From assembly GCA_012728895.1 (NCBI GenBank), contig JAAYEG010000001.1, positions 1-43,491 on the forward strand: a stretch of DNA of 43,491 bases, read 5' to 3'. The number at the start of each line of letters is the position of its first letter. The first letter of the stretch is position 1. The notes under the pieces are model-generated. The model was not told the origin of the DNA and made no database searches. It saw only the letters and a program-made list of their open reading frames with translations. The position numbers and the translations under genes are program-made. Of this stretch, positions 1 through 43,491 are shown piece by piece. This DNA is from Methanospirillum sp. (GTDB lineage Archaea > Halobacteriota > Methanomicrobia > Methanomicrobiales > Methanospirillaceae).

Positions 1-2
1 AC

Positions 3-350
3 GACAACGTCACGTTCCACCGCGTGATCGACGGGTTCATGATCCAGGGCGGAGACCCCCAGGGCACTGGCATGGGTGGTCCCGGCTACACCATCGCGGA
101 CGAGTTCCCCGCCGGCAGGCCGAACCGGAACGACCGGGGCACGATCTCGATGGCGAACGCCGGGCCGAACACCGGCGGCTCGCAGTTCTTCATCAACCTG
201 GTCGACAACAGCTACCTGGACGGCAAGCACCCGGTCTTCGGGCGGGTGACTGCGGGCATGGACGTGGTCGACGGGATCGCGAAGGTCAGGACGGACGCCA
301 ACGGCCTGCCCCTCGAGCCCGTCGTGATCACCTCGGCCCGCATGGCCTGA
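3..350 (+). CDS. Cyclophilin-type peptidyl-prolyl cis-trans isomerase (3' part)
   Basis: C-terminal 115 residues of a cyclophilin. The gene enters from the left edge of the window, so its start is not visible. Cyclophilins catalyse cis-trans isomerisation of Xaa-Pro bonds and assist folding. The visible part carries the classical core: FHRVI with the catalytic arginine, then FMIQGGDP, a GTG-MGGPGY loop, and GSQFFI with the conserved Gln-Phe-Phe. It is collinear with small single-domain microbial cyclophilins and ends normally at TGA. It looks like a free-standing cytosolic enzyme, but a signal peptide upstream of the window cannot be excluded. Confidence 0.93.
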
Positions 351-497
351 ACACCCCTCCCTTCTTCCCGGCCCCGCCCGGCAGGCCCGCCGGCGTCCGC
401 AGGACCGGGGCCTATCCGCGAAGCCCCCGCTCCGCCGGGACCACACCGACCGATGAGTTTATGGTCTCGACCCCGCAGCTGATCCGCAGGAGACGGG

Positions 498-1718
498 ATG
501 TCGTACATGGAGGTCCCGGAGGCCTCCCCGGCCCGGGTCCCGCGCGGGACCTGCAAGCTCTTCGGGGCGATCAAGGCGATCGGCACGATCCGAAAGAGCG
601 CCGTCCTTGTCCACGGCCCCAGGGGGTGCGTCTACCACATCAACTACATCCTGGGAATGCGGGGCGACCGCCCGTCGGAGGTCTACACGACCGCGCTCGA
701 CGAGCACGACGTGATCTTCGGCTCGGAGGACCGGCTCAGGGAGGCGATCGAGTACCTGGACCGCGCTCTTTGCCCCGAGCTGATCTTCGTCCTCTCCTGC
801 TGCGCCTCCGAGATCATCGGCGAGGACGTCGCGTGCGCCTCCCGCGAGGCTTCGACAGGCGCGAGGGTGGTCGCCATCGCGGCAGGAGGCTTCGAAGGGG
901 ACTTTCACGACGGCTACAGCGAGACCCTCCGGCAGCTCGTGGACCAGCTCGCCCGGGCGACGGTCCGGGTCGACCCCCTCGCCGTCAACCTGGTCGGCAT
1001 GCTCCGGGCCGGGCCCGACCTCGAAGACCTGCGGCAGCTCCTCTCGCTCACCGGTGCGAGGGTGAACGCGGTCCTCACGGCGGGGGCCTCGCTGGCGGAA
1101 CTCGAGCGGCTCAGTGACGCCGCGCTCAACATCGTCGTCTGCGAGCCCTCGGGGACGGAGGCGGCGAGAAGGCTCGAAGACCGGTTCGGGACCCCCTGGA
1201 TCGTCGAGGAGTTTCCGATGGGACAAAAGGCAACGACGGGGTTCCTGGAGCGGGTGGCGCGAGCGCTGGGGCTCCCGGCGGGGACCTCGCATCTCCCCGC
1301 CGAGGAGGTACCTGACCTGAAGGCCCTCAGGGAGAAACGGATCGCGATTGTCAGCGGCCCCACCCGCGCGGTGGCGGTAACCCGCCTGCTCGCGGCGCAC
1401 GGCGCTCTCCCCAGGCTGGTCGCGGTCGAGTTCGACCCGTCCGTGCGGGAGCGGATCGAGCGGATGCTCGGATCCGCCGGAGAGGTGCTGATCGAGCCGG
1501 ACCACGAACGCATCGTCGAGAAGCTCAGGGAGCATGGGATCGACCTGCTGATAGGGGGGATGCTGGAGCTGCCCGTCGCTAGATCGCTCGGGATCGGGCA
1601 CGTCGACGTCATGCACGGGAGCCAGCGGACCGTGGGGGTTCCCGGCGCGGAGAACCTCCTACGGCTCCTCTGCAGGGCGGCGCGCGAGGTGCCCACCCCA
1701 TCCTCCCAGCCCCGGTGA
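498..1718 (+). CDS. Nitrogenase component 1-like oxidoreductase subunit (NifD/NflD/CfbD superfamily)
   Basis: A 406-residue protein of the nitrogenase molybdenum-iron/protochlorophyllide-reductase superfamily. The three cysteine sites that hold the P-cluster or 4Fe-4S equivalent are visible: C19 in GTCKLFGA, C44 in HGPRGC and C101/C102 in SCCASEIIGED. The C-terminal part ends with a DVMHGSQRTVG segment. Members receive electrons from a NifH-like ATPase, but no nifH-like or second component-1 gene lies nearby. The protein is shorter than true NifD/NifK (about 450-520 residues). CfbD of coenzyme F430 synthesis belongs to the same superfamily, but as I recall it lacks the first cysteine site, so I do not assign it. 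Start: AGGAGA at 488-493 before ATG 498, with a TATA-like GTTTATG about 40 bp upstream. Family secure, substrate unknown. Confidence 0.82.
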   Translation: MSYMEVPEASPARVPRGTCKLFGAIKAIGTIRKSAVLVHGPRGCVYHINYILGMRGDRPSEVYTTALDEHDVIFGSEDRLREAIEYLDRALCPELIFVLSCCASEIIGEDVACASREASTGARVVAIAAGGFEGDFHDGYSETLRQLVDQLARATVRVDPLAVNLVGMLRAGPDLEDLRQLLSLTGARVNAVLTAGASLAELERLSDAALNIVVCEPSGTEAARRLEDRFGTPWIVEEFPMGQKATTGFLERVARALGLPAGTSHLPAEEVPDLKALREKRIAIVSGPTRAVAVTRLLAAHGALPRLVAVEFDPSVRERIERMLGSAGEVLIEPDHERIVEKLREHGIDLLIGGMLELPVARSLGIGHVDVMHGSQRTVGVPGAENLLRLLCRAAREVPTPSSQPR

Positions 1719-1790
1719 AGAGCGCCGGCGGGGCCCGAAGCCCCCGGTGGAACCCGGTGTAACGGCCCCCCCGCTCGTTCGCATACACGC

Positions 1791-1800
1791 AAATATTTAT
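1791..1800 (+). promoter_or_regulatory. TATA box for the thioredoxin-led operon
   Basis: AAATATTTAT stands out in GC-rich sequence 41 bp before the thioredoxin ATG. This spacing predicts transcription starting near 1820 and a short leader that contains GAGGCG at 1830-1835. It probably drives the five overlapping or closely spaced genes up to 5324. Confidence 0.7.
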
Positions 1801-1840
1801 CACTTCTTTCGGCGAGAGATCCTGATAACGAGGCGAAATA

Positions 1841-2116
1841 ATGAGTAAACCGGTACTTATCGACTTTTACGCCGAATGGTGCGGGCCCTGCAAGATGCAG
1901 ACCCCGATCATCGAGAAGGTGAAAGAGGCCTTGGGCGACCAGATCGAGGTCCGCACGCTCGACGTCGACCAGCACATGAAAGAGGCCCAGGACTACCGGA
2001 TCGCCGTGGTCCCCACGCTCGTGATCGAAAAGGACGGCAAGGTTATCCGGCGGCTCGAGGGCGTCACCGGCGCCGCCGAGCTCCAGCAGATCCTGGCGCC
2101 GCTCGTCGCGGAGTGA
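1841..2116 (+). CDS. trx: Thioredoxin
   Basis: A 91-residue minimal thioredoxin. WCGPC has redox cysteines C14 and C17, and the cis-proline is P58 in VVPT. The short length is typical of archaeal thioredoxins. It reduces disulfides in target proteins in the cytosol; in methanogens the electron source may be an F420- or ferredoxin-linked reductase, not visible here. It is the first gene of a run whose next member starts at GTG 2113, overlapping its TGA. The start is ATG 1841, preceded by a GAGGCG ribosome-binding site. Confidence 0.95.
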   Translation: MSKPVLIDFYAEWCGPCKMQTPIIEKVKEALGDQIEVRTLDVDQHMKEAQDYRIAVVPTLVIEKDGKVIRRLEGVTGAAELQQILAPLVAE

Positions 2117-2844
2117 GGACCGGCGCTCCCTGCGCGCCGGTTCCCGGTGCGGCGCAACCCGGAGGGATCATTCTGCCCGGCACCGTTCCCGACGCCGAAC
2201 GGGTCTCCGCCGTCGTGGACGCCCTCCGCCGGCGCTACGTGCAGATGGAGTGGTGGGCCGCACCACCCGAGGAGGTGATGATCGGGGCGGTCCTGGTCCA
2301 GCAGACACGCTGGGAGAACGTCGAGCGGGCGATCGGGGAGCTCCGCGCCGCGGGACTCCTCTCCCTCCCGGCGATCGACCGGGCGCCTGCGGAGGAGATC
2401 GAGCGGGCCGTGCGGTGCTCCGGCTTCTTCCGGGTGAAGACCCGGCGGTTGAAGGCCCTCGCGCGCCACGTGCTCGCCGAGTACGGATCGGCGGAAGAGA
2501 TGGCCCGGGCGGAGACCGCAGCGCTTCGCCGCGGGCTCCTTCTGGTCCCGGGCGTCGGCGAGGAGACGGCCGACGCGATCCTCTGTTACGCGTTCTCGCG
2601 GTGCACCTTCGTGGTCGACGCCTACACCCGCCGCGTGGCGTCCTGCGCCGGGATCGAGGCCTCTCCCAGACAGCTCCGCGCCCTCTTCGAGGCCGTCCTG
2701 CCCCGCGAGAATGCCCGGTACCGCGAGACCCATGCCCATATCGTGGAGTACGGCAAAAAGGATTGCAGCAGAAGGCGGTGCGACGCATGTTTGATACGGA
2801 GTTTGAAAGGATCGGACAGCGACTCGCATGCGAGGGGCTCGTGA
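2113..2844 (+). CDS. Endonuclease III-like HhH-GPD DNA glycosylase
   Basis: HhH-GPD superfamily glycosylase related to EndoIII and the MagIII group, a cytosolic base-excision enzyme. The helix-hairpin-helix reads VPGVGEETAD and the catalytic aspartate is D169 in FVVDAYTRRV. The EndoIII lysine position in the hairpin is a glutamate (GVGEET), which suggests a monofunctional glycosylase without AP-lyase activity. The C-terminal cluster motif is incomplete: C218-x4-C223-x2-C226 with no fourth cysteine. GTG 2113 overlaps the thioredoxin stop, but GGAGGG at 2161-2166 suggests translation could instead begin at a non-ATG codon near 2170-2173, which fits family length better. The 3' end overlaps the aldolase gene by 58 bp. 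The damaged base recognised is unknown. Confidence 0.85.
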   Translation: MRTGAPCAPVPGAAQPGGIILPGTVPDAERVSAVVDALRRRYVQMEWWAAPPEEVMIGAVLVQQTRWENVERAIGELRAAGLLSLPAIDRAPAEEIERAVRCSGFFRVKTRRLKALARHVLAEYGSAEEMARAETAALRRGLLLVPGVGEETADAILCYAFSRCTFVVDAYTRRVASCAGIEASPRQLRALFEAVLPRENARYRETHAHIVEYGKKDCSRRRCDACLIRSLKGSDSDSHARGS

Positions 2845-3323
2845 GCGCGAGCGCCGGCAACCTCTCGGTGCGCAGCGGGGACGGGCTCGCGATCTCCCGG
2901 GCGGGGTGCTACCTGGAGGAGCCGGGCGCCCCCGTCCAGGTACCGATGACGGGAGCCGTGCCCCCGGGGACGTCCTCGGAGTACCGCGTCCACCGGGCCG
3001 TCTACCGCGCGACGCCCTACCGGGCGATCGTCCACGCCCACCCCGTCCACGCGGTGGCGGCCTCGTTCCTCTTCGACGAGATCGTGCCGCTGGACTCGGA
3101 GGGCGAACTGCGCTGCCCCCGCATCCCGGTCGTCTCGGGCCCGCCGGGCTCGGACGATCTGGCCGAGGCGGTCGCGGGAGGGCTCGAAAAGGCCCCGGTC
3201 GTGATCTCGCGCGGTCACGGGACCTTCGCCGGCGGGGCGACGCTCCACGAGGCCTACCACTACACCGCGCTCGCCGAGCACGCCTGCCGGATCCTCCTCA
3301 TTCTCGGGGCGCAGGGTCGATGA
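2787..3323 (+). CDS. Class II aldolase (fuculose-phosphate aldolase type), probable 5-deoxy-sugar salvage
   Basis: A 178-residue class II aldolase/AraD-FucA family enzyme. The GN-S motif is at residues 24-27, the likely catalytic acid is E65, and zinc ligands are H83, H85 (HAHPVH) and H144 (RGHGTF). These enzymes cleave ketose 1-phosphates to dihydroxyacetone phosphate and an aldehyde. MTI phosphorylase and 5'-deoxyadenosine deaminase lie directly downstream, so the likely substrate is 5-deoxyribulose 1-phosphate or its methylthio analogue, giving lactaldehyde or methylthioacetaldehyde; this is inference. ATG 2787 preserves the conserved FERIGQRL N-terminus. A later GTG at 2841 would remove it. 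The stop overlaps the next gene as ATGA. Confidence 0.88.
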   Translation: MFDTEFERIGQRLACEGLVSASAGNLSVRSGDGLAISRAGCYLEEPGAPVQVPMTGAVPPGTSSEYRVHRAVYRATPYRAIVHAHPVHAVAASFLFDEIVPLDSEGELRCPRIPVVSGPPGSDDLAEAVAGGLEKAPVVISRGHGTFAGGATLHEAYHYTALAEHACRILLILGAQGR

Positions 3324-4000
3324 CGGGCCGGCTCGCGGTCATCGGCGGCACGAGCCTCATCGACTGCAACCTGCCGCCCCTCGAGCCCCGCGCCGTGCAG
3401 ACCCCCTACGGTGCCGCGACCCTCCTCGAGGGTCGCGAGACCCTGCTGCTCCAGCGTCACCGGGAGGGCCGGCCGCCGCACCGGATCAACCACCGGGCCC
3501 ACCTCGCGGCGCTCGCCCTGCTCGGGGCCGACCGGGTCGTGCTGATCGGCTCGACGGGCTCGCTCCGGCGGGAGATCCCGCCAGGGTCCCTTCTCGTCCC
3601 GGGAGAATACGCCTCGCTCGCGCCGATCCCGACGGTCCACGACCACGCGATCGTCCACGCCTCGCCCGGCTTCTCGCCGGGGCTCTCGGAGAGGCTCGCG
3701 GCGATCGCACCCGGCGCGTCCCGGGGCGGCGTCTACGTCCAGACGCCGGGCCCCCGGCTCGAGACGCGCAGAGAGATTCGGGCGCTCGCCGCCTGGGGCG
3801 ACGTCGTCGGGATGACCTGCGCGTCCGAGGCCGCGCTCGCGAACGAGCTCGGGCTCGAGGTGGCCGCGCTCTGCACCGTCGACAACTACGCGAACGGGAT
3901 CGGGGACCGGGAGGTCTCGTTCGAGGCCGTCGTCGCGGCGGCGCGGGCCAACTGCGAACGGACAGGGGCGATCGTGGCCCGGATCATGCGGGAGCTCTGA
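3320..4000 (+). CDS. S-methyl-5'-thioinosine phosphorylase (MTAP/PNP family)
   Basis: A 226-residue purine nucleoside phosphorylase of the MTAP/MTIP family. It has the VIGGTSL phosphate loop, RHREG and PPHRINHRAH motifs, the GMTCASEA segment around M165, and DNYANG at 188-193. Adenosine-type MTAP usually places aspartates at the base-binding position. The asparagine-rich DNYANG favours 6-oxopurines, consistent with a phosphorylase acting on methylthioinosine or 5'-deoxyinosine. The following deaminase gene would produce exactly those substrates. ATG 3320 overlaps the aldolase TGA. The next ATG lies 4 bp after its own stop, so translational coupling is likely. A guanosine/inosine phosphorylase role cannot be excluded. 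Confidence 0.87.
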   Translation: MTGRLAVIGGTSLIDCNLPPLEPRAVQTPYGAATLLEGRETLLLQRHREGRPPHRINHRAHLAALALLGADRVVLIGSTGSLRREIPPGSLLVPGEYASLAPIPTVHDHAIVHASPGFSPGLSERLAAIAPGASRGGVYVQTPGPRLETRREIRALAAWGDVVGMTCASEAALANELGLEVAALCTVDNYANGIGDREVSFEAVVAAARANCERTGAIVARIMREL

Positions 4001-4004
4001 TGGG

Positions 4005-5324
4005 ATGACAGACAGCGAGGTCTTCGAGACGGGGTCGCCGCTCCTGGTCAGGGGTGTGCGGCACCGGAACCGGGTCGTCGACATCGTGGTCGGCGACGAC
4101 GGGATCATCGCTGCGATAGGCGAAAACGCGGGGCAGCAGCACGAGGCGGACCGCGTGATCGAGGGGGCGGGACGAATCCTTCTGCCGGGCCTCGTGAACA
4201 CCCACACCCACGCGGCGATGACGCTCCTGCGCGGGTACGCGGACGACATGCCGCTCCAGCCCTGGCTCGCCGAGCGGATCTGGCCGCTCGAGAGCCACCT
4301 GGACGCAGACGACGTCTACTGGGGGACGCGGCTCGCCTGCCTGGAGATGATCACGACCGGCACGGTCGGGTTCAACGACATGTACTTCTTCATGGACGCC
4401 GCGGCGCGGGCCGTGGACGAGGCGGGGCTGCGGGCACAGCTCAGTTACGGTTTCATCGACCTGGGCGACCCCGGCAGGCGCGAGCAGGAGCAGCGGGCCA
4501 CGGAGGGGCTCGCGGACGCGGTGGCCCGGATGAACAACCCGCGTATCTCGGTCGCCGTCGGCCCCCACGCGGTCTATACGGTATCGCCGGAGGGGCTCGA
4601 CTGGTGCGCCGGGTTCGCCCTCGAGCGCGGGCTCGGGGTCCACGTCCACCTGGCCGAGACCGAGCAGGAGGTCCGCGATGCCGTCGCGCAGGCCGGAATG
4701 CGGCCCGCCCGGCTCCTCGACGAGGCCGGGCTGCTCGGCCCGCGGACGGTCGCCGCCCACGGCTGCTGGCTCGAGCCGGACGAGTGCCGGCTCCTCGCCG
4801 AGCGCGGAACGGCTGTCTCGCACAATCCGTCTTCCAACATGAAGCTGGCGACCGGGCGGGCGATGCCCTACCCGGCCCTGAGGGCGGCGGGGACGCGGGT
4901 CGCCCTCGGCACGGACGGCTGCGCCTCGAACAACGGCCTGGACCTCTTCGGCGAGATGAAGACGGCGGCCCTCCTCCAGAAGTTCGCCTGGAACGACCCG
5001 ACCGTGCTCCCGGCCCGGGAGACCCTCGCTCTTGCCACCCGCAACGCCCACGCGGCGCTCGGGTTCCCCGGGGGGCGGCTCGAACCCGGCATGCCGGCCG
5101 ACCTGGTCCTGCTCGAGACCAGGACCCCCTGCAACACCCCGCTCCACAACCCGGTCTCGAACGCGGTCTACGCCTGCACGGGCACGGTGGTCAGCACGAC
5201 CGTATGCGCCGGGCGGGTGCTGATGCACGAGAGAGTCGTCCCGGGGGCCGGGGAGATCCTCGCCGGCGCCGCCCGCGCGGCGGCTGAGCTGATCGCCAAG
5301 AGCCGGGGAGAGGCCGACGACTGA
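4005..5324 (+). CDS. dadD: 5'-deoxyadenosine / S-adenosylhomocysteine / MTA deaminase (amidohydrolase)
   Basis: A 439-residue metal-dependent amidohydrolase of the MtaD/DadD group. Metal and catalytic residues are visible: H67 and H69 (NTHTH), H215 (HLAE), H252 (AHG) and D304 (GTDGCASNN). This family hydrolytically deaminates 5'-deoxyadenosine, SAH and methylthioadenosine to inosine analogues. 5'-Deoxyadenosine is a by-product of radical-SAM enzymes, abundant in methanogens, and SAH of methyltransferases. It is the last gene of the thioredoxin-led run, and with the two genes before it forms a plausible salvage route. The enzyme needed between phosphorylase and aldolase, an MtnA-type sugar isomerase, is not in the window. 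Confidence 0.9.
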   Translation: MTDSEVFETGSPLLVRGVRHRNRVVDIVVGDDGIIAAIGENAGQQHEADRVIEGAGRILLPGLVNTHTHAAMTLLRGYADDMPLQPWLAERIWPLESHLDADDVYWGTRLACLEMITTGTVGFNDMYFFMDAAARAVDEAGLRAQLSYGFIDLGDPGRREQEQRATEGLADAVARMNNPRISVAVGPHAVYTVSPEGLDWCAGFALERGLGVHVHLAETEQEVRDAVAQAGMRPARLLDEAGLLGPRTVAAHGCWLEPDECRLLAERGTAVSHNPSSNMKLATGRAMPYPALRAAGTRVALGTDGCASNNGLDLFGEMKTAALLQKFAWNDPTVLPARETLALATRNAHAALGFPGGRLEPGMPADLVLLETRTPCNTPLHNPVSNAVYACTGTVVSTTVCAGRVLMHERVVPGAGEILAGAARAAAELIAKSRGEADD

Positions 5325-5348
5325 GGAGAGAACGGCCGGGCAGGGGGC

Positions 5349-7049
5349 TCAGGCCGTCTCGATCCGTGAGGCATCCTCGAGTCCGAGCTCGTCGATCGAG
5401 ATCTCCCGCATCCTGAACTTCTGGATCTTGCCCGAGACCGACATCGGGAAGTCGTCGACGAACTTTACGTACCGCGGGATCTTGAAGTTCGCGATCTTCC
5501 CGACACAGAACTCCCGGATTTCGTCTTCGGTGGCGCTCTCTTTCTCCCTGAGCATGATCCAGGCCATCAGCTCCTCGCCGTACTTCGTGTCGGGCACGCC
5601 GATCACGTAGACATCGCTCACCTTCGGGTGGTGGTGGAGGAACTCCTCGATCTCGCGGGGGTAGATGTTCTCGCCGCCGCGGATCACCATGTCCTTGAGA
5701 CGCCCCTCGATCTTGAGATACCCCTCCTCGTCCAGAGTCCCAAGGTCGCCCGTGTGGTTCCAGCCGTTCCGGTCGAGCGTCAGGTGCGTGGCGGAGGGAT
5801 TGTTGTAGTAGCACTTCATGACCATGTACCCGCGCGCGCAGATCTCCCCGACCTCCCCGCGCGGAAGGATCTTCCCCGTCGCCGGGTCGATGATCTTCAC
5901 TTCGGCGTGGGGGAAGGCCCGCCCCACGGTCGAGACCCGCCGTTCGATGGGATCGCTGGTGGTTGTCATCGTGATCCCGGGGGAGGTCTCGGTCTGGCCG
6001 TAGACGATCACGATCTCGGACATGTTCATCCGGGTGTTCACCTGCTTCATGACCTCGACGGGGCAGGGCGAGCCGGCCATGATCCCGGTCCGGAGGCTGC
6101 CCATGTAGTAGTTCGAGAAGTTGGGGTGAGCGAGCTCGGCGATGAACATGGTCGGGACGCCGTGGAGCGCCGTGCACCGCTCGTCCTGGATCGTCCGGAG
6201 CACGGACTCGGCGTCGAAGGCCGGGGAGGGGAGGACCATGGCCGAGCCGTGGGTCATGCAGGCCATGTTCGAGAGGACCATCCCGAAGCAGTGGTAGAAC
6301 GGGACCGGGATGCAGAGCCGGTCCCTCTCGGAGAAGCGCATCCCCTCGCCGATGATGAAGCCGTTGTTGAGGACGCTGTGGTGGCTCAGCACGACCCCCT
6401 TGGGGAACCCGGTGGTGCCGCTCGTGTACTGGATGTTGACCGGGTCGTCGAAGTCGAGCGACGCCGCCCGCGCGGCGAGCTCGTCCTGGTTGACCCCGCG
6501 CCCTTTCTCGACCACCTCGCTCCAGCGGAACATCCCGTTATACGGGATCTCGCCCGCGAAGATCGCGTTCCTGAGGAACGGGAACTTTTCGGACTGGATC
6601 CGGCCGGCCTTGCAGTCGAAGGCCTCGGGGCAGGCCTCGTAGAACATCCCGACGTAGTCCGAGGTCTTGAACCGTCCCTGGATGATCACGGTCTGGACCT
6701 CGGACTGGCGGAGCGCGTACTCGAGCTCGTACGTCCGGTAGGCCGGGTTGATGTTGACCAGGATCGCGCCGATCTTCGCGGTCGCGACCTGGGTCACGAT
6801 CCATTCTGCATGGTTCATCATCCAGATCCCGACGCGATCGCCCCTCTCCACGCCGAGCGCCATCAGGCCCCGGGCGAGCGCCTCCACCTGCTCGTGGAGG
6901 TCGCGGTAGGTCCAGCGGATCCCCTGGTGGACCGAGACGACGGCATCGGCACCGGGATATCGGCCGGCGACCTCGTCGAACATCTCTCCGATCGTCTTCC
7001 CGATCAGGGGCACCTCGGAGGTGCCGGTCGCGTAGCTGATCAACCCCAT
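5349..7049 (-). CDS. Acyl-CoA synthetase (AMP-forming, ACSF2/FadD-like)
   Basis: A 566-residue ANL-superfamily adenylating ligase that activates a carboxylic acid to acyl-AMP and then acyl-CoA. Motifs: YTSGTTGFPKG (P-loop), YGQTE, the NHTGDLG aspartate region, GRLKDMVIRGGENIYP hinge and the C-terminal SGKIQK catalytic lysine. The N-terminus (SYATGTSEVPL) and overall layout resemble bacterial medium-chain ACSF2-type synthetases more than archaeal acetyl-CoA synthetases, so acquisition from bacteria is plausible. The open frame extends upstream of ATG 7049, but that extension is low-complexity Pro/Arg and lies beyond the promoter. It is convergent with the deaminase gene, 24 bp apart. The chain length of the substrate cannot be told. 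Confidence 0.9.
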   Translation of the reverse strand: MGLISYATGTSEVPLIGKTIGEMFDEVAGRYPGADAVVSVHQGIRWTYRDLHEQVEALARGLMALGVERGDRVGIWMMNHAEWIVTQVATAKIGAILVNINPAYRTYELEYALRQSEVQTVIIQGRFKTSDYVGMFYEACPEAFDCKAGRIQSEKFPFLRNAIFAGEIPYNGMFRWSEVVEKGRGVNQDELAARAASLDFDDPVNIQYTSGTTGFPKGVVLSHHSVLNNGFIIGEGMRFSERDRLCIPVPFYHCFGMVLSNMACMTHGSAMVLPSPAFDAESVLRTIQDERCTALHGVPTMFIAELAHPNFSNYYMGSLRTGIMAGSPCPVEVMKQVNTRMNMSEIVIVYGQTETSPGITMTTTSDPIERRVSTVGRAFPHAEVKIIDPATGKILPRGEVGEICARGYMVMKCYYNNPSATHLTLDRNGWNHTGDLGTLDEEGYLKIEGRLKDMVIRGGENIYPREIEEFLHHHPKVSDVYVIGVPDTKYGEELMAWIMLREKESATEDEIREFCVGKIANFKIPRYVKFVDDFPMSVSGKIQKFRMREISIDELGLEDASRIETA

Positions 7050-7072
7050 TCCCTGAGAGGTTGACGACGGCT

Positions 7073-7081
7073 GGATATAGT
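7073..7081 (-). promoter_or_regulatory. TATA box for acyl-CoA synthetase gene
   Basis: Read on the minus strand, ACTATATCC is centred about 28 bp before ATG 7049, the spacing expected if transcription starts at or very near the start codon. No strong ribosome-binding site lies between, so a leaderless or nearly leaderless mRNA is likely. Confidence 0.55.
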
Positions 7082-7373
7082 AGTGATGCCGGGGTGCCGG
7101 CCCCCGCCGCCCGCGAGGCGCGTTCCCGGGAACCCTCCCCGCGGAGGGGGAGGGCGGGAGAGGGGAGAGCCGGCCCGGGGGGGGCTCATACCGGGGAGTC
7201 GTCCTGAGACTGGAGGGGGTCGTGTCCGGGCGAACCCCGGCGGGGCCCAGGCCAGGAACCCGCCCGGTCCCCGGGACCGAGAAGAGAACCTGCCGCCCGC
7301 GGGGAGGGGGATCGGGCTCCCCGGACACCCGCGGGAGGCGGGCCCGTCCGGGCCGGAGCAGGACGACGACAAT
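7082..7373. other. Intergenic, no gene seen
   Basis: Very GC-rich purine- and pyrimidine-skewed sequence between divergent transcription units. Open frames here are low-complexity Pro/Arg/Gly and lack conserved features. Nothing else is recognised. Confidence 0.5.
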
Positions 7374-7383
7374 CATTTTATGC
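7374..7383 (+). promoter_or_regulatory. TATA box for tRNA-Trp
   Basis: CATTTTATGC in otherwise GC-rich sequence, about 30 bp before the first tRNA nucleotide, as expected for an archaeal stable-RNA promoter. Confidence 0.5.
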
Positions 7384-7410
7384 TTCTTCGACGACTTTGG
7401 TACCTGCACC

Positions 7411-7560
7411 GGGGTCGTGGCCTAGTCCGGAATGGCGACGGGCTCCAGCGGTCTCGTGCGGGTGATGAACAATGGGTCTCCTGATTCGTGATGACCCGTT
7501 GGAGCACTGACGCACATCGGAGAGACCCGTCGATCGTGAGTTCAAATCTCACCGACCCCA
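7411..7560 (+). tRNA. tRNA-Trp (anticodon CCA) with a 76-nt intron
   Basis: Acceptor GGGGTCG (7411-7417) pairs with CGACCCC (7553-7559), discriminator A at 7560, CCA not encoded. The anticodon stem is ACGGG (7438-7442) with CCCGT (7526-7530), anticodon CCA at 7445-7447, T-arm 7536-7552. The intron is 7449-7524, between positions 37 and 38. The splice sites form a canonical bulge-helix-bulge: 4-bp central helix 7443-7446 with 7519-7522, and two 3-nt bulges at 7447-7449 and 7523-7525. This is the substrate shape of the archaeal splicing endonuclease. A T-run at 7563-7566 may terminate transcription. Confidence 0.95.
7456..7515 (+). ncRNA. Box C/D guide RNA inside the tRNA-Trp intron
   Basis: The intron holds a complete C/D RNA: box C GTGATGA 7462-7468, D' CTGA 7481-7484, C' GTGATGA 7488-7494, D CTGA 7507-7510, closed by GTGCG 7456-7460 with CGCAC 7511-7515. 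The D guide (7498-7505) pairs with 7442-7449. The fifth nucleotide before box D, G7502, faces C34. The D' guide (7472-7480) pairs with 7522-7530, and its fifth nucleotide, G7476, faces C39. Both duplexes span exon-intron borders, so methylation must precede splicing. This matches the known archaeal pre-tRNA-Trp system that 2'-O-methylates positions 34 and 39. Confidence 0.93.
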
Positions 7561-7566
7561 CGTTTT

Positions 7567-7920
7567 CACCCTTCTCCTGGCGCCTCTCTCTTCCGTTCAA
7601 CCGGCGGGAGCCGGTCAGTACGCGACGCTCTCTCCTGGCGCACCGCACTGGGAACCGCGGGCCGGACGGTTCGGCGATGCCCGGCACGGGCCCCGCACGC
7701 ACACCCCCCTCTTCCAGCCGCGCCGTCTTCCGTCCCCCCTGCACGACCCGCCTTCCCGAACACCCGGGTACCCCCGGCGGGAGGGACGGGACGGAGTCCG
7801 CCGGGGACCGAGACGTCCCGGCCCGTTCACCTCCCCGGGCCCGGGCACCTCTCCCCTGCCGGGAGGCGCGCTCGCCCCTGCCCCCGGGGCACACCCGCCC
7901 CGCGTCGGGGGCAACGGAAG
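7567..7920. other. Intergenic, no gene seen
   Basis: GC-rich stretch after tRNA-Trp. Frames crossing it are Pro/Arg-rich without recognisable domains. Confidence 0.5.
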
Positions 7921-7922
7921 CG

Positions 7923-7934
7923 GATTTTTTATCC
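7923..7934 (+). promoter_or_regulatory. Probable TATA element for fae-hps
   Basis: GATTTTTTATCC lies about 45 bp before ATG 7973, the only AT-rich block in the upstream region. Confidence 0.5.
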
Positions 7935-7972
7935 CGTCCCTCCCAACAGTGAGAGCAGGCAGGCGTTTCTCG

Positions 7973-9160
7973 ATGTATCTGATAGGAGAGGCACTGGTCG
8001 GGGACGGTCCCGAGCTCGCGCACGTCGACCTCGTCGTCGGTGAGAAGGGCGGACCGGTCGGCCAGGCCTTCGTGAACGGGCTCACCCAGCTATCGAAGGG
8101 GCACACGCCCCTGCTCGCCGTGGTCAGGCCGAACCTGATGACCAAGCCCGCGACGCTCGTCATCCCGAAGGTGACCCTGAAGCGGGGCGAGCAGGTCCGC
8201 GAGATGTTCGGCCCGGTCCAGGCCGCGGTCGCGAAGGCCGTCGCCGACGCCCTCGAGGAGGGGGTCTTCGGCGACCACGACGTGGAGGACCTGGTGATCT
8301 TGGCCTCGGTCTACCTGGATCCGAATGCCGCGGACTACAACCGGATCTACCGCTTCAACTACGGCGCGACGAAGCTCGCGCTGGTCCGGGCCCTCGACCG
8401 CTTCCCGCCGGCGGAGACGCTGCTCCACGAGAAGGACCGCGCGGCCCACGCGGTGATGGGGTTCAAGGTCCAGCGGCTCTGGGACCCCCCGTACCTCCAG
8501 GTCGCTCTGGACCTGGTGGACATGAACCGGATCCGCCACGTGCTCGCGGAGCTCCCCGATTCCGACCATTTAATCATCGAGGCCGGCACCCCGACGGTGA
8601 AACAGTTCGGGCTCTCGGTGATCTCCGAGATCCGGAAGGTCCGGCCGAACGCGTTCGTGATCGCGGACCTCAAGACCCTCGACACCGGCAACCTGGAGGC
8701 CAGGATGGCCGCCGACGCCACCGCGGACGCGGTCGTGGTCTCGGGCCTCGCCCCCCGGGAGACGATCGAGAAGGCGCTCGCGGAGGCGAAAAAGACCGGG
8801 ATCTACTCGATCATCGACATGCTCAACGTCTCCGACCCGGTGGCCGTTCTGGGCGGACTCGCGGTGAAGCCCGACATCGTCGAGCTCCACCGCGCGATCG
8901 ACTGCGAGCAGGACGGCACCTGCCACGTCTGGGGCAACATCGACGCCATGCGCGAGGCGGCGGGCGGCAGGCTCCTGGTCGCGACGGCCGGCGGGATCCG
9001 GGTCGAGAACGTCCGCGAGGCGCTCGCCGCTGGCTCCCAGGTCATCGTCGTGGGACGGGCGATCACGGCATCGAAAGACGTTCACCACGCCGCCGAGGAG
9101 TTCCTGGAGCAGCTCGGCCAGCCGGAGATCGACCAGTTCCGGGTCAGAACGGACTTCTAG
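7973..9160 (+). CDS. fae-hps: Bifunctional formaldehyde-activating enzyme / 3-hexulose-6-phosphate synthase
   Basis: A 395-residue fusion. Residues 1 to about 165 are Fae, with the catalytic H17 in ELAHVDLVVG, which condenses formaldehyde with tetrahydromethanopterin. Residues about 175-395 are Hps, an orotidine-decarboxylase-fold TIM barrel with the DLKTLDTG metal/phosphate motif. In methanogens lacking the oxidative pentose phosphate pathway this fusion works mainly in reverse: it makes ribulose 5-phosphate for nucleotides and passes the released formaldehyde to H4MPT. The start is ATG 7973, giving the family N-terminus MYLIGEALVGDG. A strong hairpin follows the stop. It is monocistronic. 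Confidence 0.95.
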   Translation: MYLIGEALVGDGPELAHVDLVVGEKGGPVGQAFVNGLTQLSKGHTPLLAVVRPNLMTKPATLVIPKVTLKRGEQVREMFGPVQAAVAKAVADALEEGVFGDHDVEDLVILASVYLDPNAADYNRIYRFNYGATKLALVRALDRFPPAETLLHEKDRAAHAVMGFKVQRLWDPPYLQVALDLVDMNRIRHVLAELPDSDHLIIEAGTPTVKQFGLSVISEIRKVRPNAFVIADLKTLDTGNLEARMAADATADAVVVSGLAPRETIEKALAEAKKTGIYSIIDMLNVSDPVAVLGGLAVKPDIVELHRAIDCEQDGTCHVWGNIDAMREAAGGRLLVATAGGIRVENVREALAAGSQVIVVGRAITASKDVHHAAEEFLEQLGQPEIDQFRVRTDF

Positions 9161-9201
9161 GCCGTCGTCCGCAGATCAACAATAACAAAATCGGGCATCC
9201 T

Positions 9202-9236
9202 GGGAGAGGGCTCAACCATTCCTTTCGCCCTCTCCC
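9202..9236 (+). terminator. Perfect 10-bp hairpin after fae-hps
   Basis: GGGAGAGGGC (9202-9211) and GCCCTCTCCC (9227-9236) are exact inverted copies with a 15-nt loop, 41 bp after the fae-hps stop. Only two T residues follow, so it may be a processing or stability element instead of a true terminator. Confidence 0.5.
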
Positions 9237-9300
9237 TTACACCGATCGTATCACAGTCCCGATCCCGGGGAGCTCCGCCTTTTTCGGCACGGGGTCCGCG

Positions 9301-9525
9301 CTAGGCGATCCGGCGATGGACCAGGACCAGGAAGACCGCGTCCCACGGCTGCGGTCGTGGCCACCGCCAGGGACGCTGGAGAACCGGCGGGCGTCCGTGT
9401 AACCGGGTAAACCGAAGGATCTGATAGACCCGTTCGCGGCTGACAAGGTAGCGTGCGGCGATGGACGAGACATCATCACCACGATGATAAGAGGAGACAG
9501 GTTCCCCGGGGTCATCGGCCGCCAA
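9301..9525 (-). pseudogene. Remnant of a transposase N-terminal HTH domain
   Basis: On the minus strand about 74 codons encode a helix-turn-helix of the type found at the start of IS481/IS630-like integrase-core transposases: DVSSIAARYLVSRERVYQIL, then a basic Pro-rich linker (RPPVLQRPWR). The frame stops after the linker and no DDE catalytic core follows. A plausible start, MTPG, lies in another frame just upstream, which suggests a frameshift. No flanking inverted repeats were recognised. Element family uncertain. Confidence 0.55.
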
Positions 9526-9766
9526 TTTTTACATGCACCCTTTCTCACCGGGTGTCAAGAAATTATGAGATCCTACAGTACGCCGCGCGACTTTCGGCCC
9601 TGCAGCAGGGCCGTCGGGCAGTCCCACCGCGGCGAGGGCTGATCGCCGGCTCTCTGTAGGGTCCCGATAGTCGTCCCCGGCCGATTCGAACATCCCGGAG
9701 CGACACGATCCCGGCGAACGGAGCGGTGAACGATCGCCCAATCCGGGATCGCGGCACCTTCGCTCT

Positions 9767-10279
9767 TCAGCGGGCGCTCTCCACCAGGCTCCGGGCGAAC
9801 GCTGCCGCACGCCCGAGGTCGCCGGCATCGGGGTGGCCCCTGTTCAGCCCCCCGAAGTACTTCAGAAAGACGTTCGTGTTCCACCCCGCGCAGGCGAATT
9901 CGCCGACGACCGCGTACCCCTTCGCCAGCAGCGCCTCCCGCATCCGCGAGTGGTTCTTCGAGACGAACTTATCGCCCGCGGCGACGGCGGGGGCCCCGTA
10001 GGTCGAGAAGAGGAAGGCTCTCCGGCCGTCGGCCCGCGGAAGCCGGCCAGCCAGGTCGAGCAGGGATGGGTGGAACGTCGCGTGGTAGATCCCCGAGCCG
10101 AACCCGACCAGGTCGTACGCCGCGATCTCGTCGGGCCCGACCTCCTGCGGTGTCTTAACCGGCGCGCCGAGCACCTCCACGATGGCGCGGGCGACCTTCT
10201 CCGTGTTCTTGTGATGATACGAGCAGACGACCACGAGCGATCGCAGCGCCTCTCCTCTTCCGGTCTCATCCAGTTCCAT
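9767..10279 (-). CDS. Flavodoxin-family protein
   Basis: A 170-residue flavodoxin-like FMN protein. The phosphate-binding loop is SYHHKNTEK near the N-terminus, followed by DLVGFGSGIYH and FSTYGAP segments typical of the FMN isoalloxazine loops. It probably carries one or two electrons in the cytosol; partners are not evident from the neighbours. ATG 10279 is preferred over GTG 10288 because GGAAGGTGA (10287-10295) sits at ribosome-binding distance from it. It stands alone. Length agrees with archaeal flavodoxin/flavodoxin-like domain proteins. Confidence 0.85.
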   Translation of the reverse strand: MELDETGRGEALRSLVVVCSYHHKNTEKVARAIVEVLGAPVKTPQEVGPDEIAAYDLVGFGSGIYHATFHPSLLDLAGRLPRADGRRAFLFSTYGAPAVAAGDKFVSKNHSRMREALLAKGYAVVGEFACAGWNTNVFLKYFGGLNRGHPDAGDLGRAAAFARSLVESAR

Positions 10280-10546
10280 CCCGTTCACCTTCCGTCCAGT
10301 CCTGTCTCACGGTGACCACGACGTTCCCCCGCTTGTGCCCGTTCGCTCCCGGGAGGAGGCCTCCGTCGCTGCGGGCGGGGCGAAGAGGAACACGATTCCG
10401 GCACGGCCCAGGGCGCTCCCACCACTACCCGATCCGATCGGCCGGGGGAATGAGCGCCTTGAGGCACCTGGCAATTTCGCGCCGTCCGCCTGGAGCGGTC
10501 GAAAAGACACGGCTTTTCGGGGAGAGCCCCCTCCAGGACCCCCAGT

Positions 10547-11209
10547 CTACCGCTCCCCGACCTCGACCGACTCCCCCGGCGCGAGCACCGCGACGCGGAT
10601 GTCCGTGGTGCGCTCGAGCGCCTCCTTGAACGGAACCGGGTCCTGCACGATCGGCGGCCAGGTGTTGTAGTGGATCGGGACCACGAGCGGCGCGCCGACC
10701 CACCGGGCCGCGCACATCGCCGCCGCCGGGTCCATCGTGAAACGGCCGCCGATCGGGAGCAGCGCCACGTCCGGGGAGTACAGCGCGCCGATCGTCTTCA
10801 TGTCCGAAAAGAGCGCCGTGTCGCCCGCGTGGTAGACCGTCACGCCGTCCATCTCGACGACCATCCCCGCTGCGTCCCCGCCGGGAAGCCGTTCGCCGTC
10901 GATCTCGAGCGCGTGCGAGTGCACGGCCTGGGTCATCGTCACCCTGACGCCGTCCACCTCGACCCCGCCCCCCGCGTTGATACCCTCGGCGGAGAGTCCG
11001 CGCTGCGCGAGCTCCTTGGCGATCTCGTTCGTCGTGACCGTCGGCCGCGCGAGGCGGAGGGTTTCGCCGAGGTGGTCGAAGTGGCCGTGCGTCACGACAA
11101 CGAGGTCGGGGTCCCCGGGAAGTGTCTTGTTCAGGACGTACGGGTCGATCAGGACACGCCTCGTCCCCTCCAGGAAGACGCAGGCGTGCTCTATGTATGT
11201 GAGCCGCAT
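10547..11209 (-). CDS. Metal-dependent hydrolase, UPF0173 (metallo-beta-lactamase fold)
   Basis: A 220-residue beta-lactamase-fold hydrolase of the UPF0173/YtkL-like family. The metal site motif THGHFDHLG gives H41, H43, D45 and H46. Further ligands are probably H117 region (AVHSHA), D in YHAGDTALF and H in VPIHYNTWPP. The natural substrate of this widespread family is not established. The gene lies 52 bp after the Cmi4-like gene in the same direction and may be co-transcribed with it. Length and both termini match the family. Confidence 0.9.
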   Translation of the reverse strand: MRLTYIEHACVFLEGTRRVLIDPYVLNKTLPGDPDLVVVTHGHFDHLGETLRLARPTVTTNEIAKELAQRGLSAEGINAGGGVEVDGVRVTMTQAVHSHALEIDGERLPGGDAAGMVVEMDGVTVYHAGDTALFSDMKTIGALYSPDVALLPIGGRFTMDPAAAMCAARWVGAPLVVPIHYNTWPPIVQDPVPFKEALERTTDIRVAVLAPGESVEVGER

Positions 11210-11261
11210 GAGGAAGGGATCCGCGGCAGAACGATATGGAGATAGCGGTGAGAAGGGGGGA

Positions 11262-11873
11262 TCAGGAGATCTCGATCAGCTCCGCCTCGGTGATGTCGAT
11301 CGCCTCCCCGAGGCTGTCGAGCGTCGCCGAGCGGGTCATCTGCTCGGAGAGGTCCCTGTCCTCCATGATGTCCCGGATCCGCTCCAGGTAGGGGTCGAGC
11401 GAGGTGTCCTCCTCCTGCTCGATCACGTGGCGGTACTCGCGGAGCGTCGACGGCGAGACGGAGAGGCGCTCGGCGATCTCCTTCATGTTCACCCCGGCAT
11501 CGATCATGTCCCGGAGCTCCTGCCGGTCGAACGGCATCCGGAAGTCGAGCTCCCGGAAGAGCTTGAGCCGTATCCGTGCCCGTGCGACCGTCTTGGAGAG
11601 CTTCTCGTCCCCGAGGTCGCGCGCGATCTCGGTGTCGTTCTGCCCGGCGTAGAAGTCCGAGACGAGCTTGGCGAGCTGGAGCGGCTTTAACTTGGTGGTG
11701 AAGTAGCCCTGGTCGAGCACCTCCCGCATCACCAGCGCGATCTCTCGCTCGACCGCGTCGCGATCCCGGAGCGAGCCATGAATCTTTTTCATCGGTTCAA
11801 CGATCTTGGTCTTGCTCGTGATGTTGGAGAAGAGTTCCAGGAGCTGTGCCTTGCGTCGTTCCTCAACCGCCAT
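11262..11873 (-). CDS. Cmi4-like (conditioned medium-induced protein 4) helix-turn-helix protein
   Basis: A 203-residue acidic protein resembling the archaeal 'conditioned medium-induced protein 4' family known from haloarchaea and methanogens. The central part (DFYAGQNDTEIARDLG) and a later segment (VNMKEIAERLSVSPSTLREY) are both helix-turn-helix-like, and the tail is acidic. It is probably a DNA-binding regulator, but no target or signal is established to my knowledge. ATG 11873 (MAVEERRK) is chosen; the frame extends 22 codons further, but through promoter-like AT-rich sequence. It is divergent from glyS across 314 bp. Confidence 0.7.
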   Translation of the reverse strand: MAVEERRKAQLLELFSNITSKTKIVEPMKKIHGSLRDRDAVEREIALVMREVLDQGYFTTKLKPLQLAKLVSDFYAGQNDTEIARDLGDEKLSKTVARARIRLKLFRELDFRMPFDRQELRDMIDAGVNMKEIAERLSVSPSTLREYRHVIEQEEDTSLDPYLERIRDIMEDRDLSEQMTRSATLDSLGEAIDITEAELIEIS

Positions 11874-12146
11874 GATGCACCAACTGTCCGATACGCAATA
11901 GTAAGCAGGGGTATAGTAGTTAAAACTTCGTATTTTCACGCCCCGAAAAAATCCAAAAATTCCTGTATTATCCGCCGATCTCGCTGGAGCGGCGCTCGAC
12001 AGGGCACGGAACGCTCGTCCGTCAACCTTTTATGCCCTACCCCTGGGGTTCCGGTGTAATGGACCGGCTGAGGTAATATAGTTTCCGGCTCTTCCGAGGG
12101 AGACGGGGGCTGTCCCGGGTTCCGGGCGGGCACCGTTAAAACTGCC

Positions 12147-12154
12147 TTAAATAT
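12147..12154 (+). promoter_or_regulatory. TATA box for glyS-hef
   Basis: TTAAATAT about 37 bp before ATG 12188, with GGGAGAG in the short predicted leader. A second AT-rich block (CCTTTTATG, about 12029) lies further upstream. The rest of the 11874-12187 divergent region holds nothing recognised. Confidence 0.65.
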
Positions 12155-12187
12155 GGTGCGGCCGAATATTAGGGAGAGACGGATCTC

Positions 12188-13924
12188 ATGGCAGCGGACG
12201 CATACGAGCGGGTGATGGACCTCGCGCGGCGCCGGGGCTTCATCTGGCCGACCTCGGAGTGCTACGGCTCGGTCGCCGGGCTGATCGACTACGGCCCCCT
12301 GGGCGCGATGATGAAACGGCGGATCGAGGAGTGCTGGCGCTCCCTGTACGTGGTGCAGGAGGGGTTCTACGAGATCGAGTGCCCGACGATCGGGCAGGAG
12401 GCGATCTACGTCGCGTCCGGCCACGTCAAGGGGTTCACCGACTGGATGGTCCAGTGCCCCCACTGCACCGAGTACCTGCGCGCAGACCACGTGGTCGAGG
12501 GCGGCGGACGCTGTCCGAACGCGGCCACGCTCGACGAGGAGGGGCTGAAACGGGAGCTCGAAGACCTGGACTGCCCGTCCTGCGGCGAGCGGTTCGGCGA
12601 CGTCGAGGTCTTCGCCTTCTCCCTGATGTTCAGGACGACGATCGGCCCCGGATCGCAGCGCACCGCGTACCTGAGGCCCGAGACCGCCCAGGGGATCTTC
12701 ACCGACTTCTCCCGCCTCCTCAGGTTCTACCGCGACAAGCTCCCGTTCGGCGCGACCCAGATCGGCAAGTCGTTCCGGAACGAGATCTCGCCCCGGCAGG
12801 GGATGATCCGCCTGCGCGAGTTCACCCAGGCCGAGGCCGAGATCTTCGTCCACCCCGCGAAGAAGGCGCACCCGAACTTCGGGCGTTACGCCGCCTACCG
12901 GATGCCGCTCCTCGCGGACGCGCAGCAGCAGGCCGGTGCCCCGGCCGTCGAGATGAGCATGGCCGAGGCCGTAGCCTCCGGCACCGTCGCGAACGAGTAC
13001 GTCGCCTACTACCTGGCCCTCACCCACGAGTTCCTGGTCAGGGTCGGGGTCGCACCCGGGCGGCTCCGGTTCCGGCAGCACCTCTCCGACGAGCGCGCCC
13101 ACTACGCCTGCGACTGCTGGGACGCCGAGTGCCACTCGGAGCGGTTCGGCTGGGTCGAGACGGTCGGGATCGCCGACAGGACCGATTACGACCTCCGGGC
13201 CCACGCCGCGCACTCGGGCGAGTCGTTCACTGTCTTCATCCAGTACCCCGAGCCGGTCCGCCGGCGCGAGACCCGGGTCGTCCCGCGGATGGGCGCGCTC
13301 GGCCCCCGGTTCCGGGGAGACGCGAAGGCGATCGCCGACGCGATCGCGGCGACCGACCCGCGGCTCGCCGGCGGACCCGGGGGGTTCGAGATCGACCTGA
13401 ACGGCGCCCCGCTCGCGGTAACGCCCGACCTCTACGAGGTCCGCGAGGTCGAGGTCGAGATCCAGGGAGAAGAGGTGATGCCGCACGTGATCGAACCGAG
13501 CTACGGTATCGACCGGATCCTCTACTCGGTCCTCGAGCACGCGTATGACGAGGAGGGGATCGAGGACGGGACCCGGACGCTCCTTCGGCTCCCCCCCGGG
13601 ATCGCCCCGGTCCAGGTCGCGGTCTTCCCGCTCATGGCCCGGGACGGGCTCGACGCGGTCGCGCGCGCGGTCGTCGACGACCTGAAGTCCTCCGGCATCA
13701 TGGCCGAGTACGACGACTCGGGCGCGATCGGCCGGCGGTACCGCCGGCAGGACGAGATCGGCACACCCTTCGCGGTCACGGTCGACTACGAGACCCTCGA
13801 GGACTGGACCGTCACCCTGCGCGACCGCGACTCCATGGAACAGGTGCGGATCGCCCGGGCCCAGCTCGCCGGGACCTGCAGCGCGCTCTGCGCCGGCACC
13901 GTCCGCTTCCCGGACCTGGCATGA
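12188..13924 (+). CDS. glyS: Glycyl-tRNA synthetase (alpha2, archaeal/eukaryotic type)
   Basis: A 578-residue class II aminoacyl-tRNA synthetase that charges tRNA-Gly in the cytosol. Motif 2 is FRNEISPRQG followed by REFTQAEAEIF, and motif 3 is GIDRILYS. A cysteine-rich insertion (CPHC...CPSC, residues about 95-145) is a zinc-ribbon typical of archaeal enzymes. The C-terminal anticodon-binding domain starts near residue 475 (APVQVAVFPL). The single chain means the dimeric type, not the bacterial alpha2beta2 form. The stop overlaps the hef start as ATGA at 13921-13924, so the two genes are co-translated. Confidence 0.96.
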   Translation: MAADAYERVMDLARRRGFIWPTSECYGSVAGLIDYGPLGAMMKRRIEECWRSLYVVQEGFYEIECPTIGQEAIYVASGHVKGFTDWMVQCPHCTEYLRADHVVEGGGRCPNAATLDEEGLKRELEDLDCPSCGERFGDVEVFAFSLMFRTTIGPGSQRTAYLRPETAQGIFTDFSRLLRFYRDKLPFGATQIGKSFRNEISPRQGMIRLREFTQAEAEIFVHPAKKAHPNFGRYAAYRMPLLADAQQQAGAPAVEMSMAEAVASGTVANEYVAYYLALTHEFLVRVGVAPGRLRFRQHLSDERAHYACDCWDAECHSERFGWVETVGIADRTDYDLRAHAAHSGESFTVFIQYPEPVRRRETRVVPRMGALGPRFRGDAKAIADAIAATDPRLAGGPGGFEIDLNGAPLAVTPDLYEVREVEVEIQGEEVMPHVIEPSYGIDRILYSVLEHAYDEEGIEDGTRTLLRLPPGIAPVQVAVFPLMARDGLDAVARAVVDDLKSSGIMAEYDDSGAIGRRYRRQDEIGTPFAVTVDYETLEDWTVTLRDRDSMEQVRIARAQLAGTCSALCAGTVRFPDLA

Positions 13925-16164
13925 GCCAGATCCAGCACCCGCTGATCCGTCCCGGCGCCCTCGAGGCCCGCCAGTACCAGCTCGCGATCGCGATGCGGGC
14001 GCTCGAGGCCAACACGATGGTGGTCCTCCCCACCGGTCTCGGCAAGACGGCGGTCGCGCTGCTCGTCGCCGCCTCCCGCCTGAAAGAGGAGGGGTCGCGG
14101 GTCCTGGTCCTCGCACCGACCAAGCCGCTCGCCGAGCAGCACCACCGCTACTTCCGCGACCTCCTGCTGCTCCCCGGCGACGACGCGTTCGTGCTCTTCA
14201 CGGGCGAGACCCCGCCGGCAGAACGCGTCCGGGCATGGGAGCGGGCCCGGGTCTGCTTCGCGACCCCCCAGGTGATCAAGAACGACTGCCTCGCCGGCCG
14301 GTACTCGCTCGAGGACGTCGCCCTGCTGGTCGTGGACGAGTGCCACCGCGCGGTTGGCAACTACGCCTATACCTTCATCGCCGAGTGGTACGCCCGGACC
14401 GCAAAGAACCCCCTCCTCCTCGCGATGACCGCCTCCCCGGGCGGCGATCCCGAGAAGGTGAAGACCGTCTGCGGGACCCTCGGGGTCGAGCGGATCGAGA
14501 CCCGGGTCGAGACCGACCCGGACGTCGCCCCGTACGTCCACGAACGGACCCTGGAGTTCGTCAGGGTCGACCTCCCGCCCGAGCTCGCCGGCGCCCGGGA
14601 CCGGATGCACTGCCTGGTCGACCGCCGGATCGAGGCCCTCCGCCGGTTCGGCTTCCAGGTGCCCGACCGGGAGCGGCTCTCGATGCGCGCCCTCAACGGC
14701 CTGAACGCGGCGATCCAGGCGCGGATCGCCGAGCGCGACCCGGCCGCGTTCCAGGCAGCCTCGGTCCAGGCCGAGCTGATGAAGCTCCGCCACGGCCTGA
14801 CGCTCTGCGAGTCGCAGGGCTCGGTCCCCCTCGCCCGCTTCCTCGAGCGGCTCGCCGTGGACGGGGCCTCGGAGGCCGGCACGAAGGCGAGCCGGCGCCT
14901 GGCTGGGGACCCCGACTTCGTCGAGCTGGTGGCCTCGTCCCGCTCGTGGGAGGGGGAACTCCACCCCAAGTTCCCGGTCGTCCGGGCCGTGGTCGAGGAG
15001 CAGCTCCGGACCGACCCGGAGAGCCGGATCATCGTCTTCGCCTCGTACCGCGACACGGTCCAGGCGCTCGCGGACCACCTCTGCGTCCTGGGGATCCACG
15101 CCGAGCGGTTCGTCGGCCAGGCCTCGCGCGACACGGAGAAGGGGCTCTCGCAGCGGCAGCAGATCGACGCGCTCCGCCGTTTCCGCAACGGGGAGTTCCG
15201 CGTTTTGGTCGCCACCTCGGTCGGCGAGGAGGGGCTCGACATCCCGTCCACGGACCTGGTGGTCTTCTACGAGGCGGTGCCCTCCGAGGTCCGGTCGATC
15301 CAGCGAAAGGGGCGGACCGGCCGTTCGGGCGCAGGCCGGATCGTGGTCCTGGTCACCAGGGGCACCTCCGACGAGACCTTCCGGTTCATCTCCCAGGCGC
15401 GCGAACGGGCGATGCAGAAGGGGCTCGAGCGGATGCGGACCCGTGAGCCCGCCGTCCAGGCCGAGCTCCCGGACGGGGCCGTCCCCGGCGAGGGACAGCT
15501 CCAGCAGCACCTCGCCGAGTTCATCCCCGATGGCCCGGCGATCGTCGCCGACGACCGCGAGACCCCGTCACGCGTGGTCGAAGCCCTCCGGCTCGCCGGG
15601 GCAGCCCTCGAGGTCGCGCACCTCGAGGTCGGCGATTACGCGATTGGGGACCGGATCCTGGTCGAGCGGAAGACCGCCCGGGACTTCGTGGACACGCTCG
15701 TCGAGCGGGACCTGCTCGGGCAGGTGCGGGCGCTCGCGGACGCCGTCCCGAGGCCGGTCATGGTCGTCGAGGGGGCCGACCTCTACTCCCACCGCAACAT
15801 CCACCCGAACGCGATCCGCGGGGCGCTCGCCGCCATCGCGGTCGACATGGGAGTCACCCTCCTCTACTCAGCCAACGAGCGCGAGACCGCCGAGCTCCTC
15901 CTCGTCCTCGCCCGGCGCGAAGAGGGGGGCCGGGGCGAGCGGAAGTCCCACCCCAGGAAATCCCGGCGGTCGGTCCGGGACCAGCAGCTCTACGCCCTCT
16001 CGGCCCTCCCGGACATCGGCCCCAGGACCGCCCTGATCCTCCTCGACGCCTTCGGATCCCTCCTCGGGGTGTTCTCCGCGGATCGCGCTGCGCTCGCGGC
16101 CATCCCGGGGATCGGGGAGAAGACCGCGGCCCGGATCCACGATTTCGTGCGGCAGACCGGCTGA
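13921..16164 (+). CDS. hef: Hef: SF2 helicase fused to XPF-type nuclease
   Basis: A 747-residue protein processing stalled replication forks and branched DNA, the archaeal relative of FANCM/XPF. N-terminal helicase: Walker A LPTGLGKT (36-43), DECH at 139-142, MTASPGG, and motif VI QRKGRTGRSG. C-terminal nuclease: VGDYAIGD and VERKTARDF, with D572 and E582-R583-K584 of the GDxnERKx3D motif intact. Tandem helix-hairpin-helix DNA-binding segments (IGPRTALILL, IPGIGEKTA) end the protein. Both halves appear active. It partners with PCNA in characterised archaea. It is translationally coupled to glyS, and its stop directly abuts the stop of the convergent gene. Confidence 0.96.
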   Translation: MSQIQHPLIRPGALEARQYQLAIAMRALEANTMVVLPTGLGKTAVALLVAASRLKEEGSRVLVLAPTKPLAEQHHRYFRDLLLLPGDDAFVLFTGETPPAERVRAWERARVCFATPQVIKNDCLAGRYSLEDVALLVVDECHRAVGNYAYTFIAEWYARTAKNPLLLAMTASPGGDPEKVKTVCGTLGVERIETRVETDPDVAPYVHERTLEFVRVDLPPELAGARDRMHCLVDRRIEALRRFGFQVPDRERLSMRALNGLNAAIQARIAERDPAAFQAASVQAELMKLRHGLTLCESQGSVPLARFLERLAVDGASEAGTKASRRLAGDPDFVELVASSRSWEGELHPKFPVVRAVVEEQLRTDPESRIIVFASYRDTVQALADHLCVLGIHAERFVGQASRDTEKGLSQRQQIDALRRFRNGEFRVLVATSVGEEGLDIPSTDLVVFYEAVPSEVRSIQRKGRTGRSGAGRIVVLVTRGTSDETFRFISQARERAMQKGLERMRTREPAVQAELPDGAVPGEGQLQQHLAEFIPDGPAIVADDRETPSRVVEALRLAGAALEVAHLEVGDYAIGDRILVERKTARDFVDTLVERDLLGQVRALADAVPRPVMVVEGADLYSHRNIHPNAIRGALAAIAVDMGVTLLYSANERETAELLLVLARREEGGRGERKSHPRKSRRSVRDQQLYALSALPDIGPRTALILLDAFGSLLGVFSADRAALAAIPGIGEKTAARIHDFVRQTG

Positions 16165-16521
16165 TCACCCGAGGAGCTTCCACCCAGTCCTGACGCACCT
16201 CATGAGCGCGCGGCAGCGCTGCGGATCGGGCTCGTCCCTGATCCGCTCGAGCAGGCAGGCGAGCGTGGCCACGAGCTCGGCCTCGAGAGACCCGGGGAGA
16301 GCGGGGGATGCGGGGGAGGGCGCCGCGGCGGGTGCCGCCCCGGGTGCCTCCCCGGAAGACGCCTCCCCCGCCCGGGCCTCCTCCTGCCGCGCCGCGCAGA
16401 CCACGCAGGTCGTCTCGCCCTTCTGCTCGAAGAGTGGGCAGCCGCAGGCGGGACAGGCCCGGGCGAGCATCCGCGCGCCCTGGAGCAGGTGTTCCGCCAT
16501 GATCTCGTCGTCGCTCTTCAT
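16165..16521 (-). CDS. Zinc-ribbon protein related to autoantigen p27 (SSSCA1) family
   Basis: A 118-residue protein. Residues 1-45 hold an archaeal zinc ribbon, CPACGCP and CVVC (two CxxC pairs), preceded by MAEHLLQGARML, as in archaeal members of the Sjogren's/scleroderma autoantigen 1 family. A Ala/Pro/Glu-rich linker (about 46-78) leads to a helical C-terminus. Molecular role unknown; probably nucleic-acid or protein binding. The stop codon lies immediately next to that of hef with no spacer. It is divergent from the UPF0147 gene. Confidence 0.8.
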   Translation of the reverse strand: MKSDDEIMAEHLLQGARMLARACPACGCPLFEQKGETTCVVCAARQEEARAGEASSGEAPGAAPAAAPSPASPALPGSLEAELVATLACLLERIRDEPDPQRCRALMRCVRTGWKLLG

Positions 16522-16543
16522 CCCGGATAGGTACGCTCATGAA

Positions 16544-16554
16544 CTTATTTATGG
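16544..16554 (+). promoter_or_regulatory. TATA box for UPF0147 gene
   Basis: CTTATTTATGG about 48 bp before ATG 16597, with GAGGGGGA in the leader. The same AT-rich block could serve the divergent zinc-ribbon gene. Confidence 0.6.
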
Positions 16555-16596
16555 ATGTATGGGCCACATCTTAGACCATACGAGGGGGATTAGAGA

Positions 16597-16860
16597 ATGG
16601 CCGCCCAGGACGAACGCATCGGCACCTGCATCCAGATGCTCCAGCATATCATGGAGGACTCCTCTATCCCGCGCAACATCAGGCGTGTTGCCGACGAGAC
16701 ACGAGGCGTCCTCCTGGACAGCACGAAGTCCGTCGGGCTCCGCGCAGCGACCTCGATCTCCATGATCGACGAGATCAGCAACGACCCGAACATGCCCGTC
16801 CATGCCCGGACGCGCATCTGGGAGCTGGTCTCCCGCCTGGAGTCGATCCCGCTCGAGTAG
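16597..16860 (+). CDS. UPF0147 family protein
   Basis: An 87-residue all-helical protein matching the archaeal UPF0147 family in length and pattern: [17 protein letters not shown], then a hydrophobic-charged repeat, then [14 protein letters not shown]. The two IPRN/MPVH-type turns suggest a helical-bundle fold. The family is conserved in archaea but has no established function. It is single, with its own promoter and no co-oriented partner. Confidence 0.9.
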
Positions 16861-17251
16861 CCGGCCTGGCGAGGCAGGCTCACCCCCCCACCTTTTTCGA
16901 GCTCCCGCGGGGTGCGGCATCGCTCCACCGGGCGCACGATCCACCCCCGGTACCCGGTTGTGCTTGAGACCTTCGAGAGGACCCCCGCCGCGGCGCGGGG
17001 CGGCGCCTGACCGTCCGGGAGGAGCCCCGTTTGAGGTGGACAGAGGGCCTGCAGCGTCCCCCTCCCCGCGGATCCGACGGCCTTCCACCCCGGGGAGATG
17101 ACGCCTGGAGATAAGGGCCTCGCGCTGGACGCCGGCAGGCCCCGGGCGGTCTCCCGGGACCGCGCCCCCTCCGTGGACGTGCGCCGGTAACCCGGCCCGC
17201 TGGCTACTCGCGGCAGGGAGCCACGGGGACGGGTCGGGCCCGGGGGACGGG
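16861..17251. other. Intergenic, no gene seen
   Basis: A 391-bp GC-rich stretch between the UPF0147 gene and the end of the membrane-protein gene. No credible coding frame, RNA fold or repeat recognised. Confidence 0.5.
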
Positions 17252-18289
17252 TCAGAACTGCCGGGAGGGGCGGCGGAGGGCCGCGAGTCCCATCACCACG
17301 ATCAGGTAGAACGCCAGCGAGATCAGAACGACCTCCAGGTAGAGGATGCCCCACTGCACGAGCGCCGGGTCGAACGCCATGGGCGCCGCGTGGAGCGGGC
17401 CGAAAGCGTTCAGGCCTTCCACCGTCGGGCTCCGGGTAATGACCAGCGAGATGACCGGGAGGGCGATCAGCCCCGCGAGGACCACCCCGATCCCCTCGCG
17501 GCGGGTCAGCACCTGGGGCTCGAGCAGCACGAACGGGGTGATCACGGCGACGGCCGGGACGAGGACGGGGAGCACGAACGCCTCGCTCCCGACCACCTCG
17601 GGGTGGGCCTGAGTGAACGCTGAAACCGCCAGGGCGATCGCGATCGCCGGGAAGATCAGGAGCATGTGGATCCCCTTGTCGGGGACGATCCTGATGTACT
17701 GGAGCAGGGCGAACGCGAGCAGCCCGCCGACCACCGCCTCGCCGAGCCCGAGCCCAAGGAGGAGCAGGATCGCCCCGAACACGAACCCGGAGAAGACCGA
17801 GGACATCCGGTCCGCGATCTCATCGATGAAGAGGGCGAGAGCGTAGCCGATCCCGGCCGTGAAGAGCCCGTACACGAAGAGGCCTAGGCCCGCGAACGGC
17901 CAGGCCGCCGCGCCCTGGATCCCCAGCGCCCCCGCGAGAGACCAGCCGAGCCCGGTCTCGGGGCCCGGGGAGAGCAGGAAGATGACGGCGAGAGAGACGG
18001 CGGTGGCGATCAGTGCCGCGACGAGCCTCGACATGTGGTCGAGGGCGTACGAGAAGACCGGCAGGGGGACGAGCGCCGTGAAGGCGACGATCACGGCGAG
18101 GAGGAGAACCCCCCAGCCCTCCTTCCCCTCCGGGTGGACCACGGAGAGCGCGAGGCTGGCGGCCAGGACGAGCAGGACAGGGACCATCCGGTCCCAGCGC
18201 CCGATCGAGATCTGCTGCAGCACGTACTCGAGAATGACCGCGAGCAGCAGTGCCGGCGCGATCCAGACCCAGGACGGGTCCGGAGCCAA
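17252..18289 (-). CDS. Polytopic membrane protein of unknown function
   Basis: About 345 residues with roughly nine to ten hydrophobic segments separated by short loops (for example IAPALLLAVILEY, VLLLAVIVAFTALVPL, AVITPFVLLE, LEVVLISLAFYLIVVMGL). No transporter or enzyme motif is recognised. The start is uncertain. No ATG precedes the first membrane segment, and TTG 18289 is the best in-frame codon, about 45-50 bp after a TATA-like ATTTATCTT at 18334-18343. The frame continues open far upstream, but that part is the shadow of the opposite gene. It diverges from the PhoU-like/PPDK-like operon across about 180 bp, so shared control is possible. Confidence 0.7.
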   Translation of the reverse strand: MAPDPSWVWIAPALLLAVILEYVLQQISIGRWDRMVPVLLVLAASLALSVVHPEGKEGWGVLLLAVIVAFTALVPLPVFSYALDHMSRLVAALIATAVSLAVIFLLSPGPETGLGWSLAGALGIQGAAAWPFAGLGLFVYGLFTAGIGYALALFIDEIADRMSSVFSGFVFGAILLLLGLGLGEAVVGGLLAFALLQYIRIVPDKGIHMLLIFPAIAIALAVSAFTQAHPEVVGSEAFVLPVLVPAVAVITPFVLLEPQVLTRREGIGVVLAGLIALPVISLVITRSPTVEGLNAFGPLHAAPMAFDPALVQWGILYLEVVLISLAFYLIVVMGLAALRRPSRQF

Positions 18290-18430
18290 CAGGGTGAGGA
18301 CGTCGAGTGCCGTGATTAGAAAATACCGGCGGAGAAGATAAATGCCTATGCTTTTGATCGCCGGGCGGGGGAGGGGGCGAGAGCCGGCGGGAGGACAGCG
18401 ATGGCCCCGCCGTCCCGGATCACCCCGTTC

Positions 18431-18440
18431 CTTATTATAC
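18431..18440 (+). promoter_or_regulatory. TATA box for the PhoU-like/PPDK-like operon
   Basis: CTTATTATAC about 37 bp before ATG 18473, predicting a leader of roughly 12 nt. It faces the minus-strand TATA-like element at 18334-18343. Confidence 0.65.
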
Positions 18441-18472
18441 CCCCCCGGACAAGACACTACTCCTGTCGACAC

Positions 18473-20416
18473 ATGACAGAGAAAGCCGCGATCATCGCCG
18501 AGATCGGGGAGCAGGCCGTCCTGCTCCCCGCCCTCGTTCAGCAGGCGCTGCTCGCCAACGACCGGATCAAGTACTTTTTCTCGCTTCTCCAGACGGCTGG
18601 CCAGCGTGCCGAACAGCCGGGCCAGACCCCGTCGAACCTGCGGGCCGAGCGAGAGGCCGCGAACATCGAGGACCAGTCGCTCGACAGCATCGTCGCCGGC
18701 ACGGTGCGGGTGGAGGACGGGTCCTACCGGGTCCCCCACCTCGACCGGGTCATGGGCGAGATGCGCCGGGCGACCGACGAGATGGTCCGGCCGTTCCTCG
18801 CGGCGGGGCTTGCCGGGGGAGAGGCCTTCCAGGCCCGCGCCCGCCGGCTTCTCGACGGGATCACGACCGACGGCGAGCAGATCACCGGCACCGAGATCGG
18901 CGCGATCACCTCGGGCGAGCGCGGGGCCCGGGACAGCCTCCACCTCCTGGTCATGGATCTGCACCGCGGGCTCAACGACCTCCTGGCCGCGCTCGCCAAC
19001 GAGTCCATCGACGGGGCGCAGGCCTACATGCTCGACGACGACGACGACCGCGACCTCGTCCGGGCGTTCATGCGGGGACTCAACCGGACTGCCCGGCTGA
19101 AGTTCGACCACCCGGGCCTCGGGACCACCGCCACCCGCTCCGGCGACCGGCTGGTGATCCAGAACGACATCGGGGTGACGGACGCCCACGTCCTCGTCGT
19201 GGCGGTGACCGGGTCGGCCGTCTCGATCACCTACACCGACGTCCACATGCCGCGCCTCACCTTCTTCCAGTCGCTCTTCGACGAGTGGGAGGTCGAGTGG
19301 TCCGACACCCTCTCCCGCCGCCCGGGGGGGCTGAAGTCCGCCGGGATCTACCACCTCACGACCGGGGTCTACCGGGGGAACGGTGCCGGGGATGCGGCCA
19401 CCTTTCTCGCGCACCTCGGGTCCCGCCTCGTCTTCCTCATCGACTGGAACAAGGCCCGGAAGCAGCTCCGGAACTTCCTCCTGAACAAGGACGCGATCGC
19501 GGTGATCCGGCGCGCGGCGAACGAGGAGATCGGGCACCGCGGCTTCCTCGTCCTGGGCGGGAGCCGGCTGATCTACGGCGCCCTCGACCTGGCCGCCCGC
19601 GTCCCCCTCCGGTACGGCGAGCCCCTCCACCAGGTCCTCGGGCGCGAGAAGACCATGGAGTACCTCTCCTGGACCCTCCGCACCGCGTCGAGGGGGCTGC
19701 TCGAAGGGACGCCGCGGATGCTCCTCCAAGACCAGATCCGGACCGAGCTCCTCCGCTACTTCCGGTCCGCCCACGCGGAGCTCCTCGACCGGTGCCTCGA
19801 GCACGCCACCCACCTGTACGACGTCGCCGCCGCGTCCCAGAACTCCCTGATCGCCCTCCGGTCGGCCGAGGGGACCGACCGGGTCGCCCGGAACGCGCGA
19901 CGGGCGAAGGCCTGGGAACACGAGGCCGACATGATCGTCTCGGACGTCCGCCGGTTCTCGCGAAGGATCCCCGACGTCGGTTTCTTCGTGGACTTGATCA
20001 CGGCCCAGGACGACGCCCTGGACTACCTGGAGGAGGGCTGTTTCTTCTCGACCATCCTACCCGCGGGGGTGACCGCCCCCGGGAGCCTCTCGAGCCTCGA
20101 GGAGATGGCCGGGCTCAGCGTCGAGGCCGTCCGTGAGTTCATCCGGACGCTCTCGGCGGCGAAGTACATCAGGGCAGGCTCGACGCGGGACGAGATGCAG
20201 GACTTCCTCGCCGCGGCGAACCGGGTGATCGAGCTCGAGCAGGAGTGTGACGACGCCTGGCGGCGGACCCAGCTCCAGGTCGTCGAGGAGTCCGCCCACC
20301 CCGGGTTCCTGCAGGTCTCGACCACGCTCTCGCTGATGCTTGAGGAGTCGATCAACTCGCTCATGAAGGCAGTCTGGGTCCTCCACGACAACTTCCTGGA
20401 GGAGGTGGCACGATGA
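18473..20416 (+). CDS. Large protein with C-terminal PhoU/DUF47-like domain
   Basis: A 647-residue, probably cytosolic protein. Residues about 430-647 form a PhoU/DUF47-type helical bundle, with acidic metal-binding-type motifs EHEAD, DDALDYLEE and EQECDD. Residues 1-430 are not recognised. They contain a helical N-terminus, an acidic DDDDDRD run near residue 190, a beta-rich part (LVIQNDIGVTDAHVLVV) and a segment LVFLIDWNKARKQL. The gene overlaps the downstream PPDK-like gene by ATGA at 20413, so the two are probably made in a fixed ratio and work together. PhoU proteins normally gate phosphate transport, but no pst genes are near. ATG 18473 is chosen over an in-frame codon at 18401 because the TATA box lies between them. 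Confidence 0.75.
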   Translation: MTEKAAIIAEIGEQAVLLPALVQQALLANDRIKYFFSLLQTAGQRAEQPGQTPSNLRAEREAANIEDQSLDSIVAGTVRVEDGSYRVPHLDRVMGEMRRATDEMVRPFLAAGLAGGEAFQARARRLLDGITTDGEQITGTEIGAITSGERGARDSLHLLVMDLHRGLNDLLAALANESIDGAQAYMLDDDDDRDLVRAFMRGLNRTARLKFDHPGLGTTATRSGDRLVIQNDIGVTDAHVLVVAVTGSAVSITYTDVHMPRLTFFQSLFDEWEVEWSDTLSRRPGGLKSAGIYHLTTGVYRGNGAGDAATFLAHLGSRLVFLIDWNKARKQLRNFLLNKDAIAVIRRAANEEIGHRGFLVLGGSRLIYGALDLAARVPLRYGEPLHQVLGREKTMEYLSWTLRTASRGLLEGTPRMLLQDQIRTELLRYFRSAHAELLDRCLEHATHLYDVAAASQNSLIALRSAEGTDRVARNARRAKAWEHEADMIVSDVRRFSRRIPDVGFFVDLITAQDDALDYLEEGCFFSTILPAGVTAPGSLSSLEEMAGLSVEAVREFIRTLSAAKYIRAGSTRDEMQDFLAAANRVIELEQECDDAWRRTQLQVVEESAHPGFLQVSTTLSLMLEESINSLMKAVWVLHDNFLEEVAR

Positions 20417-22038
20417 CCGAGTCGCGGCGGATCGGCTACTTCGGGCCGAACCGGCTCGACCCGCCCCTCCCCGCGAGGCGGTTCGGGAACAAGGCTGCCA
20501 CGCTCTCGGAGATGGCCGCACTCGGCGTCCCGGTGCCGCCCGGGTTCGCCCTCGCGGTCGAGATCTGCGAGGAGTTCTTCGCGGACGACGGCGTCCTGCC
20601 CGACGACGTGCCGGCCCTCCTCGCGGCGGGGATCGAGAGCCTCGAGGAGTCGACCGGGCTCGTGTTCGGGGGTCCGCGCCGCCCGCTCCTGGTCTCGGTC
20701 AGGTCCGGCGCCCCGGTCTCGATGCCCGGGATCATGGAGACGGTGCTCAACGTCGGGCTCTCGCGGCAGACCGTCGAGGGGCTCCTCTTCCGCACCGGGA
20801 ACCCGCGCTTCGCCTGGGACTGCTACCGCCGGTTCCTGGCACAGTTCGGCCAGGTGGTCTGCGGCCACGAGCCGGGGCCGTACGCCGCCCGTGTCCGCGA
20901 GGCGCTCGCCGACGCGGGAGTCCCGGACGAGGACGAGCTCGACACCGCCGGGCTGCGGCAGCTGGCGGTCCAGTCCGAGCGCCTGTACGGCGAGCTCGGC
21001 ACGCCGTTCCCGACGGACCCGACCGCCCAGGTCCTCGCCTGCACAGAGGCCGTCCTCCGCTCGTGGCAGGGCCCGCGCGCCGAGGCGTTCCGCCGGGTCG
21101 CCGGCGCCCTCGACGCGCCCGGCACCGCGGTCACCGTCGAAGCGATGGTCTTCGGTAACCTCGGCGCCGCGTCTGGGGCCGGGGTCGCGTTCACCCGGAA
21201 CCCGTGGTCCGGGGAGGACCGTCTTCTGCTCGACTTCCGTTTCGGGGCGCAGGGCGAGGAGGTGGTCTCGGGGGAGCGGGCGGGGCTCGACCAGGACGCC
21301 TTCGCCCGGATCATGCCCACGCGGTTCGCCGCCCTGCAGGAGATAGGCGATCTGCTGGAGCGGCACTACCGCGACATGCAGGACATCGAGTTCACCATCG
21401 AGGAGGGGCGGCTCTTCATCCTCCAGAGCCGGGCCGGGAAGCGGACCCCGTTCGCGGCGCTCACGATCGCGGCGGCGATGGTCCGCGAGGGGCTGATCTC
21501 CGAAACCGAGGCCGCCGAGAGGCTCGAGGGGGTCTCCCTGGAGACGATCCGAACCCGCCGTGTGGTCGCGGGGAAGGACCTGGTCGGGGAGGGGGTCCCG
21601 GCCTCGGGGGGAGTCGCCACCGGGACGATCGCCCTCTCGGGCGAACGGGCCGAGACCGACCGCGAGTACGGCCCCGTCGTCCTGGTCAGGCCGACCGCGA
21701 GCCCCGACGATATCGAGGGGATCGGGGCCGCCTCCGGGCTGCTCGTCTCCCGCGGCGGCCGGACCTCCCACGCCGCCGTGGTCGCACGGCAGATGGGGCG
21801 GGTCTGCGTCGTCAACTGCCGCTCGCTCGCGATCGACGCGGCCGGGCACCGGTGCACGATCGGGGGCACCGTCCTCCGGGAGGGGGAGGTGATCACCATA
21901 GACGGCGACACGGGGGCTGTGTACGCCGGCGAGGTGGAGATCCGCGAGGAGAGACCGTCGGAGCTGATCGACGCCGCCCTCACCTGGCGCTCGGCGCGGT
22001 CGTCCGCGCCGCGGAACGACCCGGTCCGCCAGGCGTGA
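20413..22038 (+). CDS. Truncated pyruvate phosphate dikinase-like phosphotransferase (no PEP/pyruvate domain)
   Basis: A 541-residue protein matching the first two domains of PPDK. Residues 1-345 are the ATP-grasp-type nucleotide domain (FGNKAATL, VSVRSGAPVSMPGIM, RFAWDCYRRF). Residues about 385-510 are the phosphohistidine swivel domain, with GGRTSHAAVVARQMG and catalytic H453. Full PPDK has about 870-900 residues and ends with a PEP/pyruvate TIM barrel, absent here without any sign of truncation damage. The protein can probably phosphorylate its histidine from ATP, but the final acceptor must differ or lie on another protein. Its coupled partner is the PhoU-like protein upstream. Rifampin phosphotransferase is a precedent for a changed acceptor domain, but its layout differs. 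Confidence 0.85.
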   Translation: MTESRRIGYFGPNRLDPPLPARRFGNKAATLSEMAALGVPVPPGFALAVEICEEFFADDGVLPDDVPALLAAGIESLEESTGLVFGGPRRPLLVSVRSGAPVSMPGIMETVLNVGLSRQTVEGLLFRTGNPRFAWDCYRRFLAQFGQVVCGHEPGPYAARVREALADAGVPDEDELDTAGLRQLAVQSERLYGELGTPFPTDPTAQVLACTEAVLRSWQGPRAEAFRRVAGALDAPGTAVTVEAMVFGNLGAASGAGVAFTRNPWSGEDRLLLDFRFGAQGEEVVSGERAGLDQDAFARIMPTRFAALQEIGDLLERHYRDMQDIEFTIEEGRLFILQSRAGKRTPFAALTIAAAMVREGLISETEAAERLEGVSLETIRTRRVVAGKDLVGEGVPASGGVATGTIALSGERAETDREYGPVVLVRPTASPDDIEGIGAASGLLVSRGGRTSHAAVVARQMGRVCVVNCRSLAIDAAGHRCTIGGTVLREGEVITIDGDTGAVYAGEVEIREERPSELIDAALTWRSARSSAPRNDPVRQA

Positions 22039-22134
22039 CCGCGCCGGCGGCTGCTAGGATTCGCCGGGGAGAGGGGCCGCCGGGCGTCCCCGGTGCCGGC
22101 TCTCTTCTCGCCCGGTGGCCGGGCCCCCCGGGGC

Positions 22135-26690
<4,556 letters not shown>

Positions 26691-26778
26691 TGTTCTTCAG
26701 CATACTTATAGCTGGCTGTCCGCACCGAAAAAAGGCGGGGAATAACGACCGATGCCGGAAAAGAGGGATGAATCGAAG

Positions 26779-26790
26779 TTTTTCAAAAAA
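26779..26790 (-). terminator. T-rich termination signal
   Basis: On the minus strand TTTTTTGAAAAAC follows the stop of the 102-residue gene within 3 bp. Archaeal RNA polymerase terminates at such T-runs. Confidence 0.5.
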
Positions 26791-26792
26791 GG

Positions 26793-27101
26793 TCAGTCGA
26801 ACGTCCCGATGGAGGGGTCATCGATGCCGAGCGCCCGGTCGACGGCCACGCAGAGACGGGCATAGAGCCGCTTGACCTCGGGCAGCTCCTCGCGGTCGAC
26901 CGTGCCGGCCTGGTGCCAGAGGATCCGCTTCCGCAACAGGGTCAGGAGCTCCTCGACCTCGGTTCCCCGGAACTGCGCCGGCAGCACGAGTTCGTCCAGG
27001 TGGTCGGCAAGACCGTAGAAGGCCTGCTCGGGCGGTAGGCAGAGGTGACGCCCGATCAGCATCAGGTTGGTGACGAATCCGCGTCCGAACTTCGACGCCA
27101 T
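26793..27101 (-). CDS. Conserved hypothetical small protein
   Basis: A 102-residue, largely helical protein, not recognised by family. It starts MASKFGRGF and has a LHLCLPPEQAF-type hydrophobic stretch, a charged helical middle (EVEELLTLLRKRILW) and an acidic end. No membrane segment, signal peptide or cysteine pair. It lies 45 bp after the PP2C gene in the same direction and probably shares its transcript; a T-run ends the unit. Codon usage matches its neighbours and the frame looks genuinely coding. Confidence 0.7.
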   Translation of the reverse strand: MASKFGRGFVTNLMLIGRHLCLPPEQAFYGLADHLDELVLPAQFRGTEVEELLTLLRKRILWHQAGTVDREELPEVKRLYARLCVAVDRALGIDDPSIGTFD

Positions 27102-27146
27102 GGCATGTACTCGCCGCGGCGACGGATAAGCGCTCTGGCCGGCAGA

Positions 27147-27887
27147 TCAGGCATCGACGACTAGGACGGTGACGTTGTCGGGCCCGCCCGCGTCGTTGGC
27201 GAGCGCCACCAGCTCCCGGCAGCACGCCCCGGGCGTGCCCAAGGTGGCGAGGACGCGTTCGATCTCCCCGTCGGCGACGACGCCGGTCAGCCCGTCGGTG
27301 CAGAGCAGGAGCCGGTCGCCGGGGCGGCGGTGGACCCGCACGATCCCGGGCTCACAGCGGGTTGCCGACCCGAGCATCCGCGTCACGATCTGCTGCCCCG
27401 GGTGGTCCCGGCCCCTGTCCGGCGTGATCCTGCCGGCAGCGACCAGCTCGGCTGCCAGGTTGTGGTCGGTCGTGAGGGGCCGGAGCCGACCGTCGCGGAG
27501 CAGGTACGCCCGACTGTCGCCGGCGTGGGCCACCACCCAGTCGCCCCGCGCCGCGACTGCGAGAACGACCGTCGACCCCATCCCCGCGAGCCCGGGACTG
27601 GATGCTGCCGCCCTGCGGATCGCGGCGTCGGCCCGCCTGAACGCCTCGCGGAGACCGGAACCGGCGTCCCCATCGCGGGAGAGGTCCGCGAGCGACGCGA
27701 GGAGCGAGTCCACCGCGAGCCGGCTCGCCACCTCCCCACCCGGCAGACCCCCGAGTCCATCGGCGACCACGTAGACCTCGCGGGCCGGGTCGCCCCCTGC
27801 CGCGTCCTCGTTCGTCTCCCTTCTCCGCCCGCGATCGGTGAGCCAGGAAACCTCCCCCCCGGGTCGGGACCCCGAACGCCGGTCCAT
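27147..27887 (-). CDS. PP2C-family protein phosphatase
   Basis: A 246-residue PPM/PP2C metal-dependent Ser/Thr phosphatase. Motifs in order: TDRGRRRETNEDA (first aspartate/asparagine-glutamate cluster), VVADGLGG with a metal-ligand aspartate, GSTVVLAV, HAGDSRAYL, LCTDGLTG and GGPDNVTVL with the last metal-binding aspartate. All metal ligands appear present. These enzymes oppose Hanks-type kinases, but no kinase or FHA-domain gene lies nearby. No membrane segment is present, so it is cytosolic. It is 46 bp downstream of cbiQ and may be read through from the cbi operon, though no function links them. Confidence 0.93.
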   Translation of the reverse strand: MDRRSGSRPGGEVSWLTDRGRRRETNEDAAGGDPAREVYVVADGLGGLPGGEVASRLAVDSLLASLADLSRDGDAGSGLREAFRRADAAIRRAAASSPGLAGMGSTVVLAVAARGDWVVAHAGDSRAYLLRDGRLRPLTTDHNLAAELVAAGRITPDRGRDHPGQQIVTRMLGSATRCEPGIVRVHRRPGDRLLLCTDGLTGVVADGEIERVLATLGTPGACCRELVALANDAGGPDNVTVLVVDA

Positions 27888-27933
27888 GAAGAGAGAAGGA
27901 GGTTTGATCGCTTAAGGAAGACGACACCGCGCG

Positions 27934-28749
27934 TCAGGCCAGAAGCAGGGCCGAGATGGGCGCCCCGACGACGACGGCCATGCAGCCCCCCAGGACCACC
28001 CACTCCGCGGCCAGGAGCGGCTTGCGCGGGACCAGGAGGTAGGCGTCCTTGCCGTACCCGCGGCAGAGCATCGCCTGGTAGGTCCGCTCTCCCTGCTCGT
28101 AGGAGCGGATGAACATCGTCCCGAGGGTGTAGCCGGTCTCCCGGAGGCGGTAGCCGTACGGGAGGGCCCGGTCGAGCGGGTCGAAGCACCGGGTCGCGAG
28201 CGCGTTCGAGATCCTGACGAACATCTGCCCGAAGACGAAGAGGTACCGCGTCATCATCCCCAGGATCAGGGTGAACTCGGAGGGCAGCCCGAGCCGCCGG
28301 GCACCGGTCAGCAGGTCCTGGACCCGCGTGGTCGAGGAGAGGAGGATGACGAAGCCCAGGCAGAGCAGGAACCGGACCCCGAGCTGGACGGCCACCTCGA
28401 GCGCCTCCGCCGTCACGGCGAGCCCGGGCAGGAGGTGGACGACAACTGTCGGGTCGTGGACCGGGCTCGCCGGGAAGAGGACTTGGAAGACGAGGATCGA
28501 GAGCCCGAACGGGAGGATTGCGAGCACCCGCGCCGCGAAGGCCAGGAGCCGGATCCGCGAGATGGCCAGGAACAGGGCCAGGAGAATGCCGAAGGCGAGC
28601 GCGACCGGGAAGAGCGCGTCTCCCCGCGGCAGGGCGACCAGCGCCACCACGGCGCCAAAGCAGACCATGATCTTGACCCGGGCGTCGAGCCGGTGGACCG
28701 GGCTGTCGCCGTCCGCGAGGCGCTCGATCTCGAAGAGCCTCTCGATCAT
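27934..28749 (-). CDS. cbiQ: ECF metal transporter transmembrane (T) component CbiQ
   Basis: A 271-residue membrane protein, the EcfT coupling subunit of a group I cobalt/nickel transporter. Hydrophobic segments occupy residues about 25-130 and the C-terminus. The two alanine-arginine-type coupling motifs that contact the ATPase fit TRCFDPL and AMLCRGYG in the second half. ATG 28749 overlaps the cbiO stop as ATGA at 28746-28749. It is the last gene of cbiM-N-O-Q. Confidence 0.92.
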   Translation of the reverse strand: MIERLFEIERLADGDSPVHRLDARVKIMVCFGAVVALVALPRGDALFPVALAFGILLALFLAISRIRLLAFAARVLAILPFGLSILVFQVLFPASPVHDPTVVVHLLPGLAVTAEALEVAVQLGVRFLLCLGFVILLSSTTRVQDLLTGARRLGLPSEFTLILGMMTRYLFVFGQMFVRISNALATRCFDPLDRALPYGYRLRETGYTLGTMFIRSYEQGERTYQAMLCRGYGKDAYLLVPRKPLLAAEWVVLGGCMAVVVGAPISALLLA

Positions 28750-29585
28750 GGCTCCCGGCGGAGGTGCAGCGCGACAGCGAGGTTCCGCTCCACCTCGTCG
28801 AAGGTGTACGAGACCGGCAGGTCGGCCCCCTGCTCCCGGAGCGAGCGGCAGAGCTTCGAGAGGACGGGGAGGTCCAGTCGCGCCCGGCGGAGCATTTCCT
28901 CCTGCTCGAAGACCTCGCCCGGCGTTCCCTGGGCCAGGACCGCCCCCCGGTCCATCACGTAGACGTAGTCGGCGAACTCGGTCACCAGGTCGAGCTCGTG
29001 GGTCGAGAGGACCACCGTCATCCCGAACCCGCGCGAGAGCTCGTTCACGAACCCGATCAGGTCGTCCCGCCCCCGCGGATCGAGCCCGGCCGTCGGCTCG
29101 TCCATCACGAGCACGCCCGGCTCCATCGCCAGGACCCCGGCGATCGCGACCCGCTTCTTCTCGCCCCCCGAGAGGTGGTGGGGCGGGCGGGCCCGGAGGT
29201 GCTCGATCCCGAGCAGCCCGAGGGCCTCGTCGACCCGGTGCATCACGGTCGCCTCGTCGAGCCCCAGGTTGGTCGGGCCGAACGCGACGTCCTGCTCGAC
29301 CGTCGGCGCGAAGATCTGGTCGTCGGGATTCTGGAAGACGACGCCGACGAACTTGCGGACCTCCCTGAGATTCCGTCTCGTGACCGGCTCGCCCCTGACC
29401 AGCACCTGGCCCTCCCGGGCGAGCAGGATCCCGTTCAGGTGCCGGAAGAGCGTGGACTTGCCCGCGCCGTTCGGGCCGATAACCGCGATCTTCACGTTCC
29501 GGGGGGCGACGAAGCTGACGTCGTCGAGGGCGCGGACTCCGTCACGGTACGAGTACGACAGGTGCTTGGTCTCGATCAGGTGCAT
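28746..29585 (-). CDS. cbiO: ECF metal transporter ATPase CbiO
   Basis: A 279-residue ABC ATPase powering metal uptake on the inner face of the membrane. Walker A GPNGAGKST, Q-loop VFQNPDDQ, signature LSGGEKKR, Walker B VLVMDEPTAGLDP and switch histidine STHE. The NPDDQ Q-loop is characteristic of ECF/CbiO ATPases. It follows the cbiN-type gene by 29 bp and overlaps cbiQ by 4 bp. Confidence 0.95.
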   Translation of the reverse strand: MHLIETKHLSYSYRDGVRALDDVSFVAPRNVKIAVIGPNGAGKSTLFRHLNGILLAREGQVLVRGEPVTRRNLREVRKFVGVVFQNPDDQIFAPTVEQDVAFGPTNLGLDEATVMHRVDEALGLLGIEHLRARPPHHLSGGEKKRVAIAGVLAMEPGVLVMDEPTAGLDPRGRDDLIGFVNELSRGFGMTVVLSTHELDLVTEFADYVYVMDRGAVLAQGTPGEVFEQEEMLRRARLDLPVLSKLCRSLREQGADLPVSYTFDEVERNLAVALHLRREP

Positions 29586-29614
29586 CGCGGGGAACCGGAA
29601 CTCGAAACGGGGGA

Positions 29615-29962
29615 TCAGAGGGAGCCGGACCGGCGGATCCCCGTGACCAGGTACCCGACCCCGAAAACGGCGACCAGGGCGAGCAGGACCCCGCCCACCA
29701 TCAGCCCGACGTTGGTGAGATCGTCCGCCCCCTCGATCGTGTAGTCGGGGAACGGCGCCTCGTACTCGAACTCGCCGGGGAAGACCGACTCGTCGAGCTC
29801 GGCGTCGGGGCCCGCGGGCAGGGTCAGCTCCTTCTGGCCCTGGGTGACCAGGGCCGTGCTGTCGAGACCGTCCGGGTCGCCGGACGCGAGGAAGACCGCG
29901 CTGACCGCGACCACGAGCGCGAGCACGACGCCCACCGCCAGGAAAACCGTCTTCGAGATCAT
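29615..29962 (-). CDS. cbiN: CbiN/NikN-like accessory protein (PDGLE-type)
   Basis: A 115-residue protein with an N-terminal membrane segment (residues 6-26), an extracytoplasmic loop beginning GDPDGLDST, which is the PDGLE motif, and a C-terminal membrane segment (about 85-105) ending in basic residues. This is the small extra subunit of cobalt or nickel ECF transporters. The PDGLE form is often linked to nickel systems, so the metal transported may be nickel, needed for F430 and hydrogenases, or cobalt for corrinoids. ATG 29962 overlaps the cbiM stop as ATGA. Confidence 0.85.
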   Translation of the reverse strand: MISKTVFLAVGVVLALVVAVSAVFLASGDPDGLDSTALVTQGQKELTLPAGPDAELDESVFPGEFEYEAPFPDYTIEGADDLTNVGLMVGGVLLALVAVFGVGYLVTGIRRSGSL

Positions 29963-30609
29963 GCGGGCGCCCCCGCCGGCAGGTTCGCCGCCCGTTCGAG
30001 TATGTCCGGGCGGGCGTTCGCGATGAGCGCGATGACGGCGACCGTGATCCCGGCCTCGACCACCCCGATCAGGGCGTGGTAGACGCCCATCCCGATCATC
30101 CCCTCGACGAGCGGGAAGGTGCCGGCCACCCAGAGCTCCACCGAGGCGCAGAGGGCGGGCACGAGGCAGGCGAGCCAGGCGGCCACGCCCGCGGAGGCGT
30201 ACATGTTCCGCGTGAGCCCGTGTAGCGCCCGGTAGCCATAGTAGCCGACGAACCCGCCGATCACGCCCATGTTCACGATATTCGCGCCCATCGTCGTGAT
30301 CCCGCCGTCGCCGAAGAGGACGCCCTGGACGATCAGGACGAGCGTGAGGATGAAGACGGCCGCGTACGGCGACCCGAGCAGGATCGCTACCAGAGCGCCG
30401 CCGACCAGGTGCCCGCTGGTGCCCATCGTGACCGGGAGGTTGAAGGCCTGGAGGGCGAAGACGCCGGCCGCCAGGACGGCCAGGAGCGGCACTTTCTCCT
30501 CGCTCATCTCGTTCCTGAGCCATCGCAGGGCGAGCGCGATGAAGACCAGGGCGATCAGCCAGTAGACGGCCGCCTGGGAGAGGGGGATGAAGGAGTCGGG
30601 GATGTGCAT
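29959..30609 (-). CDS. cbiM: Cobalt/nickel-binding S component CbiM
   Basis: A 216-residue membrane protein, the substrate-specific subunit. The start is set at ATG 30609 so that the protein begins MHIPDS. In CbiM/NikM the free amino group of residue 1 and His2 coordinate the metal, so the upstream in-frame GTG 30618, which would add three residues, is unlikely. GGTGA at 30614-30618 is a fitting ribosome-binding site. Later conserved metal-site features are FNLPVTMGTSGHLVGG and VNMGVIGG. Seven hydrophobic segments. First gene of the cbiMNOQ operon. Confidence 0.94.
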   Translation of the reverse strand: MHIPDSFIPLSQAAVYWLIALVFIALALRWLRNEMSEEKVPLLAVLAAGVFALQAFNLPVTMGTSGHLVGGALVAILLGSPYAAVFILTLVLIVQGVLFGDGGITTMGANIVNMGVIGGFVGYYGYRALHGLTRNMYASAGVAAWLACLVPALCASVELWVAGTFPLVEGMIGMGVYHALIGVVEAGITVAVIALIANARPDILERAANLPAGAPA

Positions 30610-30613
30610 GGTT

Positions 30614-30661
30614 CTCACCGTTGTGTTACGTGTATGATGGTTCGTATTACCTTATCGATAA
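30614..30661 (-). promoter_or_regulatory. cbi operon upstream region with a perfect palindrome
   Basis: Contains TTATCGATAA (30652-30661), a perfect 10-bp palindrome, and two related 7-8-mers, GTAATACG and GTAACAC, on the minus strand between it and the start codon. AT-rich character fits a promoter; the repeats could be an operator, but no known regulator motif is matched with confidence. Confidence 0.4.
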
Positions 30662-30716
30662 AAAAGGTTGCTCCGGGAATACGCACCGGCCGGGACACCG
30701 GGCCCCCCCGGGGGCG

Positions 30717-31886
30717 TCACAGGGCGCCATCCCCGGCCAGGATCTCGCCGATCCCGAGCCGCAGGATGATCGGGATCACCGTCCAGAGCGCCGGCATCCT
30801 GACGAGCCGGGCGAGCAGCCCGCTCGGCCGGTCCATGTCGCCGTGCTCGACGATCGACCGGATCACCCGGGGGTCGCCGAAGGCGCGCAAGAGGCGGTCG
30901 ACCTCCCCGGGCGTGACCCGCCGGCGCGCCCCCAGCAGGCGGTACCCCATCGCGAGCTCGCGCCCGAAGTCCCCCTTCCACCGGGCCTCGTAGGATGCGA
31001 GGGCCGTGTCCGAGAGATCCCCGCTCTCCAGGCATTCGGCCGCCGTCTCGGCCGCGTACCGCCCGGACCTGACCCCGGTAAAGACGCCGCCGCCCGAGGT
31101 CGGCTTGGCCAGGCCGGCCGCGTCCCCGACGAAGAGCGTTCGCCTCCCGAAGGTACGGGGCATGGTCCCGAGCGGGATCGTCCCGGAGGCGCGGTGGACC
31201 ACCCCGCCGGGCCACCGGGCGAGAAAGCGGGAGAAGAGCTCGGGGACCCCGGTCTCGCCGCAGAGCCCGACCCGGACGACTCTGTCCGAGACCGGGATCC
31301 TCCAGGCGAAGAACTCCGGGGCGGCGTTCGGGTAGACCTCGACCAGGTGGGTCCCGGCCGGCTCGCGGAGCACCACGTCGGCCTGGACGCCTCCCAGGTG
31401 CAGCGGAGTGCGGGCCATGCCGAGCGATCGGGCCACCGTCCCCCTGGGCCCGTCGGCCGCGACCAGGACCGAGAACCCGACCTCGCCGGCCGCCGGGCCG
31501 GTGACCGTGACCCGCCCGTCCCCGACCCGCCGCACCTGGGACTTGGGACGGAGCTCGGCCCCGGCGTCGAGGGCAGCGGCGGCCATCTCGCGGTCGAGCT
31601 CGCCCCGGTCGACCACGACGGCCTTGGTCGTCCCCGCGTCGAACGCGAGCTCCCCCCCGAGATCCGAGATCAGGCGCGCGCCCCGGACACGGTTCCGCAC
31701 GGAGCGGTCGGATACCCGGCACTCCGCTAAGGCACCGGTCGAGAGCAAACCCGCGCACTGGACCGGGTGGCCGACCGTCGCGTGCTCCTCGAGCACCAGG
31801 GTCGAGAGCCCGAGCGAGGCGGCGCGTCCGGCGGCGGCCGACCCCGCCGGCCCGGCCCCGACCACGACGACGTCGAAGCGCTCCAT
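30717..31886 (-). CDS. Geranylgeranyl reductase family flavoprotein
   Basis: A 389-residue FAD-dependent oxidoreductase. N-terminal dinucleotide motif VVGAGPAGSAAA (8-19), the HPVQCAGLLS substrate-site cysteine segment typical of archaeal geranylgeranyl reductases, LVAADGPRG, and C-terminal FVGDAAGLAKPTSGGG FAD motif. In archaea such enzymes saturate the geranylgeranyl chains of ether lipids or respiratory isoprenoids. Several paralogues exist per genome, so the precise substrate is open. It is upstream of and co-oriented with cbiM, but separated by a promoter-like 107-bp gap. Confidence 0.9.
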   Translation of the reverse strand: MERFDVVVVGAGPAGSAAAGRAASLGLSTLVLEEHATVGHPVQCAGLLSTGALAECRVSDRSVRNRVRGARLISDLGGELAFDAGTTKAVVVDRGELDREMAAAALDAGAELRPKSQVRRVGDGRVTVTGPAAGEVGFSVLVAADGPRGTVARSLGMARTPLHLGGVQADVVLREPAGTHLVEVYPNAAPEFFAWRIPVSDRVVRVGLCGETGVPELFSRFLARWPGGVVHRASGTIPLGTMPRTFGRRTLFVGDAAGLAKPTSGGGVFTGVRSGRYAAETAAECLESGDLSDTALASYEARWKGDFGRELAMGYRLLGARRRVTPGEVDRLLRAFGDPRVIRSIVEHGDMDRPSGLLARLVRMPALWTVIPIILRLGIGEILAGDGAL

Positions 31887-31969
31887 GAAGGTACCGTTGG
31901 CGGTCCCCCGCCATAACGGTGCGCAGCGAACCGCCCCCCGCGCCCAGACGGGGGCGGGAGAGGTGGGCG

Positions 31970-33586
31970 CTACGGGTCCTGGCGCGAGATCTCGACGGAC
32001 CGCCCCTTGATCCGCCGGCGCGACATCACTTTGACGACCCGGTCGGCCTCCTCCTCGGGCACCTCGATCGTGGACTTGTCGTCCCCCACCTCGATCAGCC
32101 CGAAGAGGTCCCCCGGGATCCCCGTCTCGCCGGCGAACGCCCCCAGCACGTCCCGGTGCCGCACGCCCTGGTTGCGGCCCGCGCCGATCGAGAGCCGGAC
32201 CGTGCCGGGCGTCCGTCCGCGGCTCCCTATCGAGTCCGGGACCCCCTCCTCACGGTCCCTGAGCCGGAGGAGCGCGGCCGCGATCTCGAGCGAGGTGAAA
32301 CCCTCGTGCATCAGCCGCTCGATCCGCGCCGTCTGGGACTCGAGTCCGCCCTCCGCGATCGCGGCGCGGAGCCGCTCCTCGAACAGGTGCGTCCTGACCT
32401 CCTCGACGTCGGCCAGGCTCGGGAGCTGCCGCTGGGCGATCCGGGTCTTCGTGTACTTCTGGATGTCGCGCAGCTTCCAGTGCTCGCGCCCGGTCACGAA
32501 CGTGTAGGCCTTCCCGGCCCTTCCGGCCCGGCCCGTCCGGCCGATCCGGTGGACGTAGTACTCCTCGTCCTGCGGCAGGTCGTAGTTGTAGACCGTGGTG
32601 ATCTCCTCGACGTCGATCCCGCGGGCCGCCACGTCGGTGGCGACCAGGAGGTCGATCGCCCCCCGCCGGAACCGGGACATCACCCGGTCCCGCTGGTTCT
32701 GCTTCATGTCGCCGTGCAGCCCCTCGACCGCGTACCCCCGGCCCCTGAGCTGAGCGACCACCTCGTCGACCACGCGCTTGGTGTTGCAGAAGACGAGCGC
32801 CCGCCCGCCCTCACTCAGGTCGAGAAGGCGGCTGAGAGCCTCGAGCTTGTCGGACTCGCGGACCTCGAAGTAAACCTGCTCGGTGAGGGGGACGGTCAGC
32901 TCCCGGTGGACCATCCGGACCTCGACCGGGTCGCGGAGGTAGCGCTGCGCGAGCGCCAGGATCTCGGTCGAGAGCGTGGCCGAGAAGAGCAGGGTCTGCC
33001 GGTCCCCCGGCGTCCTGTCCAGGATCGCGGCGATGTCGTCCCGGAAGCCCATGTCGAGCATCTCGTCGGCCTCGTCGAGGACCGCGAACCGGACCCCGTC
33101 GAGCCCCAGGGTCCCACGCCGGAGGTGGTCCAGGACCCGGCCCGGGGTCCCGATCACGACCTGCGCCCCCTTCCTGAGCGCGGTGATCTGCCGCTCGATC
33201 GGCTGGCCCCCGTAGATCGGAACGACCGCGATCCCGCGCCTGAAGTGCGCGAGCCGGTAGAGCTCCTCCGAGATCTGGACCGCCAGCTCCCGCGTCGGGC
33301 TCAGGATAAGGGCCTGGACCCGGCGGTCCTGGGGATCCACCCGGTCGACGATCGGGATCCCGAATGCCGCCGTCTTGCCGGTCCCGGTCTGGGCCTGGCC
33401 GATCACGTCCCGGCCCTGGAACGCGGCGGGGATCGCCTGCTGCTGGATCGGGGTCGGTTCCTCGAACCCGAGCTCCCGGACGGCACGAAGGACGGCGTCG
33501 GAGATCCCGAGCGTGTCGAAGCGACTGCTGGACGTCGTCGCGGGTGCCGCCCCGTCGTCGCCCCGTGCGGGCACCGGTTCAATCAT
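31970..33586 (-). CDS. DEAD-box RNA helicase with C-terminal DbpA-like RNA-binding domain
   Basis: A 538-residue ATP-dependent RNA helicase of the DeaD/CsdA type. Q motif TPIQQQA (45-51), Walker A AQTGTGKT (65-72), DEAD at 171-174, SAT, and HRIGRTGRAGR. After the helicase core a basic linker leads to a C-terminal domain of about 75 residues (VRLSIGAGRNQG ... GRSVEI) resembling the DbpA RNA-recognition fold. Such enzymes help rRNA maturation and cold adaptation. It is monocistronic, diverging from the secreted protein gene at 33745. Confidence 0.94.
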   Translation of the reverse strand: MIEPVPARGDDGAAPATTSSSRFDTLGISDAVLRAVRELGFEEPTPIQQQAIPAAFQGRDVIGQAQTGTGKTAAFGIPIVDRVDPQDRRVQALILSPTRELAVQISEELYRLAHFRRGIAVVPIYGGQPIERQITALRKGAQVVIGTPGRVLDHLRRGTLGLDGVRFAVLDEADEMLDMGFRDDIAAILDRTPGDRQTLLFSATLSTEILALAQRYLRDPVEVRMVHRELTVPLTEQVYFEVRESDKLEALSRLLDLSEGGRALVFCNTKRVVDEVVAQLRGRGYAVEGLHGDMKQNQRDRVMSRFRRGAIDLLVATDVAARGIDVEEITTVYNYDLPQDEEYYVHRIGRTGRAGRAGKAYTFVTGREHWKLRDIQKYTKTRIAQRQLPSLADVEEVRTHLFEERLRAAIAEGGLESQTARIERLMHEGFTSLEIAAALLRLRDREEGVPDSIGSRGRTPGTVRLSIGAGRNQGVRHRDVLGAFAGETGIPGDLFGLIEVGDDKSTIEVPEEEADRVVKVMSRRRIKGRSVEISRQDP

Positions 33587-33744
33587 GCTTCACGTACTCG
33601 CCCCGAAGCTACTTCTCTCTTGGCATCCTTCCGCCCTACCGGGACCCAACGTCACGGGCGCAACCTTATTGCGTTCGCAGGAAAACCTTTTCTCTCGATG
33701 CGTGAATGCGCCCCTGGGGCCCGGGCCCCGCCAGGAGTCGATCC

Positions 33745-35034
33745 ATGAACCCCCGCTACCTATCCGTCCTGCTCCTCCTGCTCGTCTGCGCGGTTCCCGT
33801 CGCGTCCGCGGGCGGCATGGCGAAGGTCTACCTCTCCCCGGACAGGGCGGACTTCAAGACGGGCCAGAATATCCAGATCAAGGTGATGCTCGACAACAAC
33901 CTCGAGCCCCTCGCCAAGGACATCTCGATCTACCTCGACTGGAACCCGCAGAAGCTGCAGTACAAGGACTGCGCCTTCAAGGTCGGCAACACCACGGTGG
34001 CCGGCCTGATCTCCTCGCACGAGCTGAACCTGCTCATGGCCGACTTCAAGAACGGGTACAGGAAGGGCGACTACCCGCTCGCGGTGCTCACCTTCACGAC
34101 GGTCGGCCCCGGTTCGGCGGATATCCTGTTGAAGGTCGGGAGACTCATCGACATGGACGGGAAGCCCGTCAAGATCGCGACCGGGACAGGCACCTACACC
34201 ATCGCCGGCGAGACGGCGAAGGGAAGCGGGACGGCAGTCCCGACGGCGCGCACGACGACCGTGACGACCCGGACCACCACGACCACCCGCGCTCCTGGCC
34301 AGCCGACCGTGATCATCGTCACCCCGGCGTCCCGGACCCCGCTGCCGACGATGCCGACGGGGACGAGGGGGCTCCCGGTGGCGCCCGTCACCACGCTCCC
34401 GCCCGTTATCCCGATCCAGCCCGCATACACGGACCCGCCGACGGTCCCTGTCTACCAGACGGTGATCGCGACCACGATGCCCACGAGGCTCCCGACCATC
34501 GCGACCGCGCCGCCCACCCCGCTCCCGACGATCCCGACGGTCCCGACGACCTTACCAACCACCGTCCCCACGACGCTCCCCACCACGGACCCGACCTCCA
34601 TCCCCACGACGGCCTTCACCACGGACCCGACCACCGTCCCGACGACGGCCCCGACCCTCGAGGCGACGACCGTCTGGACCCCGAACCCGGCCACCTACGC
34701 GAACGAGACGATCACAGCCCGGCCCACGCCCGTGACCTGGCCGACCCCGACTGCCGGGGAGACGCTGCCCTCGCCGCTCGAGGAAAACGAGAACCTGACC
34801 GACCGCCCGGCCCTCGAACCGGTCGTCACCTGGCCGGGCGACGGGGTTGCGACGACGCTCCCGGCGGCAACCCACGGAACGGAACCCGGGGTCAACAATA
34901 CCTCGGTCGACATCTCGCTCTCGGGCTCGCTGCTCGACGGCATCTGGAAGCTCGTGCTCGCCGGGACGCTCGGCGTGATCCTGGTCGCGATCGGCGTGAT
35001 CGCGGTACGCCGGAGCCGCGACGACTGGCTCTGA
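33745..35034 (+). CDS. Secreted, membrane-anchored cohesin-like protein with Thr/Pro-rich stalk
   Basis: A 429-residue surface protein. Signal peptide residues 1-23 (hydrophobic LLLLLV core, cleavage after ASA). Residues about 26-155 look like a cohesin-type beta sandwich (KVYLSPDRADFKTGQNIQIKVML, YLDWNPQKLQY, AVLTFTTVGPGSADILL). A long Thr/Pro stalk follows (about 160-335), then an acidic stretch and a C-terminal membrane helix (about 400-420) ending in RRSRDDW. The layout suggests a glycosylated stalk holding a binding domain outside the cell. ATG 33745 is preceded by AGGAG. A cohesin/dockerin protein is encoded 1 kb downstream. Confidence 0.82.
   Translation: MNPRYLSVLLLLLVCAVPVASAGGMAKVYLSPDRADFKTGQNIQIKVMLDNNLEPLAKDISIYLDWNPQKLQYKDCAFKVGNTTVAGLISSHELNLLMADFKNGYRKGDYPLAVLTFTTVGPGSADILLKVGRLIDMDGKPVKIATGTGTYTIAGETAKGSGTAVPTARTTTVTTRTTTTTRAPGQPTVIIVTPASRTPLPTMPTGTRGLPVAPVTTLPPVIPIQPAYTDPPTVPVYQTVIATTMPTRLPTIATAPPTPLPTIPTVPTTLPTTVPTTLPTTDPTSIPTTAFTTDPTTVPTTAPTLEATTVWTPNPATYANETITARPTPVTWPTPTAGETLPSPLEENENLTDRPALEPVVTWPGDGVATTLPAATHGTEPGVNNTSVDISLSGSLLDGIWKLVLAGTLGVILVAIGVIAVRRSRDDWL
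34234..34700 (+). repeat. Degenerate Thr/Pro codon repeats (PTT units)
   Basis: Irregular short repeats of accACG/cccACG codons encode TTVPTT-, TTLPTT- and TTDPT-type units in the stalk of the cohesin-like protein. Such tracts are prone to length change between strains. Confidence 0.7.
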
Positions 35035-35104
35035 CCCTTTTTTCGGAACGCGACACCCCGGGCGGCGGCACGATACACGACGGAGACCCCCGCGTCGCCG
35101 GGCC

Positions 35105-35725
35105 GGGGCCGGCGAGCTCGACAAGGGGGCGCCCGCGGCGGGGCAGGGACGGGACGACGCCCCGCGAGCGGCACGGAGAAAGGCCTCCGGATCTGCCGTC
35201 GCCTCCCTGACCCGGTCCACGACGGCGAGACGGGGATGGCCCACGGCTCCGGGGAGAGATGAGGTCGACACGAGCCCACTGGTCCCCGCCCGCCCCGAGC
35301 GCGGGAACCCCGTGGTCGTGCCGATCGTCGAGGGTGCCGGCGTGAGCCTCCGCCTCTCGCGCCTCCGGGACATCGCGACCCCCGTCCCGAAAACGTTCGG
35401 GGTTCCCGGGCCGATCGGGCGCGGGATCCCGGCGAGAGGAACTGGGGCCCGGGCGATCGTGCTGCCGATGCCCGGGTTCGACCGCCGCGGGGCGAGGACC
35501 GGCAGCGCCGCCGGCCACTCCGGCCGGTTCCTGCGGAAGCACCCGCGAACGGAGAAGCGCGGGACCGCGTTCGGCTGCGAGAAGATCGACCCCCCCCTGC
35601 AGATCGACGAGAACGACCTCCGGATGGACCGGATCGTCGCCGGGGAGGACCTGGTCTTCCCCGGGGGCGGGCGTCGCACCGGGAAGGGGTGCGTGGGCCG
35701 ACCCCCCTGTTTCCTGTGGAAATAG
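35105..35725 (+). pseudogene. Decayed 5-formyltetrahydrofolate cyclo-ligase-like gene (MTHFS/YgfA family)
   Basis: One uninterrupted frame encodes most of a cyclo-ligase: RDEVDTSPLV, VVPIVEGAGVSLRLSRL, PKTFGVPGPIG, LPMPGFDRRG, then GTAFGCEKI and IDENDLRMDRIV. It lacks an identifiable start codon at the expected N-terminus (near GELDKG), and the catalytic/ATP loop normally reading like GYGAGYYDR is changed to GSAAGHSGR by several base substitutions. The active enzyme would convert 5-formyl-tetrahydrofolate to methenyl-THF. I read this as a pseudogene eroding by missense changes; a repurposed protein starting at GTG 35312 is less likely. Confidence 0.65.
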
Positions 35726-36061
35726 GATTGCAATTATAGAAATCCCCTCCACCGGATCGACCCGCACGAAAAAATACTGTAACACCCGAAGTCCGATACG
35801 TAGCATGAAACGCACGGCCCGCACCGGCACCGGGCTGCTGACCGGTGCCAGGAGGGCGTCTGCCGGAGGGGAGTAACGGAGCGCTGGGGGTACGGTCCCG
35901 GGGGCCCCCTCGCCGCCCGTCCCACCCACGTACACCCCTCCCGCGTCCCGGCGAGGCCGCGCGGCACCGGGCCCGGGTACGCCGGCACGGAGCGCCGGGC
36001 CGGGCACATCCCGTCACGACCGCGTGGGGTTTTTATCGTCCGCGATGCCATACTCACACTG
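35726..36061. other. Intergenic between the decayed gene and the dockerin protein gene
   Basis: Begins with an AT-rich block (35725-35800, including GCAATTATAG and AAAAAATACTG) that looks like promoter or terminator sequence, followed by GC-rich DNA. A 24-codon frame at 35804 has no supporting features. GGTTTTTATC at about 36029 is the probable TATA element for the next gene. Confidence 0.45.
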
Positions 36062-37588
36062 ATGGATTTTGCTATCACGAGGCGGGCCATCCTCGCCGCC
36101 CTGGTACTCGTGCTGCTCGGTATCGGGAGCGCGTCCGTTGGTGCCATGGACCCCGGGACGGTGGACCCGGCGCCCCCCCTGGCGAACTTCACAACCAACG
36201 TGACAGCCGGCACGGCGCCGCTTGCCGTCGGGTTCACGGACGAATCCACGAACGACCCGGTGGCATGGACCTGGGAGTTCGGGGACGGGAACACCTCGGC
36301 GGAGCGGAACCCCATCCACGTCTACTCCGACGCAGGCACCTTTAACGTCACCCTCACCACAACGAACGCGGACGGGAGCGACAGCCTGACACAACCGGGC
36401 TACATCACCATCAACGCGTCGAGGCCCCCCCTGGCGAACTTCACAGCCAACGTGACAGCCGGCACGGCGCCGCTCGCCGTCGGGTTCACGGACGAATCCA
36501 CGAACGACCCGGTGGCATGGACCTGGGAGTTCGGGGACGGGAACACCTCGGCGGAGCGAAACCCCGTCCACGTCTACACCGCCGCCGGGACGTACACGGT
36601 CGCACTAACAGTCGCCACCGCCGGGGGGCAGACCGGCACCGCGAACCGGACCGGGCTTATCGAGGTCCGTGCGCCGCTCGCTGTGACTTCCATCACGCCG
36701 AACGCCGGCGCGGGGGGGAGCACGGTCGCCGTCACGGGCCTCGCCGGCACCGGTTTTCGCGAGGGGGCCCGGGTCGCGCTCTCCCGCGCCGGGTCCGCCG
36801 AGATCCCCGCCACGGGAGTCGTCGTTGTCTCGCCGACGGCGATCACCTGCGAACTCCCGCTCCCGCTGATGGCGGATCCCGGGGCCTGGGACGTGGTCGT
36901 GACCGAGCCCGGGGGGGAGAGCGCGAGCCTCCCCGGCGGGTTCACGCTCCTAAGCGCCGGCCCGACGCTCTTCACCGGGGACGTCCTCGACGCGGTCGTG
37001 GGAGAGCCCGTCACGGTCCCGGTCGTTCTCAGTTCGGTCCCGGGCGGGCTCTCCGGCTACCAGGTCACGGTGACCCTCGCCAACGCGTCGGTCGCTGGGA
37101 TCACGGGGGTCGACTTCCCCGCCTGGGCGACGCTCGCGGCATCCTCGGATCTCCCTGCCGCCAGCATCGTCCTCAAGGCCGTCGACCTCTCGCGGCAGGT
37201 CCCCGTGGGTGCGACAAACGTGACCCTCGCGACCCTGACGGTCGCCGTCAGGTCGCCCGGGAGCACCGCGATCCTCGTCACCCCTGACCCCGCGTTCGGC
37301 GTCCAGGACCCGTCGGGCAACCCCTATTCGCTCGCCACCCTCCCGGGAACCCTGGCCGTCGCACCAGTCCTGGTCGTCCCCGGCGGGGCCGGAGCGCCGG
37401 TGGACACCGACGGCGACGGGCTGCTCGACGACGTCAACGGCAACAGCCGGAAGGACTTCGCGGATGTCGTGCTCTACTTCAACCAGATGGCCTGGATCGC
37501 CGGGAACGAGCTGCTCGCCCCCTTCGACTTCAACGGCAACGGCCGGATCGACTTTGCCGACGTCACCTGGCTCTTCAACGACCTCTGA
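36062..37588 (+). CDS. Secreted multidomain protein: 2 PKD, IPT/TIG, cohesin-like and dockerin
   Basis: A 508-residue extracellular protein. Signal peptide 1-28. Two PKD domains (about 37-118 and 121-200) carry the WEFGDGN signature. An IPT/TIG immunoglobulin-like domain follows (about 203-295). A cohesin-like domain (about 298-440) starts PTLFTGDVLDAVVGEPVTVPVVL. A type I dockerin (about 449-508) has two EF-hand-like calcium loops, DTDGDGLLDDVNGN and DFNGNGRIDFADV. Dockerins bind cohesins, so this chain could bind the neighbouring cohesin-like protein or polymerise with itself. ATG 36062 follows a TATA-like element with little room for a ribosome-binding site. Confidence 0.88.
   Translation: MDFAITRRAILAALVLVLLGIGSASVGAMDPGTVDPAPPLANFTTNVTAGTAPLAVGFTDESTNDPVAWTWEFGDGNTSAERNPIHVYSDAGTFNVTLTTTNADGSDSLTQPGYITINASRPPLANFTANVTAGTAPLAVGFTDESTNDPVAWTWEFGDGNTSAERNPVHVYTAAGTYTVALTVATAGGQTGTANRTGLIEVRAPLAVTSITPNAGAGGSTVAVTGLAGTGFREGARVALSRAGSAEIPATGVVVVSPTAITCELPLPLMADPGAWDVVVTEPGGESASLPGGFTLLSAGPTLFTGDVLDAVVGEPVTVPVVLSSVPGGLSGYQVTVTLANASVAGITGVDFPAWATLAASSDLPAASIVLKAVDLSRQVPVGATNVTLATLTVAVRSPGSTAILVTPDPAFGVQDPSGNPYSLATLPGTLAVAPVLVVPGGAGAPVDTDGDGLLDDVNGNSRKDFADVVLYFNQMAWIAGNELLAPFDFNGNGRIDFADVTWLFNDL
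36172..36325 (+). repeat. Near-identical direct repeat, copy 1 (PKD domain 1)
   Basis: 154 bp repeated at 36424-36577 with only four mismatches (offset 252 bp, in frame). It encodes most of one PKD domain. Confidence 0.9.
36424..36577 (+). repeat. Near-identical direct repeat, copy 2 (PKD domain 2)
   Basis: Second copy of the 154-bp PKD-coding unit. High DNA identity indicates recent duplication or gene conversion. Confidence 0.9.
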
Positions 37589-37869
37589 GGGCACAACCCT
37601 CTCCCGCCTCCCCCCTCCCTCCAGTCCCCCCGGAGGCGTGCACGCGGGAACAGACGCCCGTGCCCGCCCCGGAACCCCGCCACCGCTCGACAGGAACCGT
37701 TCCCGCGGCGCGGGACACGTTGGAGCGAGCCTCCGGCACGCGTCCGGCTCCGGGTTCGCGCCCGCGGTTCGACCGCGACGGGCCAGCGCGCGTCACCGGA
37801 ACAGAGAAAAAGGCCCGGGCAGAACGAGGTACCTGCGGGCCCACCGGGCCGGGCGCGCCGGGGAGAGAG

Positions 37870-38613
37870 ATGATGCGGGCCGAAGACGACGAACCGATCC
37901 ACCTTGAAATCCCCTTCTACCGGCAGCACTGGGACTTCACGTGCGGCCCGGCCTCGCTGATGATGGCCATGAAATACCTGGACCCCGAGACGAGGCTCGG
38001 GAAAGACCTGGAGATCGCGATCTGGCGGGAGGCGAACATGGTCGTCTCCCGCGGTTCCGGGCGGTTCGGCTTGGCGTACGCGGCGGCGGTCCGCGGGTTC
38101 TATTGCCGGGTCACCAGCAGCAGCAGGGAGATCGATTACGTCGGCAGGCTCGCCTCCCACCTCGACGACGCGGAGATGCGGCTGCTCGAAGAGCAGTTCT
38201 CTGAGCGGCTGGCCCGCTGCCGGGAACGGGGGATCAGGGAGCGGGTGACCGCCGTCACTCCCGGCGCCATCCGCGGGTCCCTCCTCGCGAATCGGGTCCC
38301 GCTGCTGCTGACCAGCACACGGTGGTACTGCGGGGAGGACCTGCCGCACTGGGTCGCGGTGAGCGGCATCGACAGTGCCCGCCTGTACTACCGCAACCCC
38401 GACGACCCTCGACCCCGCCGGCGGGCAGTCGCGCGACCGGAGCTCGGGCAGTTCGCCGGGTACCGGGGGAGCCAGGCGATGGTCGAGATCGGGCGGGACT
38501 TGCCCGCGACGGACGGGGGTTTGACCCGAGCGGCACCCTTTTTACCTGGCAGGGGCGATCGAGGTAGTATGATATTCGCCGGTGCGACCGCCCGGGTTCC
38601 GGGAGCGGGCTGA
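37870..38613 (+). CDS. Peptidase C39-like (papain-fold) protein
   Basis: A 247-residue protein with a C39-like cysteine protease fold. The nucleophile is C25 in DFTCGPASLMMAM, the histidine is H160 in LPHWVAVSG, and N176/D178 in YYRNPDD complete the triad. The spacing resembles stand-alone C39-like domains (DUF3335 type), not the transporter-fused bacteriocin-processing kind. No signal peptide or membrane segment, so cytosolic. Substrate unknown; relatives are sometimes beside acetyltransferase or peptide-modifying genes, not seen here. Start ATG 37870 or 37873 after GGGGAG. The last 25 residues look unstructured. Confidence 0.75.
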   Translation: MMRAEDDEPIHLEIPFYRQHWDFTCGPASLMMAMKYLDPETRLGKDLEIAIWREANMVVSRGSGRFGLAYAAAVRGFYCRVTSSSREIDYVGRLASHLDDAEMRLLEEQFSERLARCRERGIRERVTAVTPGAIRGSLLANRVPLLLTSTRWYCGEDLPHWVAVSGIDSARLYYRNPDDPRPRRRAVARPELGQFAGYRGSQAMVEIGRDLPATDGGLTRAAPFLPGRGDRGSMIFAGATARVPGAG

Positions 38614-38780
38614 TGGCGCCACGAAAGACCCCGCGTCCATCCCCCGCCCCGCCGGGCCCAAACGCCGGGCCGAGCCTGCCTGGACCGGCGCGAAGCCGTT
38701 CCGCCTCCCGGCACACCTGGACCCTGAGCCCCGAGGACCGGGCCTGGCTGAGCGAGCACCTCCGCCGGGGCACGACGTGA
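38613..38780 (+). CDS. Possible small protein coupled to the C39-like gene
   Basis: A 55-codon frame whose ATG shares one base with the previous stop (TGATG). The first 35 residues are Pro/Arg/Ser-rich; the end (TWTLSPEDRAWLSEHL) looks like a real amphipathic helix. No homologue recognised and no clear ribosome-binding site, so translation would rely on coupling. Weak call. Confidence 0.3.
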   Translation: MAPRKTPRPSPAPPGPNAGPSLPGPARSRSASRHTWTLSPEDRAWLSEHLRRGTT

Positions 38781-39116
38781 TTGGGGCTCCTCCCGGGGAG
38801 TCGCGCCACACGGCCCGGCGGTGACCCGGGACGCGTTCACGGGCCGGCGCCCGGGGCGTAACGAGAGAGAGCGAGGTTGAATGGTCACGGGGGTGTTTCC
38901 CGGTCTGCGTTTTTGTCGGCCCGGGACCGTCCCGCCGCGGGATGGTCCAGGACGGCTCCGTCGCGTCGGAGCCGGTTCTCCGGGCTCCCGCTGTCGCGGA
39001 GAACGGGGGGTCCGGGACGCCGGGAGCGCCGGCACCCTCCCATCGTCGCCACGCGCAGCCGCCCCGCGGTCCCGACCCGGCCCTGTCGGCGGGGGCGCCG
39101 CCCCCCCTCCGGGCGG
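38781..39116. other. Intergenic, no gene seen
   Basis: GC-rich space between converging units. Frames here are shadows or Pro/Arg/Gly-rich; nothing recognised. Confidence 0.5.
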
Positions 39117-40477
39117 TCAGGAACCCGCGGCGTCCTGGAGGTCGAGCACCGTGCAGACACGGATCGAGAGCCGGGCGTCCAGGGTCGAGCTCCCGGCCGC
39201 GTTCGCGACGCGGAGCCTGACCGCGTAGTCTCCCACCCCCGGGTAGACGTGGCATGGATCGCGCTCGTTCGAGGTCGTGCCGTCGCCGAACGACCAGAGC
39301 CACTCGTCCGGCGACCCGCTCGAGGCGTCGGTGAACCCGACCTCGAACGGCTCGCCCCCGACGACCGGCGCGGCCGTGAAAGAGGCCCCCGGCGGCGGCA
39401 CTGGCTCCGGTACCGTGACCCGCGCGCTTCGCTCCGAGACCTGCCGGCCGGCAGCGTCGCGGACACGGAGCGTGGCCGTGTACACGCCGGGGGCCGCGTA
39501 GGCGTGGACCGGGTCACGGGTGACACCGACCGCCCCATCGCCGAACGACCAGTCCCAGACCCCGGCGGGGCCGCTGGACCGGTCGCCGAACCGGACGGTG
39601 CCCGGGTCCAGGACCGAGGCCGAGCGGAACGAGAACCCGGCGCGTAGGTCCGTCCGGTCCGTGCCTTCGCAGAGCGGGGAGGTGTCGACCATGTACCCCG
39701 CAACCCGGCAACTCCGGTCGGAGATCCCGTCCCCGTCCCGGTCGACCGAGGTCTCCGAGAACCCCGTCCCGGTCGGGCGCCCCCAATAGTTCCCGGAGAC
39801 CAGGGGGCCACCCGCAATCGAGGGGCCCGGGCGGGGGCCGTCGGTCCAGGAGAACCAGGTGCTCTGCTCGCCGACGTGGACGTTCCGAGCGTTCGAGAGG
39901 TAGTTGTCGGCGATCACCCCGTAGCGGGCGCGGAACAGATAAATCCCCGTCTGGCGCTGTCGGTGACCCGGTTCGAGGCGACCCGGGTTCCGGTCGAGCC
40001 TCCCGAGAGCACGACACCGTAGCCGTTCTTCTCGAGCCGGTTCGAGAGGACGGAGCCGTCCGCGGCCGGGTTGAACGTGACCCCGATGGCACAGGACTCG
40101 ACGAGGCAGCCGTCCACGCTGACGTTCGCGGCGTCCCAGGCGTAGCACCCGTAGTGGAGGTCGGCGATCCGGATGTTCCTGACCGTCACGTTCCGGACGG
40201 GGCCGGGCGAACCGTGGACCAGGACGCCGCAGGAGTCCGGCTCCCCGCTTCCGCGGACCGTCCAGCCGTTCCCGTCGAGCGTCACGTCGGACGAGCGCAC
40301 CTCGATCCCCACCGCCCCGCCGGGGACCGAGAGGTTCCCCCCGAGGAGGTAGGTGCCGGGCGCCTCGATCACGGTCGGGCCGTGGACCAGGGTTCCGGCA
40401 GCGGTCGTCCCATTACAGGCGAGCGCCCCGACCAGCAGGCAGGCGGCGAGCGCCCACCCGCACCACCTGAGATGCAC
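39117..40477 (-). pseudogene. Frameshifted secreted NosD-like beta-helix / PKD protein
   Basis: Two minus-strand frames make one surface protein. Frame A (start ATG 40477) has a signal peptide, then NosD/CASH right-handed beta-helix repeats (TLDGNGWTV, VRNVTVRNIRIADLHYGCY, LSNRLEKNGYGV). It runs off course after NRVTDSAR. Frame B resumes as TGIYLFRARYG, YLSNARNVHVG and NYWG, followed by two PKD domains (FGDGAVGVTRDPVHAY, SFGDGTTSNERDPCHVY) to the stop at 39117. A one-base deletion near 39949-39955 explains the break. It could be a true pseudogene, phase variation or a sequencing error. The intact protein would have about 450 residues and a polysaccharide- or protein-binding surface role. Confidence 0.8.
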
Positions 40478-40520
40478 CCGGCGATTGTCCCCCCGCAGGT
40501 GTCTATTGGGGAGAGGGGGC

Positions 40521-40530
40521 CATAAATACC
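40521..40530 (-). promoter_or_regulatory. TATA box for the NosD/PKD gene
   Basis: GTATTTATGG on the minus strand about 48 bp before ATG 40477, a strong archaeal TATA match, suggesting the broken gene is still transcribed. Confidence 0.6.
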
Positions 40531-40579
40531 GACCCCCGGGCAGAATGCAACCCTGCTCTGCTTCGCCGAAACGGGCCGG

Positions 40580-41830
40580 TCAGGCGCCCCGACGGATCCG
40601 GACCGAGGCGGCGTGCGCCGGCAGCCCCTCGGCCCCCGCGATCGCCTCGACGACGTCCCCGATCGTCTCCAGGCCCTCGCGGGTGAGCTGCTGGACTGTC
40701 GAGGTCTTGCAGAAGTGGCGGACGTCGAGCCCCGAGCGGGTCGCCGCGTGGCCGGCCGTGGGGAGGACGTGGTTCGTGCCGGTCCCGTAGTCCCCGCAGG
40801 CGACCGGCGAGTAAGGGCCCAGGAAGACCGAGCCGGCGTTCCGGACCATACCCAGGACCGCGAACGGGTCGGCGACCTGGATCCCCAGGTGCTCGGGCGC
40901 GACCCGATCGACGGCGGTCACCGCCTCCTCGATCGAGTCGACGAGTACGTAGCCGCAGTTGTCGAGGGCCCTGTCCAGGATGGGGCGCCTCTCCGCCACT
41001 GCGGCCATCGCCGTCAGCTCGCGCCCGACCTCGCGGGCGAGCTCCGGGTCCGTCGTCACGAGGAGGGCGGCCGCGTGGGAGTCGTGCTCGGCCTGCGCGA
41101 GCATGTCGGCCGCGATGAACCCGGGACGCGCCGTCGCGTCGGCGATGATCGCGATCTCGCTCGGGCCGGCCGGGAAGTCGATCTCGACCTCGTCCTGCAG
41201 GAGCTGCTTGGCGGCGGTCACGAAGATGTTCCCCGGCCCGACCACCTTCTGGACGGGCAGGATCGAGTCCGTTCCGAGGGCCATGGCCGCGATCGCCTGG
41301 GCCCCGCCGACCCGGTAGATCTCGTCGATCCCGGCGATGTCGAGCGCGACCAGGGTGAGCGGGTTGATCGGCGGCGGCGAGCAGCAGCAGATGGACGGCA
41401 CGCCCGCGACGCGCGCCGGCACGACGCACATCAGGGCGGTCGAGGGGTATGCGGCGCGCCCGCCGGGGACGTACGCGCCGACCCGCGCGAGCGGGGTGGT
41501 CCGGGCCCCGAGGGTGATCCCGGGCTCGACCTCTGTGAGCCAGAGCCCGGGGGGGCGCTGGAGCTCGTGGAAGGCGGTGATCCGGGCCTCGGACTCGACG
41601 AGGGCCTCGGCCACGCGGGGGTCGACGGACTCGTACGCGGCCTCACGCTCGGCATCGCTGACGGCGAGATCCCCGAGCTCGACCCCGTCGTAGCGGCGCG
41701 TCAGCTCGCGGAGCGCTCCGTCGCCCCCGGTGCGCACCTGGCCGATGATCGCGGCGGCCGCGTCCCGGGCGTCGGCCAGGGAGGTGCGCCGCCCCCCTAT
41801 CCAGGAGTCGATCTCGATGGGGCCCCACAT
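40580..41830 (-). CDS. hisD: Histidinol dehydrogenase
   Basis: A 416-residue zinc enzyme of histidine synthesis that oxidises L-histidinol to L-histidine in two NAD-dependent steps. Motifs: YVPGGRAAYPST, GGAQAIAAMA, KVVGPGN, DFPAGPSE, EHD with the catalytic-zone QAEHDSHAA, and E313-H314 in APEHL as general base/acid. Length is usual. No other his genes are near, so the pathway is scattered as in many archaea. Start ATG 41830 gives the short family N-terminus. Confidence 0.96.
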   Translation of the reverse strand: MWGPIEIDSWIGGRRTSLADARDAAAAIIGQVRTGGDGALRELTRRYDGVELGDLAVSDAEREAAYESVDPRVAEALVESEARITAFHELQRPPGLWLTEVEPGITLGARTTPLARVGAYVPGGRAAYPSTALMCVVPARVAGVPSICCCSPPPINPLTLVALDIAGIDEIYRVGGAQAIAAMALGTDSILPVQKVVGPGNIFVTAAKQLLQDEVEIDFPAGPSEIAIIADATARPGFIAADMLAQAEHDSHAAALLVTTDPELAREVGRELTAMAAVAERRPILDRALDNCGYVLVDSIEEAVTAVDRVAPEHLGIQVADPFAVLGMVRNAGSVFLGPYSPVACGDYGTGTNHVLPTAGHAATRSGLDVRHFCKTSTVQQLTREGLETIGDVVEAIAGAEGLPAHAASVRIRRGA

Positions 41831-41870
41831 GCCTGATCGGTCTACCGGCGATTAAAAAAGGGTATCCGGC

Positions 41871-42833
41871 TCAGAGCGCGTCGGCCGCCGCGACCAGGTC
41901 CCTGAACCGGCGGGTGCGGTGCAGGAGGGCGAAGCCGACCCGCTCGATGAAGGTGAACGTGAAATCGCCGCCCGCGGCGTGCGGGTGGCCCCCTCCGCCG
42001 AACCGGCGGGCGACGAGGTGGCTGATCGGTGGGACGGACCGGATCGAGAACCGGCCCGAGCCGTTCACGATCACCTCGACCTCGGTCCCGAGCCTCTCGC
42101 GGATCGCCGCGGCGGTCTCGGAGGGGTAGCCGTAGAGCGGGGCGAATGCGACCCGGTAGCGCTCGCCGGCGAGGTGGACGTGGGCAACCGAGCGGTCGAT
42201 CATCGCGGACATCTCGTCGCGGATCTCGGCGTACTCGGCCTCGACCTTGGCGTCGGTGAACCGGCCCCTGGCCAGCAGGTCGCGGACGTGGTTCCGGTTT
42301 TTCGGGCGCTGGAGCACCTGGCCGAGGACGGCTGACCGGGGGTCCAGGTGGAGCCAGAGGTCGTAATCGCAGACCACGCCGGCGATCTCGCGCGCGACGG
42401 AGTCCCCGGGAAGGAGGTCGCGGGCGACGATCCCGCACCCGCACGTCGCCGTGTCCACCCGGAGCAGGTCGACCCGCGCGCGGACGGCCTCCTGCTCGTC
42501 GTCGTCCCACCGGTGGTGGTCGCGCCACTCGACCCGCCAGCCGCTAGCCCGGGCGACCTCGAGCGAGGAGAGGGCCGGCTCCCGGTACCCGAGGTCGCTG
42601 ATCGAGAGGAGGTCGCCGCGTCCCGGCAGGGCCGCGAGCCGCTCGAGGAAGGCGGGGAACTTGCCGACTGACGAGAAGACGGTGAAGACGTCCCCGTAGC
42701 GCCGCCGGTGGATCGCGTCCGCGCCGACCGCGTCCAAATCGTTGTGGGTGAGGTGCACCACGGAGGCCCGCCGTTCCCGTGCGGCGTCGACGACGCGCTC
42801 CTCGGCCAGCGAGAGTGTGGGGACGTGGGACAT
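41871..42833 (-). CDS. DHH-family phosphoesterase
   Basis: A 320-residue DHH/DHHA1 phosphoesterase. Motif I is D32-x-D34 in HNDLDAVG, motif II D80 in SDLG, motif III D105-H106-H107, and the DHHA1 substrate-binding motif is FGGGGHPHAAGG near residue 265-277. All catalytic metal ligands are present. Relatives degrade nano-RNA or cyclic dinucleotides; archaeal single-domain members of this kind have no fixed role. The start is ATG 42833; an in-frame GTG at 42851 is possible but has no ribosome-binding site. It is upstream of hisD with a 40-bp gap and could be co-transcribed. Confidence 0.9.
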   Translation of the reverse strand: MSHVPTLSLAEERVVDAARERRASVVHLTHNDLDAVGADAIHRRRYGDVFTVFSSVGKFPAFLERLAALPGRGDLLSISDLGYREPALSSLEVARASGWRVEWRDHHRWDDDEQEAVRARVDLLRVDTATCGCGIVARDLLPGDSVAREIAGVVCDYDLWLHLDPRSAVLGQVLQRPKNRNHVRDLLARGRFTDAKVEAEYAEIRDEMSAMIDRSVAHVHLAGERYRVAFAPLYGYPSETAAAIRERLGTEVEVIVNGSGRFSIRSVPPISHLVARRFGGGGHPHAAGGDFTFTFIERVGFALLHRTRRFRDLVAAADAL

Positions 42834-42902
42834 GCACCTAGGGGTGGGCACGGGGAGGAATGAAGGTATCCGAAGCGGACCCCCCCGCCTCCCTGCACCG
42901 TG

Positions 42903-42912
42903 AATTATTTAT
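42903..42912 (+). promoter_or_regulatory. TATA box for tRNA-Phe
   Basis: AATTATTTAT about 32 bp before the tRNA 5' end, typical for archaeal stable RNA genes. Confidence 0.7.
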
Positions 42913-42939
42913 CCGGGAAGGGGCAACGTGGATCCGCCT

Positions 42940-43013
42940 GCCTTAGTAGCTCAGTTTGGGAGAGCGCCAGACTGAAGATCTGGTTGTCCCCGGTTCAAAT
43001 CCGGGCTGAGGCA
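42940..43013 (+). tRNA. tRNA-Phe (anticodon GAA)
   Basis: 74 nt without intron. Acceptor GCCTTAG (42940-42946) pairs with CTGAGGC (43006-43012) through one G-U pair, discriminator A 43013. Anticodon stem CCAGA/TCTGG with anticodon GAA at 42974-42976. T-arm contains GGTTCAAATCC. CCA is not encoded. A T-run (CTTTTAC) just after is a likely terminator. Confidence 0.96.
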
Positions 43014-43414
43014 CTTTTACGCATATTTTAGCGTTCTTTCGTCAAATGGAACCAGATTTATTTTTATTTCGCTCACGATTATTGCCATCGCATCGGGTCG
43101 TAATAATCGCACATAGGGCAAGCGCGTGGTCCATCACACGGGCGCAGACAGGGGCTCGTTTCATTCTGTCTGTCTCGCGTCCAGCCGAGCATAGAAGAAG
43201 GTCGAGCCCTCGCCGGGCGCTGACTCCTCAGCTGCTCTTCCGGAACTCGCCGGTCTGCTCGGTAGTGTAGCGAAAGTTCTGTAAAAGTGCAAGAGGCCCT
43301 GAGTCCAACCAGAAATTTCACAAAGGAGAACCAGGACCATGATCCCGTTATCGTGTATCGAAGATGGGTATAGTGTCATTTCAACCCCTAACTCCTATCA
43401 TGTAGGAGGAGTTC
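43014..43414. other. AT-richer intergenic region next to a mobile element
   Basis: About 400 bp of clearly lower GC than the rest of the window, starting with TTTTTATTTC-like runs. Short minus-strand frames look protein-like only in fragments and are not identified. Possibly foreign DNA inserted downstream of tRNA-Phe, but no repeat of the tRNA 3' end is visible. Confidence 0.4.
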
Positions 43415-43491
43415 ATGACCAGGATTATCTGCCCGCGCTGTCACTGCGAGAAGTTGTATCGCATGAGCACGGGAAAGCGTCGATGCTCCCA
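43415..43491 (+). CDS. Transposase N-terminal zinc ribbon (IS1595-like), cut by the window edge
   Basis: The visible 25 codons start MTRIICPRC and continue with a second cysteine pair and a basic YRMSTGKRRC stretch. This is the zinc-ribbon start typical of IS1595-family transposases. GGAGGA at 43405-43410 is an ideal ribosome-binding site. The DDE catalytic domain would lie beyond the window. The inverted repeat is not confirmed. Because the gene looks intact here, the element may be young. Confidence 0.6.
   Translation, partial: MTRIICPRCHCEKLYRMSTGKRRCS

Follow-up and report, generated by a model that had tools for sequence, protein, structure and literature searches.

The window, i.e. the whole stretch of 43,491 nucleotides that was analysed, belongs to an archaeal genome of 2.28 Mb that is 95% complete. 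Among the fetched loci, the nearest named DNA is SISS01000015.1 from a Methanoregulaceae MAG (about 77-85% identity over several kb) and this sequence relationship places the host among the methanogens of the order Methanomicrobiales. On the plus strand of the window, the Rfam tRNA model matches positions 7411-7560 (49.3 bits, E 1.1e-7). According to its sequence, the match is a gene for tRNA-Trp(CCA) that is interrupted at position 37/38 by an intron of 76 nt. With default settings, ARAGORN did not report a tRNA-Trp at 7411-7560; this miss is due to the intron and does not count against the tRNA. The gene occupies its own intergenic space between two protein-coding genes, and the locus is made up as follows:

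5349-7064, minus strand: AMP-binding acyl-CoA synthetase-like gene, neighbour of the tRNA-Trp gene
7376-7382, plus strand: candidate TATA-like element UUUUAUG, preceding the tRNA start by about 30 nt (sequence reading)
7411-7448, plus strand: 5' exon of tRNA-Trp, positions 1-37 (Rfam tRNA match and sequence)
7445-7447, plus strand: anticodon CCA, with C34 at 7445
7449-7524, plus strand: 76-nt intron at canonical position 37/38, also box C/D guide RNA (Rfam sR3 and BHB borders)
7525-7560, plus strand: 3' exon of tRNA-Trp, positions 38-73, with C39 at 7526, which pairs with G31 at 7442
7976-9160, plus strand: fused formaldehyde-activating enzyme/HUMPS-family gene, neighbour of the tRNA-Trp gene

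A box C/D guide RNA inside the intron

The sequence-only reading had described the intron as a two-site box C/D methylation guide and had called for a covariance search for tRNA and C/D RNAs. Both Rfam models indeed matched. The sR3 family of box C/D RNAs (RF01133) aligns with positions 7458-7512 over the full length of the model (1-55 of 55) at 64.1 bits, the gathering score being 41 (E 9.7e-14). Together with the guide register, this match supports a dual guide for positions 34 and 39. The elements listed below were read from the sequence and all lie on the plus strand:

7443-7446: 5' strand CUCC of the central helix of the bulge-helix-bulge (BHB), with the bulge AGC at 7447-7449
7456-7460: 5' arm GUGCG of the closing stem, paired with 7511-7515
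7462-7468: C box GUGAUGA
7472-7480: D' guide, 9 bp with 7522-7530; G7476, the fifth nucleotide from the D' box, lies opposite C39 (C7526)
7481-7484: D' box CUGA
7488-7494: C' box GUGAUGA
7496-7505: D guide, 10 bp with 7442-7451 (one G.U); G7502, the fifth nucleotide from the D box, lies opposite C34 (C7445)
7507-7510: D box CUGA
7511-7515: 3' arm CGCAC of the closing stem, paired with 7456-7460
7519-7522: 3' strand GGAG of the BHB central helix, with the bulge AGA at 7523-7525

Thus, the anatomy proposed from the letters alone was borne out: the BHB is canonical, its CUCC/GGAG helix being flanked by 3-nt bulges (AG^C and AG^A), the C, D', C' and D boxes are complete, the GUGCG/CGCAC stem closes the structure and the fifth nucleotides upstream of D and D' face C34 and C39. 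The positions given earlier were also right, as was the length of the D' duplex, and only the D duplex had to be corrected from 8 to 10 bp. With random guides of the composition of the intron, in-register duplexes of these lengths arise at frequencies of 3.2e-4 and 6.2e-4, the product being about 2e-7, and chance complementarity of both guides was therefore rejected. Moreover, the precursor folds three standard deviations better than shuffled sequence.

A further feature concerns the two guides themselves. The D' guide of the window, AAUGGGUC (7471-7478), can base-pair with the first part of the D guide region, GACCCGUU (7494-7501), and in most relatives at least the AAYGG/CCGUU part of this complementarity is found. 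The free intron could mask its own guides by such pairing.

The source genome also encodes the proteins with which a guide of this kind is expected to work. The genes for Nop5 and fibrillarin are adjacent, a splicing endonuclease gene has two tRNA_int_endo domains and an RtcB gene is present. Two genes belong to the L7Ae family, L7Ae itself and paralogues such as L30e being taken together.

Conservation and guide-target covariation

The same intron layout occurs in close and order-level relatives that were collected by tRNA-exon and whole-locus searches, and these searches, by the tRNA exons or by the 150-bp locus, did not select for the guide alone. Of the 392 genomes of the phylum, 228 have an RF01133 match, and so do two control genomes, one of them from Methanosarcina acetivorans. 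When named genomes were scanned with a pattern, 116 further loci were obtained, among them loci from Methanoculleus, Methanoregula, Methanolinea, Methanospirillum, Methanocorpusculum, Methanothrix, ANME-2, Archaeoglobus and others. In the resulting set of 153 distinct precursors, 152 have their D guide in register, a count that is in part a product of selection because the D guide and the D box belong to the pattern by which the 116 loci were found. The C box, the D' guide and position 39 lie outside this pattern; 145 of the 153 precursors have a D' guide duplex of at least 7 bp, and position 39 is C in 149 and U in four. The C, D' and C' boxes and both guides are conserved across orders, as are the BHB borders in relatives, whereas the spacer and the length of the intron (61-207 nt) vary freely.

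The D' guide is the more variable of the two guides among relatives, being reduced to 6 bp or off register in some of them (L008, L125 and L168). For instance, L125 contains one extra T (around 630, reverse strand), which shifts the D' guide by one position. In L164 (around 364, reverse strand) and other Methanoregula loci, the region between D' and C' is extended by long insertions rich in hairpins, with introns of up to 207 nt.

The four U39 precursors, which are called haloarchaeal type by their resemblance to the published Haloferax intron, differ from the others on both sides of the D' duplex. In their exon, AUCAGU takes the place of ACCCGU, and in their guide ACUGAU or ACUGGU takes that of AUGGGU. 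The nucleotide opposite position 39 is G in the C39 precursors and A or G in the four U39 precursors, and at position 41 the C-G pair is replaced by A-U through changes on both sides. At the level of sequence, the co-change of guide and target at positions 39 and 41 is the best evidence that the pairing is used. Among the methanogens and Archaeoglobi sampled, the self-guiding intron in tRNA-Trp is the norm, C39 being the usual state in these organisms and U39 the haloarchaeal state.

Guide copies, guide loss and intronless genes

Some genomes depart from this arrangement. A Methanoregula MAG (JAPKXT010000002.1) contains a second, intact sR3 copy (L123 5179-5236, minus strand, 59 bits) about 1.2 kb from its intact tRNA-Trp gene and within a ruined tRNA-Trp duplicate that has neither acceptor arm nor anticodon. 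From the C box to the D' box the copy is identical at 24 of 24 positions, and the C'-D part is nearly so; the search pattern had demanded the C'-D part and not the C-D' part. Judged by its sequence, this free-standing copy may be a free trans guide. The reverse case is a tRNA-Trp gene in a same-family genome, G250 (L047 1501-1670; G250:C66:26766-26935, minus strand), which has kept a 96-nt intron with its BHB, while a deletion has removed the D guide and the D box and the D' guide has disappeared as well. This is a natural loss of the guide. Moreover, intronless tRNA-Trp genes were found in four genomes of the phylum (L039 336-409 and, each at 1501-1574, L040, L041 and L042). The guide copy outside a functional tRNA, the guide-less intron and the intronless genes are natural experiments on cis and trans action and on the need for the guide; most of these genomes are multi-contig assemblies and call for confirmation. 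A search of the genomes with intronless or decayed tRNA-Trp for a stand-alone replacement guide by the strict pattern TGATGA...TGGAGYNCTGA gave none.

Several other candidates were set aside. What looked like a 30-nt intron in G360 includes NN and probably reflects an assembly gap, and the same probably holds for G005 with its longer N run; at loci L048 and L051, such N runs lie inside the tRNA-Trp intron or the anticodon region (NN in G360, longer in G005). In G012, the exon search found no tRNA-Trp exons, which is probably a gap. A second sR3 match at L245 1425-1601 (G133:C107) belongs to an additional tRNA-Trp gene, of Methanomicrobiales type, in a genome that has a Methanosarcina-like one, and is possibly contamination. 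The weaker second sR3 matches, in Archaeoglobi among others, resemble other C/D RNAs or chance hits. An Archaeoglobus-like guide intron in tRNA-Trp on a contig labelled Bathyarchaeota (L142 6087-6107) reflects misbinning or transfer.

Predicted methylation and splicing of the precursor

Taken as a whole, the locus is very probably a Methanomicrobiales tRNA-Trp gene whose intron is a box C/D sRNA that guides methylation of C34 and C39 of its own tRNA and is removed by BHB splicing. The present analysis contributes to this explanation the anatomy, both guide registers, the conservation, the compensatory change of guide and target and the protein genes; for the methylation as such, for RNP assembly and circularisation, for the order of the steps and for action in trans, the explanation draws on studied relatives. 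The intron would adopt the box C/D sRNA fold both within the precursor and after excision, when it is probably a circle. By analogy, it would be bound by L7Ae, Nop5 and fibrillarin, and C34 and C39 of tRNA-Trp would be 2'-O-methylated under the direction of the D guide and the D' guide, respectively. The endonuclease would cut the BHB, and RtcB would ligate the exons and probably also the ends of the intron. A circular intron was present in all archaea that were re-analysed in PMC12558985, and the circular excised intron is known in other archaea (PMC12558985; PMC9014305).

The order of these steps is constrained by base pairing. Both duplexes span exon-intron borders, as had been noticed in the sequence-only reading, and share bases with the BHB (CUCC 7443-7446 and the 3' strand of the anticodon stem). 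Therefore, one molecule cannot hold the guide duplexes and the BHB at once, and each duplex excludes the BHB. Moreover, the duplexes 7442-7451/7496-7505 and 7472-7480/7522-7530 cross and would form a pseudoknot in a single molecule. Because two cis duplexes would be knotted, sequential or trans action is likelier than simultaneous action in cis. In vitro work with Haloferax favours trans and sequential action (PMC2584109; PMC7994747). By analogy, the two sites may be methylated one after the other, an intron probably acting in trans on a different precursor.

From the border-crossing duplexes it had been concluded that splicing must wait for methylation. On pairing grounds, this holds for site 34, whose duplex shrinks from 10 bp in the precursor to 7 bp after splicing, and not for site 39, where 8 of the 9 bp in the precursor can still form in register once the tRNA is spliced. 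The pairing at site 39 survives splicing because AG is the end of exon 1 as well as of the intron. Among the 153 precursors, the mean loss of pairing on splicing is 2.95 bp at site 34 and 0.04 bp at site 39. Methylation before splicing has been argued for in PMC2584109, on the basis of haloarchaea. Since the site-39 guide pairs equally with spliced tRNA and precursor across the clade, a staged methylation may be considered, in which C34 would be methylated on the unspliced precursor and C39 also or mainly on the spliced tRNA by the excised intron in trans. The free-standing Methanoregula copy would then serve as a trans guide that occurs naturally. Still, the folded anticodon stem may block action on the spliced tRNA by limiting access, and we regard the staged order as distinctly unlikely. 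If it were true, splicing need not wait for both methylations.

Other explanations of the intron

The intron could be an ordinary spliced intron, with boxes and complementarity that are leftover or coincidence and with no guided methylation. The L047 gene, in which the guide has decayed in a BHB-bearing intron, and the intronless tRNA-Trp genes of the phylum would fit this explanation; because L047 retains the intron without the guide, the guide function is dispensable. However, two in-register duplexes are expected by chance at only about 2e-7 and sR3 matches at 64 bits. Moreover, the C, D' and C' boxes and the guides are kept across orders despite the free variation in spacer and length, and guide and target co-vary between the C39 and U39 lineages, which makes an ordinary intron extremely improbable. 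An equally slight chance is left for guides that mainly target another RNA such as rRNA, with the tRNA pairing as a by-product. As a rule, archaeal C/D sRNAs do target rRNA (PMC7994747), but both guides are in exact register with the host tRNA where methylation is known to occur, and both track the sequence of the tRNA when it changes.

A C/D RNA that acts on C34 only, with a D' guide that is weak or silent at C39, has to be taken more seriously. In tRNA-Trp of P. furiosus, methylation was predicted at C34 and C39, and tRNA MS did not detect the latter (PMC7668247); for this reason, Cm39 need not be made wherever a C39 guide exists. The greater variability of the D' guide in relatives such as L008, L125 and L168 points in the same direction. 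On the other hand, the D' guide of the window forms 9 bp next to canonical D' and C' boxes, 145 of the 153 precursors keep at least 7 bp and the same layout makes Um39 in Haloferax (PMC2584109). We therefore consider action on C34 alone unlikely and prefer the dual guide for C34 and C39.

Comparison with known systems

The tRNA-Trp guide intron was described for at least 29 archaea in 2008 (PMC2584109) and has been extended to other Euryarchaeota (PMC11408192). In Haloferax, deletion of the intron abolishes both methylations and the intron is dispensable (PMC11408192). The sequence-only reading had correctly recognised a known system, whereas the novelty that it implied for C39 was not upheld: a review table from 2018 lists "Cm34 and Um39 (or Cm39)" (PMC6313347). 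In view of the published C39 cases and of C39 in 149 of the 153 precursors, C39 was rejected as a novel feature. With the published Cm39 variant (PMC6313347; PMC7668247), the intron shares C39 opposite a G of the D' guide, and no sequence difference was found.

The systems of Haloferax volcanii and Pyrococcus (sR50) share with the present one (PMC2584109; PMC7994747) the 37/38 intron with a BHB, the dual guide for Cm34 and Nm39 and a pairing that includes intron sequence. The Haloferax intron has 103 nt, more degenerate boxes and U39 (PMC2584109), whereas the intron in the window has 76 nt, canonical boxes and C39. The D'-C' spacer measures 19-21 in Halobacteria (PMC2584109) and 3 nt here. Compared with Rfam RF01133 (sR3), the boxes and guides are the same and there is no difference of kind. 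Thus, the system is already known and contains nothing new in kind, and the present case is an ordinary member of it, including its C39.

Follow-up and report, generated by a model that had tools for sequence, protein, structure and literature searches.

Kinases of the pyruvate phosphate dikinase (PPDK) type that end before the PEP/pyruvate barrel raise the question of where their phosphohistidine delivers its phosphoryl group. The question is posed here by two adjoining genes, designated P1 and P2, in the window, which is the whole 43,491-nucleotide stretch of DNA analysed. The host assembly is a MAG of ~2.28 Mb (95% complete), and its nearest named relatives are Methanoregulaceae (Methanomicrobiales). 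Judging from sequence and gene context, P1 and P2 probably constitute an uncharacterised phosphate-transfer module. The preliminary description of this DNA had proposed an unfamiliar phosphotransfer or phosphate-signalling module; the phosphate connection has since gained from neighbourhoods holding PPK1, PPX, CHAD, PhoU and Pst genes, whereas the unfamiliarity does not extend to the kinase itself, barrel-less PPDKs being already known (VadK and other truncated PPDKs).

Gene layout and the PPDK-type kinase P2

Both genes are read from the forward strand. P1 (18473-20416) encodes 647 amino acids and P2 (20413-22038) encodes 541, and the two share the four bases ATGA (20413-20416, + strand), in which the stop codon of P1 overlaps the start codon of P2, implying coupled translation. 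The ATG start of P1 is backed by an N-terminus conserved in 32 relatives. Re-reading the sequence returned the same coordinates, lengths, overlap and position of H453 as first described. Within the window, the pair is flanked by a UPF0147/helicase region and by gyrA/gyrB, and an obvious link to either is absent. The earlier remark that no pst or PEP synthase genes are adjacent agrees with the neighbours scanned in the window; in relatives, pst, phoU and ppk genes do adjoin the pair.

P2 matches the Pfam profiles PPDK_N (6.7e-38) and PEP-utilizers (6.7e-20), and its residues 24-527 align to residues ~18-528 of C. symbiosum PPDK (TIGR01828; PDB 1KBL for the PPDK comparison), after which the protein ends. 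The nucleotide-binding (ATP-grasp) region (20482-21447, + strand) is delimited by PF01326, the PPDK alignment and conservation in 38/38 relatives, and the phosphohistidine swivel domain (21574-21939, + strand; residues 388-509) by PF00391 and a match to PDB 2fm4. Unlike PPDK, P2 has no PEP/pyruvate α/β-barrel (PF02896) by either Pfam or the PPDK alignment, in agreement with the first reading of its domains, and it scores 515.7 bits against TIGR01828, for which the cut-off is 843. Its score against NF004531, a 534-position PPDK model, is 409.8, likewise below the cut-off of 456 (NCBIfam).

The ATP-grasp catalytic residues and the phosphohistidine of PPDK are present in P2. K27, R97, E326, Q338, R340, T451 and H453 are invariant in 38/38 relatives, while R450, just ahead of the TSH motif, is a clade-specific residue (37/38). 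H453, encoded at 21769-21771 (+ strand) in the context GGRTSHAAVVAR, corresponds to H455 of PPDK and is the predicted phosphohistidine on the basis of the translation, the PPDK alignment and conservation. Because these catalytic residues are kept across the clade, P2 appears to be a functional PPDK first half and can probably charge its histidine with phosphate. In PPDK, this first half is the reversible reaction ATP + Pi -> E-His~P + AMP + PPi. Truncated PPDKs are widely labelled pyruvate phosphate dikinase despite the missing PEP/pyruvate site.

A kinase with this domain plan (PPDK domains 1 and 2, domain 3 missing) has been described: VadK (Rv1127c) of M. tuberculosis, a PPDK without the PEP/pyruvate domain, autophosphorylates on the equivalent histidine and acts on the methylcitrate cycle (PMC13400623). 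P2 shares with VadK the ATP-binding and phosphohistidine domains, the absence of the PEP/pyruvate domain and an operonic partner, but for Rv1126c, the partner of VadK, no PhoU likeness is reported (PMC13400623). Truncated PPDKs with neighbours other than P1 also exist.

A more conventional explanation would be a split PPDK or PEP synthase, in which another subunit brings the PEP/pyruvate barrel and P1 is an accessory; the preliminary description had named such a subunit as the finding that would undo its proposal. Split dikinases occur in nature, and a barrel-bearing protein is present in the genome. However, the single PF02896 (PEP-utilizers_C) match of the genome lies on another contig, inside an 801-aa ORF that has its own dikinase-like matches upstream of the barrel and is itself PEP-synthase-like; P1 contains no barrel by Pfam or Foldseek, and none of the relatives shows a barrel gene next to the pair. 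Since the only barrel in the genome belongs to this separate protein, P2 does not appear to be part of a split PPDK, and on this ground and that of the P1 fold we rejected the split arrangement as highly improbable. An assembly completeness of 95% leaves some room for a further barrel gene.

The partner protein P1

P1 consists of a front domain (residues 1-412; 18473-19708, + strand) and a PhoU/DUF47-like helical bundle (residues 415-647; 19715-20413, + strand), a division based on profile matches, an AlphaFold2 model, Foldseek comparisons and conserved columns. The tail proposed in the first reading is clear from its fold and its profile matches. Residues 440-598 match PhoU_div (PF01865) with E=2e-4, which is under the Pfam cut-off; the fold matches PDB 3l39 with a TM-score of 0.84 by target length, and also 2olt and 1t72 (Foldseek); and profile matches reach stand-alone proteins of DUF47 size, to 1.5e-11. 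Two ExxxD motifs are kept, E482..D486 being nearly invariant and E589..D593 invariant. The tail thus resembles DUF47/PhoU_div proteins (PF01865) in fold and motifs, but these usually stand alone at ~210 aa, whereas in P1 the PhoU helical-bundle fold with its ExxxD motifs is found in the C-terminal domain only, behind a front of 412 residues.

The front domain, which the preliminary description called unrecognised over residues 1-430, is a conserved uncharacterised domain without a solved-fold match. AlphaFold2, run with plasmid-derived relatives left out, gave confident models for the whole protein (pLDDT 87.8) and for the front domain alone (pLDDT 90.4, pTM 0.80), in which the domain is made up of helices together with an antiparallel sheet. 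Across 31 sequences, ~50 of its columns are invariant. They include H157, H164, H213, Q230, N231, D232, H239, D256, H258, R261, D324, W325, N326, R329, K330 and H355. Six of the invariant residues are histidines, and Asp, Asn, Arg and Lys are also among them, grouped into short stretches like QNDIGxTDAH, TDxH and DWNxARK. Searches of Pfam, NCBIfam, PADLOC, PDB sequences and PDB folds returned no match for the domain: the PDB sequence profile search and a viral model library gave chance hits only, and with Foldseek no PDB entry matched residues 1-419 at E<0.001. For want of a PDB fold match we rejected a rifampin-binding or barrel fold, and for want of a PADLOC hit a role in anti-phage defence. 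A small regulator-like neighbour at locus L049 was considered as a relative of P1 and set aside after comparison by eye, no Pfam family being shared.

These features bear on the idea that P1 and P2 are a two-component small-molecule dikinase following the logic of HpeHI, CreHI and phenylphosphate synthase, in which the P1 front would bind an organic substrate, not phosphate, and P2 would phosphorylate that substrate for catabolism or activation. Two-component dikinases are established: in HpeHI, CreHI and PpsAB the dikinase is divided over two separate co-encoded proteins, and in HpeHI one protein carries the acceptor site (PMC12167813). Further points in its favour are the Rhodococcus and Skermanella plasmid truncated PPDKs, which occur in catabolic operons, and the Methylocella pair, which comes after beta-oxidation genes. 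The split point differs, however. The known systems have a stand-alone ATP-grasp subunit and join the swivel to the substrate domain (PMC12167813), a plan that P2 does not follow: it joins ATP-grasp and swivel in one chain, and its partner is an unrelated-looking, PhoU-tailed protein. Rifampin phosphotransferase structures are in the PDB, yet residues 1-419 of P1 have no significant fold match there that would point to the rifampin-binding-like substrate domain of the HpeHI type. No catabolic neighbour is conserved across the bacterial loci, and such pathways would be of little use to methanogens. We consider an organic substrate unlikely.

Pairing, distribution and descent

The preliminary description had suggested searching for conservation of the pair as neighbours and would have taken a lack of it as a refutation; P1 and P2 do occur together, in two domains of life. 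Relatives of P1 were found in Methanomicrobiales, in one Nitrososphaerales archaeon, in Beta-, Gamma- and Alphaproteobacteria and in Acidobacteria, as well as on plasmids of Methylocella and Aquabacterium; Pseudomonas mandelii and Azoarcus are among the bacterial carriers. Wherever the DNA at a P1 locus extends far enough, a truncated PPDK of ~525-545 aa lies downstream on the same strand, and for this reason we call the pair obligate. Of 41 relatives, 16 genomes have an extensive P1 match, and precisely these 16 have a truncated-PPDK match. A fixed operon beyond P1-P2 was ruled out, as no extra neighbour is conserved across loci. The annotation of the plasmid-borne P1s reads 'DUF47 family protein' or 'phosphate transport regulator', and that of the gene after them 'PEP/pyruvate-binding domain-containing protein'.

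The spread of the family is patchy. It was found in 4/399 Pseudomonadota genomes, 2/199 genomes of the phylum of Granulicella and 1/200 of the Nitrososphaerales phylum, and strong matches occur in 44/232 genomes of the class, as counted from the listed matches. In a maximum-likelihood tree, all 38 P1-partnered P2s fall on one side of a branch with 100/100 support, from which their common descent is drawn; on the other side are truncated PPDKs of Streptomyces, Rhodococcus, Skermanella and Azospirillum together with full-length PPDKs. The actinobacterial truncated PPDKs in the tree, all of them other than VadK (Rv1127c) itself, lie outside the P2 clade. Having a fixed partner makes the destination of the P2 phosphohistidine directly testable with two proteins.

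Gene neighbourhoods and the possible destination of the phosphoryl group

In several archaeal relatives, the gene for polyphosphate kinase (PPK1), usually accompanied by those for exopolyphosphatase (PPX), CHAD and PhoU proteins, lies close to the pair. The order PPK1-PPX-P1-P2 occurs on one strand in genome G852 and PPK1-CHAD/HD-PPX-P1-P2 in G899. Three more genomes (G936, G040 and G890) have PPK1, a CHAD-metallophosphoesterase and PPX next to the pair; G040 and G890 have PhoU there too, and G890 Pst genes as well. G016 has PPK1 and CHAD at a distance of ~6 kb, and in G945 the pair is followed first by a histidine phosphatase and next by PhoU-PstS. CHAD polyphosphate-binding proteins (PMC6537752) share these gene clusters with P1-P2, but the P1 front has no CHAD sequence match and CHAD is not among the listed fold hits.

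PPK1 is present in 21/21 pair carriers and in 78/150 genomes of the order (p = 2.4e-7, ignoring phylogeny), and it lies within 10 kb of the pair in 6/21 archaeal carriers where ~0.2 would be expected (p = 2.7e-8; 3.6e-5 if the count is of four lineages). Since the PPK1 hypothesis arose from reading these same neighbourhoods, both tests are post hoc. On the P1 tree, the PPK1-linked state requires four changes and is spread over three families, and the linkage may be an ancestral arrangement that has partly dispersed. Proximity was also looked for in 13 carriers from bacteria and Nitrososphaerales and found in none (0/13), though 12 of them have PPK1; there is likewise no PPK1 near the pair in the window or at most archaeal positions. 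Of the conceivable final acceptors (P1 itself, polyphosphate/Pi or a small molecule), phosphate or polyphosphate is the one that the clusters in archaea favour.

The explanation we prefer, which we hold to be about evenly poised between right and wrong, is that P1-P2 is an obligate phosphotransfer module in the service of phosphate or polyphosphate, in which P2 charges H453 and P1 is the dedicated acceptor or effector. Of the PPDK reaction, P2 would carry out the first half alone, in which ATP (together with Pi) charges H453 and AMP and PPi are released. P1 would take the place of the absent PEP/pyruvate barrel and serve P2 as a dedicated second site, a role we infer because VadK autophosphorylates without a barrel and HpeHI has its acceptor site on a protein of its own. 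The swivelling phosphohistidine would dock on the His/Arg/Lys-rich P1 front, which would be, or would bind, the phosphoryl acceptor, and the PhoU-like, putatively metal-binding tail would tune or localise the module. In the service of phosphate/polyphosphate homeostasis, the phosphohistidine might extend or consume polyphosphate or Pi on P1, or phosphorylate P1 as a signal. P1 could instead be a regulator or scaffold.

Regulation of the VadK kind is possible, though distinctly less probable than the preferred module. Under it, P2 would be a metabolite-sensing histidine autokinase and P1 its protein target. The state of the phosphohistidine would signal ATP/Pi/PPi to an effector of the PhoU type, a histidine phosphatase would be the off-switch, and no metabolic product would be made. 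VadK regulates through protein contact and requires its histidine (PMC13400623); P1 has a PhoU-like tail, PhoU and Pst genes are found near the pair, and in three archaeal genomes (G852, G899 and G945) a histidine-phosphatase gene adjoins P2. However, these three cases fall in one P1 clade and thus count as one event, and the large P1 front, with its ~50 invariant columns and its His/Asp/Asn/Arg/Lys clusters, is closer in character to an active site than to a simple receiver.

A further, rather doubtful reading is a polyphosphate dikinase, in which the phosphohistidine of P2 would exchange phosphate with polyphosphate (or Pi) carried by the new fold of P1 according to ATP + Pi + polyP(n) <-> AMP + PPi + polyP(n+1). 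If true, this would be a new route tying PPi, AMP and polyphosphate to ATP, through which PPi energy would be recycled in methanogens and bacteria. More generally, should the phosphoryl group pass to polyphosphate or to P1 itself, the pair would represent a new enzyme or signalling route in the phosphate/pyrophosphate economy of archaea and bacteria.

Truncated PPDK kinases (VadK) and two-component dikinases (HpeHI, CreHI and PpsAB) are already known. Searches for PPDK paired with DUF47, PhoU, CHAD, SixA or polyphosphate gave no description of the pair in the literature covered, mostly papers open without subscription, where neither the P1 partner with its front domain nor the connection with polyphosphate appears to have been described. 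At individual bacterial loci, the neighbours of the pair include an ABC sugar/phosphate-type transporter, a phosphodiesterase, phosphoketolase with acetate kinase, and PRPP synthetase, single occurrences that are suggestive at most.

Genes adjoining the pair

Bacterial-type gyrA and gyrB genes (window 22135-26659, reverse strand), both with TTG as the called start, adjoin the genes for P1, the 647-residue protein with a front domain and a PhoU/DUF47-like tail, and P2, the truncated PPDK; among the compared loci, this synteny is kept solely within the genus. A SixA-sized histidine phosphatase gene (His_Phos_1) adjoins P2 in three genomes (loci L124 6826-7317, L125 491-979 and L136 8597-9028), all belonging to a single P1 clade.

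Partial and disrupted relatives of P1

Short proteins similar to the P1 front domain only are found in one genus of the same family. Such a front-domain-only relative of ~340 residues (L017 1009-2025, forward strand) lacks the PhoU tail and also the QNDIG, DAH and TDxH motifs, and is apparently degenerate or repurposed; further front-domain-only relatives occur in genomes G1016, G1018, G1019, G1023 and G1026. The P1 frame is disrupted in two genomes, G003 and G021 (L007/L024 and L016/L019), which may reflect assembly errors or decaying copies. Acidobacterial proteins of ~200-280 residues (L061, L062, L063 and L068) resemble P1 residues ~30-110, and those of L061-L063 adjoin seemingly glycogen-debranching and glycoside-hydrolase-like genes.

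Truncated PPDKs outside the P2 clade

In operons on Rhodococcus plasmids (L086 1824-5458 and L085 1-5722), truncated PPDKs are accompanied by hypothetical proteins and by separately encoded "PEP-utilizing enzyme" proteins; these operons likely encode additional modular dikinases that use other acceptors. Truncated PPDKs of Skermanella and Azospirillum (L047 2436-5590 and L048 651-5602) neighbour genes for pyruvate kinase as well as glyoxylate or oxalate genes.
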